From assembly GCA_017560095.1 (NCBI GenBank), contig JAFYOU010000042.1:1-42791 (forward strand): 42,791 nucleotides of DNA, given 5' to 3'. The position numbers were made by a program, and so were the translations under genes. The DNA comes from Candidatus Gastranaerophilales bacterium. Lineage in GTDB: Bacteria; Cyanobacteriota; Vampirovibrionia; Gastranaerophilales; Gastranaerophilaceae. Below, piece by piece: positions 1 through 42,791 of the stretch (the first letter of the stretch is position 1; each line of letters opens with the position of its first letter). The notes beneath the pieces are model-generated. The model worked only from the letters and a program-made list of their open reading frames with translations. It made no database searches and had not been told where the DNA came from.

Positions 1-165
1 ACAATACCAAGCAAAAGTATTTCCATATCTATCCCTGCTTCTGCAATTACCAAATTTTGTCCTTGTGGGACAATTCTCTCGCCAAATAGTATTGTTGTAG
101 GTTATAACTTTACATCTATCCTCAAACTTATGCTTGCAAAATATACTCTTAATTAACCTAATCAT
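1..165 (-). CDS. Cys-rich small protein, cut by window edge
   Basis: The first 55 residues of a protein run off the left edge without a stop. Its ATG overlaps the TGA of the minor head gene (ATGA), so it is translationally coupled. It begins MIRLIKSIFCKHKFED, then has several further Cys residues. It resembles the 'short basic helix, FCKH, CxxC' mini zinc-ribbon proteins encoded at 13484-13699 and 16199-16381 in this window. Function unknown; a metal-binding small protein is an inference from the Cys/His content. Confidence 0.55.
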   Translation of the reverse strand, partial: MIRLIKSIFCKHKFEDRCKVITYNNTIWRENCPTRTKFGNCRSRDRYGNTFAWYC

Positions 166-1472
166 TTTAACTCGCTTCTAGCAATTCTTGCATTTTCTTT
201 GAATATATCCCATTTTTCAGGTTGTAAGTATTTCATTGATTGAAATTCTGATATTATAGTAGGCATAGTGTCAAATAATTCACCATATCCTCGTTTTTTT
301 GCTTGCGTCGCTAGTTTGCGATATTCATTTAATTGTTTTAAGTCTGATTTGTATTGTGCTTTAGATTTTTGTTGAGAAACAAAATATTTTCCTTGTTCTT
401 CTGATAAACTTGCTTTCCAGTCTGCATAGGTCATATTGGCTGGTATAAAATAAGACTTGCCACTTTTAGGGTCTGTGGCAATTCTTTCAAGTTTTGAATA
501 ATCCTCATCTTCTGAATAAGGAATTGTTACAGAACGGCAATTAGGGTGCATTGGTGGATAGTTTATGCCTTCTTCTGCCTCTGATAATGGAAATACCTTG
601 CCGTCAAGGTTTTGACAGATTTCTGACGTTCTACTATCGAGTGTGGCAACATATTTGTATTCTTCTATGCCTTGTGTTTGCTTGTAACTATCCTTTGTTG
701 CCTGATTTGCTATGTGATTAAATTCTGTTCTTGCCAATCTTTCACAATTAGAATATTTAACTCCCATTTTTTTTGAAATATCTCTGGCAATTTCTCTTGG
801 ATTTTTTCCCATAGCAACATCTTGTGCAAATGTCGTTTCTAAAGCGTCTATAAGACTGTTCTTGTCCTTCCAAATTCTACTTGAATAGTTTTCACCAAGC
901 CATTTTTCTTGAACGACTTTATCGATTATAGAGCTGTTTAAAGAATTAAAGCTTGAATAAACACCTACGGCTCTTTGGCTATCGTATGTTGAACGCATAT
1001 AGGCTTCTTCATAGGTTTTGCCTAATTTTACTGTAAATGCCTCATTCTCTTTCATATACATATTTTCTACCAAGAATTGTAATTGCATTTTTAAATAGTC
1101 AAGTCTTGATATATTTCTGCGTAAAGAATAAAGAATTTTGCCGTCTTTTGTTAAAGTTGAATAAATTTGTGATTTTAGCTTGTTTCTATAAGCAGGGTCA
1201 TAAGCATGTTTTGATAAATCGCTGAAATATTCCATAGCTTCTTGTCTAAAGCGTTTCAATTCGTCATTAGTCAGCAATTTTCTAGTATCTTGTATAGTAA
1301 TGCCTTGTTTTTCGGAATATCTACCAATAAATGCTTCGATTTCTTTATTCAGCTTGTTTATAGTGTCTTGGTACAGCTTTTTAAGGTCTTTTAGCAGTTC
1401 ATCTGATGATTTTTCTGCATTTAAAAGACGATTTTCGGCTCTGCTAATCCAATATTCTTCACTATTCAACAT
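162..1472 (-). CDS. Minor head protein, SPP1 gp7 / Mu F-like
   Basis: This 436-aa protein has an N-terminal helical half and, from about residue 195 to 320, the Mu F-like minor head domain. Visible family signatures are the segment with ARTEFNHIANQA, the motif LDSRTSEICQNLDGK and the closing MHPNCRS motif with conserved His and Cys. Proteins of this type sit at the portal vertex of the procapsid and are ejected or structural minor components. It follows the portal gene with an 11-bp overlap, the usual order in SPP1-like phages, which supports the call. Length is typical. Confidence 0.9.
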   Translation of the reverse strand: MLNSEEYWISRAENRLLNAEKSSDELLKDLKKLYQDTINKLNKEIEAFIGRYSEKQGITIQDTRKLLTNDELKRFRQEAMEYFSDLSKHAYDPAYRNKLKSQIYSTLTKDGKILYSLRRNISRLDYLKMQLQFLVENMYMKENEAFTVKLGKTYEEAYMRSTYDSQRAVGVYSSFNSLNSSIIDKVVQEKWLGENYSSRIWKDKNSLIDALETTFAQDVAMGKNPREIARDISKKMGVKYSNCERLARTEFNHIANQATKDSYKQTQGIEEYKYVATLDSRTSEICQNLDGKVFPLSEAEEGINYPPMHPNCRSVTIPYSEDEDYSKLERIATDPKSGKSYFIPANMTYADWKASLSEEQGKYFVSQQKSKAQYKSDLKQLNEYRKLATQAKKRGYGELFDTMPTIISEFQSMKYLQPEKWDIFKENARIARSELK

Positions 1473-2931
1473 TTGCTTCTGTTTCTTCTGTTACTTCTAT
1501 TTCTTCAATATTTTCATTATTGGTAGGAAAGTCAAAAGGATTTTCTTCTGTTGCGTTCTTTTCTTCTTCGGCTTCACGTCTTGCTTGTTCTATTGCATGG
1601 CTTTCAACAGCAGGGTTATAGTTGTCTAGCGTTTCTTGTGATACCAGTCCTTGTAATTTAGTAGCATTTTCGATTAATTCTGTCTCATTAATCATCATAT
1701 CTCTGTCCATAGTAACAACTACTTTGTATTTTGATGATATATCAGCAGATACCTTTTTAGTCCAGTCAAGATATTTGTCATAGAAATATTTTAATTTTTC
1801 GATAAATAGTTCAAATTCCATTTCTAAATCGTTGATATAAGTATCTGTGTCTTGAAAAGCTGATTTAATTGCAACACCACTAGGATTATTGCCTAATTGA
1901 ATGTCTTTAATATTTACTGTACTTGTAAATTCTTCAATATCTTTTTTGATATTTTCTAATTTTGTTTGAATTGAAGAAATGTTAGGGTCATTCTTAACCA
2001 AACTAACTCCGCCATCGCTATCAACAGCAACCATTTTAATTTCTTTCATATTGGTATATGCGTCAATCAGCTTTCCTGTTTCACTTGAATAGTTTTTAAG
2101 AACAACTAGTGTATCAAGGTCATCTCTTAATGTATCAACACTTTCAGAGTTCAATCTGTCGTATGCGTCAACATAAGATTTTACTATATTCAATAAAGGT
2201 TTTTCATCTTCTGAACCTTTTAAGGCAATGAAAGGTATTTTGTTCCAACTGTCCATATCCATGTGCTTTTCGGTTCTTTCAAATTTTAAAATACCATCTT
2301 TGTATTTAAAATAATGCACTTCTTCTGGTGTCCATAGTTCAGCTTTATCAACTTGTTCAAATTTGTTGTCCGTAAATACTTCAACTGTATAAGTTCTTGC
2401 TAAAGCCAATAATTCATCGTGGCTTTCATCTTCCCAGTATGGAAATATGGTTGTACTATTAACTCCCATCAAATTAAATTCTTGTTTTTGGTCGATATAA
2501 GGATAGATAAAACCAATTCCGCAATTAATAGCGTTTTGAATTAGCTTTTTGATAATTTTACGATTTTTGGCATTGAATAGGTTTTCCCATTCCGCTTGAT
2601 ATATTTCTTCTTCTTGTTCATTCTCGTAATTAGCTTCAATAGGCTCTAAGCTGATTACTGGAGGCTTGCCAAAGCAATAATTTACTTTTTGATTAACTGC
2701 TTTTCTATAAAAAGCGTTGGCTAATTTGACATTAGATACTTGCTTATTCTCTTTTTTTCCACCTTTGCCATCGGAGTATTCTCTTTTTTTGTTTTGTATT
2801 TCGGTATTCTGAACAGCGAAGTATTTTTCTGCCTCAATCATATCTTTAATTTTTATGTTATCATTTGCATTTTCTATTAATGCTCTTGTAAACTCTAAAA
2901 CATCAACCTCTTGATTGCCTATTTTCGCCAT
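1462..2931 (-). CDS. Portal protein, SPP1 gp6-like
   Basis: This 489-aa protein matches the SPP1 Gp6-type portal family in length and layout. It has an N-terminal KENKQVSNVKLANAFYRKAVNQKVNYCFGKPP segment (broken: KLANAFYRKAVNQKVNY is the usual 'nyFiveqLVdtkvnYllG' region), a central beta clip/wing, and a long helical stem with DDLDTLVVLKNY. The portal forms the dodecameric DNA channel at one capsid vertex and docks the terminase. The start ATG is preceded by AAAGGAATTCACAA, and a strong promoter lies about 35 bp upstream. The acidic C-terminal tail (many E residues) is common in portals. It leads a late operon. Confidence 0.9.
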   Translation of the reverse strand: MAKIGNQEVDVLEFTRALIENANDNIKIKDMIEAEKYFAVQNTEIQNKKREYSDGKGGKKENKQVSNVKLANAFYRKAVNQKVNYCFGKPPVISLEPIEANYENEQEEEIYQAEWENLFNAKNRKIIKKLIQNAINCGIGFIYPYIDQKQEFNLMGVNSTTIFPYWEDESHDELLALARTYTVEVFTDNKFEQVDKAELWTPEEVHYFKYKDGILKFERTEKHMDMDSWNKIPFIALKGSEDEKPLLNIVKSYVDAYDRLNSESVDTLRDDLDTLVVLKNYSSETGKLIDAYTNMKEIKMVAVDSDGGVSLVKNDPNISSIQTKLENIKKDIEEFTSTVNIKDIQLGNNPSGVAIKSAFQDTDTYINDLEMEFELFIEKLKYFYDKYLDWTKKVSADISSKYKVVVTMDRDMMINETELIENATKLQGLVSQETLDNYNPAVESHAIEQARREAEEEKNATEENPFDFPTNNENIEEIEVTEETEANVE

Positions 2932-2962
2932 TTGTGAATTCCTTTATCTTCCCTTTGTTAAC

Positions 2963-2991
2963 ATTTTAGCATATTTGTATATGCTTTTCAA
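2963..2991 (-). promoter_or_regulatory. Late-type promoter of the portal operon
   Basis: On the minus strand there is TTGAAA, a 17-bp spacer and TAAAAT, with the extended -10 form TATGC-TAAAAT. The spacer holds the inverted repeat AGCATAT-acaa-ATATGCT, which could be an operator. The same TATGCTAAAAT core recurs upstream of the RHH/ParB operon (10899-10927) and, as TATGCTATTAT, upstream of the holin-like gene (37707), suggesting a shared promoter class. Confidence 0.65.
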
Positions 2992-2999
2992 TTTGCCAT

Positions 3000-3023
3000 A
3001 AAAAAAACCGCCTTTTTGGCGGT
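3000..3023 (-). terminator. Rho-independent terminator
   Basis: On the minus strand a perfect ACCGCC/GGCGGT stem with an AAAAA loop is followed by eight T residues. It ends the small-gene cassette at 3054-4961 immediately before the portal promoter, insulating the two transcription units. Confidence 0.9.
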
Positions 3024-3053
3024 GAGTAAACAAAAATTTTCGGAATTAAGTCT

Positions 3054-3308
3054 TTATTGAACTTCGTCTTGCATTTCTTCCCATGCAATATTGTAAAGTC
3101 TGTCAAATTCTGCTTTATCTGTTAGCATTAAATTTCTTACTTCATCTCTGGCTTGTATTCTAGCCTTTTTTTCAATTTCTTCTTGATTCAAGAATGTTCC
3201 ATCAGCAATAATTTTGTCTTGATAAAATTTTGATATTTTGCCTACAAGTATAGCCCATTTGTGCATTTGTAAATTTTCTGCAAATTCTTGTTCTAGTGTA
3301 ATTTCCAT
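3054..3308 (-). CDS. Hypothetical 84-aa acidic protein
   Basis: I do not recognise this gene. It is predicted to be mostly alpha-helical and acidic, with no membrane segment or Cys. It is the last gene of a six-gene cassette (3054-4961), starting three bases after its upstream neighbour ends. A good ribosome site (AAAGGAGATGTAGGAA) precedes the ATG. Confidence 0.7.
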   Translation of the reverse strand: MEITLEQEFAENLQMHKWAILVGKISKFYQDKIIADGTFLNQEEIEKKARIQARDEVRNLMLTDKAEFDRLYNIAWEEMQDEVQ

Positions 3309-3311
3309 TTC

Positions 3312-3713
3312 CTACATCTCCTTTAATATCTGTTCTATCACATAAATACATTCTGTCTTCATTTCTTCCGTTGTCCATCTTTTGTCTTTTATGTGGTTTG
3401 GCTTAAATTCTTCAAAAAAATAATGTTCGTAAATTCCAAAATAGTCATTAACATGGTTATAATCCCAACCAATATACCATTTTTTGCCATCACCAAAGTC
3501 CCTAAAGTTGCTATAACTCAAACCACCATGGCAATCTATTTGAAACATCTTATCGTTGTCATAATCAACTTTATAAATAGCTATTTCTGGTCTAATTGAC
3601 ACATAACAACAAGGATGAGTTCCATAGCTAACAACCTTATAATCAAATCCTTTATATGTTCCGCTTTCAAGAATTTCCATCGTCATTTCTGACTTATATT
3701 CCATTTGTTTCAT
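3312..3713 (-). CDS. Phage protein with CHGGLSYS motif
   Basis: This 133-aa soluble protein contains CHGGLSYS at about residues 71-78, then WYIGWDYNHVNDYFG and a C-terminal EEMKTECIYVIEQILKE helix. I know this pattern (CHGGLTYs ... WwiGFDcaHagD ... yVieE) from a widespread phage and plasmid family of unknown function. The conserved His, Cys and Asp suggest an enzyme or metal site, but that is inference. Start chosen at the first Met, preceded by AAGGAAAACAAA. It overlaps the upstream gene by 20 bp. Confidence 0.8.
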   Translation of the reverse strand: MKQMEYKSEMTMEILESGTYKGFDYKVVSYGTHPCCYVSIRPEIAIYKVDYDNDKMFQIDCHGGLSYSNFRDFGDGKKWYIGWDYNHVNDYFGIYEHYFFEEFKPNHIKDKRWTTEEMKTECIYVIEQILKEM

Positions 3714-3912
3714 TTTGTTTTCCTTCTAATGTTTCAATAATTTTTTTGTTTGTCAATTCAGATAATTCTTCTTGCGTTAGTTCTTCGTTGTCAAATCTTA
3801 ACTCATTCATTGTTTTAAAATATAGGTTATGAGCACTTGCACCAATTAATGTTAATTTTCCATCTTCATTAACGATTATTTTGCTGTTTCTGTTTATTTT
3901 TAATGTTTTCAT
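3694..3912 (-). CDS. Hypothetical 72-aa protein
   Basis: Not recognised. It has a beta-rich N-terminal half (lysine- and asparagine-rich strands ending in DGKLTLIG) and an acidic helical second half (ELTQEELSELTNK). The start is preceded by AAAAAGGTATATTTTATT. It overlaps the following gene by 20 bp, so the two are probably co-translated. Confidence 0.65.
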   Translation of the reverse strand: MKTLKINRNSKIIVNEDGKLTLIGASAHNLYFKTMNELRFDNEELTQEELSELTNKKIIETLEGKQNETNGI

Positions 3913-3970
3913 AATAAAATATACCTTTTTGTTTTTAATACGTCTTAAAACTTATCCTAGCGTGTTCTAA

Positions 3971-4516
3971 TTAATCATTTATGCTGTATGTCCAAGTTTT
4001 TAATTTGCTAGTGCCATATTTTTTCAAATATGTGTTTAATCTTTTGGTAAATTTTACGATTTCTTCTTTTACTGCCTCTATTAAAATTTCAACATCTTCA
4101 TCTGTTGCTTCTGAATAAATATCTGTTGGAAATCTATCGGCATATTCTTGATTTACAAATTTTACTGCCATATCATTGTTGTAATAGTTTTTTATAAAAT
4201 AAATTTTGCTTTCTTTTAGGTTTTTTAGCTGTCTGTTTAAGTCAAAAAGATTGTCGTTTATAAATGTAATTGCTTGAACATCACATTTTTTTAATGCTTG
4301 TTTGTAAGTATCTGTTCCTGCGTGACAGTCCATAACTTCGTCATAAGAATAACAAAAACTTGTTTTAATGTGTGGCTTGTGAAAAGCCATCATTCCTGCT
4401 GATAATTGAACAACATTTGTAATATCGCTTTCAAAGTATTTTTTCATTTTTTCGCTATTTTTGAATGTTGTTTGTAAAATATTTTCGATGTATTGATTTT
4501 TTAATTCTTTATTCAT
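3971..4516 (-). CDS. Hypothetical 181-aa protein
   Basis: Not recognised. It is predicted helical and soluble, with no signal peptide. Visible features are AGMMAFHKPHIKTSFCYSYDE and DCHAGTD (broken: the CYSYDEVMDCHAG stretch is rich in Cys, His and Asp) and a lysine-rich C-terminus. It begins six bases after the upstream gene's stop. The cassette context (own early promoter, located between terminase and portal) suggests a non-structural accessory or moron gene. Confidence 0.7.
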   Translation of the reverse strand: MNKELKNQYIENILQTTFKNSEKMKKYFESDITNVVQLSAGMMAFHKPHIKTSFCYSYDEVMDCHAGTDTYKQALKKCDVQAITFINDNLFDLNRQLKNLKESKIYFIKNYYNNDMAVKFVNQEYADRFPTDIYSEATDEDVEILIEAVKEEIVKFTKRLNTYLKKYGTSKLKTWTYSIND

Positions 4517-4522
4517 TTTTGT

Positions 4523-4786
4523 TTACCTCATTAAATTTTTCTTTATTCTTGCGATTAAAGTTAAATCAACTGTACCTAGCCATCTCCAATCTTTTGCATA
4601 TTTGTGGGTTTGACTTTTAAAATCTTTTAACGGTTCGTATTTTCCTACCCATTTGCTATTTGTGAAGGGTACATCTGCGTCTTTTAATTCTTCTTCAATT
4701 TTAGCTAAACAGTCCTCTGCTCCACTTAATACAAATCTTTGAGTTCTTCTTTGTTTGTCATAAAAAATGTGAACGTATTTTTCCAT
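4523..4786 (-). CDS. Hypothetical 87-aa basic protein
   Basis: Not recognised. It is a small basic protein with an N-terminal beta strand (YVHIFYDKQRRTQRFVLSG), a helical middle and the Trp-containing segment KDWRWLGTVDLT. The start is preceded by AAGGAGTAAACAAA. It is the second gene of the early-promoter cassette. Confidence 0.7.
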   Translation of the reverse strand: MEKYVHIFYDKQRRTQRFVLSGAEDCLAKIEEELKDADVPFTNSKWVGKYEPLKDFKSQTHKYAKDWRWLGTVDLTLIARIKKNLMR

Positions 4787-4814
4787 TTTGTTTACTCCTT
4801 ATAAGATGGCCCAA

Positions 4815-4961
4815 TTAAAGAGCCATCAATTTTGCTAAACATTGAACTGATTGTTCGTAGAAGAATTGTTTATCTTCGTTGTCATAACAATCTTCTGTTA
4901 AGTATTTTGCATACATTTCAATAAGTTGTTTTAATGTAGATTTCATTTGTTGTTTTTCCAT
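4815..4961 (-). CDS. Hypothetical 48-aa helical protein
   Basis: A short ORF begins MEKQQMKSTLKQLIEMYAKY and ends with LAKLMAL before a TAA. It is entirely helical in appearance with one DCYDNEDK acidic segment. It is the promoter-proximal gene of the 3-5 kb cassette: the start lies about 30 bp downstream of the early promoter at 4996-5024, after the AATTAAGGGTAAACAAAA leader. Unknown function. Confidence 0.6.
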   Translation of the reverse strand: MEKQQMKSTLKQLIEMYAKYLTEDCYDNEDKQFFYEQSVQCLAKLMAL

Positions 4962-4995
4962 TTTTGTTTACCCTTAATTAACTATTTACATATAC

Positions 4996-5024
4996 ATTAT
5001 ACTATGGAAAAAATAATTTTGCAA
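4996..5024 (-). promoter_or_regulatory. Early-class promoter (TTGCAA box), cassette promoter
   Basis: On the minus strand there is AAGTATTGCAAAATTAT, with TTGCAA as -35, a 17-bp spacer and TATAAT. The downstream leader carries TAGTTAATTAAGG. Four other minus-strand promoters in the window share both the -35 neighbourhood and the leader (18128, 20121, 24838, 32439). Confidence 0.85.
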
Positions 5025-5080
5025 TACTTTATTATTAAAAATGGTACAAATGTATTACTTTTTTTACAAAAAGTTACAAG

Positions 5081-6484
5081 TTAATGTAAAAATTCAATAC
5101 TTGGTCGTTTAGTTAGTTGTCTGATAATTGAAGCACATGCGTCTGGACAGTCATCGTGTAGTGCGTTTTCATTATATGACTGTATTTGCCTAATAAAGAA
5201 CTCGTCCGTTTCTGGTAAAAATAAAATATCTTTCCAGTATGAATATAAATAGTTCATAATTTTCACATGCTTATTCATATCTTCGTGATATTGAATAAAG
5301 TTATTAGCTTTAGCTGTAAAGCCTTTATCGTCATTATTTTCTGTGTATATGCTTCCTGTTTTGTATTTGTATCTTAATGCCTTGATTTCTGCTATACAAT
5401 CGTCAATATGTTTATCCCAATGCTTACCAAATATAATAATTTTGTCTTTTCCATCAATTTTTGTCATTTTAGCAATAGCAAATGCTGTTCCGTCTGCACC
5501 ACCAAAAGATTTATCAACCAAGCCTATTCCATTGTAAATTAGTGCCTCGTTATCAGCAAAATTAAGCCCTTTGAAATTAGTATTGATATTTGTATTAGGT
5601 TCTTGCTGTCTTTGTGCATAGAATACCCAAGGAGTTCTTTCTCTCTCCTCCAATAGCATTTCTGTTGATATTTTTTCTTCCCAAACGGATTTTTCATCAA
5701 CTAATGCCTTAATACATACTTCATCCCAATGTTTTTTCCATTTTTCTTTTTGTTCGCTTGTTAAATTATTTCCATATTTGCCTTCATTTTTAATATATCC
5801 TGTTAAGTCATCTTCATGAAGTCTTTGCATAATGATAATTGTAGGCACATCAGAACGTCTTAAACGAGTAGTTAATTTTCTTGTATAAAATTCCACACAT
5901 AAATCTCTTTTTGTTTCATACATTTCATCTCCAGCTTTCATAACGTCATCTAATATCAATGCACCACAAAAGCCTTCAACTGCTGGATTGCCTGCGTCAA
6001 GACCAGTAATAGTACCACCAATAGAGCCTGCTGTTAAGCCTGCTCTACCGATAGAACCCTCAATACTCCAGTTTGCCTTACTTTTTTTATCTTTCTTTAA
6101 TGAATATCCCCACATAATCTGATATGGCTCTGACTTTATTATTTCCATAATTTCAGATGACAGCTTTTGAATTAATTTATCTGAATATGAGGTATATAGA
6201 AAACAAATATTTTTATTTCGTGCGAAACACCACGATTTAAAATACTCAATTATTATAGACTTACCAAAACCAGTAGGCAAGTTAATTAATAAATTTTTTG
6301 TTGTATGATATTTAGCCCTAGCCTCTAATTGTTCAATAATTTCTTCGTGGAATGATTTAAACGTAAAATGGCTACCAGTCATATAATAATGAACAACTTT
6401 AATGAAAACCTTTAAACTGTTTTCACAAGCTAATTTTAAAATGCCTCTTTCTTCATCTGTTTTGAAATCTTCTGTAAATATCAT
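5081..6484 (-). CDS. terL: Terminase large subunit
   Basis: The 467-aa TerL packages DNA into the procapsid. The N-terminal ATPase has a Walker A motif NLPTGFGKS (about residues 66-74), a Walker B GALILDD (about 174-180) and the coupling segment MQRLHEDDLTG. The C-terminal RNase H-like nuclease shows the expected acidic residues: GLVDKSFGG, YTENNDDKG and the final DDCPDACA. Its ATG overlaps the TerS stop (ATGA). Length and motif order are normal, so it looks intact. Confidence 0.95.
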   Translation of the reverse strand: MIFTEDFKTDEERGILKLACENSLKVFIKVVHYYMTGSHFTFKSFHEEIIEQLEARAKYHTTKNLLINLPTGFGKSIIIEYFKSWCFARNKNICFLYTSYSDKLIQKLSSEIMEIIKSEPYQIMWGYSLKKDKKSKANWSIEGSIGRAGLTAGSIGGTITGLDAGNPAVEGFCGALILDDVMKAGDEMYETKRDLCVEFYTRKLTTRLRRSDVPTIIIMQRLHEDDLTGYIKNEGKYGNNLTSEQKEKWKKHWDEVCIKALVDEKSVWEEKISTEMLLEERERTPWVFYAQRQQEPNTNINTNFKGLNFADNEALIYNGIGLVDKSFGGADGTAFAIAKMTKIDGKDKIIIFGKHWDKHIDDCIAEIKALRYKYKTGSIYTENNDDKGFTAKANNFIQYHEDMNKHVKIMNYLYSYWKDILFLPETDEFFIRQIQSYNENALHDDCPDACASIIRQLTKRPSIEFLH

Positions 6485-6882
6485 AACTCTTTAATTTTGT
6501 TCATAACTTTTTCTATGATTTTTTCGTTTGTTATTTCTAAATTAGCATTGGTATTTATGATTTCTTGTGCTGTTGAAAATTCTTGTTTACGTTTTCTTTC
6601 TAAATACCATTGTGCTGTTTTGATGTCGTCTAGGTTCTGATATAATGTGTGCTTAGCCTTTAGAATTGGGTTTAATTTCCACCTTGTTATTTTGTCCGAG
6701 AAATCAGGGTTGTCCCTAATGTAGTCATAGAACGTACTTTCGGGTACTTCTGCAAAAACACACGCTTCTGAATTGTTACAGCCCATCTTAAAGGCTGTTT
6801 CCAATTTTCGTAGTTCTTCTTCCTGAATTTTTGCGGGTCTGCCTCGTTTTTTATAATCCTTCGGGTCTTTCTTTTTAGTCAT
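6481..6882 (-). CDS. terS: Terminase small subunit
   Basis: This 133-aa protein begins with a basic KKRGRPAK segment followed by a helix-turn-helix (EEELRKLETAFKMGCNNSEACVFAEVPESTFYDYI), the usual layout of DNA-recognising small terminase subunits, and a C-terminal oligomerisation region. It sits immediately before terL with an ATGA overlap. It overlaps the end of the upstream sugar-nucleotide gene by 8 bp, placing packaging and DNA-modification genes in one operon. Confidence 0.85.
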   Translation of the reverse strand: MTKKKDPKDYKKRGRPAKIQEEELRKLETAFKMGCNNSEACVFAEVPESTFYDYIRDNPDFSDKITRWKLNPILKAKHTLYQNLDDIKTAQWYLERKRKQEFSTAQEIINTNANLEITNEKIIEKVMNKIKEL

Positions 6883-8179
6883 ATTTTTTACCTATTCTTT
6901 CATATTTAAAACCTATGCTTTTCATTTCTTCTTCATCTAATAGGTTTCTGTAATCAAGTAATATGTCATCTCTCATTGATGTCAGTATTAATTTATAGTC
7001 CAAGTTTTTAAATTCTTCCCACTCTGTTAATATAACCAACATATCAACTGCATAGGCACATAGTTTTGGACATTCATAATAGTTAACTTTATCGCCTAAT
7101 ATCTTTTTAGCATTTTCATTGGCTTTTGGGTCATATACTTCAAGAATGAGGTCTTTTTCATTTAAAAGATGTTGTATGATTTCTATTGCTGGACTTTCCC
7201 TACAATCATCTGTATTGTTTTTAAATGCTAAACCATATATTGCTATTCTAATTTGTTTTTCGCCATGTGGGTTTAATTCTTTTGCTTTGTCTGCAATTTT
7301 CTTTGCTATTTTCATTTTTCTAAAGTTATTACCATTGATTACTGTATCAACCAATGACATTTTAGAGTCAAATTCTTTTGATGTTTCTAATAGTGCTTTA
7401 GTATCTTTAGGAAAACAACTACCACCAAATCCTATGCCTGCATTTAAGAACTTATTACCAATCCTGCTATCTAATCCCATACCTTTAGCAACAAATTCTA
7501 CATTTGCGCCTGCTTTCTCACATAAGTCTGCTATTTCATTAATATAGTGTATTTTCAAGGCTAGGAAAGCGTTTGAGGCATATTTTATTAATTCAGATGA
7601 ACGTCTATCTGTAAATAAAACATTCTTGTCTTGATATAATTGCTGTAATAAGTTTTTTGCTTTTTCGCTATTTGTACCTATAACAATTCTGTCTGGGTTA
7701 AAGAAGTCATGTAAAGCAAAGCCTTCTCGTAAAAATTCTGGCATTGATACTATATCGCAATTTTCATTATTGATTATTTCTTCTACCATATCACCTGTGC
7801 CTACTGGTACAGTTGATTTAATTGCTATAACGATATGTCTGTCTATTTCACATTCTGCTATTTCTTTTGAGGCTTCTTTGATATAAGTTAAGTCAGCTTT
7901 ATTTGTGTTTGGTTCTGTTGGTGTACCAACTGCTAATATAACTAAATCAGCATTTTGTATTCCTTCTTTGATTGAATATGCAAAAGTTAATTTTCCTTCT
8001 TGAACTGTTTTATCGAAAAGTTCTTTTAGATTATCTTCGTAGATATCTATTTGACCTTTATTTAGTCTTTCAACTTTATCAATATTTTTGTCGATGCAAC
8101 ATACATTATGCCCTAAACTAGCAAAACCAACTCCTGTTGGCAATCCTACATATCCAGTACCTATAATACTTATATTCAT
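6875..8179 (-). CDS. ugd: UDP-glucose 6-dehydrogenase
   Basis: This 434-aa enzyme oxidises UDP-glucose to UDP-glucuronate with two NAD+. The N-terminal Rossmann motif is GTGYVGLPTG (residues 7-16), the catalytic Cys is in FGGSCFPKDT (Cys 255), and the substrate segment is near PEFLREG (148-154). Length matches UDP-glucose/GDP-mannose dehydrogenases. It directly follows a UDP-glucuronate decarboxylase gene (4-bp overlap), so the pair should convert UDP-glucose to UDP-xylose. The adjacent glycosyltransferase suggests that the sugar is meant for phage DNA rather than a cell surface. Confidence 0.93.
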   Translation of the reverse strand: MNISIIGTGYVGLPTGVGFASLGHNVCCIDKNIDKVERLNKGQIDIYEDNLKELFDKTVQEGKLTFAYSIKEGIQNADLVILAVGTPTEPNTNKADLTYIKEASKEIAECEIDRHIVIAIKSTVPVGTGDMVEEIINNENCDIVSMPEFLREGFALHDFFNPDRIVIGTNSEKAKNLLQQLYQDKNVLFTDRRSSELIKYASNAFLALKIHYINEIADLCEKAGANVEFVAKGMGLDSRIGNKFLNAGIGFGGSCFPKDTKALLETSKEFDSKMSLVDTVINGNNFRKMKIAKKIADKAKELNPHGEKQIRIAIYGLAFKNNTDDCRESPAIEIIQHLLNEKDLILEVYDPKANENAKKILGDKVNYYECPKLCAYAVDMLVILTEWEEFKNLDYKLILTSMRDDILLDYRNLLDEEEMKSIGFKYERIGKKYD

Positions 8180-9108
8180 AAAACCTCCTTTAGATATTCT
8201 ATTGTTTTATCCAAGCCGTCAGATAGTTTTATTTCTGGTTGCCAATTTAGTACTTGTTTTGCAACGGTTATATCTGGCTTTCTTTTTACTGGGTCATCTT
8301 GCGGTAAGTCTTTAAATACTATTTTAGATTTTGATTGTGGTATTTTTTCTAAAATAATTTCTGCTATTTGTTTTATTGTGTATTCTTCTGGATTTCCCAG
8401 ATTTACTGGCTTATTATATTCGCTGTTCATTAGCTTTATCATGCCATTAACTAAATCATCTACATAGCAAAAAGAGCGAGTTTGTGAACCATCGCCATAA
8501 ATTGTTATATCTTCGTCCCTTAAAGCTTGTTTGATAAAGTTTGTAACCACTCTGCCATCATCAGGGCTCATATATTTGCCATAAGTATTAAATATTCTAC
8601 AAATTTTAGTATCTAAGTTATATAGCCTGTTGTAATCTGTGAATAGTGTTTCAGCACATCTTTTGCCTTCGTCATAACAACTTCTTGGGCCATTTATATT
8701 TACATTACCAAAATATGTTTCTTTTTGTGGGTGTTCTAATGGATTTCCATATATTTCGCTAGTTGAAGCCTGTAATATGGTAGCGTTATTTTTCTTTGCC
8801 AATTCTAGTAAATTTAATGAACCTATAACGCAAGTTTTGGTTGTTTCTATTGAATGAAATCCTTGGTATGCTGGAGGACTTGCAGGACAAGCCAAATTAT
8901 ATATTTGCTCAACTTTTATAAATGACATAGAGTTGCAAATATCATGATTTAAGCATATAAAATTTTCATTATTTAGCAATTCTTCTATATTTTTCTTGCT
9001 TCCTGTATAAAAATTATCTAAACAATAAACTTTATGTTCTTGCTCTAATAATTTACGACATAAATTTGAACCAATAAACCCAGCGCCACCAGTTACCAAT
9101 ATAATCAT
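8176..9108 (-). CDS. UDP-glucuronate decarboxylase (UDP-xylose synthase)
   Basis: This 310-aa extended short-chain dehydrogenase/reductase has the NAD-binding TGGAGFIGS (residues 6-14), the Ser/Thr of ASTSEIYG and the catalytic YDEGK (Tyr 145, Lys 149). The surrounding NPLEHPQKETYFGNVN and GPRSCYDEGKR signatures are diagnostic of UXS enzymes rather than generic epimerases. It decarboxylates UDP-glucuronate to UDP-xylose. It lies between the glycosyltransferase and ugd genes in one operon. Confidence 0.92.
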   Translation of the reverse strand: MIILVTGGAGFIGSNLCRKLLEQEHKVYCLDNFYTGSKKNIEELLNNENFICLNHDICNSMSFIKVEQIYNLACPASPPAYQGFHSIETTKTCVIGSLNLLELAKKNNATILQASTSEIYGNPLEHPQKETYFGNVNINGPRSCYDEGKRCAETLFTDYNRLYNLDTKICRIFNTYGKYMSPDDGRVVTNFIKQALRDEDITIYGDGSQTRSFCYVDDLVNGMIKLMNSEYNKPVNLGNPEEYTIKQIAEIILEKIPQSKSKIVFKDLPQDDPVKRKPDITVAKQVLNWQPEIKLSDGLDKTIEYLKEVL

Positions 9109-9116
9109 TAAAACTC

Positions 9117-10082
9117 CTATTCTGGTATTTTATAGTGTTTAACTTTTTTAAAATCTTGTAATTTTATTCTTTTTTCGCCATAGAATTTGGCAGGTATTAA
9201 CTTTAAGTGTCCGTTCATCTTTTTTAGTTCTTTTCTGTTGTATTCATGATGAACTCTGCCATATTTGATTACTTTTCTATAATATTGTGGGTAAACTTTC
9301 ATCAATAAGTTTGTTTTATCTACGCTACTAAATTTATAATTTTCTGCGTCGCTGTATAAGCTTTCTTTATCATTTTTATCCTTTGCGTGATTTCCACCAA
9401 CGGCACATCTTGTACTTTCTTTACTTTTTAGTACTCCTCCAATATATGAAGCTATACAATAACCACTAACCATGACATCTGTTGATAATATAACATCCTC
9501 ATTATATCTACCTCGCCATCTTAAAGGCATGTCATTATAAATTAAATTACAGCTAAAACATCTTGTGTTGAGTGCAAAAGTGTTTTGCCTAACATTAAAA
9601 AAGAAATCTTTTTGTGCCAATTCAAGCATTAAGAGGTTTTCATATTTGTCAAAAAAGTTTTCCGCTTTTTTAAACTTCTCTTGAAAGTCGTTTATTTGAC
9701 ATCTTTTTCTTACATATATATTTTTAGCGTTTCTTCCTACAATGTGATAAAACATCATATTGTCATCCATAAGCCAGTGTGCTTTATGCCCTAACTTTTT
9801 GGCATAATCCCATGCAAAATTTCTTTCTGCACCAGAGCCAGCATTTTTCACTCTATGCGGAATATCATCACATGTTTCATATTTGTATTTATAAGTTTCA
9901 TCAAACTCTAAAATGGTTGTATATTTTTTTTGTTTTTCTGTTAAGTGCTTTTTGTATTCTTCAATTTGTTCTTTATGCAATATCAAATAATGCAAAACTT
10001 CGTATTCGGCTAACCATTTACTTGTTTTACATCTTTGAGGTCTATTATAACTAATGACAAATATCGGATACTTGTTAATCAT
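9117..10082 (-). CDS. TET-associated-type (DNA base) glycosyltransferase
   Basis: This 321-aa protein has the layout I associate with the TET-associated glycosyltransferase (TAGT) family of phages. It has N-terminal PIFVISYNRPQRC, a nucleotide-sugar DDN motif (residues 106-108 in HWLMDDN), and the signature MPLRWRGRYNEDVILSTDVM (about 184-203) with NED. Known members are proposed to glycosylate hydroxymethyl-pyrimidines in DNA. The neighbouring ugd/UXS genes point to xylose or glucuronate as donor sugar, and the ParB-like gene next door is a recurrent TAGT partner. No TET/JBP dioxygenase or hydroxymethylase is visible in the window, so the acceptor base is unknown. Confidence 0.8.
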   Translation of the reverse strand: MINKYPIFVISYNRPQRCKTSKWLAEYEVLHYLILHKEQIEEYKKHLTEKQKKYTTILEFDETYKYKYETCDDIPHRVKNAGSGAERNFAWDYAKKLGHKAHWLMDDNMMFYHIVGRNAKNIYVRKRCQINDFQEKFKKAENFFDKYENLLMLELAQKDFFFNVRQNTFALNTRCFSCNLIYNDMPLRWRGRYNEDVILSTDVMVSGYCIASYIGGVLKSKESTRCAVGGNHAKDKNDKESLYSDAENYKFSSVDKTNLLMKVYPQYYRKVIKYGRVHHEYNRKELKKMNGHLKLIPAKFYGEKRIKLQDFKKVKHYKIPE

Positions 10083-10707
10083 TTAACATATCTTTCTTCA
10101 TAAAAGCATAGGTACAATATTGTGTATTGATGTCAATATCTGTTTGTGGATTATACTTTTTAGCAAAATTGGTAATAAAGTCTTGTTTGTCGCAATTTTC
10201 ATCAAATACCAATACCAAATATTTAGAAATTGGCATTTTTGACAATGCTAACATCTTATTAGTTTGCATTTCTTGAAGATTGTCATTATCCATTAATTCT
10301 TCTTCGTCATAAAATTGGTCGTCTGCCATAGTAAAACCAACCACATCATCCAAACCCCAATCTTCTAGATTTTCTATTTCAAAATCTGCTTCAAGTTTTT
10401 CTAAATCCCATTCTCCAGCAGTATTGGCATTTAGCCTAATTACTACTTCTTGGCATTCTTTTTCGTTTAATAATCTATCTGGAACTTTGACATCAACTTC
10501 TTTATATCCAAGTTCTTTCATTACATGCAATCTTGCATGTCCGCCTAAAACGGTATTATCTGCATTAATTGTAATGATGTTTGCGTCACCACAACTCTCC
10601 AAAGACTTTTTTAGGTCTGCTAAGCCTTTTGCAGTAAACTTTCTTGGGTTTTTATCATATCCTTTTAATTCACTGATATTTCTTTTTTCAATTTTCCAAT
10701 TAATCAT
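10075..10707 (-). CDS. ParB/Srx-fold protein
   Basis: The N-terminus carries the ParB-like core: NPRKF after ISELKGYDK, then TVLGGHARLHVMKELGY, matching the GxxR-type nucleotide-binding segment. The acidic C-terminal half is specific to this subgroup. Stand-alone ParB domains next to DNA methyltransferases or TAGT glycosyltransferases are common in phages and probably assist DNA modification. I chose the Met at 10707 because GGGGGAACG sits just before it; an alternative Met at 10722 overlaps the previous stop (TAATG). It overlaps the glycosyltransferase start by 8 bp. Confidence 0.8.
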   Translation of the reverse strand: MINWKIEKRNISELKGYDKNPRKFTAKGLADLKKSLESCGDANIITINADNTVLGGHARLHVMKELGYKEVDVKVPDRLLNEKECQEVVIRLNANTAGEWDLEKLEADFEIENLEDWGLDDVVGFTMADDQFYDEEELMDNDNLQEMQTNKMLALSKMPISKYLVLVFDENCDKQDFITNFAKKYNPQTDIDINTQYCTYAFMKKDMLND

Positions 10708-10721
10708 CGTTCCCCCAAGCA

Positions 10722-10859
10722 TTATTTTAAAATTTTTCTTAAATACAACAATAAGGCATTTTTAAATATTGCCGTTTCTTTGCAATTTAATATTTTCGTT
10801 GCTTCTTTAAGCAATTCGTCAAGCTTTGACGATATATCGAACACTTTTTTAATCTTCAT
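10722..10859 (-). CDS. Ribbon-helix-helix-like regulator, 45 aa
   Basis: A 45-aa ORF starts MKIKKVFDISSKLDELLKEA and ends in YLRKILK. A short beta strand followed by two helices is the CopG/Arc ribbon-helix-helix pattern. It is the first gene after a promoter that contains a perfect 12-bp inverted repeat, so autoregulation of the RHH-ParB-TAGT-UXS-ugd-terS-terL operon is a reasonable inference. It ends TAATG into the ParB gene. Confidence 0.65.
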   Translation of the reverse strand: MKIKKVFDISSKLDELLKEATKILNCKETAIFKNALLLYLRKILK

Positions 10860-10860
10860 A

Positions 10861-10901
10861 AATGTAATAAAACACTTTATATTTTGTCATTTTATTACAT
10901 T
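10861..10901. promoter_or_regulatory. Inverted-repeat operator of the modification operon
   Basis: AATGTAATAAAA at 10861-10872 and TTTTATTACATT at 10890-10901 are exact 12-bp inverted copies separated by 17 bp. They span the transcription start and touch the -10 box of the promoter at 10899-10927. Binding by the adjacent RHH-like protein would repress the operon; the binding partner is inferred. Confidence 0.65.
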
Positions 10902-10927
10902 TTAGCATATATTTTGACTATTTACAA
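10899..10927 (-). promoter_or_regulatory. Late-type promoter of RHH/ParB/TAGT operon
   Basis: On the minus strand there is TTGTAA, a 17-bp spacer and TAAAAT, with the extended -10 TATGCTAAAATGT shared with the portal promoter at 2963-2991. Confidence 0.6.
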
Positions 10928-10956
10928 ATTTTTCCATATAATCGTCAAAACCTTTG

Positions 10957-11352
10957 CTATTTCTTTTTTTGCGATATTTCTACATAAAGTTCATCTAGCT
11001 TGCCTTCAAATCTATCTTTATCAACTTCTGCTTCTGCCATTTGAACAATTATTGCACTTGCCCAACTTTCGGCTAACTTATAATGTAATCTCTGTAATCT
11101 AATTTGCTCTAATTTGCGTTTTACTGCTTCGAGTTTGTTTTTATATGCGATTTCATTTTTAGCCTTGTTAAAATCGACTACAAGTGGGTCTATTTGAGTT
11201 TTTATTTCCTTTATAGTTTGCTTGGTTTGTTTTATTAAATCTCTATTGCTTTTTTTGAAATCATCTATCCTGTTTTTATAATATAAACGGGTAAACATAA
11301 ATCCCCAAAATAAGCCCAATCCTAACCAATATAATGCTTCTAAATTATTCAT
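10957..11352 (-). CDS. Membrane-anchored coiled-coil protein
   Basis: This 131-aa protein has one N-terminal hydrophobic segment (about residues 6-23, ALYWLGLGLFWGFMF). A long, highly charged coiled-coil follows, from about residue 28 to 110. No known domain is recognised. It is the last gene of the long small-gene operon and starts ATGA-coupled to the gene upstream. A role at the host membrane (e.g. exclusion or scaffolding) is possible but unsupported. Confidence 0.7.
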   Translation of the reverse strand: MNNLEALYWLGLGLFWGFMFTRLYYKNRIDDFKKSNRDLIKQTKQTIKEIKTQIDPLVVDFNKAKNEIAYKNKLEAVKRKLEQIRLQRLHYKLAESWASAIIVQMAEAEVDKDRFEGKLDELYVEISQKKK

Positions 11353-11558
11353 TTTTCAATTAAATCACTTTCTATATAATTGTAATCACTATACTTTAAA
11401 GCAATATTTTTTAATTTTCTTATATCAACTGTTGGACGGCTCTCATGGTGGTATTCTATACAGTCGGATAATTCTTTTTTGAGTTCTTGAAGTTCTTTTT
11501 TTGCTTTCTCTAATCTTTGAAAATCAAGATATTCCATTGTTATTTGATACTTTGGCAT
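11349..11558 (-). CDS. Hypothetical 69-aa protein
   Basis: Not recognised. It has a short beta strand (MPKYQITMEYLDF) followed by a lysine/glutamate coiled-coil and a helical end. The ATG is preceded by AAAGGAGGAAGA, a near-perfect ribosome site. It overlaps the next gene by 4 bp. Confidence 0.7.
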   Translation of the reverse strand: MPKYQITMEYLDFQRLEKAKKELQELKKELSDCIEYHHESRPTVDIRKLKNIALKYSDYNYIESDLIEK

Positions 11559-11572
11559 TCTTCCTCCTTTAT

Positions 11573-11773
11573 CTATAAGTATTTATGGTTCGGTCGCCTT
11601 GCAATTAAATTTCTTAATTTTAGTAAGTCGTCTGTATTCATATTCACAACAAATTTGCCTGCTTTGTGTCTTTCAATTTTTATATGAGAAAATTCAGGTC
11701 TTGCTAAATACATTCTGATTGTTTCGTATTTTCTATCAAGCATTTTCTCTAGTACACTCATTTTGTATCTCAT
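11573..11773 (-). CDS. Hypothetical 66-aa HTH-like protein
   Basis: A short basic protein with SVLEKMLDRKYETIRMYLARPEF, which reads as a helix-turn-helix-type unit (helix, turn, YETIRMYL recognition helix). The tail is basic (RRPNHKYL). It could be a small DNA-binding regulator; no family is assigned. The 5' end overlaps out of frame with the Cys-rich ORF 11736-11894. AGGATGTATTAA precedes the ATG. Confidence 0.65.
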   Translation of the reverse strand: MRYKMSVLEKMLDRKYETIRMYLARPEFSHIKIERHKAGKFVVNMNTDDLLKLRNLIARRPNHKYL

Positions 11774-11894
11774 TTAATACATCCTCACAATTAAACTCTG
11801 CCAAACTAATATATAATCCGTTAAATCCTTTTAAATGTTTATCACAAGATGTATTTTTACAATCTTTGCTTTTTGAACAAAATGTTTTATCCAT
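11736..11894 (-). CDS. Cys-rich 52-aa protein, overlapping gene
   Basis: An ORF begins MDKTFCSKSKDCKNTSCDKHLKG (broken: C6, C12, C17 then H20) and runs to a TGA inside the following gene, a 38-bp out-of-frame overlap. The Cys/His spacing suggests a small zinc-binding fold. A strong AGAGGAGTAT site lies upstream of the ATG, inside the end of the preceding gene. The tight coupling on both sides supports a real gene. Confidence 0.6.
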   Translation of the reverse strand: MDKTFCSKSKDCKNTSCDKHLKGFNGLYISLAEFNCEDVLNEIQNECTRENA

Positions 11895-12354
11895 TACCAT
11901 ACTCCTCTAATGCAGATAATACAGCATTATTAAATAAATCGTCATCTTCTTGTTTTCTTTGTTTCCATCTTTGTTCTAATAAGCTAACTATTGTGGCATA
12001 ATAATTAACACTTATAACCAATGGCTGAAAATTAAGAGTTAAGTTGTCGCTTGCCTTTCTTTTTTCACATACATTTTTGATTACTTCATCAGTTGGAACA
12101 CCATCTGCAAATAATTCATCTCTTAATTTATCAAATTCAGTATCTCTTTGCATTTTTTTAAAAGTTTTATTTAGTGCTATCGCCCATTTGCGTAAATCAT
12201 CACTTGTAAATTGCAAATTCTTGTCGCCTTTTATTTCTCTAGTAATATATCTTTTAATTTCTGAAAATGTTTTGCACATCTTTACTATATTTATTTTAAC
12301 AAATCTGGGACTCATATTGTCTGCATAATAATTAATTTTTTCTTGAACATTCAT
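11887..12354 (-). CDS. Hypothetical helical protein, about 155 aa
   Basis: Not recognised; helical, charged and soluble. The Met at 12354 is chosen because it overlaps the upstream TGA (ATGA), the arrangement used throughout this operon. An alternative start at 12387 adds eleven residues (MVGRNNRKSKK) but would overlap the neighbour by 37 bp. Confidence 0.7.
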   Translation of the reverse strand: MNVQEKINYYADNMSPRFVKINIVKMCKTFSEIKRYITREIKGDKNLQFTSDDLRKWAIALNKTFKKMQRDTEFDKLRDELFADGVPTDEVIKNVCEKRKASDNLTLNFQPLVISVNYYATIVSLLEQRWKQRKQEDDDLFNNAVLSALEEYGNG

Positions 12355-12629
12355 TTTTTTAGACTTTCTATTATTTCTTCCAACCATTCAACGCAATATT
12401 TTTTACCTTTTTCAACTTCTTTTAAATCATTGCCAATTAACATGCCGAATAACCAGAATGAATTTACAACACCTTGCAAATATCTCATTGCATAATATAG
12501 TCTTTTGGCCATGCTTTCTGGGTCTGTTTTTGCACCAAAGCATTTTTCAACATTTCCCAAGAATTGTGGATATTCATCATCCCATTTTTTAGCATTTTTA
12601 AAAGGTTCAAATTGTATTATTTTACTCAT
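12351..12629 (-). CDS. Hypothetical 92-aa protein
   Basis: Not recognised. It has helical segments with aromatic residues (VVNSFWLFGMLIGND) and a C-terminal CVEWLEEIIESLKK helix. It starts inside the end of thyX (8-bp overlap), so it is co-transcribed with it. A small partner of nucleotide metabolism is possible only by position. Confidence 0.65.
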   Translation of the reverse strand: MSKIIQFEPFKNAKKWDDEYPQFLGNVEKCFGAKTDPESMAKRLYYAMRYLQGVVNSFWLFGMLIGNDLKEVEKGKKYCVEWLEEIIESLKK

Positions 12630-13250
12630 TTTTACATCCTTTAGCTTCTGTGCAGTGCTTACAATTTGGTAATAAAAACTCTTTCATAAAAGGTAATTGT
12701 CTTACAACTTCTTTTCTCATCAAGTCTGTTAGTTCTCTAATTTCTGTTTGAGCTCGTTTGCATAATCTTAAATTGCAAATATGTATTAATTCTCTTAAAT
12801 TACAAGTCATAACTAAATTAGTACAAGTTGCGTTTGGTAAAATTGCTCTTGCGTCCTCTTTTTTAACTCCATTTTCAATAAGTGCGTTATAGCAACACAT
12901 GATTTCTTGCAAAATTATGCCTGTGATTTTTTTATTTTCTCCACCTAGTGCTTCTGGTATTATAAAGTTATTATCCATTTTGCAATATCTCTGTGATTGA
13001 ACCGAGTATGAAGCTACTCTATGCCTTGTTAATTGGGCTAAAAGACTACGACTAACACCTTCTATTGCAAAAGTACAAACAACATGTTCAAAGGTCGATA
13101 AATGACCGCTTCTTGCTATTTTAAAATTAAATCTAAATTTGGCTCTTGACCTATTAGTTCAATAGGACTTTTGGAACTATAACAAGTTCGGCAAGCTGTA
13201 TGTATTATCTTTACTGCCATGCTTAAATCATTTAATAATTCTACTTTCAT
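12622..13250 (-). CDS. thyX: Flavin-dependent thymidylate synthase, joined by -1 frameshift
   Basis: ThyX makes dTMP from dUMP using FAD and methylenetetrahydrofolate. The first 44 codons (13250 to 13116) end at a TAG, but the sequence T-TTA-AAA directly before it is a canonical -1 slippery heptamer. Shifting there continues IARSGHLSTFEHV and gives a normal 209-aa ThyX. The RHR(x7)S signature is RHRVASYSVQS (from residue 76), and the C-terminal ARAILPNATCTN and CNLRELIHICNLRLC segments are typical. Only the internal ORF from 12978 is open with an ATG of its own and it lacks the signature, so the full enzyme needs frameshifting (or the break is a mutation or assembly error). The start has AAGGAATAACAA upstream. 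Confidence 0.85.
13119..13125 (-). other. Putative -1 ribosomal frameshift site in thyX
   Basis: Read on the minus strand in the zero frame it is T TTA AAA followed at once by TAG. This fits the X-XXY-YYZ slippery pattern. A short GGTC/GACC hairpin lies about 11 nt downstream. The frame after slipping is the one that encodes the rest of ThyX. Confidence 0.65.
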
Positions 13251-13260
13251 TTGTTATTCC

Positions 13261-13482
13261 TTATTTAATCTTTACTGCTGTAATCTCAATTCCTTTTCCG
13301 TATCCATTTTGGTCACAACCAATAAAAATTCTGTATGTTCCTTCATCTGTTGTAATTTTAGTTGTTGATATACGAAAACCATTATAAGTATCTACCAAAT
13401 CTATTGGATTAATTATTGTTTTTGCTAGTATTGGAGCCGATAATGCTATTCCAACAACCACCCCTGCTATTGTTTTTTTCAT
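13261..13482 (-). CDS. Small secreted or membrane-tethered protein
   Basis: This 73-aa protein has a clear signal peptide (MKKTIAGVVVGIALSAPILA, cleavage likely after ILA). A 53-residue beta-rich mature part has one Cys (IGCDQNG). Its fold is not recognised. It lies between thyX and a mini zinc-ribbon gene. Export to the envelope is inferred from the signal peptide alone. Confidence 0.7.
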   Translation of the reverse strand: MKKTIAGVVVGIALSAPILAKTIINPIDLVDTYNGFRISTTKITTDEGTYRIFIGCDQNGYGKGIEITAVKIK

Positions 13483-13483
13483 T

Positions 13484-13699
13484 TTATTTGTACCTCACAC
13501 TTAAATATACTAACTCTATTTTTTGATATATTCCATATAGGAAATGATTAATTGCTTTTTTGTACCTCTTTTCAAAAAATCTATATTTTGCCATATCAAA
13601 ATGGTTATAATTTCTAAATCTTCTGCACCTAGTACAAAGTAAACCGCTTAATTTTCTTTCTTTATAATTATGTATTCCAAGCTTACAAAGAAGGTTCAT
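13484..13699 (-). CDS. Mini zinc-ribbon protein, 71 aa
   Basis: It starts MNLLCKLGIHNYKERK and contains CTRCRRFRNYNHF: a C..H..CxxC arrangement typical of tiny one-knuckle ribbons. The C-terminal half is basic and aromatic. The Met at 13699 is chosen because GAGGTTATAT precedes it. It belongs with the other Cys-rich mini proteins at 1-165 and 16199-16381. Confidence 0.6.
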   Translation of the reverse strand: MNLLCKLGIHNYKERKLSGLLCTRCRRFRNYNHFDMAKYRFFEKRYKKAINHFLYGIYQKIELVYLSVRYK

Positions 13700-13895
13700 A
13701 TATAACCTCAAAATTATCTATTGGTGCTAAAATTACTATTGATAACTCTTTGTTTGGAATATTTATATACATTTTTTTACCTTTATAAGTTTTATTGTCA
13801 TCTGTGATTAAATTTATATTTTCTAAACCATTAAATTTTTCTTCTGTAACTTCAATATAATTAGTTTCACTTATTTTTAAAATATATTTGCTCAT
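13683..13895 (-). CDS. Small beta-rich protein, paralogue of 15020-15289
   Basis: This 70-aa protein shares the pattern KYxxxIxExxYxxxTEEkxNxLExxN with the 89-aa protein at 15020-15289, and both end with a related I-x-xPxxNFxV strand. They are diverged paralogues within this operon. No function is known. It overlaps the next gene by 17 bp. Confidence 0.65.
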   Translation of the reverse strand: MSKYILKISETNYIEVTEEKFNGLENINLITDDNKTYKGKKMYINIPNKELSIVILAPIDNFEVIYEPSL

Positions 13896-14224
13896 TGGTG
13901 CTCACTTTCTTCAAATTCACTTATTCCGCATATTTTACACTCATCATCTAAAAGAGGAAAATCAAATTTTCTTTCATAATGACAGTAGTATCGTTGGCTT
14001 ATTTCTGAATAATCAAGAAAAGGACATCTTCCGCCATAAATTCTACAACCGCTATAACAGTAAAATGTATTTTGTGGAATATCTTTTTCTGTTAAGGACT
14101 TATAGTATTTTAATTGGAATAAATATTTAATTATCATTTCTATTTTTCCCAAAAAGTCGAGAACATCTAATTTGAACCAACTTAATCTTGTTTTAAGTGT
14201 TATCTGTTCATTATTTTTAGTCAT
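13892..14224 (-). CDS. Cys-rich protein with MTKNNEQ start
   Basis: This 110-aa protein starts MTKNNEQI like the gene at 15276-15839. Its C-terminal half has seven Cys (FYCYSGCRIYGGRCPF, YYCHYE, DECKICG), consistent with zinc or iron binding. The shared 5' block ATGACTAAAAATAA appears four times in 2 kb, suggesting reuse of one translation-initiation cassette. Function unknown. Confidence 0.7.
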   Translation of the reverse strand: MTKNNEQITLKTRLSWFKLDVLDFLGKIEMIIKYLFQLKYYKSLTEKDIPQNTFYCYSGCRIYGGRCPFLDYSEISQRYYCHYERKFDFPLLDDECKICGISEFEESEHQ

Positions 14225-14235
14225 TGATTTATCCT

Positions 14236-14355
14236 TTATAAAATTTTATCTGCTATCCAAAGGCAAATTTTAATCATTAGGCAAAGAGCAGTAAAACCTA
14301 TGATTATAATAAAAAATGCTAGTAATAAATAAAATAAAAACTCTGCTATTGTCAT
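14236..14355 (-). CDS. Single-span membrane peptide, 39 aa
   Basis: This ORF codes for MTIAEFLFYLLLAFF followed by further hydrophobic residues and a short basic end (IADKIL). It is almost wholly one or two membrane helices. Its ATG overlaps the upstream TGA (ATGA), the coupling used by its neighbours. Confidence 0.6.
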   Translation of the reverse strand: MTIAEFLFYLLLAFFIIIIGFTALCLMIKICLWIADKIL

Positions 14356-14543
14356 TCTTTCACCTCTTGCAAAAGCCATTGTTTAATTGCTTCTTTAGAC
14401 CTTACAGGGTCATATCCTGTTAATTCTATGCCCTTTTTTCTTAATGCCATTATTGCACCCTTAAAAAGTGCTTTATCAATGTTATTTATATATTCAGCCA
14501 TTTCGTCTAGATTATTAGCTTTCATCTTTTCAAAATTGTTCAT
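14352..14543 (-). CDS. MNNFE/IKQWLLQE family protein
   Basis: This 63-aa protein begins MNNFEKMKANNLDEMAEYI and ends IKQWLLQEVKE. The same N- and C-terminal signatures occur in 16399-16677, and a looser version in 14530-14703. I recall this as a small family common in gut phages, often with a Cys cluster in the middle, which this copy lacks. Function unknown. Confidence 0.75.
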   Translation of the reverse strand: MNNFEKMKANNLDEMAEYINNIDKALFKGAIMALRKKGIELTGYDPVRSKEAIKQWLLQEVKE

Positions 14544-14703
14544 TTTTCGGCTCCTCGGCTTTTTCTAAAAGCCATTTTAAAATACTGTCAAAATCATTTA
14601 GATTTTCTTTTTTAGCTTTTTCAATAAACGCTGTCAAATATAAAGCTACTGCATCACAATCGCAATTAATTACAATGTGTCGCATTATTGTATAATTGTT
14701 CAT
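14530..14703 (-). CDS. Small protein related to MNNFE family, 57 aa
   Basis: The ORF starts MNNYTIMRHIVINCDCD and ends ILKWLLEKAEEPKNEQF. It keeps the MNN start and the KWLLEk end of its neighbours. The ATG overlaps the upstream TGA, and its 3' end overlaps the next MNNFE gene by 14 bp. It looks like a diverged tandem duplicate. Confidence 0.6.
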   Translation of the reverse strand: MNNYTIMRHIVINCDCDAVALYLTAFIEKAKKENLNDFDSILKWLLEKAEEPKNEQF

Positions 14704-15023
14704 TCTTGCTCACTTTCTTCTTCTGGCTTTTCACAAGGAGAGCTAATTGAATTATCATGTGCTTGTTGCTGTAATAATTTTAGCGTTAAGTCATCTCTTT
14801 TTATGATTAATTCTTCAATCATTTCATTTGCTAATTTTTTAACATCGGCATTGAATTTAGCGTATCTTTGTTGAATTTCTAAAGGTATTTCAACAGCACT
14901 AAAAATATGGATATTAGTTTCTAATTCTTTGTGTGTTGCTTCAAAGTTATAAGCACTTTTAGTTGCTTTTTGAATTTCTGTTATTACTGTATTCAAATTA
15001 AACATTTCTTCCAAAATTTTCAT
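14700..15023 (-). CDS. Hypothetical coiled-coil protein, 107 aa
   Basis: Helical and acidic with no Cys in the first 90 residues; heptad-like segments run from residue 15 to 90 and the tail is acidic (PEEESEQE). Not recognised. It is ATGA-coupled to the gene upstream and to the one downstream. Confidence 0.65.
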   Translation of the reverse strand: MKILEEMFNLNTVITEIQKATKSAYNFEATHKELETNIHIFSAVEIPLEIQQRYAKFNADVKKLANEMIEELIIKRDDLTLKLLQQQAHDNSISSPCEKPEEESEQE

Positions 15024-15289
15024 TCTTCTTCACTCCATATACTGTCTTTGTACTCAATTGCCGATGCTGTTATTTCTGCTACAATATCTAAAACTTTGAA
15101 ATTTTCTTTAGGTGTAATAATCATAATAGGATATTTATGTTCAAAATAACTTTCTCCTTTTATTATTTTCCCTTCAACTTTTAATCCGTTTTCTTCAAAA
15201 GAACAATTGCAATCTTCTAACTCATTATATTGTTCTTCTGTAAAATCCATATAAACTAGTTCATTTATGTAAAATCTATATTTTTTCAT
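15020..15289 (-). CDS. Small beta-rich protein, paralogue of 13683-13895
   Basis: An 89-aa protein starting MKKYRFYINELVYMDFTEEQ. It shares the TEEQxNxLE motif and the following strand pattern with 13683-13895 and has an extra acidic helical tail. Function unknown. It overlaps the upstream coiled-coil gene by 14 bp. Confidence 0.65.
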   Translation of the reverse strand: MKKYRFYINELVYMDFTEEQYNELEDCNCSFEENGLKVEGKIIKGESYFEHKYPIMIITPKENFKVLDIVAEITASAIEYKDSIWSEEE

Positions 15290-15839
15290 CTATCACCTCG
15301 TTAATTTTGTTAATGATTTTATAAATTGCCACTTCTCTTTTAACTGGGTCTTTTATAGCATGATAATATAATTGTCCTGCAATCTCTCTTGTTTCTTCAA
15401 GTGTTTGTTTGAGTTGGTCATTTTCTTCAAGTAATTCTCTATATCTTTTTGATATATTTTTATCAAGATTGGCCATAATGCTTGATTTATAAGTGCTATT
15501 TTCTGCTTTCAACTCCTCATTTTCTTTTTTGAGTTGGTCGAGTTGATTAAGAGTTTCTTTTAATTCTTCTTGCAAGTTCAAACATTCTTGATTATAAATA
15601 TCTAATTCTATTTGATGTGCGGTTTTATTGTTTTTACATTCTTGCTCTTTGCGTTGCCAATTTTTGTAGTAGCAATTACATCTTCTGTTACAATGTACGG
15701 TTTCATTTCTTTCAATACAAGCATTTTGAATATCAACAACAACTTCATTATTTCTTACAATTTTTTGATATTTATTAAAATACTTGCACTCTCTTACATT
15801 AACCCCATCAATTATTATCTGCTCGTTATTTTTAGTCAT
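15276..15839 (-). CDS. MTKNNEQ coiled-coil protein with Cys cluster
   Basis: This 187-aa protein starts MTKNNEQIIIDGVNVREC, followed by a Cys cluster (HCNRRCNCYYKNW, residues about 49-61). A long coiled-coil follows (about 65-165, QELKETLNQLDQLKKENEEL pattern). I recall closely similar proteins (MTKNNEQIIIDGVDVSEC...CYYKQLKRKEQEC) being repeated in gut bacterial and phage genomes with no known function. It probably oligomerises and binds metal. Confidence 0.75.
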   Translation of the reverse strand: MTKNNEQIIIDGVNVRECKYFNKYQKIVRNNEVVVDIQNACIERNETVHCNRRCNCYYKNWQRKEQECKNNKTAHQIELDIYNQECLNLQEELKETLNQLDQLKKENEELKAENSTYKSSIMANLDKNISKRYRELLEENDQLKQTLEETREIAGQLYYHAIKDPVKREVAIYKIINKINEVIDEKI

Positions 15840-15842
15840 TGG

Positions 15843-16031
15843 TTATTCCTCATAACAATCACAATCGCATAATTCAACATTTTTAACTGTAATTTCACCA
15901 CAAGTTATATCCCAATTATCTTCAATAGCTTGTGTTCCGCTTTTTAAAGAAGCTAAAAGCTGTTGTTGGCTTTTATTTGTGCAGATATCTAATGCTACTT
16001 CAACTTTATAATTCAAATGTTTTTCACTCAT
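15843..16031 (-). CDS. Hypothetical 62-aa protein
   Basis: Starts MSEKHLNYKVEVALDICT and ends with an acidic Cys motif ELCDCDCYEE. The ATG has AAGGAAATTAAA upstream, inside a 10-codon upstream ORF (16028-16060) that itself starts with the repeated MTKNNE sequence and stops over this start. Function unknown. Confidence 0.65.
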   Translation of the reverse strand: MSEKHLNYKVEVALDICTNKSQQQLLASLKSGTQAIEDNWDITCGEITVKNVELCDCDCYEE

Positions 16032-16052
16032 TTTAATTTCCTTTCGTTATTT

Positions 16053-16181
16053 TTAGTCATTATTACTTTCCTTCTTTAATATAACTCTTGCTTGTCTGCG
16101 CATATATTTTTTCCACCAACCCTTCCAAGGTATTTCAGCCCACCAAGGTATGCGCTTTTTACCAAGTTTTTGCGATTTCAT
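16053..16181 (-). CDS. Trp-rich cationic peptide, 42 aa
   Basis: The ORF begins MKSQKLGKKRIPWWAE and continues IPWKGWWKKYMRRQAR, giving five Trp and a very high Lys/Arg content. Such composition fits membrane or nucleic-acid binding. GAGGTGAATA precedes the ATG. It is nested behind a 15-codon upstream ORF (16159-16206, MTKNKEV start), so translation is probably coupled. The stop TAA overlaps the next MTKNNE leader. Confidence 0.6.
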   Translation of the reverse strand: MKSQKLGKKRIPWWAEIPWKGWWKKYMRRQARVILKKESNND

Positions 16182-16198
16182 TATTCACCTCTTTATTT

Positions 16199-16381
16199 TT
16201 AGTCATTGTCAAAATCCAATTCTATTTCATGTCTTTTCCAAAGTTTTTCTATTTGGTTTCTGTAAAATGTGGTAATTCTTTTACCTCACTTCGTGCATTC
16301 AAAACAATCTTCTACTCCGCACAAGTGACCTTTAAATTCAAATTCATGTTTACAAAATAACTGTTTTATAAATTTAATCAT
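16199..16381 (-). pseudogene. Mini zinc-ribbon gene with in-frame UGA
   Basis: It starts MIKFIKQLFCKHEFEF, and codons 1-31 end CFECTK then TGA. The same frame continues GKRITTFYRNQIEKLWKRH for 28 more codons to a TAA at 16199. In relatives the residue at the TGA is the second Cys of a CxxCGK ribbon (TGC or TGT), so one base change explains it. It may be a nonsense pseudogene, a UGA readthrough gene, or an assembly error. AAGGGCATAACCA is upstream of the ATG. Confidence 0.55.
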
Positions 16382-16398
16382 TGGTTATGCCCTTATAT

Positions 16399-16677
16399 TT
16401 ACCCAAAAACTTTAATAATTTTTTCTATAAAACTTGCTATTCCTAAAGCCAAAAATAAAAAGAAAGTAAAAAATGTAATATGTTCAAATATTGTATATTT
16501 TGGCTCATGGTCGCTTTCTTGCAAAAGCCATTGTTTGATTTTTTCTCGGCATTTGTTTACTTCTTGATTACATTGTTTGCTATAATACATAGGACAATCA
16601 ATACAATGTGTTCTTAAAAATACAAATCGCAACATTTCATCAAAATTAAAATGTTTTATCATCTCAAAATTATTCAT
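16399..16677 (-). CDS. MNNFE/IKQWLLQE family protein with C-terminal membrane helix
   Basis: This 92-aa protein has the family start MNNFEMIKHFNFDEM, a Cys cluster (HCIDCPMYYSKQCNQEVNKC, residues about 24-43), IKQWLLQES, and then a membrane helix from about residue 66 to 85. The Cys cluster probably binds a metal. It is a paralogue of 14352-14543 with an added anchor. Confidence 0.75.
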   Translation of the reverse strand: MNNFEMIKHFNFDEMLRFVFLRTHCIDCPMYYSKQCNQEVNKCREKIKQWLLQESDHEPKYTIFEHITFFTFFLFLALGIASFIEKIIKVFG

Positions 16678-16817
16678 TATTGTTCACTTTCTTCCAATTC
16701 TGCTAACAACTTTAAATTTTTATCTATTGCGTCTGCTATTGCTTGACTAAGTGGATATTCTTTCAGTCTTGCAAATAATCTATCAAGTCTTTCTGTTATT
16801 TCTTCTTTGGTTGTCAT
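16677..16817 (-). CDS. Hypothetical 46-aa helical protein
   Basis: Starts MTTKEEITERLDRLFARLKEY and ends AELEESEQ, one continuous amphipathic helix pair. Although the frame is open to 17009, the start at 16817 is preferred: it overlaps the TGA of the membrane peptide upstream (ATGA) and has AGCGAGCAAAA before it. Confidence 0.6.
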   Translation of the reverse strand: MTTKEEITERLDRLFARLKEYPLSQAIADAIDKNLKLLAELEESEQ

Positions 16818-16942
16818 TTTTGCTCGCTTTCTTTGATTACTAACACTATTGATCCACCAACAAGTATTATTGCCAAACCAAGTGAAATTGATATTGTTAG
16901 CGCCATTCCAAAGATTTTTAAAAGTAATATAATAAAATTCAT
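16814..16942 (-). CDS. Membrane peptide, 42 aa
   Basis: Codes for MNFIILLLKIFGMALTISIS, then a second hydrophobic stretch (GLAIILVGGSIVLVI) and a charged tail ESEQK. Two membrane helices are likely. ATGA overlaps on both ends tie it to its neighbours. Confidence 0.6.
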   Translation of the reverse strand: MNFIILLLKIFGMALTISISLGLAIILVGGSIVLVIKESEQK

Positions 16943-17340
16943 CTTTCCACCCCAAATATCGCTTGAACTTGGTTTTTAAGTTCGTCGGTGTTTTCACGCT
17001 CAAAGGCACTTACCAAACTACTTAAAATATGTATTTTAAGATTTTCAATTTCACTAGCACTGCTAATAAATAGGTTATCGTGTCGGTTGTAAAGACATAT
17101 CAACTCTAAACAATGTCTATCTGTAATTTGTGGATAAATTTCTTTTTGATATGCACAAGAACATTCTGTTGTGCAATTTTCTTGATTTCCACATTTAATA
17201 TCCATATATCTATCAAAAGTGCCGTATTCATTAGCTAATTCTTCGTTAGCCCAATATTTTTCCTCTACTGTGCAAGTGTCTTGATATTTTGGCTTAATAT
17301 CAAATGTTTGAAAAAATCTTTTTTCCAATTCTGTTGTCAT
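16939..17340 (-). CDS. Hypothetical Cys-containing protein, 133 aa
   Basis: Not recognised. The middle holds CGNQENCTTECSCAYQ (about residues 50-65), a four-Cys cluster, followed by a helical half. GAGGATTAACA precedes the ATG. Metal binding is inferred. Confidence 0.7.
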   Translation of the reverse strand: MTTELEKRFFQTFDIKPKYQDTCTVEEKYWANEELANEYGTFDRYMDIKCGNQENCTTECSCAYQKEIYPQITDRHCLELICLYNRHDNLFISSASEIENLKIHILSSLVSAFERENTDELKNQVQAIFGVER

Positions 17341-17342
17341 TG

Positions 17343-17627
17343 TTAATCCTCAAATAATTCTTTTTTAAAAGGCAAATTCCAATACCATAACAAATAAGCA
17401 CACATAACCTCTGGAAAGCCTTGTAATATCCTCTCTTTGTTATGTTCATCTGCTTTTCCGATTAATTCTAATAATTTTATTGTAAAATATGTTCCACCAC
17501 ATTGTTGCCACATTTCAACATCTTTACAGGCTCTTTTTAATTCGTTTGTTGAAACAATATATGCTTTATTATTTACAACAAATTCAATTAGATATTCGCT
17601 TTTTTTGCTAATTTCTTGAATAATCAT
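17343..17627 (-). CDS. Hypothetical 94-aa protein
   Basis: Not recognised. The start MIIQEISKKSEYL at 17627 is preferred over 17642 because AGGAAAGAAACA lies right before it. It is mixed alpha/beta, with a Trp-rich end (YLLWYWNLPFKKEL). Confidence 0.65.
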   Translation of the reverse strand: MIIQEISKKSEYLIEFVVNNKAYIVSTNELKRACKDVEMWQQCGGTYFTIKLLELIGKADEHNKERILQGFPEVMCAYLLWYWNLPFKKELFED

Positions 17628-17841
17628 TGTTTCTTTCCTCATATCTTGTTATTGAATATTCACACCAAAATTGATATTTGTTTATCATTTCTTGCCATTT
17701 TTTTACACTCAAATTAAATTCTAATTTATTTATACCCTTGTATGTATAAATAATTCTGTCGCTATTGAAATCATAAAACAACTCTCTTTGATTTACTTTT
17801 ATAGTAAATTCCCTTAAAAAATACTTTTTTTCAATTTCCAT
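17608..17841 (-). CDS. Hypothetical 77-aa protein
   Basis: Starts MEIEKKYFLREFTIKVNQ with GAGGTAAAT upstream. It is beta-rich and aromatic in the middle, with WCEYSITRYEERNND near the end. Its leader contains the first unit of the mini repeat array at 17859, so array transcripts and this mRNA share a 5' region. Function unknown. Confidence 0.65.
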   Translation of the reverse strand: MEIEKKYFLREFTIKVNQRELFYDFNSDRIIYTYKGINKLEFNLSVKKWQEMINKYQFWCEYSITRYEERNNDYSRN

Positions 17842-17858
17842 ATTTACCTCAATTAACT

Positions 17859-17930
17859 GTTTCAATTTGCAGAAATGTTACTATTCTTTGTTTTGTTTCA
17901 ATTATCTTTTCTGTTACTGTTGTTCTTCTT
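17859..17930 (-). repeat. Two-unit outlying TIGR-like array
   Basis: GTTTCAAT occurs at 17859 and 17895 and TGTTAC at 17876 and 17912 (plus-strand reading), giving the same 36-bp period and +17 offset as the larger arrays. A degenerate third copy may start at 17931, inside the end of the small gene. On the minus strand each unit reads 9-nt spacer, AAAGTAACA-like loop repeat, 9-nt spacer, ATTGAAACA edge repeat. Confidence 0.75.
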
Positions 17931-18105
17931 GTTTTTTGATTGTTTTGTTCATATATTTTTCTACAAAAGCAATCGCTTGCCCTCTGTATTTTCTCAAAAT
18001 TTCAATAAAGGCAACTACATATTTTAATTCATATTTTTCTGATACCCTTAATGCTCTTGTTACTAGAATATCGTCTTTATAAATTCTCGGTCTGCCTGCT
18101 GTCAT
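17914..18105 (-). CDS. Small basic protein between TIGR-like arrays, 63 aa
   Basis: Starts MTAGRPRIYKDDILVTRALRV and continues with two helices (KYVVAFIEILRKYRGQAIAFV), ending in a KKQEEQQ tail. The GRPR start followed by helices suggests a small DNA-binding protein, perhaps RHH-like. The start at 18105 has AAAGGACAATAT upstream. It has its own early-class promoter (18128-18156) and its stop codon lies in a repeat unit. Confidence 0.6.
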   Translation of the reverse strand: MTAGRPRIYKDDILVTRALRVSEKYELKYVVAFIEILRKYRGQAIAFVEKYMNKTIKKQEEQQ

Positions 18106-18127
18106 ATATTGTCCTTTCGTTAATTTC

Positions 18128-18156
18128 ATTATATATCATTTTTAATAATTTTGCAA
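18128..18156 (-). promoter_or_regulatory. Early-class promoter (TTGCAA box)
   Basis: TTGCAA, 17 bp and TATAAT on the minus strand, with the conserved AAAAAAAAGTA block upstream that abuts the left TIGR-like array at 18168. It drives the small gene 17914-18105 and the operon down to about 10957. Confidence 0.85.
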
Positions 18157-18167
18157 TACTTTTTTTT

Positions 18168-18397
18168 AATTCAATCAAAGGTCGTGCTTCTTTTTGGTTC
18201 GTTGTTTCAATTAGTGTTATTGTTCCTTTCTTTTACATTGTTTTACTTTATAAAAGTGGTACTCTTGCCCTTTTTGGTTCAATCAGGATTTTTGCTTTTT
18301 CGATATATTGTTTCAATTGAAGCTTTTGTTTCTTTTACCATATCTGTTTCAATCTGGGTCATTGTTACTTTCTGTGATAATGTTTCAATTTTTTTGG
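18168..18397 (-). repeat. TIGR-like array downstream of tas, 6 full units plus a half unit
   Basis: Plus-strand edge repeats (GTTTCAAT or one to three changes) start at 18168, 18204, 18240, 18276, 18310, 18346 and 18382. The period is 36 bp except one 34-bp unit. The second conserved block (TGTTAC or a variant) sits at +17 in each full unit. The last half unit ends at the tas stop codon. Read on the minus strand, the 9-nt pairs in the two cleanest units are ATTATCACA/ATGACCCAG (18346) and GATATGGTA/AAAGCTTCA (18310). No two variable blocks are the same. It is transcribed after tas by readthrough. Confidence 0.85.
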
Positions 18398-19390
18398 TTA
18401 ATCATTCACTATTTCATGTGCATGTCCTAAAATTGCAATAGCAAAAGGTTTTGGTGGCTCTTGATTAAATTCAAGTCTGTACCATTTATCAAAAAAGTGG
18501 CTCAAAAATATTTTTACAGCCCATCTTCTTGCTCTTGCATGAATATGTGCTGGTGGTAACATTCCTTGCGAATACCACTTATAAGCTTCTGTTGTTTTTC
18601 CTACCTTTTTAGCCTTTTCTTCTGCCAATTCTTTATATTTTAATGCTTCATTATTGGCTTGTTCTAATGCTTTTCTTTGAACAAATAACTTGCCATAAAA
18701 ATCATTTGAATTATTTTGAACTTTTACAAAGCTTTCGCCAATTTTATAGGCTAATGTTCTCATTCTTTGATTATATGGCACTCGTGAAAAATATTTTATA
18801 ATTTCTGTTTTTGTTATTTTAACTGGATTTTCTTTTTCTTGGTCGAAATGATTTAAAATTGTGTCATAATTCCAAGTTGTTTTTACTGACAATCTTGCCA
18901 AATCTTCAATATCATATTTTTTCTTGTCACCACAAACTTCTTCAACAAGTTTTGTTGCTCGTTCTTTTCCTAACCATTCAACGGTTGGGTCAAGTCCACA
19001 AAATCTCCAAAATGCACCTGCTGTTTTGGCTTTATTAATGTCTAAATTTGCAATTAATCCTGCCGAAATAACTTCTCCTATCCCTGTAATACCTAGTAGC
19101 CATTGTCCTATTGGTTGAGCTTTTACATATTCCTTTAAAACTTTTTTGATATTTTGTTCTAAACTTTCAAATTGTCCAGCAAAAAATCCTATTGCCTCGT
19201 GTGGTTCATCAATGTCACTTTTAACTATTGAGCGAACTTGATTATTTGTAGCAATTCTAAATCCTTGAAGCTGATAGTATAAATCAACTAGATATCTACA
19301 TTCTTCTCGTCCTAGTGTTGCCCCTGCTTTAATTAAATCTCTGTCTAGTTTTTTTGAGATTACATTTTCTAATTCTAATGTTTCAATCAT
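18398..19390 (-). CDS. Tas-like protein, Nop/IS110 C-terminal-type RNA-binding domain
   Basis: This 330-aa protein has an N-terminal helical part, a coiled-coil-like segment (about residues 64-92) and then LLGITGIGEVISAGLIANLD...FWRFCGLDP (98-135). That is the helix-hairpin-helix region found in IS110/IS116 transposase C-termini and equivalent to the Nop domain of box C/D RNP proteins. It lacks the N-terminal DEDD catalytic domain of IS110 and any HNH or RuvC motif, so it fits a nuclease-free Tas (TasA-like). The C-terminal HARARRWAVKIFLSHFF is basic. Its first codons ATG-ATT-GAA-ACA are themselves an edge repeat, and 36-bp arrays lie on both sides. AGAAAGGTTGTTATT precedes the ATG. Confidence 0.85.
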   Translation of the reverse strand: MIETLELENVISKKLDRDLIKAGATLGREECRYLVDLYYQLQGFRIATNNQVRSIVKSDIDEPHEAIGFFAGQFESLEQNIKKVLKEYVKAQPIGQWLLGITGIGEVISAGLIANLDINKAKTAGAFWRFCGLDPTVEWLGKERATKLVEEVCGDKKKYDIEDLARLSVKTTWNYDTILNHFDQEKENPVKITKTEIIKYFSRVPYNQRMRTLAYKIGESFVKVQNNSNDFYGKLFVQRKALEQANNEALKYKELAEEKAKKVGKTTEAYKWYSQGMLPPAHIHARARRWAVKIFLSHFFDKWYRLEFNQEPPKPFAIAILGHAHEIVND

Positions 19391-19405
19391 AATAACAACC
19401 TTTCT

Positions 19406-19769
19406 ATTTCAATTTATTTTTTTGTTACTTTTGTTTGTAATGTTTCAATATTTTCATATGTTACATTTGATTTGTATGTTTCAATTATTATGTTTGTTTC
19501 CTTTACTTTCTCTGTTTCAATTAACTTTTTTGTTGCTTTTTTTGCTATTGTTTCAATTTCCCCTCGTGTTACTTTCGGTAAGATTGTTTCAATTTTTTTT
19601 GCTGATACCTTCTGTTTGTATGTTTCAATCCTTTAAGTTGTTGCCTTTTAATGAGATGTTTCATTTCATCTGCCTGTTACACTCGTATTTGTTGATTTAA
19701 TCGTTTATGGAAAATGTTTCTTTCTTTATCTCTGACTCAATCTATGTATTTGTTACTTTCACTTTGGCT
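19406..19769 (-). repeat. TIGR-like array upstream of tas, 10 units of 36 bp
   Basis: Plus-strand edge repeats start at 19406, 19442, 19478, 19514, 19550, 19586, 19622, 19658, 19694 and 19734; eight intervals are exactly 36 bp and one is 40 (4-bp insertion). TGTTAC-type blocks follow at +17 (+21 in the inserted unit). On the minus strand a unit is spacer(9)-AAAGTAACA-spacer(9)-ATTGAAACA. Spacer pairs in transcription order: GCCAAAGTG/AATACATAG, GAGATAAAG/(13-nt block), ACAAATACG/GGCAGATGA, TCTCATTAA/ACTTAAAGG, TACAAACAG/GCAAAAAAA, ATCTTACCG/CGAGGGGAA, ATAGCAAAA/AAAAAGTTA, GAGAAAGTA/AACATAATA, TACAAATCA/TATGAAAAT, TTACAAACA/AAAAAATAA. All differ. Another edge-like copy starts at 19770 and one forms the tas start (19380). 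Confidence 0.9.
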
Positions 19770-19771
19770 GT

Positions 19772-20095
19772 TTATTCTTTGTATATAAAAAAGCTCTTTT
19801 GAATTAAATATTTATCAAAAAACTTTTTTTCGTCTAAATTATCTACATCATTATGACATTGGGTGCAAAGCGTGAATAATTTTTGCTTTTCTTTTACAAA
19901 TTCTTCTGTCCAAGTGCTTGGATAACGTACTTTTTTAGCATTTATATCTCTTATAGCTTTTTGTTGGTTCAAATAATGGTGTACTGTCAAAAAATGAGTT
20001 GTACCGCATAACTCACATCTACTTTTTGGTATATATGTTCTTCCAGTAGTTGTGTCGTAATACAATCCACTTTTAAGATAATAACTTTTTTTCAT
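19772..20095 (-). CDS. HNH endonuclease-like protein upstream of the array
   Basis: This 107-aa protein has CELC (Cys 27, 30), HH (39-40) and CTQCHND (Cys 77, 80, His 81, Asp 83), the zinc-ribbon HNH nuclease layout. ATTGAGGGAAA precedes the ATG. It is the first gene after the early promoter at 20121-20149, and its stop codon overlaps the first unit of the TIGR-like array, so HNH, array and Tas-like gene form one transcript. Some Tas proteins carry a fused HNH domain (TasH); here the two could be split. It might also be an unrelated HNH such as a terminase-associated or homing enzyme. Confidence 0.8.
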   Translation of the reverse strand: MKKSYYLKSGLYYDTTTGRTYIPKSRCELCGTTHFLTVHHYLNQQKAIRDINAKKVRYPSTWTEEFVKEKQKLFTLCTQCHNDVDNLDEKKFFDKYLIQKSFFIYKE

Positions 20096-20120
20096 TTTCC
20101 CTCAATTAAACTACATGTTT

Positions 20121-20149
20121 ATTTTACATTAAAAAATATAATTTTGCAA
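20121..20149 (-). promoter_or_regulatory. Early-class promoter of HNH-array-tas unit
   Basis: TTGCAA, 17 bp and TAAAAT on the minus strand with AAAAAAAAGTAT upstream and the leader TAGTTTAATTGAGGG downstream. Same class as 4996, 18128, 24838 and 32439. Confidence 0.8.
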
Positions 20150-20158
20150 TACTTTTTT

Positions 20159-20545
20159 TTAATATTTACTGCTTGAATATTTATTTTTTACACATTCCAA
20201 AGTTTCACCACTTACTTGCTGTTTAATGACCGATTGTAACGCACTCGCATGGGCTAAATAAGTCTTTATAACAAGTTCATAGCCCTTATATTCAGCTTCA
20301 TACATCAACATTTCTTGGTTTAATTGGCTTGCTACATTTCCATATTCATAATGAGCCATTAATTCAATTATTTTATTTTCTGGACTTTTCTTTGAAGTAT
20401 GCAAATTAGCTTTTTGAATTAATATCTGTAATTGGTTAAAACAATGAGAACTTTTTTTTCTAGCTTCAAGATAAAGTTTTGAATATTCCATAGCTTCACT
20501 TGTAGTTGATAATAGTTCTTCTTGAAAATCCATAAAATCAGTCAT
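20159..20545 (-). CDS. Hypothetical helical protein, 128 aa
   Basis: All-helical with no membrane segment; a long central helix contains MAHYEYGNVASQLNQEMLMYE. Not recognised by function. It is the last gene of the replication/recombination operon before the HNH-array-tas promoter and overlaps its neighbour by 8 bp. Confidence 0.7.
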   Translation of the reverse strand: MTDFMDFQEELLSTTSEAMEYSKLYLEARKKSSHCFNQLQILIQKANLHTSKKSPENKIIELMAHYEYGNVASQLNQEMLMYEAEYKGYELVIKTYLAHASALQSVIKQQVSGETLECVKNKYSSSKY

Positions 20546-20846
20546 TTTTTTGTTCCATTTCTTTTAATATGTAATACAATCTTGCACCAGCATTATAGAA
20601 AACTTGTGAAGCGTGTAACAATCCTGTTTCTTCGTCATAAACTTCATCTTCACTCAAAAAATGCCTCATCATAGCGTTTGTAAAGCGTTCTTTTCCATCT
20701 TCCAACTCTTTCCAGTTTCCTAATCCGTATGTTTTTGTTCCATATTCAAAAACCTTGCAAAGCTCTAATAGCTGAACTTTATAATCAAAAATCATGTCTG
20801 CTATTTTTGGCTTTCCTGCGTCGTGTTTTATTCCTTTTTTTTCCAT
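20538..20846 (-). CDS. dATP/dGTP diphosphohydrolase N-terminal-like protein
   Basis: This 102-aa protein starts KGIKHDAGKPKIADMI and has FEYGTKTYGLGNWKELEDGKERFTNAMMRH and LLHASQVFYNAGARLYYI. That is the small phage family (DUF5664/dGTP_diPhyd_N) related to MazG-like nucleotide hydrolases. Members are tied to dATP or dGTP turnover in base-modifying phages. The sequence stops at the N-terminal domain, so activity is inferred. It sits among dUTPase, ThyX and NrdG genes that also adjust dNTP pools. Confidence 0.75.
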   Translation of the reverse strand: MEKKGIKHDAGKPKIADMIFDYKVQLLELCKVFEYGTKTYGLGNWKELEDGKERFTNAMMRHFLSEDEVYDEETGLLHASQVFYNAGARLYYILKEMEQKND

Positions 20847-21335
20847 TTAATCCTCCAATACAATTTTTCCTGTTTTTAGTGTTTCTGGTACACTTATTAC
20901 TCTTTGATTTGAACTTCCGCACCATTTTATATTTACATCAGCCAAATCTTTTTGAAATTCACCATCTACAAGTACGTCTATATATTTCATAACTTTCAAA
21001 TCTTGTACTTCTTCAAACTTGTAGCCTGTATATATCCAAATGTCTTTGCTAGGGCAAAATTGCTTAATCGTTTTACATATTTGCTCAATTTCATTCCTGT
21101 TTTCTATATGCAATGGGTCGCCACCTGAAATTGTCGTTCCTTGTATGTATTCTTTTCCAAGTTCTTTTAATAACTCGCTTAAAGTGTCTTGTGTGAATTT
21201 TTGTCCACCCTCAATATCCCAAGTATATGGATTATGACAGCCTTCACAACGGTGTTCGCAACCAGCAACCCAAAGAACAACCCTTAAACCAGAGCCATTC
21301 AGCATATCGTCTTTTGTTATAGCCCAATAATTCAT
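20847..21335 (-). CDS. nrdG: Anaerobic ribonucleotide reductase activase
   Basis: A 162-aa radical SAM protein with CEHRCEGC (Cys 26, 30, 33), binding the 4Fe-4S cluster that cleaves SAM to generate the glycyl radical on NrdD. The GGDPLHIENR motif follows. No nrdD is present in the window, so it must act on a host enzyme or on an NrdD encoded outside the window. It implies an anaerobic host. Confidence 0.9.
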   Translation of the reverse strand: MNYWAITKDDMLNGSGLRVVLWVAGCEHRCEGCHNPYTWDIEGGQKFTQDTLSELLKELGKEYIQGTTISGGDPLHIENRNEIEQICKTIKQFCPSKDIWIYTGYKFEEVQDLKVMKYIDVLVDGEFQKDLADVNIKWCGSSNQRVISVPETLKTGKIVLED

Positions 21336-21697
21336 TAGCCTTCATACTCCTGTAATCTTCTAACGACTTTGGTTTTTGGATAATCACCCTCACTTGTATC
21401 ATAATATGTTTTTAATTCATCATCACTAAAACAAGCAGGATTTCTTTTTGAAATATAAAGACCTTTGGTAACTTCCGTCCATTCTTCTGGATTGTTTGAA
21501 AGTGGCTTTAAATTTTTAAATTCTACAAGAGTATTGAACACTTGAAGAACAGCACATTTACTAAAACCGCTATGTTCTTGTTTTGAAAATACTTCTATAA
21601 GCTCTAATACATTTCTAGCAACTTCATTGTCATATTCACTACCTTTTATACCAGCTATTTCAAGTTCTCTTTTTGCATGTTCTAATAAATTACTCAT
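21335..21697 (-). CDS. Conserved phage protein of unknown function
   Basis: This 120-aa protein begins NLLEHAKRELEIAG and has the segment VLELIEVFSKQEHSGFSKCAVLQVFNTLVEFKNLKPL, then EEWTEV and KRNPACF. I know this pattern from a family widespread in phage replication modules with no assigned role. It overlaps nrdG by one base. Confidence 0.8.
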   Translation of the reverse strand: MSNLLEHAKRELEIAGIKGSEYDNEVARNVLELIEVFSKQEHSGFSKCAVLQVFNTLVEFKNLKPLSNNPEEWTEVTKGLYISKRNPACFSDDELKTYYDTSEGDYPKTKVVRRLQEYEG

Positions 21698-21708
21698 CTT
21701 TTTATTTC

Positions 21709-22182
21709 CTACATAAAACTTTCAACTATATAACAAGGTTTATAGTCTTTTAAGTACATGGTTAGACAATAAACTTTTTCATCGGTAGGCAATTCTTTGT
21801 TATAGCATTTTGCTTCAACAAAAGCATTTTCTGATGTTGTTATTTTTGCTGTTCCATTTTGCAATGTTGCTTTTCCTTTAATAAAGAAATTACAACCAGT
21901 AAAACCTGTTTTTTGACAATTTACCTTGTAATATGTTTTGCCATTGTATTCACTATATTTTAATTCTCCAGTTGCATACACATTGATACCTTTTTTGAAA
22001 TATTCAGAAACAAACTCTGCTTGCTTATCCCATATTTCACAATTAATAAAACTGGTTAACTTTTGTTTATCCACAAAATTATCAACTGCTATTGTGAATT
22101 CTGTTTTGCATTTGCCAGACTCAAAATATTTAATTTCTGGGTCTTTTGTCAATCTTCCACTTATTGTTACTAAATTGCTCAT
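21709..22182 (-). CDS. ssb: Single-stranded DNA-binding protein
   Basis: 157 aa. The first 105 residues form an SSB OB fold (LVTISGRLTKDPEIKYFESGKCKTEFTIAVDN, broken at ESG; then FINCEIWDKQAEFVSEYFKKGINVYATGEL). The C-terminal half is not the usual acidic tail ending DDDIPF but a folded second region ending YIVESFM, so partner recruitment may differ from bacterial SSB. It lies with ERF and YqaJ, which work on single-stranded DNA. Confidence 0.85.
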   Translation of the reverse strand: MSNLVTISGRLTKDPEIKYFESGKCKTEFTIAVDNFVDKQKLTSFINCEIWDKQAEFVSEYFKKGINVYATGELKYSEYNGKTYYKVNCQKTGFTGCNFFIKGKATLQNGTAKITTSENAFVEAKCYNKELPTDEKVYCLTMYLKDYKPCYIVESFM

Positions 22183-22193
22183 ATTTTACCTTT

Positions 22194-22637
22194 CTATGCT
22201 TTACCTGTACTGCCTATGCCACCGCCTCGGTCGCCTTCTCTAAAATTCTCGTCATCTTTGACAATATCCCATTCAATGTATTTCTTTTCAACTAGTTCAA
22301 GCTGACACAATCTTTGTCCATCTTCTATAATTTGTGGCTCTGTTCCAAAATTATGAATTGCCAACATAATTTCATCTCGATAACCTGCGTCAATTACGGC
22401 TTCACTATTGGCAAGTCTGCAATTTAATTTAATTCCAGTTGAAGAACGAGGTTTTATTTTAACTCCCCATCCATTTGGCACTTTTATTTGAATTCCTGTT
22501 CCAAAAATATGCACTTCATTTGGTTGTAATTCATAGCCTTCTTCTGGTGCTTGTACTTTTACATCCATACAAAAATCTGTGTCATTTGCATATTTTGGTA
22601 AATATTTTACATCTTTACATACTATTTGAATTTTCAT
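22194..22637 (-). CDS. dut: dUTP diphosphatase
   Basis: A 147-aa trimeric dUTPase with all five motifs: DFCMDVKVQ (1), KPRSSTGIK (2), AVIDAGYRDEI (3), GQRLCQLEL (4) and the C-terminal glycine-rich DRGGGIGSTGK (5). It hydrolyses dUTP to dUMP, the substrate of the ThyX encoded at 12622-13250. Confidence 0.95.
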   Translation of the reverse strand: MKIQIVCKDVKYLPKYANDTDFCMDVKVQAPEEGYELQPNEVHIFGTGIQIKVPNGWGVKIKPRSSTGIKLNCRLANSEAVIDAGYRDEIMLAIHNFGTEPQIIEDGQRLCQLELVEKKYIEWDIVKDDENFREGDRGGGIGSTGKA

Positions 22638-22638
22638 T

Positions 22639-22815
22639 TTAGCCTCCTGTTTTAACTGCTATTATTGAAAACATAAATAAGAAAATTAAATAAATAACAG
22701 CATGTATTCCATCATAAGATTGCTTTGTTTTTTGAAATTTACACATGTTCTTAATATACATAATTCCTACAATAAATGGCATTATTTGAGCCACAACTTC
22801 TAATACTTTGTTCAT
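22639..22815 (-). CDS. Two-span membrane protein, 58 aa
   Basis: MNKVLEVVAQIMPFIVGIMYI forms one hydrophobic helix, a basic link (NMCKFQKTKQSYDG) follows, then AVIYLIFLFMFSIIAV forms a second. AAGGAGTAAAAA precedes the ATG. Unknown function; holin-like in shape only. Confidence 0.6.
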   Translation of the reverse strand: MNKVLEVVAQIMPFIVGIMYIKNMCKFQKTKQSYDGIHAVIYLIFLFMFSIIAVKTGG

Positions 22816-22825
22816 TTTTTACTCC

Positions 22826-23431
22826 TTATATTTTTTTCATTATATCGTGGTATTTTTTTAGTATTGATTTACCTTTTTCTAATCCTGCTTCAAGTTTTTT
22901 GATAAATTCTTCATCTCTTTTAATTGTATTTATTATCAAATCTTTTTTAAAGTGCGGATTATATACAACATAATCAACTTCGCTTGTTTCTAGTCCATAC
23001 ATCTGCATTTGCATTTGTGCATAATAGCTTGGGTCTATATAATTGTTTAATAATACATTCATATAAACTTTATCGCTAGGACATTTGATTTCAATACTTT
23101 TAATTATTTTATCTTTTTTATAGATAACTCCATCTGGGCTTACTCCAGAATAATCATCTATCAAAACAAATCCTACACTTTGAACTATGCTATCAGTTTG
23201 AAGTTCATAAATACATTTTGCCACATCTTCTAATTCATTGCCTCGTTCTAAATGCTCATTGGTGTAAATTTCTTTTTGATAGTCAGAATAGTAATCAGCT
23301 ATAAGTTCAAGGCATAATGTTTCAAGCCCTTTACCGCCTGTTGCTATTGTTCCAGCATTACTTGCAGTTAATTTTCCTAATCTTATGTTGTACCATTCTG
23401 GAGTTCTTTGTTCAAAATTGAATATTTGCAT
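22826..23431 (-). CDS. YqaJ-type viral recombinase exonuclease
   Basis: A 201-aa PD-(D/E)xK exonuclease. RTPEWYNIRLGKLTASNAG opens the domain, GVSPDG gives the Asp and SIEIKCPS the E-x-K, followed by YYAQMQMQMYGL. It produces 3' single strands for the ERF annealing protein, whose gene ends at its ATG (one-base overlap). Confidence 0.92.
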   Translation of the reverse strand: MQIFNFEQRTPEWYNIRLGKLTASNAGTIATGGKGLETLCLELIADYYSDYQKEIYTNEHLERGNELEDVAKCIYELQTDSIVQSVGFVLIDDYSGVSPDGVIYKKDKIIKSIEIKCPSDKVYMNVLLNNYIDPSYYAQMQMQMYGLETSEVDYVVYNPHFKKDLIINTIKRDEEFIKKLEAGLEKGKSILKKYHDIMKKI

Positions 23432-24000
23432 TATTTCGCTCTCAATTCTTTTGCTCTATTTGCATAAAGCTTGTTTAAAGCATTTCTATCGCATACATTA
23501 TCTTTGTTTTCTGCATAGAATTTGTTTAAGTCTGAAAGATTATCAATTTTATTCATTTCTGAAATAATTTGTTCATCTTTGTTATCTTTGCTTGTTTCTT
23601 TTAATTCATCTTTTCCGTGTTTATTGGTGCTATCTGCGTCTTTTACATCATCAATACAGAATAAACCATTTAAAGCATATTTTCTAGCATAACTTGAAGC
23701 TGAACCAGTTAGTTGGCTTTCGTCTGATTTTTTCTTTTCAAGTGCTTCTCTTGCTAATGCTGTTGTGCTTGTTATTTGTTTTCCATTTTCATCATATAAA
23801 ATTGCTGTTGCTTGAACATAATATCTATCGCCAACGCAAACAATATCATCTTTTAGAATTAAGGCAAGTCCTAAATCTTTTAACCAAGGTTTAACGGCTT
23901 CTAAAATATCTTCGCAAGAACGATAATTATATTCTCCAAAAGAATTGTATTGATGTTTTGGCGCTTTTAGACCTTGTTGTATTTTAATTAATCTTTGCAT
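23431..24000 (-). CDS. ERF-family single-strand annealing protein
   Basis: 189 aa. LIKIQQGLKAPKHQYNSFG then YNYRSCEDILEAVKPWL and TGSASSYARKYALNGLFCIDD are the signature of ERF recombinases. The C-terminal 50 residues are charged and variable. Together with YqaJ it forms a two-component recombination system used for repair and genome circularisation. Confidence 0.92.
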   Translation of the reverse strand: MQRLIKIQQGLKAPKHQYNSFGEYNYRSCEDILEAVKPWLKDLGLALILKDDIVCVGDRYYVQATAILYDENGKQITSTTALAREALEKKKSDESQLTGSASSYARKYALNGLFCIDDVKDADSTNKHGKDELKETSKDNKDEQIISEMNKIDNLSDLNKFYAENKDNVCDRNALNKLYANRAKELRAK

Positions 24001-24012
24001 TTTTAACTCTCC

Positions 24013-24810
24013 TTAAATATGACAATCTACTACGGTAATCCAATCTTCATCATTAAGATTAGACATTATTTTTTCAAATATTTCTCTATATTCGCAATGT
24101 TCGTCTTGTGTTGCGTGTGAACAACCAAACCAACCCATTTTGTTGGGTTCAATCCATTCACCTTTATACAAAATTGCATAAGTGCTGAATGATGTTTGTT
24201 CTTTTATATAAGTTTCTTTATCTTTGTAAGTAGTTAGATAATAATTTTTGTTATAAAAACTTCTAAAATCTTCTTCTTTTTCGCCTTCTTGCAGAGGACT
24301 ATCTTCAACAACCACTTCCCAAAATCTTTTACATTTTTCAACATTTTCTACATCTGGAGTAAAATCAATATTTTTAACCTGTGCGTGGTCTGTTTTTAGG
24401 TTGTCTATTAAATTTTCCATTGTTTCTTGCGTATTTCCCATTAATGACATAATACTGGGTTCGCTTTGTACTTCTTGCTCAATAGGATGTTTTAATTTTA
24501 ATGACCCACACCATCTGCCACCAACTTGATACCAATCCCACTTGCTATTAGGATTGTATGTACTCCATTCGTTGCCTTGTTCATCGTAACAATCATCTTC
24601 ATCATATTTTTCAAGAAAAGATTTTATTAAAGTGTCGTCATTCGTAAAATCTAAATCTGTAAATCTTTCTTCATGGTCTTTTAAAAATTCAATTTGCTGT
24701 TCTCTAGTCTTATAGATGTATTTTTCTACCTCTATATTTTCATCAAATGGTGCTAAAGCCTTTTCGTAATCACCATCTTCGGTTATTACTGCTACTGTAA
24801 AATGACTCAT
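24013..24810 (-). CDS. SHFTV-type phage protein, 265 aa
   Basis: The start MSHFTVAVITEDGDYEKAL followed by LAPFDENIEVEKYI is the hallmark of a family that I recall across phages as MSHFTVLVIg...LaPFdEn. WDWYQVGGRWCGSL and GWFGCSHATQDEH are further conserved parts. Function unknown. It is the first gene after the promoter at 24838-24866 and leads the recombination genes. Confidence 0.8.
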   Translation of the reverse strand: MSHFTVAVITEDGDYEKALAPFDENIEVEKYIYKTREQQIEFLKDHEERFTDLDFTNDDTLIKSFLEKYDEDDCYDEQGNEWSTYNPNSKWDWYQVGGRWCGSLKLKHPIEQEVQSEPSIMSLMGNTQETMENLIDNLKTDHAQVKNIDFTPDVENVEKCKRFWEVVVEDSPLQEGEKEEDFRSFYNKNYYLTTYKDKETYIKEQTSFSTYAILYKGEWIEPNKMGWFGCSHATQDEHCEYREIFEKIMSNLNDEDWITVVDCHI

Positions 24811-24837
24811 TTCTTCTCCTTAATTAACTACAAAACA

Positions 24838-24866
24838 ATTATACATCAAATACTATAATTTTGCAA
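24838..24866 (-). promoter_or_regulatory. Early-class promoter of recombination operon
   Basis: TTGCAA, 17 bp and TATAAT on the minus strand, with AAAAAAAGTA upstream and TAGTTAATTAAGGAG downstream. The 13-bp leader includes the ribosome site for the 265-aa protein. Confidence 0.9.
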
Positions 24867-24874
24867 TACTTTTT

Positions 24875-25093
24875 TTAGATTTTTTCCAAAAAATATTCAT
24901 TGTAATTTACAGTTGTTGTGCCAATTTTCGCCTTATTTTTTCTTATTTTCAACTCATAGCCAACTGGTGGTTTTTCTTTAAAAAATCTTATTTGTCTATC
25001 GGCATTTGATGATTTCACCAAACAACATGCTTGCCAGTTACTCAACCAACCTTGTTTTAATCTTTCTTCTAGAATTTCTTTTTTTGATTTCAT
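24875..25093 (-). CDS. Small HTH-like protein, 72 aa
   Basis: LEERLKQGWLSNWQACCLVKSSNADRQIRF (broken: the WLSNWQACCLVKSSNADR part) reads as a winged-helix unit with wing GYELKIRKNK. I recall similar small phage proteins next to DnaB. DNA binding is likely, the role unknown. It is ATGA-coupled to the next gene. Confidence 0.65.
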   Translation of the reverse strand: MKSKKEILEERLKQGWLSNWQACCLVKSSNADRQIRFFKEKPPVGYELKIRKNKAKIGTTTVNYNEYFLEKI

Positions 25094-25278
25094 TTTCTTC
25101 TCTCCTTCTTTAAGCTCGCTCTGTATAACTCTTGATTTATTTCTTTGTCTATAAAGCTTTTCAAATATTGCATAGCCTCATAGGTTATCTGGTCTTTTCT
25201 GTATTGATGTACTATTTCTGTATATGTTGCTGGTTTTGTTTTTGTTTTTTCATATATAGATTTTTTGTTGTATCTCAT
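25090..25278 (-). CDS. Hypothetical 62-aa basic protein
   Basis: Not recognised. A basic helical protein starting MRYNKKSIYEKTKTKPATY and ending KKERRK. It begins just after the dnaB stop and overlaps the HTH-like gene start by 4 bp, so it belongs to the replication operon. Confidence 0.65.
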   Translation of the reverse strand: MRYNKKSIYEKTKTKPATYTEIVHQYRKDQITYEAMQYLKSFIDKEINQELYRASLKKERRK

Positions 25279-26505
25279 CTAAAACTCACTTATGTTTTGT
25301 GTTGTCAAATCAAAGTTCAATTTTACAATTTTATTGTTTGAGCCGTGTCTATTTTTAGCAATAATTATTTCAAGTTCATTGGCATTTGCGTTGTTGTTAT
25401 ATATTGCTTCCCTGTGAGCAAATAAAACCATATCGGCGTCTTGTTCAATAGCTCCACTTTCTCTGATGTCTGATAACTTTGGTCTTTTGTCATCTCTGTT
25501 TTTTATATCCCTGTTTAATTGAACTAAAACCAAAATAGGTACATTCATTTCGGTTGCTATTAGTTTAATATTTCTCGAAATTATTGTAGATTTTTCATAC
25601 AGTGATTTGTTGTTGTTACCTTGTATAAGTCCCAAATAATCTATTATTACAAAATCTAATTTGTTTTTCTTTTGCTCTTTTATATAATTTTTTAGCTTTT
25701 CACAAGTTAAATTATAATCAGTTACAACATTCAAGTTCCATTCTTTTAAGTGTTTCAATCCATCCTTATATTTTTGCATTTCTGATAAATTAAACCCAAA
25801 AGAGCGATATTTCATAGCATTTAAGCCCATGGTCATACATACAAATCTATTTTGTATTTGCTCTAAAGGCATTTCTAAAGAAAAATACAAAACTGTTTTA
25901 TCCTGCATGCAAAATTGACGAGCCAAATTTAATGCTATTGTACTTTTACCCATACCAGTTGAACCACCAAGAGCAATATAATCACCTCCCATAAAAGAGC
26001 CTATATGATTATCTAGTGGAGCATAGCAAGAATAAATTGCTGTTCCTTTTTTTTCATTATAGCGTTTTTCAAAATCTTGAACATCATCAGATATATGTTT
26101 AATTTGTATTTGTTGAAAATCTAATTTTTCTTTTAAGCTGTTGATTTCTTCTAAATCATCATTTGTTTTGGCATTTTTTATCAGATATTTAAGATATTTT
26201 TCCACTAAAAGCTTACAATAAGTTTCAGTCATGGGACTTAAGGCATTTACATCAACCGCTATTTCTGCAAGCCTCATCATTACTTCATTATTATCTGATA
26301 TAGTGCTTACAACGATAGCATTTATTTCTTCCCCTTTTAAATATAAATCTCTAGCAATTTCAAATATTACTGAATTTATAGGGTCAGAAAAAAATTTTTT
26401 GTTTAAATGCTCCATTATATATGATTGTTTTTCTTTGTGCATAAACAAAATATGTAAAATATTTAATTCTAAATCATTTGCGTTATAGGTATGGGTTGTA
26501 TTCAT
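25279..26505 (-). CDS. dnaB: Replicative DNA helicase, DnaB-type
   Basis: 408 aa. The N-terminal domain is short (about residues 10-110). The RecA-like motor has Walker A GSTGMGKST (182-190), Walker B LDFVIIDYLGLI, and RESGAIEQDADMVLFAHR with the arginine/sensor region. It unwinds the phage fork as a hexamer. It lies downstream of the loader and initiator genes, as in many phages. Confidence 0.95.
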   Translation of the reverse strand: MNTTHTYNANDLELNILHILFMHKEKQSYIMEHLNKKFFSDPINSVIFEIARDLYLKGEEINAIVVSTISDNNEVMMRLAEIAVDVNALSPMTETYCKLLVEKYLKYLIKNAKTNDDLEEINSLKEKLDFQQIQIKHISDDVQDFEKRYNEKKGTAIYSCYAPLDNHIGSFMGGDYIALGGSTGMGKSTIALNLARQFCMQDKTVLYFSLEMPLEQIQNRFVCMTMGLNAMKYRSFGFNLSEMQKYKDGLKHLKEWNLNVVTDYNLTCEKLKNYIKEQKKNKLDFVIIDYLGLIQGNNNKSLYEKSTIISRNIKLIATEMNVPILVLVQLNRDIKNRDDKRPKLSDIRESGAIEQDADMVLFAHREAIYNNNANANELEIIIAKNRHGSNNKIVKLNFDLTTQNISEF

Positions 26506-26749
26506 TGCTCTTTTTTTCCTTAACTAACTTAAATAAAACTGCTGGTGCTGGTGCAAATCTAAAGTTTTCATGGTTTTTCAGAATTTCTTTTATGAGCCAA
26601 TCATAATCGAGCTCATCGTATTTCTTTTTTAGATATTCTTCAATTTCATCTAGTACAATACAATATGCTTCTAGTCTTGGTAGTGTATTTTTTTCTGTAA
26701 AGTCGTCGTAGTAACTTGTAATTTTCTCGCAAAATTCTTTTCTATTCAT
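26483..26749 (-). CDS. Probable helicase loader
   Basis: This 88-aa helical protein overlaps dnaB by 23 bp and follows the initiator gene by one base. That is the place occupied by small loader/inhibitor proteins of the G39P type. The sequence is acidic, with DYDWLIKEILKNHENFRFAPAP. The call rests on position and size more than motif. Confidence 0.55.
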   Translation of the reverse strand: MNRKEFCEKITSYYDDFTEKNTLPRLEAYCIVLDEIEEYLKKKYDELDYDWLIKEILKNHENFRFAPAPAVLFKLVKEKKSNEYNPYL

Positions 26750-27448
26750 TTAGCCTCCAAAATATGTATCTAGTAAGCTTTTAACATCTTGTGATGTTTT
26801 TTCCAAGTTGATATTATATTCATCGTTCCAACATTCACCGTTTAGCCAAGTTGTGGGATGTTTTATGTATTTTGTTTCGGGTTTGTTTGATTTTATATAT
26901 TCTATATAGTTCAATAGACCTTTTTTTATCAACTCATAGTCATTTTTTTCTAATAATTTTAAAAATTTTTCTTTTGTTTTCTTTTTTTGCTCTTTCCTTG
27001 GATATAAGTTCCAAAATTCTTCAAATAGTACATTATATTTATTTATATTATTTTCTATATTATTATTTATACTATTAGGTAAACTAAGTTTAACACCCCC
27101 ATTAAACTTAGTTAAACACCCCATTAAACTTTGTTTAATACCCCCTTCAACTTTGTTTAACACCCTATCTGGTTCAATAACTTTGTATTCGCAATATTTA
27201 ACTTTATTTACGACAATATCATTTTTTTCTATAAGTCCTTTATCTTGAAGGTTTTTTAATGCTTTTAAAATTCCTTGTTTTGTGGAGTTTGTCCATTCTG
27301 ATAGATAAGTCAAACCTCCGCTAAATTTGCTTTCACTATTTTGAGAAAAGCCATAAATTATTGCGTATATGAGCAGTTCGTTTCCTTTTAAATCTAAATC
27401 CGTAATCATCCATCCCTGAACCGTAATATAATTTTCTCTTTTTATCAC
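26750..27448 (-). CDS. Replication initiator (O-like) protein with origin inside the gene
   Basis: 232 aa. The N-terminal winged helix (LTYLSEWTNSTKQGILKALKNLQDKG) binds DNA. The C-terminal module FEEFWNLYPRKEQKKK...KYIKHPTTWLNGECW is found in many phage initiator/primosome proteins. The start is GTG preceded by AGAGGACAT. The middle codons overlie 22-23-bp iterons (27087-27171), as in lambda O. A structured leader with a terminator-like stem precedes it. Confidence 0.85.
   Translation of the reverse strand: MIKRENYITVQGWMITDLDLKGNELLIYAIIYGFSQNSESKFSGGLTYLSEWTNSTKQGILKALKNLQDKGLIEKNDIVVNKVKYCEYKVIEPDRVLNKVEGGIKQSLMGCLTKFNGGVKLSLPNSINNNIENNINKYNVLFEEFWNLYPRKEQKKKTKEKFLKLLEKNDYELIKKGLLNYIEYIKSNKPETKYIKHPTTWLNGECWNDEYNINLEKTSQDVKSLLDTYFGG
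27087..27171. other. Putative replication origin iterons
   Basis: Three tandem 22-23-bp copies, starting at 27087, 27110 and 27132 and close to GTTTAACACCCCCATTAAAC, plus a partial fourth at 27154 (GTTTAACACCCTA). They fall out of phase with the reading frame of the initiator (22 bp), so they are not protein repeats. Iterons in an initiator gene are a classic phage origin layout. Confidence 0.7.
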
Positions 27449-27473
27449 ATGTCCTCTTTTCTATAAGAAAAAA

Positions 27474-27560
27474 CCCTACCAAAAATGTTTTATGTTGCTA
27501 CACCCAAAACTTTGGTAAGGTTCAATTTTATTCAATTTTTTTTCTTGTTTTGGGAGTAGC
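27474..27560 (-). ncRNA. Structured leader RNA with competing stems
   Basis: The transcript should begin near 27560. GCTACTCCCAAAAC (27560-27547) pairs with GTTTTGGGTGTAGC (27510-27497) with one mismatch. CCTTACCAAA (27520-27511) pairs with TTTGGTAGGG (27483-27474), followed by six T. The order A-C-B-D makes these either a pseudoknot or mutually exclusive stems. The second is a terminator in front of the initiator gene, so an attenuator or riboregulator is inferred. Confidence 0.6.
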
Positions 27561-27566
27561 ATTTTT

Positions 27567-27595
27567 ATTATACCTCAAAAATTAAGTAAAGTAAA
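27567..27595 (-). promoter_or_regulatory. Promoter of initiator-dnaB operon
   Basis: TTTACT, a 17-bp spacer and TATAAT on the minus strand. The predicted start coincides with the first base of the leader stem at 27560. It lacks the TTGCAA box of the other early promoters. Confidence 0.7.
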
Positions 27596-27967
27596 TTAAC
27601 TATTTAAGTATTTTTCTAGAATGGCTATTGCATTTTCGCAACCTTTAGCTACACCAACGCAATAACCCATGTGTTCTAGCCAGTATAACCATTCTTTTTG
27701 TTCTGGTTTTAAACTGCCTCCTTTTTGTCTTTTCATCTCAATAAACAAAATATTTTGCGTTTTTGATTTATTTGAAGCAAGTACAAGCAAATCTGGAAAG
27801 CCCTTGCTTAAGCCACTTGCTTTTGCTTTTTTAATGTAAGCATATCCGTTGAAGTTTTGTTTGTTTATGTACATTCCATTTTGCGTACTAACTACTCTTA
27901 TTCCTATTGTTTTGCAATATCTAATAAAACTTATTTGTTCATCTATTTCTTTGGGACAAGTATTCAT
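27596..27967 (-). CDS. VRR-NUC family nuclease
   Basis: 123 aa. The fold signature GFPDLLVL, then FIEMKRQKGGSLKPEQKEWLYWLEHMGYCVGVAKGCENA, contains the PD...ExK nuclease residues and the conserved Q-W pair. Stand-alone VRR-NUC proteins are common in phages and may act on branched DNA. GAGGAAATTTTTTAA lies before the ATG. It ends just before the initiator promoter. Confidence 0.9.
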   Translation of the reverse strand: MNTCPKEIDEQISFIRYCKTIGIRVVSTQNGMYINKQNFNGYAYIKKAKASGLSKGFPDLLVLASNKSKTQNILFIEMKRQKGGSLKPEQKEWLYWLEHMGYCVGVAKGCENAIAILEKYLNS

Positions 27968-28089
27968 TTAAAAAATTTCCTCTAATGCGTCTAAAATTAA
28001 TTTTAATATGTGTTTGTTGTTTGTTTAATGTAATTTATCATTTTATAATTTAAACCTTCTTAAAAACGATTTTAGATTGCTTAAATTTA

Positions 28090-28533
28090 TCATTTAAAAT
28101 AAACCAGTGCTAAAGCATTTTTAAAAACACCCATTTGTTTGTTTTCTTTGTTTAAAAATCTATGGCCCTTTCTCAAAAACTCAATTTCAACATTTGGATT
28201 ATTTAATATGTAATCATGAAAATAAGCTGTTTCGGTTCTAGCTGGTATTAGCATAGCCACACAGGCACCCTGTTGATTTTCTTTATAAGCTTTTCTAACC
28301 CATTTTTTGCACTCATTAAACGGAGGATTGCACCAACAAAAACCAAACCAAGGTTCTTTTAATCCATTTTGTTCACCATTCACATAGTAGCTCAATGCTG
28401 GAATATTGTGTTCAGAGCAACAAACATCTATTGTGAAAAAACCAACTAAACCAAATTTTTTTAATGCTTTTTCATAAAGTTCTGGCGGTGTTTTATAGTC
28501 ATTTTCGTTATATTCGTAATTGTATTTGCTCAT
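28090..28533 (-). CDS. Phage N6-adenine DNA methyltransferase (Dam-type)
   Basis: 147 aa. YKTPPELYEKALKKFG, then DVCCSEHN and FCWCNPPFNECKKWV supply the catalytic NPPF and match the compact phage Dam family (expected DPPY/NPPF). Recognition sequence unknown. It is next to a larger adenine methyltransferase and probably protects phage DNA from restriction. The 120-bp gap on its 3' side (27968-28089) holds only a possible 12-codon peptide. Confidence 0.88.
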   Translation of the reverse strand: MSKYNYEYNENDYKTPPELYEKALKKFGLVGFFTIDVCCSEHNIPALSYYVNGEQNGLKEPWFGFCWCNPPFNECKKWVRKAYKENQQGACVAMLIPARTETAYFHDYILNNPNVEIEFLRKGHRFLNKENKQMGVFKNALALVYFK

Positions 28534-28536
28534 TTT

Positions 28537-30240
28537 TTAATCCTTTAATATGCCTAGTAGTGGTACATTGTTTACATTTAAAGCAACATAGTTATTTATT
28601 TTAAAATATTTTTCAGCTCCTTTTGCCAATTCTTGTGGAAATTCTTTTTCAATATCTTCTTTGCTTCTAATCCATCCAAGAAGTCTTGATGTTTCAACAT
28701 TCAGAGCCTTTGCAAACTCAATGTCAAATTTTACATGCATATTTCCATTTTTGTATGCTCTATATTCCATGAAGGTTTTATCCGAGTCGCCATAAAGGCA
28801 AAAACATTTTTCTCCAAAGTTTTTAGGAATATCGCACAGCCCAATTTTAAAACCAAGATTTTTAGCTATTGTAAAAATGTCTTGTAGTTTTTCAGAACAA
28901 CCATAATCAAAACCATCAAGTCTGCCATAGTAATCGGTTCTAAACGGACTTGACATAATAATTCTGTAATCCAAAGTGTAGTGGCTTACTTTTTTTTCAT
29001 CTGCAAAGCTGTTATGTCGCCATTTATCACGCTCAAACACCTTTTGATTGCTTTTATATGGTTTTACATTGTCTGGACTTGATAATTTTTTAAAGAATGA
29101 AATTAATTGCTCATCATAATAACCATTTGCATTTTTTATTACCCACAAAATTAATGGATAAATATTTTCTAGTGTAAAATCAACTGTTTGAAGTTCTTTA
29201 AATCTGTCAAACATTTGCCTTCTGGTTTCACTTGTTAGTCTTTCTGTTATTTCTTCAAATTCATCGAAAACTATTCTCCAATATTTTGTTTTTAAAGAAA
29301 CAATTTTTTGCTTAATGGCTTCTTTTATGGCTTCCTTTTTGACTCCAATAGTCAAAAGAGTATCTGTATCTAAAGAACAAATTGCTTGAAATTGCTCAAA
29401 TAATTTTTTTTGTTCTTCATTATACAAATTAACCAAAAAATCGCCTTTCGATTTACAACCAACTAGCTGATTTTTGATATTTTGTTTTTCTTCTCGTTCA
29501 ATTTCACTTTCATATTTGTTTTCTTTTGCACTATCTCGCATTTTAAAAGTTTCGTCAAACCAGTTATCAAAAGCTTTTTCGTTAAAATCGTTTAAATCTC
29601 TCCAGCGATAATCGTATTTTGTTGGATTTTTAGTAAATCTAACTACATCTACTTTTGCTCTTGCTGGTCGTTCAGCTTGAAGAAAATCAAAAGAGCCTAA
29701 AATATTGTTTTGAATATCGTATTTTTTAAGAACTAAATTAATTTGTTCATTTTCTTTCCATCTTTGCGGAATAATCAAAAAAGCTTCTTTAAAATTACCA
29801 TCGGCTAAAATTCTTGTAGTCCACTCAACATATTCAGAATATGGCGGATTGCAAAAATATGTATCAGCTTTTTTATCAATTAATAAAGTGTTATAGAAAT
29901 CAGTTCCTAAAACTATTGTATCTTTATCAAATTTATCAATTAGGATTTTAGATTTCTCTATAACATAATACTTTGAAATTAATCTACAAGGTTTATCTGG
30001 GTATCTGTCAATTAATTTTTTGTTATATTTATCAATATCTTCAAAATATTTTTGCTGATTAATTTTATCAAATTCTTCTGCGTATTTTTTAAAGTTACAA
30101 GTTCCGCAACCAATATCTAATATTTTTGAACCAGTATCCATTACTTCATATATTTTCCAAAGCATTTCTCTTGAACTTGGATATAGCTCAAAATCTTCAT
30201 TATTTTCTTTTAATTCAATTAAAGTTTGTTGAATTCCCAT
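28537..30240 (-). CDS. N6 methyltransferase fused to DUF4942 domain
   Basis: 567 aa. The N-terminal methyltransferase has motif I ILDIGCGTC (40-48) and the catalytic NPPY (131-134). The C-terminal part (about 285-540) has DFTLENIYPLILWVIKNANGYYDEQL, YKSNQKVFERDKWRH, HYTLDYRIIMSSP, matching the DUF4942 module often fused to phage methyltransferases. The mechanism of the added domain is unknown. It lies next to dnaN. Confidence 0.9.
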   Translation of the reverse strand: MGIQQTLIELKENNEDFELYPSSREMLWKIYEVMDTGSKILDIGCGTCNFKKYAEEFDKINQQKYFEDIDKYNKKLIDRYPDKPCRLISKYYVIEKSKILIDKFDKDTIVLGTDFYNTLLIDKKADTYFCNPPYSEYVEWTTRILADGNFKEAFLIIPQRWKENEQINLVLKKYDIQNNILGSFDFLQAERPARAKVDVVRFTKNPTKYDYRWRDLNDFNEKAFDNWFDETFKMRDSAKENKYESEIEREEKQNIKNQLVGCKSKGDFLVNLYNEEQKKLFEQFQAICSLDTDTLLTIGVKKEAIKEAIKQKIVSLKTKYWRIVFDEFEEITERLTSETRRQMFDRFKELQTVDFTLENIYPLILWVIKNANGYYDEQLISFFKKLSSPDNVKPYKSNQKVFERDKWRHNSFADEKKVSHYTLDYRIIMSSPFRTDYYGRLDGFDYGCSEKLQDIFTIAKNLGFKIGLCDIPKNFGEKCFCLYGDSDKTFMEYRAYKNGNMHVKFDIEFAKALNVETSRLLGWIRSKEDIEKEFPQELAKGAEKYFKINNYVALNVNNVPLLGILKD

Positions 30241-30249
30241 TTTTTCTCC

Positions 30250-31305
30250 CTACTTGCAAACAGCTAATACCATTCGATTATTTTTATTTCTAAACAAAAT
30301 CAAATAGCCGTCTTGTTCATATTCAAATGTTACCTTTTCTTCTAAATTGTTCATTATAATAGGCAAATATTTGTAGCTTAATTTTATTAAGTCGCATTTA
30401 CCTTTTAAATCACAACTTATAGTATCTTCAAATATGCCATTTTTGGTTGTATATTTTACTTTTGCATTTTCTTTATCAAAGTCAAAATAAATTGCCGTCA
30501 TATCTTCGTCTTTTATCAGGTCAATTTTTTTAAATACATTTTCTAATTCTTTTTTCTCAAAAGTAACATTATTTTCATAGCCTTCTGGTATGATTTCTTT
30601 TATTTTTGGAAATTTGCCACCTAGCACACTAGAAATAATTTCAATATTTTCAAACTCAAATTTAATTGTTCTTTCGCTTGGATAAATTACAAAATTTTCA
30701 TCGTTATATTTGGCAATTTCTTGTGCAAGCCTAATAGGAATTGTCAAATTAACTTCCAAATCATCTGTAATATCATATTCGCAAATGCTTAAAAAATTTC
30801 CATTAGTAGCTGATATGTTTAATTTGTTTTTACAAAAATCAAGATTTATGCCTTGTGTTGTAGCTTCCGATTTAATTTCTTTATTTGCAAAATCAATAAC
30901 TTTCTTTATGCCATTAGTAAAATCAACCAAAGGAAATTCTATCCTATTTTCAATAATTGTGCTTGGTTTTTCTGGATAAAATTCATTTGTAATTATTGGT
31001 AATTGCAATTTTGATTTATTTTCTTTTAGAGTTAATACATTGTCTTTTACTTCAATGTCAATATAATCATCAAAGGCATTTACATATTTTTCAAATTTTC
31101 TGCCTTCAACTACAACATCAAATTCATCATTTGATAAAATTTTGCCTTTAGCTGTAATGCTCATAGCTTCATTGTGTGCTTTTACAACTAAATCATTCTT
31201 GTTGATTTTTAATAAAATATTTTTTTGAACATCAACTTTACCCACAAAAGGCAAAACTCTTTTCAAAATAGAACTTATTTCTTTTACTTCTACTGCAAAA
31301 TTCAT
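30250..31305 (-). CDS. dnaN: DNA polymerase III beta-type sliding clamp
   Basis: 351 aa, the length of a bacterial beta clamp. It begins AVEVKEISSILKRVLPFVGK and shows three similar clamp domains, with KILSNDEFDVVVEGRKFEKYVNAF typical of domain 1. The C-terminus ENKNNRMVLAV (seen as RNKNNRMVLAVCK) corresponds to the MPMR/L end. A phage-encoded clamp is uncommon and suggests that replication recruits a host or own polymerase through it. No polymerase is encoded in the window. Confidence 0.88.
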   Translation of the reverse strand: MNFAVEVKEISSILKRVLPFVGKVDVQKNILLKINKNDLVVKAHNEAMSITAKGKILSNDEFDVVVEGRKFEKYVNAFDDYIDIEVKDNVLTLKENKSKLQLPIITNEFYPEKPSTIIENRIEFPLVDFTNGIKKVIDFANKEIKSEATTQGINLDFCKNKLNISATNGNFLSICEYDITDDLEVNLTIPIRLAQEIAKYNDENFVIYPSERTIKFEFENIEIISSVLGGKFPKIKEIIPEGYENNVTFEKKELENVFKKIDLIKDEDMTAIYFDFDKENAKVKYTTKNGIFEDTISCDLKGKCDLIKLSYKYLPIIMNNLEEKVTFEYEQDGYLILFRNKNNRMVLAVCK

Positions 31306-31578
31306 TTATTCTCCCTCATAAAAAACTATTCTGTCTAAATCTTCATAAGCTTTTTTATAATCATCGCTTACATTTTCATAATAAACTTTATTTTTCATTT
31401 CTTCTAAATATCCAAGAATACTATCGTAGGCTTCAGTGTAGCTAATATCCCATTCAGCACAATATTCTTGTATTTCACTATTATCTCTAAAAACCTTGTA
31501 GCCGTTATCTTGTAGCATTTCTATACATTCGTCTTCAAAGTCTTCTAAATTTATTTCTACTTCAACATATTTACTCAT
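31306..31578 (-). CDS. Hypothetical acidic protein, 90 aa
   Basis: Very acidic and helical (EVEINLEDFEDECIEML, YKKAYEDLDRIVFYEGE). It starts one base before dnaN ends. Such acidic proteins can mimic DNA or bind basic partners, but nothing specific supports this. Confidence 0.65.
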   Translation of the reverse strand: MSKYVEVEINLEDFEDECIEMLQDNGYKVFRDNSEIQEYCAEWDISYTEAYDSILGYLEEMKNKVYYENVSDDYKKAYEDLDRIVFYEGE

Positions 31579-31579
31579 T

Positions 31580-31741
31580 TTAGTTCTCCATCCATCTTTT
31601 TAACTTTGTAATAAAAAATAATTTGCATAATTCTTCATCAGATTGTTCAACTTCTGCAATAAAGTCTAAAAATAGATGATTTACTTCAAAATTATTTACG
31701 AACATGTGCTTTAGACTTTTATAACTTAATTTATCGTACAT
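31580..31741 (-). CDS. Hypothetical 53-aa protein
   Basis: ORF starting MYDKLSYKSLKHMFVNNF and ending ITKLKRWMEN. Helical. GGAGAGAAAA precedes the ATG inside the end of the AbrB-like gene (11-bp overlap). Function unknown. Confidence 0.6.
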   Translation of the reverse strand: MYDKLSYKSLKHMFVNNFEVNHLFLDFIAEVEQSDEELCKLFFITKLKRWMEN

Positions 31742-31901
31742 TTTTCTCTCCTTCTATATAAATTCTGTCATTTTCTTTTTTGAAAATAAGTTTTTGTCCT
31801 CTTTGTAAATTCAAAAAAGCTGTTACTAGTTTTGGTAATGTAACAAAAAGAGTATTTCTTTCTGCCACTTGTTGAATTTTTCTTTTTTCCTCAATTTTCA
31901 T
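31731..31901 (-). CDS. AbrB/SpoVT-type small DNA-binding protein
   Basis: A 56-aa ORF, with QVAERNTLFVTLPKLVTAFLNL and GQKLIFKKENDRIYIE forming the swapped-hairpin pattern of AbrB/MazE. It could regulate early transcription. TAGGAGGATTTG lies upstream of the ATG. The downstream gene starts inside it. Confidence 0.7.
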   Translation of the reverse strand: MKIEEKRKIQQVAERNTLFVTLPKLVTAFLNLQRGQKLIFKKENDRIYIEGEKNVR

Positions 31902-31910
31902 CAAATCCTC

Positions 31911-32240
31911 CTAAATATCCTGTACTTCCAAATCCTCGTCAAAGATTTCAATAATTTCCTTTATGATATAATTTTTATTTTCTATTAGTTTTCCGTTAGC
32001 ATTTATTATCTCAAATTCATCATCGTAGCAAGGACGACATTCTTCTATGTCAAAATCTGCCATTCCTTCATCGTGCCAACAATAAGCGTCAAATTGCATA
32101 TCTGGGTGCCACATTCCGTCAACCTCTACTTGGGTTTTTAATATAACTACCCTGTCAAACATATCTTTGTCTTTTGAGCCTATTTTAGCCTTTGCAATTA
32201 TATTTCCTCTTAAAGTAATCTCATAAGGTTTGTTATTCAT
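31911..32240 (-). CDS. Hypothetical protein, 109 aa
   Basis: Starts MNNKPYEITLRGNIIAKAKI with GGAGGTTAAT before the ATG at 32240 (the longer TTG start at 32252 is less likely). It has beta-strands at first, then an acidic Cys-containing segment (FDIEECRPCYDDEFE). Not recognised. Confidence 0.7.
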   Translation of the reverse strand: MNNKPYEITLRGNIIAKAKIGSKDKDMFDRVVILKTQVEVDGMWHPDMQFDAYCWHDEGMADFDIEECRPCYDDEFEIINANGKLIENKNYIIKEIIEIFDEDLEVQDI

Positions 32241-32241
32241 A

Positions 32242-32409
32242 TTAACCTCCAAAACTCATTAAAATAACCAAAAAGAAATAACCAAAAAATGAAGCCAATG
32301 CACATTTTCTTAATTCTTTTGCAACTTCTTTTCTATCCGCCCATTGAATAAGCAAAGATAAAGCTAAAGTAATAATTGTTACCGTTAAAACTATAATACT
32401 AGGTATCAT
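32242..32409 (-). CDS. Two-span membrane protein, 55 aa
   Basis: MIPSIIVLTVTIITLALSLL forms one helix, a charged link (DRKEVAKELRKC) follows, then a second helix ASFFGYFFLVILMSF. It is the first gene of the operon from the promoter at 32439-32467, with TTAAGGAGTTCGGAA before the ATG. Confidence 0.6.
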   Translation of the reverse strand: MIPSIIVLTVTIITLALSLLIQWADRKEVAKELRKCALASFFGYFFLVILMSFGG

Positions 32410-32438
32410 TTCCGAACTCCTTAATTAACTACAAGACA

Positions 32439-32467
32439 ATTATACATCAAAAATATAAAAAAAGCAA
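32439..32467 (-). promoter_or_regulatory. Early-class promoter of clamp/methyltransferase operon
   Basis: TTGCTT, 17 bp and TATAAT on the minus strand with AAAAAAAAGTA upstream and TAGTTAATTAAGGAG downstream. It diverges from the plus-strand promoter at 32637. Confidence 0.85.
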
Positions 32468-32547
32468 TACTTTTTTTTAAACTTTTTTATATAATTTTTG
32501 AAATATAAACTACATCATATTTTTGCTGAAAAATTTTTCAAAACGAT

Positions 32548-32642
32548 TGCAAATTTTTAAGCCTTGCGTAACAAGGGTTTTCAGGTTTAATTTGCAAACG
32601 ATTGCAAAAGTTTGCAAAAATTTTGCAAAAAAGTGGTATAAT
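32548..32642 (+). promoter_or_regulatory. Phased TTGCAAA repeats and leaderless promoter
   Basis: TTGCAAA occurs at 32592, 32602, 32612 and 32623 (10, 10 and 11 bp apart, one helical turn), with a further copy at 32548. TATAAT follows at 32637-32642, and the ATG begins at 32649, seven bases on, so transcription should start at the ATG. A CCTTG/CAAGG inverted repeat lies at 32563-32577. The phased sites look like a regulator's operator array. Confidence 0.65.
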
Positions 32643-32648
32643 TACGAT

Positions 32649-33008
32649 ATGAAAAAAGAATTAAGAAAAAGACCTTTAGTAATGGTTGATTTAGATGGCA
32701 CTTTAGCAGAACAGCCAAAAGAATACCAAAGAGAAATTGGCAAACCTATTATGCCAATGGTTGAGTTAATCAGAAAAGAAATTGAAAGCGGTGCAGAAGT
32801 TAAAATTTTTACTGCAAGGGCTTCTGACTGGGCTGATGAATTAGAAAAACTTGATATTGAAAGATTTTGCGTAAAATATTTTGGCAAGGTTTTACCTATT
32901 ACCGCCACAAAAGAACATGAGATTACTAGAATATATGATGATAGATGTATTCAAGTTGAGAAAAATACAGGAAAACTTTTAAATGACAACAGAGGAATTT
33001 CCAGTTAA
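32649..33008 (+). CDS. HAD-superfamily phosphatase
   Basis: 119 aa. The nucleophile motif is MVDLDGTLAE (D14 and D16), motif II KIFTARAS, and an acidic pair lies in RIYDDRCI. It resembles phage HAD phosphatases such as the 3'-phosphatase part of polynucleotide kinase or a nucleotidase. The substrate is not known. The start at 32649 is chosen because the promoter's -10 ends at 32642; the upstream part of the open frame holds the regulatory repeats. Confidence 0.8.
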   Translation: MKKELRKRPLVMVDLDGTLAEQPKEYQREIGKPIMPMVELIRKEIESGAEVKIFTARASDWADELEKLDIERFCVKYFGKVLPITATKEHEITRIYDDRCIQVEKNTGKLLNDNRGISS

Positions 33009-33243
33009 AAATATACCAGAAATGTTTTGTTTTGCTGGAAATAATACTAGCATTGAAACATCAAAAATAAAAGAAATGGAATGTCTTTATTGGTATGGAA
33101 ATGATAATGACTTATCAATTCCAGTTTTAATGATAACCTTACAAGATGGAACAAAAGTTTCTGCTGATTTTGACAGCAAAGAAGAAGTTGAAGAAGCTAT
33201 AAAAGCATACAAAAAGCATATTAATTTTAGAGTAGTAAAATAG
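32983..33243 (+). CDS. Hypothetical 86-aa protein
   Basis: Overlaps the HAD gene by 26 bp. It starts MTTEEFPVKNIPEMFC, with GAAAACTTTT upstream. Beta-rich with an acidic helix near the end (SKEEVEEAIKAYKKH). Unknown. Its stop TAG is the start of a terminator stem. Confidence 0.7.
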   Translation: MTTEEFPVKNIPEMFCFAGNNTSIETSKIKEMECLYWYGNDNDLSIPVLMITLQDGTKVSADFDSKEEVEEAIKAYKKHINFRVVK

Positions 33244-33269
33244 GGATTAAACATAAAGCCTAATCCCTA
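33241..33269. terminator. Bidirectional terminator hairpin
   Basis: TAGGGATTA (33241-33249) and TAATCCCTA (33261-33269) form a 9-bp perfect stem between convergent transcripts. The minus-strand copy is followed by TTTT, so it ends the operon that stops at 33274. Confidence 0.75.
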
Positions 33270-33273
33270 AAAG

Positions 33274-33669
33274 TTATTTGTTAATTTCGCCAACCATAGC
33301 ATTATACCATTTCAATAAATCATCATAAGTATTTTTTTGTTTCATTGTTTTATCTGATAATCTAATTTTATCTAGCCAGTATTTAGCGTGATTAAGTTCT
33401 TGGCTTGCCATTGATTTTAATGTAGGGTCTTTATGCTCTTTATACATGCTGAAATATTTATCAGCCCCCATTATTTCTTCTTTAGCTTCTTCATAATCAT
33501 CTTCAAAAATATCTTCTTGAACTTTATCCATTTTGCGCAACAAATACCACATTGTGCCTATGTTTAAAAGTTTTTGAAAGTCTGCCGAAAGAGGATTATA
33601 TGCTTCCATATTGACTTTTTTAAGCATATTAGAGAAGTCGCTTTTAAGTTCTTCGATTTTATCGTGCAT
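33274..33669 (-). CDS. Hypothetical helical protein, 131 aa
   Basis: All helical. NIGTMWYLLRKMDKVQEDIFEDDYEEAKEE and HAKYWLDKIRLSD suggest a helical bundle (ferritin-like shape possible, metal residues not demonstrated). It overlaps its neighbour by one base. Function unknown. Confidence 0.7.
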   Translation of the reverse strand: MHDKIEELKSDFSNMLKKVNMEAYNPLSADFQKLLNIGTMWYLLRKMDKVQEDIFEDDYEEAKEEIMGADKYFSMYKEHKDPTLKSMASQELNHAKYWLDKIRLSDKTMKQKNTYDDLLKWYNAMVGEINK

Positions 33670-34169
33670 TAGTCCTCCTCCTCTTTCTTTTTGTACTTAC
33701 AATGGATTTTATCATCCAGTATAAACAAAAACATTTCGAGCCAATCGGTAGCTTCGCCTTGATGTTGCCATCTTTGTATATTTCCTAAATCATCTAGCAT
33801 TAAACACATAGCGCATTCAATTATATCGCTTGTTTTTCCGCAAGTTTCAAAATGATGTTTATTTAATTCGCCAAGTTCTTTTAATGCATATTCAAGTTCT
33901 TCGAGCCATTTTCTTAAATGCTCTTTTAAATCCATTGGAGCATAGTTTATATTCATGGCTTGCATATCAAGTTTTTCTCTTTTGATATTGAATAGAATAT
34001 TGGCTAGTTTCATTTGCCAGTATTGAAATTTTTTACAGTTATATCTATGCAGTCTTTTAAAGCCATTATATCCTAACGATTGCAAGCAAGCAGAAGCCTC
34101 TTTATTTAATTGTGCGTGCTTTTCAAGGATATGGCTCACTCTGTCATAAATCGTTTTTAGTGTTTCCAT
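33669..34169 (-). CDS. Hypothetical helical-bundle protein, 166 aa
   Basis: All helical, with His-containing helices (GFKRLHRYNCKKFQYWQMKLANILF, broken at KFQYW) and Cys near the end (ECAMCLMLDD). The shape resembles a four-helix bundle. I cannot assign a family. It has a 1-bp overlap with the previous gene and a 26-bp overlap with the next one. Confidence 0.7.
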   Translation of the reverse strand: METLKTIYDRVSHILEKHAQLNKEASACLQSLGYNGFKRLHRYNCKKFQYWQMKLANILFNIKREKLDMQAMNINYAPMDLKEHLRKWLEELEYALKELGELNKHHFETCGKTSDIIECAMCLMLDDLGNIQRWQHQGEATDWLEMFLFILDDKIHCKYKKKEEED

Positions 34170-34332
34170 TTTTTATCTCCTTTAAAAGTTCAATAAGTTC
34201 TTTATTTCTTTGTTCATTAGACTGATAAATCATTCTATTTATTTGCAAAATCTCTGCATTAATTGCTAAATTTGTACTTGTAGCTAAAAAGTTTAAATAT
34301 GCTAATCTATCAGCTTCTGAACTAAAGAACAT
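34144..34332 (-). CDS. Hypothetical 62-aa helical protein
   Basis: Starts MFFSSEADRLAYLNFLATS and is a single long helix, probably oligomeric. Not recognised. Its 3' end overlaps the next gene by 26 bp. Confidence 0.65.
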   Translation of the reverse strand: MFFSSEADRLAYLNFLATSTNLAINAEILQINRMIYQSNEQRNKELIELLKEIKNGNTKNDL

Positions 34333-34333
34333 A

Positions 34334-34723
34334 TTAAGCTTGACCTTCTTGTGTTACCTGCTCTGTTTGAGGTTGTAATACCGCTGTTGGATTATAAGCT
34401 ATTCTTGTAGGAATACAAGTCAGCACAACGAAATGAGGTACACCGCCTAAACCATTAGCACCGAATTGCAGACAATATTTGTCTGATTGCAACAATCTTC
34501 CAGAAGTTACAATATTTCCAGCTTTATCAATTAGTGGATAAGATATTGCGTTAGAAACGATGTATGCTTGCTCTGTTCCTATCATTTCTGGTAGAAATTC
34601 AACTCCTACAAGCTTATAACGAGCATAGTTTACAAATTGTCTATTTGGTACAGTTAAAGTCAGTTGTCCAGCACTTAAAGTTTTGTTTGTTACTGGAATT
34701 ATATTATTTACACAATTACACAT
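34334..34723 (-). CDS. Beta-rich conserved protein, 129 aa
   Basis: Start chosen at MCNCVNNIIPVTNKTLS (34723) because AGAAAGGAAAATTAAA precedes it. Beta-strands with aromatic residues and a Gln-rich end. I recall similar proteins with the same neighbours in gut phages, possibly virion-associated, but a function is not known. Confidence 0.7.
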   Translation of the reverse strand: MCNCVNNIIPVTNKTLSAGQLTLTVPNRQFVNYARYKLVGVEFLPEMIGTEQAYIVSNAISYPLIDKAGNIVTSGRLLQSDKYCLQFGANGLGGVPHFVVLTCIPTRIAYNPTAVLQPQTEQVTQEGQA

Positions 34724-34750
34724 TTTAATTTTCCTTTCTATTAATACGAA

Positions 34751-34784
34751 AAGTGGGTAATAGCTTTTCAACTTTTACCCACTT
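34751..34784 (-). terminator. Hairpin between structural-like genes
   Basis: AAGTGGGTAA and TTACCCACTT form a perfect 10-bp stem; the minus-strand copy is followed by TTTT only, so it may be a partial terminator that lowers downstream expression. Confidence 0.5.
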
Positions 34785-34818
34785 GGGAGGATTTCATACC
34801 GCATGGGCAATGTTTGAG

Positions 34819-35508
34819 TTACACAAACGCATATCCATTATTTGAGCAACAACCACTATAATTGCTTACTCTGTAAGCTTCGTATGGTGATGGTTGAATG
34901 TATGCTGGAACTGGTGCTACTGGTTTCATTGAAGCAATAATTTCAGCAGTTTGAGCTTTTTGGCTCATTTCAAAGATAGTTTGATTTTTGTCTGCAAGTT
35001 CTTTGCAATTTAAGTAATCAAGTATTCTTTGAGTGTTAGCTGTTGCATTTTGAATAATAGCACTAGTATTGCGTTCAGAATTGAAGTTAACACCGTCTAT
35101 TGCTCTTTGAATGTCGCAACAACAAGCTTGCATTTGAGTGCCTACACCATTGATTTTGCTTGCAAGTTCATAAGTTGTAGAACACAAAGCATTACCCAAG
35201 TTTGTGTTTACTCCTTGAATTGCTGTTTGAGTTGCATAAAAACCATCTTTTACAGAATTGTTTAATGCAAAAGTTGCGTCAGCAATACCATTTTGTACCG
35301 CTCTAATGCCGTTGTCTAATTGTCCGAATTGTTGAGCACCGAATACAGCATTGTCCATACCAACAAAACCACGATTACCAAAGCCATAGCTACCGTTTCC
35401 TAGTAAAGCAAAAATCAAAAATGCCCATACCCAAGAACCGCCAAAACCATCGCCATAGCCTGAACTTGTTTGAACTACTGGAGTTGCTCCTACATCTGTT
35501 AATGCCAT
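34819..35508 (-). CDS. Gly-rich conserved phage protein, 229 aa
   Basis: After VQTSSGYGDGFGGSW there is a membrane-like helix (VWAFLIFALLGNG), then a coiled-coil with QNGIADATFALNNSVKDGFY. Further along are two Cys motifs, QACCCDIQRA and SGCCSNNGYAFV at the end. The layout is known from gut phage and prophage clusters with the same neighbours. It may be a surface-exposed or virion protein; function unproven. Confidence 0.75.
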   Translation of the reverse strand: MALTDVGATPVVQTSSGYGDGFGGSWVWAFLIFALLGNGSYGFGNRGFVGMDNAVFGAQQFGQLDNGIRAVQNGIADATFALNNSVKDGFYATQTAIQGVNTNLGNALCSTTYELASKINGVGTQMQACCCDIQRAIDGVNFNSERNTSAIIQNATANTQRILDYLNCKELADKNQTIFEMSQKAQTAEIIASMKPVAPVPAYIQPSPYEAYRVSNYSGCCSNNGYAFV

Positions 35509-35534
35509 AACCTTTTTCCTTTCTTTTTTATGTA

Positions 35535-35744
35535 CTACAAGCCAATTTGACTTCTAAATTGGTCTAAATTTATTCCTTTTGTTTGAGCCAAGTTTCTTGC
35601 AACTTGCTCTAATTCTTGTTCGTTTTTTCCTTGTGTTAGTTGATTAAATTGTCCCCATACTGGGCTATTGCTGAACATTTTTTGCATTTCTGCCATTGGA
35701 TTTTGTGCCATCTTTAACATCTGTATCATCTGCGGATTGAACAT
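35535..35744 (-). CDS. Small Gln/Met-rich protein, 69 aa
   Basis: Starts MFNPQMIQMLKMAQNPMAEM and ends LDQFRSQIGL. It overlaps the next gene by 80 bp, out of frame. I have seen this with the same neighbours in gut phages, but no function is known. Confidence 0.7.
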   Translation of the reverse strand: MFNPQMIQMLKMAQNPMAEMQKMFSNSPVWGQFNQLTQGKNEQELEQVARNLAQTKGINLDQFRSQIGL

Positions 35745-36150
35745 TGTTTACTCCTCCTTTAATGGTTTCTATTTCTGCTTTTAGTGAAATTATGTTTTGT
35801 TCTAAAACTTCAATTTTGCTTTTCAAAATATCGTTTTCGCTTATTTGAATTGTCTTATTTTCTTGTTCTGGTACAAAAGTTACTGTTTTTGCTTGCCCTG
35901 TTGTATTTTCTGTGTATTTCACATAGATTTCGTTGTTTGGAAAGTTTGTAAAAATGTAAGGAATTGATAAATTGTCTAAAATAGCGTTTCTTGCTTCATC
36001 TTTACTTCCTACCGCCCTACATGGAAATTGATTTGTTGGTTGTTGCATTGTCATAGGATTTACTGGCTGATATGGATTATATCCATTTGCTAAATTTCTC
36101 ATTTGGTTTTGCCAATAATTCACTTGTGGATTATAGTAACCTTGTGTCAT
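35665..36150 (-). CDS. Conserved phage protein, 161 aa
   Basis: N-terminal low-complexity region (NPYQPVNPMTMQQPTNQ) followed by PCRAVGSKDEARNAILDNL and IPYIFTNFPNNEIYVKY (broken at NNE), then a coiled-coil. A beta-domain that may be part of the virion. It has the same neighbours as related genes in other gut phages. Function unknown. Confidence 0.7.
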   Translation of the reverse strand: MTQGYYNPQVNYWQNQMRNLANGYNPYQPVNPMTMQQPTNQFPCRAVGSKDEARNAILDNLSIPYIFTNFPNNEIYVKYTENTTGQAKTVTFVPEQENKTIQISENDILKSKIEVLEQNIISLKAEIETIKGGVNNVQSADDTDVKDGTKSNGRNAKNVQQ

Positions 36151-36314
36151 TTGAAAATCCTCCTTAATTCTGCGTTAAAATCGTTTATATCAATGTTCAA
36201 GTCTTTGGCTATACCAAAACAACATAATATATTTTTATCGAGCATATTCTTTAATCTAGTACGCTCTAATTGACTTAATGATTTAACATATTTAATTGCT
36301 TTTTCTTTAACCAT
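36147..36314 (-). CDS. Small HTH-like protein, 55 aa
   Basis: MVKEKAIKYVKSLSQLERTRL, then LKNMLDKNILCCFGIAKDLNIDINDF reads as helices, perhaps an HTH. ATGA-coupled to the next gene. There is no strong ribosome site, so the start is uncertain. Confidence 0.55.
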   Translation of the reverse strand: MVKEKAIKYVKSLSQLERTRLKNMLDKNILCCFGIAKDLNIDINDFNAELRRIFK

Positions 36315-36368
36315 ACTTTCATCATAAAAAATTTTTTAAATTTCAAAAGTTGGCATTTTGTCTTTTCT

Positions 36369-36397
36369 TTGTCAACTCAAAAAAAATATGGTATAAT
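36369..36397 (+). promoter_or_regulatory. Promoter of small RNA 1
   Basis: TTGTCA, a 17-bp spacer and TATAAT on the plus strand, in an otherwise empty gap of the minus-strand operons. Its twin lies at 38116-38144 with the same -35, spacing and -10. Confidence 0.8.
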
Positions 36398-36403
36398 TGT
36401 AGT

Positions 36404-36474
36404 AGTTGTAGACTCTCTCTATAAACTCCGTAATACTAATTCTATCACACAAGCCCTTATGGGCTTTGTTTTTT
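36404..36474 (+). ncRNA. Small plus-strand RNA 1, about 70 nt
   Basis: From the predicted start, about 45 nt lead to the terminator AAGCCC-TTAT-GGGCTT and a T-rich run. It contains CTCTCT and TTCTATCA blocks shared with small RNA 2 at 38151-38233. No ORF of useful length. An sRNA of phage regulation or anti-host use is inferred. Confidence 0.7.
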
Positions 36475-36477
36475 GCA

Positions 36478-36508
36478 TAAAAAAAGCACTCGCTGACAAC
36501 TGCGAGTG
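36478..36508 (-). terminator. Rho-independent terminator
   Basis: CACTCGC (36487-36493) pairs with GCGAGTG (36502-36508) with an 8-nt loop; on the minus strand it is followed by seven T. It ends the unit carrying the HTH regulator 36542-36970. Confidence 0.9.
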
Positions 36509-36541
36509 TAGTTAATTAAGGTTGTTTATAATGATTTCAGT

Positions 36542-36970
36542 CTATTTTTCTAATTCTTTTCGTCTAATAGATTTATATTTTCTTACTGTTTCAATGTCTA
36601 TATAGAAATGTTCAGCAAGCTGTTTTTTGGTATATTTTTTAACAAATGCAAGAACGCAAAATTCTGTATATTCTTTGTTTTTGCCTAGTTTTCTACATCT
36701 TTCACGAAGTCTGGCTTCGCTTGCGTCATCACACCTAAAACTACAATCAAATTGCGGTATTTTTCCAATTTTTTCTCGTATAATTACGAGATTATTTTCA
36801 AGAGAATATTTGGATATATTCAATTTATTTTGAATATCTTTTTTAGGTATTTTCTGGACATAAAAAAGAGTAAAAATTTCTTTTTGCAAATCTGACATAA
36901 GGTTTTCTAAAATTAAGTCAACCTCTGGTTTTATCAGGGATTTTATTATTTTGTTTAACCTTTTAATCAA
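36542..36970 (-). CDS. Double-HTH sigma-like transcription regulator
   Basis: 142 aa with two helix-turn-helix units: DLQKEIFTLFYVQKIPKKDIQNKLNISKYSLENNL (about 28-62, sigma region 4-like) and FVKKYTKKQLAEHFYIDIETVRKYKSIRRKELE near the C-terminus. Such small proteins in the structural region are often late-transcription activators. Start TTG with AGGAAAA upstream. It may recognise the TATGCTAAAAT promoters; this is inference. Confidence 0.75.
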   Translation of the reverse strand: MIKRLNKIIKSLIKPEVDLILENLMSDLQKEIFTLFYVQKIPKKDIQNKLNISKYSLENNLVIIREKIGKIPQFDCSFRCDDASEARLRERCRKLGKNKEYTEFCVLAFVKKYTKKQLAEHFYIDIETVRKYKSIRRKELEK

Positions 36971-37127
36971 TTTTCCTATAATTCCTATTATTTATTGTCT
37001 TTTTGCCTTTTTCATATTTTGTTGATTTTACTTTTACTGTTCTGATTGTAGGATAATTAGACTTGCCTGTTTCTGGGTTTTTTCTAGTCAAGCTTTTGTG
37101 ATATATTTTTTGGCTTGCTTTTGCCAT
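36963..37127 (-). CDS. Basic 54-aa protein
   Basis: Starts MAKASQKIYHKSLTRKNPE; about 30% Lys/Arg, probably nucleic-acid-binding. AGGTGATGA precedes the ATG. It overlaps the TTG start of the next gene by 8 bp. Confidence 0.6.
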   Translation of the reverse strand: MAKASQKIYHKSLTRKNPETGKSNYPTIRTVKVKSTKYEKGKKTINNRNYRKID

Positions 37128-37134
37128 TCATCAC

Positions 37135-37422
37135 CTATTTTCTAACGCTATATTTGTTTGCTTCTGTTATATTTCCGTTGCCTTCTGTATCAATTTTTTG
37201 TTCCACAACTTCATTCTGATAATCGTATTGGCCAAGAAAATCGTGAAAAGAATGTTCAAAATAAACTGATATTGCAGACAATAAAATCATTGAAAAAATA
37301 AATAATATTAAAGTAATTATTTGAAATTGTCTTATAACTTTTTTTCTGTCTTCTAGGGTATCTTTTAAGATAATGATTATTTCGTTTCTGACTTGACTCT
37401 CTAATTCTGAAATCTTGGGCAT
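37135..37422 (-). CDS. Membrane protein of the lysis module, 95 aa
   Basis: Starts MPKISELESQVRNEIII with GGAGGATAAA upstream. One membrane helix (LILFIFSMILLSAISVYF, about residues 36-53) separates a cytoplasmic coiled-coil from an acidic tail. It may be a holin accessory or spanin-like protein. Confidence 0.65.
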   Translation of the reverse strand: MPKISELESQVRNEIIIILKDTLEDRKKVIRQFQIITLILFIFSMILLSAISVYFEHSFHDFLGQYDYQNEVVEQKIDTEGNGNITEANKYSVRK

Positions 37423-37423
37423 T

Positions 37424-37684
37424 TTATCCTCCAAAAATTTTAAACAACAAAGCTATTATAGCAGATATACAGCACATTGCAATATAGTCGAAAAATTTTG
37501 ACGGTCTGTCTTTTAAATCTTTAACATCTTTTTTTACTTCTTCTAGGGTAGATATAATTTGCTTATAGTGTTCATCATGTCTTACTGTTTCAGTCTTAAT
37601 AGGCTCTAACAGTTTATGAAATTCTTTAGCGTCTTCTTCCAATGCTGATACTCTTTGTTCTAATCTTGCAAATTTTACGTCCAT
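37424..37684 (-). CDS. Holin-like protein (XhlA-type)
   Basis: 86 aa from MDVKFARLEQRVSALEED; an N-terminal coiled-coil, then a C-terminal membrane helix (IAMCCISAIIALLFKIFGG). This layout is that of XhlA/hemolysin-like holin accessory proteins, and it lies one gene from the endolysin. GGGGAAAGATA precedes the ATG. Confidence 0.75.
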   Translation of the reverse strand: MDVKFARLEQRVSALEEDAKEFHKLLEPIKTETVRHDEHYKQIISTLEEVKKDVKDLKDRPSKFFDYIAMCCISAIIALLFKIFGG

Positions 37685-37706
37685 TATCTTTCCCCTATAT
37701 ATACTC

Positions 37707-37735
37707 ATAATAGCATATATTTTAAATTTTTGTAT
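37707..37735 (-). promoter_or_regulatory. Possible late-type promoter, lysis operon
   Basis: Extended -10 TATGC-TATTAT on the minus strand in front of the holin-like gene; the -35 (ATACAA) is poor. The TATGCTAnnATG core matches the promoters at 2963 and 10899. Confidence 0.5.
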
Positions 37736-37741
37736 ATGTTG

Positions 37742-38122
37742 CTACTTTTTTTCACAATACAATCCGTTTTGACTTCTGTCTAGTCCCAAATGTATTATAT
37801 TTTTTTTCTGATACCAAATAATTTCATTAAATAATTCTGTTCTTCTTGCTAATTCATAAGCCTTTTGTAAATCTTTACAAGTAAAATCAACTGCGGTTGC
37901 TTTTTTAGTTTCGCACTGATGACAAGATGTATCTACTCCGCCTACTGATTTATTATGCTTTTTGCAACGTCCAGCAGAAGTAATTGTCATTGGCATATTT
38001 AAAATATATCTAAACGCTTGCAATCTAATTAAAAATTCTTCATCCATATTGTAGGTTTTACAAGCACATTTACAGCTTAATTCATTTTTAGTAAAGTTTT
38101 TTAATTTAATATTTATTGTCAT
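37742..38122 (-). CDS. Endolysin, M15-type D-Ala-D-Ala carboxypeptidase-like
   Basis: 126 aa. MTITSAGRCKKHNKSVGGV gives the first His region, SCHQ the next, then AVDFTCKD and NIIHLGLD, which match the metal-binding His/Asp/His of peptidase M15_3. It cleaves peptidoglycan stem or cross-bridge peptides. It is next to the holin-like gene. Its start codon overlaps the -35 of the small RNA 2 promoter. Confidence 0.85.
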   Translation of the reverse strand: MTINIKLKNFTKNELSCKCACKTYNMDEEFLIRLQAFRYILNMPMTITSAGRCKKHNKSVGGVDTSCHQCETKKATAVDFTCKDLQKAYELARRTELFNEIIWYQKKNIIHLGLDRSQNGLYCEKK

Positions 38123-38144
38123 ATTTAGCTTCCTCTGTTATAAT
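38116..38144 (+). promoter_or_regulatory. Promoter of small RNA 2
   Basis: TTGTCA, 17 bp and TATAAT on the plus strand; the -35 contains the start codon of the endolysin gene on the other strand. Confidence 0.75.
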
Positions 38145-38150
38145 AATTTT

Positions 38151-38233
38151 GGTGAATTAATTTTATAGGCAAAATTTATTTATTAACTCTCTACTTATTC
38201 GATTTTCTATCAAAGCCCTTTTGGGCTTTTTTT
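38151..38233 (+). ncRNA. Small plus-strand RNA 2, about 80 nt
   Basis: From the promoter the transcript runs to AAAGCCC-TTTT-GGGCTTT and a seven-T run (38212-38233). It shares the CTCTCTA and TTCTATCA blocks and terminator stem with small RNA 1. It fills the gap between the endolysin and the DUF1353 gene, whose stop is at its 3' end. Confidence 0.7.
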
Positions 38234-38687
38234 ACCAATTACAGAAAAGAGTTTGAAAAAGAGCAACGGAGTTTTTCATAAAAAATCTATTTACGGGATT
38301 TACTTTTGCAACTTTCAACAAAGCGTTGAATACATCTGTTGATAAAGCTCTATTATTATCTATAAATTCTTTATTTTCACAAAGTTTATCATGTATCATT
38401 GAAGCTATTAAAAATCTATTATCTGTGCTTGAACCAGTTATTCGCCAAAACAATCTTGGTATGCTTGCACCATTCCAAGTATAATCTTTTTCAATTAAAA
38501 ATTCATAAGTTTCTTGTTCAATCTTATCTTTTATTACTATTTTAAGTTCTGACAAATTAATAAAAGGTTTTTTGTTTATATCTTTTTTTTCTTCTTCTGT
38601 TGTGAACGGTGTAACATATCGCATTGTTACGTTAGGTACTTTGTCAAATAAAATTGCTATTTCTTCATCATCAAACCAAGTTATCAT
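38232..38687 (-). CDS. DUF1353 phage protein
   Basis: 151 aa, with YTWNGASIPRLFWRITG and IASMIHDKLCENK giving the GxSIPrxfW and HDxLC signatures of DUF1353, found in many phage late regions. The conserved His/Asp suggest an enzymatic or metal-binding role. The family function is not known. Confidence 0.88.
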   Translation of the reverse strand: MITWFDDEEIAILFDKVPNVTMRYVTPFTTEEEKKDINKKPFINLSELKIVIKDKIEQETYEFLIEKDYTWNGASIPRLFWRITGSSTDNRFLIASMIHDKLCENKEFIDNNRALSTDVFNALLKVAKVNPVNRFFMKNSVALFQTLFCNW

Positions 38688-38688
38688 A

Positions 38689-38859
38689 TTATTTTCCTAT
38701 TCTTTCTAAAAGTCTTTCAAAGTCTGTAATATAACCCTTGATAATAGGTAAAGCTTTTTTTGCTTTCTCTATATATTCGTCGTCGTATTTATCAAAAAAG
38801 TTTTCAACTACATCAACAATTGCCATAAGTTTTTTGATTAATTTAATTTTCTTAAACAT
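38689..38859 (-). CDS. Hypothetical 56-aa helical protein
   Basis: Starts MFKKIKLIKKLMAIVDVVENF and ends LLERIGK; all-helical and basic at first. AAAGAGGTGGTAAA before the ATG. It follows the HNH gene by one base. Unknown. Confidence 0.6.
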   Translation of the reverse strand: MFKKIKLIKKLMAIVDVVENFFDKYDDEYIEKAKKALPIIKGYITDFERLLERIGK

Positions 38860-38860
38860 T

Positions 38861-39274
38861 TTACCACCTCTTTAATACTTCCCACATTTCTTTTCCCTTC
38901 ATTATTGGGCTTTTTTCCCAAAGTTCTCTTAATGTTTTAGCAAGCATTTTTAAATAATCAGTTCCTTTAGTATCTTTTATGTTGCAATTTTCAAACACTT
39001 TAAAATAAGCTTCTGTATTTTCTTTTGTTGCGTATCTAAAAATATCGCCATTTCCACGCTTATTATTATTCTCAACTGTCGCTAAAACAAAGTTTCCTAA
39101 AGTGTTTTTGCCACCTTTTGAATGCGGTTTACAGTGTTCAAGACTTGCATTCTTTGGGTCTAATTTTCCACCATAAAAACCTTTTTCAAGCGGTATATTG
39201 CCTTTTTTAAATTCGTCTTTTAATTTTGACTTATAGCCAAAATTTATTAAATCAAATTTTATTCTTGGTATCAA
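38861..39274 (-). CDS. HNH endonuclease
   Basis: 137-154 aa depending on start. LEHCKPHSKGGKNTLGNFVLA and NNNKRGNGD provide the HNH catalytic core (H in EHCKPHS, N in TLGN, then NNNKRG). The likely start is the TTG at 39274 after GAAAGGATTTACAAA; the open frame extends to 39325 across a hairpin. An HNH gene behind a folded RNA-like region could be a homing enzyme. Confidence 0.75.
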   Translation of the reverse strand: MIPRIKFDLINFGYKSKLKDEFKKGNIPLEKGFYGGKLDPKNASLEHCKPHSKGGKNTLGNFVLATVENNNKRGNGDIFRYATKENTEAYFKVFENCNIKDTKGTDYLKMLAKTLRELWEKSPIMKGKEMWEVLKRW

Positions 39275-39289
39275 TTTGTAAATCCTTTC

Positions 39290-39600
39290 GCAACCAAGGG
39301 GCATAAAGCCCCTTAATTGAACCATACAACATATACAATCGGTCTAAGGAGTCATCCTTAAAGCTTTACATTGTACAGCGTGGTAATTTTAAGAAAGAAC
39401 ACCTCGGAAGGTGTCCTAACAGCTCATTCTCTCTATTTATACATTTGAGAGATGAGTAATTTCAAGTTTTTAAACCCTAACCGCCTGAACTTGCAAACAG
39501 TGAATAGCTACTTAGATATCATTTTCACTATTACTCGCATTTTAGCTTCTTCGAGAGGCTTCGAGCGTTACCGTTCTTTTTAAATTGTCAATTTACACAT
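39290..39600 (-). ncRNA. Structured non-coding region
   Basis: No gene covers about 300 nt. Minus-strand stems, in order: AGTGAA/TTCACT, CTCATCTCTC/GAGAGaATGAG (one bulge), GGACACCT-TCCG-AGGTGTTC, TACAAT/ATTGTA enclosing AAGGA-TGAC-TCCTT, and AAGGGGC/GCCCCTT in front of the HNH gene. The density of stems suggests a folded RNA (an intron-like element or an untranslated regulator), but I cannot match a known family. Confidence 0.5.
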
Positions 39601-39625
39601 TTTTGCACCGAATATTGGCACGCTT

Positions 39626-40093
39626 TTACACATTTTCACTAGGAATATCTAATAAAACCGTATAATCGTTAGTTTCAAAGAACTTGTCTAATTGCTCAGA
39701 AGTAAAGCCAAGCAATTGTCCGATAGCTTCAACATAAGGATTTCCACGATAGAAGTTATTAGCTTTTAATTCGATTTTTAAAGCTTTTATGTCTAATCGT
39801 TCAGGTTGAAGCTTAGTTACAAGCTCAATGATATCTTCAAAATCCATCCCTTTTGCTTGATATATTCCACGCTCAACATCTGCGCCTGTTAGGTATAGTT
39901 TGGCAATGCGTTCTTTTTCTTGTTGTTCCTTTTCGGCTTCAAAATTAGGGTTTAAAACAAGCTCATTATTTTCAACAATATATTTTCCTTGCATGTAGTC
40001 ATTAGGTAGAGGTTTAACATCCTCATAAAATCTAGTTAAGGACTCTTTTTTGTCAGCTGTTAATAATTGGTTATTTTGGATTGTGTAATACAT
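39626..40093 (-). CDS. Tail fibre-associated (assembly-like) protein
   Basis: 155 aa. Starts MYYTIQNNQLLTADKKESL and is a clear paralogue of 42254-42733 (shared NxEAEKEQQEKERIAKL and GITSEQLDKFF-type end, here GFTSEQLDKFFETND). Each copy follows a fibre gene, which suggests an assembly chaperone or fibre partner. It overlaps the fibre gene's stop by one base (TAATG). Confidence 0.75.
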   Translation of the reverse strand: MYYTIQNNQLLTADKKESLTRFYEDVKPLPNDYMQGKYIVENNELVLNPNFEAEKEQQEKERIAKLYLTGADVERGIYQAKGMDFEDIIELVTKLQPERLDIKALKIELKANNFYRGNPYVEAIGQLLGFTSEQLDKFFETNDYTVLLDIPSENV

Positions 40094-42261
40094 TATTTAA
40101 CTCCTTTCAACGGACAAAAATATACTTCATCATTCTCAGTTCCTGTAACGGTCAATACGTCCCCTTTTGCTATAAGATAAAAGTGTCCAGTAGTACCGTT
40201 ATCACTATGTCCAACATATTGCCCATTTATATAAAACTTACCTTCGTTAGTTCCCGACCAGTTAAATTGCCCAAACAAACAACCATCACAAGGCGCAATA
40301 AAAGAAGTAGTGCTCGTCACTGAAATTAAAATACCACTTACATAATCAGGCATCCCCCAAGAGACAATTTCTTCTTTATTACTTCTGTCTAATTTATCAG
40401 CCAATCCTTCCAAAACTTCCCCAGCATCTAAAAGCTCAAGGTTTTGTACTGCGTTTGCAACTTTGAAATAAAGTTGTGCTGTTGATTGTTCGGCTATGAT
40501 ACCTGATTTTGTTGAGTCGGTTGTTACACCAGTTGCAATTGCGTTAAGTGTGAAGCCTGAAGTAGCCGTTCCTACTGGTTGTCCCCACCCACTTGTTGTT
40601 GCGCCTAAACCACCATTTGAATTTATATTTCTTGTAGATAATCCATAATTTTCAGTTCCATCAGTCAAACCTAAAGCCAAACCGTTACCAACAACAGTAC
40701 CACTCAATGATTTTGTTGCAATGGTTAAAGGTGTTCTAAATGTCATATTGTCTTGGTCTAAAATCCAATATTCATCATAATTAATACCATTAACCATATG
40801 AGTATTATTAATTACTTTTAAATCATACGGATTTGTTCCATTTACTGCTTTAACTAATTCATCATAACAAGTTTTATAAACACCTGCATTATTTTGTCTT
40901 TGCCCTGCTTTTAACCAAGATACATTGTTTGGTTTAAAGTCAAAATACATTCCTGTGAATAGTGGAATTGTGTCATTTTCACTTGTTGTAACTTCCGTTA
41001 CATTAGTAATTGCTTGGGTAACTTCCGTATTTCCTACACAATAGTATAAATATTTATTTTCATTAGCTTCTAATGCAATACCTGAATTTGTTGGGTCTGT
41101 TGTTATGCCAAGAGATTTATTTGTAATCCAACCACTTTGAGTTAAAGATGTTCCTGCTTGAACCCCATAAGCATTAGCGCTATTATTTTCATAATGCGCA
41201 TTAGGTGGGAAAAGACCAACATTATTAGTTCCATCAGTCAACCCCAACGTCATTCCATTACCCATAACTCCACCAGTTAAGGCAAAATACTTATTTCTTG
41301 GCAAGAAAATTCTTTCATTTTCTTCATCAATTCCATAAAAATCAGCTATGCCATATTGATTATAAATTTCATCAATTTGCGGTTTTAAAAATATTGGGTA
41401 GAATTTATGTCCGTTTGGGTTTTTAAAAATAGATTCAACACCAGTCCAGATTCTTTCATTAGCAATATTAAAATATGCTTTATTTAAATTAATTGAACCT
41501 AAAAAGGGACTTGCATAATCACGACCGACACCAAATTTTGTTTCTGTCATATTAGCAATTGGAGTTGTTGAAGCATATTTTGCAAATTCAACCCAAGTTG
41601 AACCGTTATCAGTTGAACCCTGTAAAATATATTCATTTCTGTCATATGTGGCTTTAAGTAAATATTTTGTGTTTGTAGCAACTGCAATATTATTCGTTAT
41701 TGTTGTGGCAATCCATGAAGAACCAGCCCCTATATCCATACTCCATTTGCCATTATCCATTCCAATATGAAAGCTTCTAATTGTTTTATCCGAACCACCA
41801 AACAAAATTTGTTTTGTTGAAATATCGCTTCCAGTAGTAGCTTCAAATTGAACTTCCCAAGTAGAATTATTTGGTGCCATTGGAATTGTTGTTTTAATAT
41901 AACTTGTTGTAGCGAAGCTACTAAAAACTTCATCGTTATTTGTTAGTGTTCCAACAATTTCTATATTTGTTTTTATTTTAGACTCTGTATTAGATTCATC
42001 TTTAAATTCTTCTAAACACTTATTATAAAAATCAGGATAAGTTTCTTTTGAAATATAAGTCCCTTGTAAAGCCCAACCTCTAAGTTCATCACCTTCTAAA
42101 ATATGGTCTGTAATTCTAGTATCAAATAAGTTAAAAGCTGAACAATGACCATGAATATATTTTTCTAATTCACTACCTTTAAAGTTTCCGCCGTCCAAAT
42201 CAACTTTATTATTAAGGACTTCTAAAACTTTGCCTTCTGACGCATTTATGTCGTTACTCAT
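40093..42261 (-). CDS. Tail fibre / receptor-binding-like protein
   Basis: 722 aa. The N-terminal part is helical (to about 100), then a concanavalin/LamG-like beta-domain (about 105-275, including STWEVQFEAT and GSTWVEFAKY). Two copies of a repeat follow (about 331-415 and 521-610) with VGNGLALGLTDG/MGNGMTLGLTDG, GITTDPTNSGI/GVTTDSTKSGI and LYYCVGN/LYFKVAN. A C-terminal jelly-roll-like region comes last (about 635-722, ending EVYFCPLKGVK). The likely role is host recognition. Confidence 0.8.
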   Translation of the reverse strand: MSNDINASEGKVLEVLNNKVDLDGGNFKGSELEKYIHGHCSAFNLFDTRITDHILEGDELRGWALQGTYISKETYPDFYNKCLEEFKDESNTESKIKTNIEIVGTLTNNDEVFSSFATTSYIKTTIPMAPNNSTWEVQFEATTGSDISTKQILFGGSDKTIRSFHIGMDNGKWSMDIGAGSSWIATTITNNIAVATNTKYLLKATYDRNEYILQGSTDNGSTWVEFAKYASTTPIANMTETKFGVGRDYASPFLGSINLNKAYFNIANERIWTGVESIFKNPNGHKFYPIFLKPQIDEIYNQYGIADFYGIDEENERIFLPRNKYFALTGGVMGNGMTLGLTDGTNNVGLFPPNAHYENNSANAYGVQAGTSLTQSGWITNKSLGITTDPTNSGIALEANENKYLYYCVGNTEVTQAITNVTEVTTSENDTIPLFTGMYFDFKPNNVSWLKAGQRQNNAGVYKTCYDELVKAVNGTNPYDLKVINNTHMVNGINYDEYWILDQDNMTFRTPLTIATKSLSGTVVGNGLALGLTDGTENYGLSTRNINSNGGLGATTSGWGQPVGTATSGFTLNAIATGVTTDSTKSGIIAEQSTAQLYFKVANAVQNLELLDAGEVLEGLADKLDRSNKEEIVSWGMPDYVSGILISVTSTTSFIAPCDGCLFGQFNWSGTNEGKFYINGQYVGHSDNGTTGHFYLIAKGDVLTVTGTENDEVYFCPLKGVK

Positions 42262-42733
42262 TTTCTTTCACCTCTATTTCTTCTTCTGTAGGTTCTGTTG
42301 GTTCTTCTATTGGTAATAAATACGTATAATCTTTTGTATCAAAGAATTTATCTAATTGTTCACTAGTAATTCCTAACCCATTACCAACAACATCTATTAA
42401 CGGATTAAATCTGTAATAATCGTTTGCATATTCAAATTCTATTAATGCCATTGGGTCTGTAATTTGTGCTTTAATTTGGTCTGGTGTTACACCTTTTGCT
42501 TGAAATAGACCTAAGAATACTTCACGTTTTGTTAATGAAAGTTTGGCAATTCTTTCACGCTCTTTTTGTTCTTGTTCTTCTTCATAATTAGGATTTAAAA
42601 CAAGTTCGCCATCTTCAACAATATATTTGTTTTCTTCGTAATATATTGGAAATTCTTTTATATCAGAATAAAATTGCTCTAAAGCTTCTTTTTCACCTTT
42701 TATTAATAAATTATTTTGAATTGTGTAATACAT
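42254..42733 (-). CDS. Tail fibre-associated protein, paralogue of 39626-40093
   Basis: 159 aa. Starts MYYTIQNNLLIKGEKEALE and shares the KERERIAKLSLT and LGITSEQLDKFFDTKDYTYLL segments with its paralogue. It lies between the cut fibre gene and the 722-aa fibre and overlaps the latter by 8 bp, so fibre and partner genes have been duplicated as a pair. Confidence 0.75.
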   Translation of the reverse strand: MYYTIQNNLLIKGEKEALEQFYSDIKEFPIYYEENKYIVEDGELVLNPNYEEEQEQKERERIAKLSLTKREVFLGLFQAKGVTPDQIKAQITDPMALIEFEYANDYYRFNPLIDVVGNGLGITSEQLDKFFDTKDYTYLLPIEEPTEPTEEEIEVKENE

Positions 42734-42735
42734 GA

Positions 42736-42791
42736 TTAATTACTCCCCTTAAATGGATAAAAACCAATTCCAAATGTATTCGTTGAGCCCG
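42736..42791 (-). CDS. C-terminus of a second fibre protein, cut by window edge
   Basis: The frame ends GSTNTFGIGFYPFKGSN and a TAA two bases before the next ATG. The end FYPFKGSN resembles the 722-aa fibre's end EVYFCPLKGVK, so this is probably a fibre paralogue. Confidence 0.6.
   Translation of the reverse strand, partial: GSTNTFGIGFYPFKGSN

Follow-up and report, generated by a model that had tools for sequence, protein, structure and literature searches.

The closest described system is TIGR-TasA, exemplified by the Flavonifractor plautii FpTIGR. In the available parts of Faure et al. 2025 (PMC12045711) it is described as a solo Nop-domain protein with no nuclease domain, with dual-repeat arrays of 36-nt units adjoining its gene. 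The targets of TIGR arrays, the growth of the arrays and the role of the nuclease-free TasA are named there as questions, and these parts of the paper report no confirmed natural target. The locus described here likewise combines a solo Nop-domain protein, with no nuclease domain, and dual-repeat 36-nt arrays adjoining the gene, and it is a new member of TIGR-TasA. This identification follows from how well the fold of the protein, the architecture and strand of the arrays, the covariation in the edge repeats and the spread over phages agree with TIGR-TasA, and this agreement also upholds the original prediction of a TIGR-Tas-like RNA-guided DNA-binding system in a phage.

The array, its protein and the phage context

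The DNA analysed (the window, 42,791 bp, 29.9% GC, contig C40) belongs to an assembly of 2.07 Mb in 58 contigs. The window is a phage contig, as read from its portal, head morphogenesis and terminase genes and from genes for an Erf-like annealing protein, a RecE-like exonuclease, a replication initiator, a sliding clamp, SSB and dUTPase. The TIGR locus sits among the replication and recombination genes of the phage. Phage and host are paired through the bin alone, and the estimated contamination of the host assembly is 7%. A gene at 20847-21335 for an anaerobic ribonucleotide reductase small subunit (activase-like; phrog_626, 1e-60) suggests an anaerobic host. Consecutive genes at 6875-10722, for a UDP-glucose dehydrogenase, a nucleotide-sugar epimerase, a glucosyltransferase-like protein and a ParB-like/methyltransferase-like protein, are possibly DNA-modification or surface-sugar genes. 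When the scanned window ORFs were checked for CRISPR-Cas, the sole match was a weak one, to a Cas4-domain exonuclease, on the RecE-like protein.

The 36-nt units flank a 330-aa ORF, tasA (18398-19390, minus strand), on both sides and lie on the strand of the gene. Ten units form the upstream array (19405-19776, minus strand) and six the downstream array (18167-18390, minus strand), while two more form an outlying pair (17858-17939, minus strand), the first unit of which overlaps the 3' end of a 71-aa ORF (MKLTKGQYMTAGRPRIYKDD...; 17914-18129, minus strand) located between the downstream array and the pair. Along the direction of tas, each unit is composed of an edge repeat (GATTGAAACA), an 8-nt spacer A, a loop repeat (GAAAGTAACA) and an 8-nt spacer B, the repeats being 10 nt each and the period 36, in keeping with the two alternating repeats of 8-12 nt, short spacers and units of about 36 nt that mark TIGR-Tas arrays. 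The original prediction had placed both the units and the ORF correctly. It had, however, read the repeats and the spacers as 9 nt each, which is off by one, and had missed the purine conserved as the first base of the repeats (in 16 of the 17 full edges and all 18 loops, one counted unit being misparsed by hand). Its count of 10, 6 and 2 units holds, except that two starts are truncated as judged by eye, that the unit at about 19742 has a B spacer of 12 nt, and that one downstream unit, at about 18318, carries a 2-nt deletion and a degenerate loop repeat. The truncated starts are those of the outlying pair and of the upstream array, which opens with AATAAACA on the minus strand; a truncated edge at the start is typical of TIGR arrays. 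The variable blocks had all been said to differ, and the 32 spacers of the 16 compared units (the misparsed one included) are indeed all distinct.

A pattern of edge-8-loop-8-edge with up to 3 mismatches matched the window at 11 places, every one of them on the minus strand and within 17858-19666, and was not matched in 100 dinucleotide shuffles. The 7-mer autocorrelation at 36 nt was 26 in the upstream and 11 in the downstream array; in 2000 first-order Markov shuffles it averaged about 0.3 and did not exceed 6 and 7, respectively. With a shorter edge-loop pattern, the whole host assembly gave 15 places at 0-2 mismatches, 13 of them within the locus, including all 9 places at 0-1 mismatch; the remaining places of the 55 had 3 mismatches each, with one in the locus, and were taken as background. 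No intrinsic-terminator-like site was found at 17300-20600, no unusually stable RNA fold in the four stretches tested, and no Rfam match in the window. TIGR arrays typically end in a truncated edge and a rho-independent terminator, which is not a strict criterion according to the available text of Faure et al. 2025 (PMC12045711).

The start codon of tasA overlaps a perfect edge repeat (ATGATTGAAACA, 19379-19390). Since its conservation was looked for in the relatives and not found, either chance or a local autoregulatory site could account for it; the autoregulatory site was rejected as a candidate, the repeat being perfect in the window but not conserved among the relatives.

The protein had been assigned to the Nop/IS110 type, and comparisons of its fold and profile bear this out, with TasH and TasR matching better than the IS110 enzymes, including IS621. 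The solved TasH and TasR were present among the structure matches, where no entry was named TasA. Whole-chain TM-scores of the TasA model to Tas structures were no higher than 0.43-0.51 by query length, and a helical insertion is seen at about residues 140-204. The Nop alignment begins at model residue 24-29, which leaves too little room for an N-terminal RuvC or HNH domain, and no nuclease family was found among the Pfam or PHROG matches of the protein. As judged from sequence and predicted model, TasA is shown to be without a nuclease domain. Because its matches to PF02371 and phrog_4285 bear a transposase label, the gene could be taken for the remnant of an IS110-type transposase beside unrelated tandem repeats. 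However, there is no space for a DEDD domain, TasH and TasR outmatch IS621, and in dozens of contigs a related gene has similar arrays beside it, so that a transposase remnant is scarcely credible.

Immediately upstream of the array lies a stand-alone HNH-type ORF of 107 aa (19772-20095, minus strand; PF21368, 8.1e-5, 22.9 bits against a cut-off of 23; phrog_8048, 1.3e-6). A promoter-like element (ATTAAAAAAAAGTATTGCAAAATTAT ... TAAAAT; 20121-20163, minus strand) precedes this ORF, the upstream array and tasA, and a second copy (18128-18170, minus strand) precedes the 71-aa ORF and the outlying pair. Built around GTATTGCAAAATTAT, with a -10-like box, the element occurs at 18170-18128, 20163-20121, 24880-24838 and 5027-4996. 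It is identical at 20163-20138 and 18170-18145 and differs by 2 changes at 24880-24855, and its core appears again with a TATAAT box at 5027-4996. The recurrence of the element suggests co-expression with other phage operons.

The HNH protein might supply the nuclease activity in trans, making this a split TasH-like system, as its ORF is on the same strand and is preceded by the promoter-like element and followed by the upstream array. Free HNH genes, however, are frequent in phages. Family scans of 91 of the 113 picked neighbour genes placed HNH families at no more than 2 of the 91 proteins, the window's own included, among the best 25 of 33 Pfam and 25 of 115 PHROG families. In the clustering of neighbours, which took 60 of the 75 loci given, the only recurrent family (at least 4 loci; found in 5) that was not read through the arrays excludes the window. 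Neither the clustering nor the family scans gave a convincing recurrent partner gene of tasA. A split system is very improbable, and it is doubtful that the HNH-type ORF is part of the TIGR system.

Relatives of the locus and their edge repeats

A scan of viral contigs with the single protein found no relatives. The array pattern, in turn, found two IMG/VR phage contigs with the same repeats, and their Tas proteins, with 48% identity to the window TasA in the 27-kb contig and 45% over residues 20-327 in the 168-kb contig, seeded a wider search. This alignment-based search yielded 130 relatives in viral contigs, 80 of which were kept, and 12 in genome contigs, with 92 related loci as the result. 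Besides the window, the 290 genomes searched gave one weak match (G285), and a plasmid search gave none. The match in another genome (G420) was a false positive, its translation being a Clp-type ATPase. A distant match, about 27% identical across 28% of the query, was observed in 74 Mycobacterium phage records; near gp70 of Mycobacteriophage Pinto (gene 70, L014 2453-3163), a distant relative, no periodic array was seen.

Dual-repeat arrays were parsed in 70 of the 93 loci (window included) and comprised 1421 units, mostly with 8+8 nt spacers. Visual inspection led to the exclusion of 19 loci that were ambiguous or short, several of them showing short 36-nt arrays, and four yielded no array. 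Near-duplicates are present (for example L071-L073 and L092/L094-L096), and locus counts are therefore not independent. In the 43 tabulated loci, the window among them, arrays were located downstream only in 24, on both sides in 14 and upstream only in 5. One 188-kb phage contig (L059) had 93 parsed TIGR units within an 11-kb stretch around the tas match, far above the 5-15 units given as the most common array size in the available parts of Faure et al. (PMC12045711).

Repeat frames were set with a preference for GA...CA, and edges were distinguished from loops with a preference for Y-G-A at positions 4-6. Covariation was assessed in 67 of the 70 loci, with counts that ignore relatedness and include near-duplicates: positions 3 and 8 of the edge consensus were Watson-Crick in 63 loci (G-C 45, A-T 10, T-A 8) and positions 4 and 7 in 66 (C-G 48, T-A 18), the window consensus having T-A at both. 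Single edge repeats deviating from the consensus of their locus frequently lose the pairing (150 of 293 at 3-8, 89 of 204 at 4-7). Paired positions, between the two edge halves of the processed tigRNA, are described for TasR arrays in the available text of Faure et al. (PMC12045711).

The window repeats are more degenerate than those of many relatives, which, together with the unit short of 2 nt and the 12-nt B spacer, could indicate a decayed array or a coding repeat without function. Against this, the 330-aa ORF is intact with its conserved residues, and all 15 of the window edges parsed can pair at 4-7 and 10 of them at 3-8. Decay has only a slim chance of being the correct explanation.

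Arrays of some relatives (L078, L082, L083 and L087; L054 and L090) have common units in near order, private units between them, point changes and shifted blocks. Of the 18 units of L078, L087 has 8 in identical form and 3 that differ by 1-2 changes, in an order altered by one swap and interspersed with private units, while L054 and L090 have 8 common units, in blocks at shifted positions. Spacers shared without their partner were isolated cases at most. It is conceivable, if on balance rather doubtful, that phage TIGR guide libraries change from within, units of the array being replaced, mutated and moved, and not by end addition as in CRISPR. Such a change unlike end-polarised CRISPR growth is a lead and not a proof, with its basis in the relatives and not in the window; if true, a phage could re-aim TasA by recombination with the arrays of relatives.

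Putative mechanism and target searches

That the locus is a phage-borne TIGR-TasA system and that it operates through guides is, taken jointly, close to certain. The arrays and tasA would be transcribed on the minus strand, probably from the promoter element which also precedes other phage operons. TasA would bind the edge and loop repeats via box C/D-like ends, and a host RNase would cut inside the edge repeats to release 36-nt tigRNAs, as suggested by the pull-downs of TasA, TasR and TasH in the available parts of Faure et al. A TasA dimer with one tigRNA would then bind double-stranded DNA, spacer A pairing with one strand and spacer B with the other. By the rules for TasR, the bound site is expected to be A followed by B in reverse complement, spanning 16 bp with a gap of 0-2 bp. 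Since a nuclease domain is absent, TasA would most likely not cut the site it binds but block transcription or replication there.

For the searches, target sites were derived as A plus the reverse complement of B with a gap of 0-2, from the overhang and the C-5 rule as given in the available published text. The 1421 units had no exact self-target in their own loci, and the mismatch distribution was as in three shuffles; this search covered 70 loci, with whole contigs for three and fetched flanks for the rest. Best sites in the window for 16 of its 18 guide pairs (one misparsed) had 1-4 mismatches, with a mean of 2.75 compared with 2.69 after shuffling. About 1.1 Mb of related loci, searched with 947 guide pairs (all of the 8+8 form, after removal of 14 near-duplicate loci), contained 2 exact matches against a mean of 2.35 in 20 shuffles, and other pairing geometries gave 4, 1 and 2 exact matches against 1.8-1.9. 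In IMG/VR, 2 of the 18 window guide pairs matched 5 and 58 stretches, compared with 48 for a mispaired control, and in 29 genomes of the genus 3 of the 18 pairs had 0, 0 and 1 exact match. The sole exact match in the genus, in one genome of another species, lies between the genes of a glutathione synthetase and a TPR protein with other chromosomal housekeeping genes around, and is most likely due to chance. The target searches, a check that the original prediction had proposed for phage and host genomes, thus remained at chance level, and of the uses suggested there, against competing phages or to regulate genes, neither was shown, with self-targets not above chance and no convincing target elsewhere.

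TIGR-TasA could also serve the phage's own cycle, its guides binding the phage genome for gene regulation, segregation or integration. The position of the locus amid replication and recombination genes, downstream of a promoter-like element that occurs four times in the window, would be in line with this, and a link to ParB and DNA bending are raised in the discussion, as available, of Faure et al. (PMC12045711). However, neither the window (16 guide pairs) nor the 70 loci (three as whole contigs, the others by their flanks) showed an excess of self-targets, integrase was absent among the window ORFs scanned (part of all ORFs), and the ParB-like gene (10075-10722) is nearly 8 kb off; a role in the phage's own cycle is unlikely. 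With self-targets lacking and the family present in phages, the guides would most likely be aimed at competing mobile elements of the same host, a role which, taken alone, we give slightly less than an even chance. The complete TasA locus with 18 guides and the 92 related loci, with their mostly consistent repeat grammar, are good material for finding targets, and the genus of the host bin has 29 genomes in the collection. The locus and its relatives are a resource for the questions on TIGR systems and not themselves an answer to them.

Comparison with known systems

FpTIGR, which was compared by its description in the available text only, has 18 nt of spacer per unit, whereas the window has 16. 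The TIGR-TasH of Salicola phage CGphi29 (9w04 and others) has an N-terminal HNH domain that the window TasA lacks, while its array, read by eye, has the layout and strand found in the window. TIGR-TasR (9mty) differs by the N-terminal RuvC of TasR, again lacking in the window TasA, and by repeats that, in the published text available, start with UG and end with CCA, where those of the window mostly have GA or AA and ACA. The IS110 recombinases IS621 and ISCro4, which align to TasA only from their residue 125 on, possess a DEDD/RuvC domain and a single bridge RNA, in contrast to the guide arrays of the window and its protein without such a domain. CRISPR-Cas, finally, has one repeat and one spacer per unit together with Cas genes, whereas each unit in the window has two alternating repeats and two 8-nt spacers.
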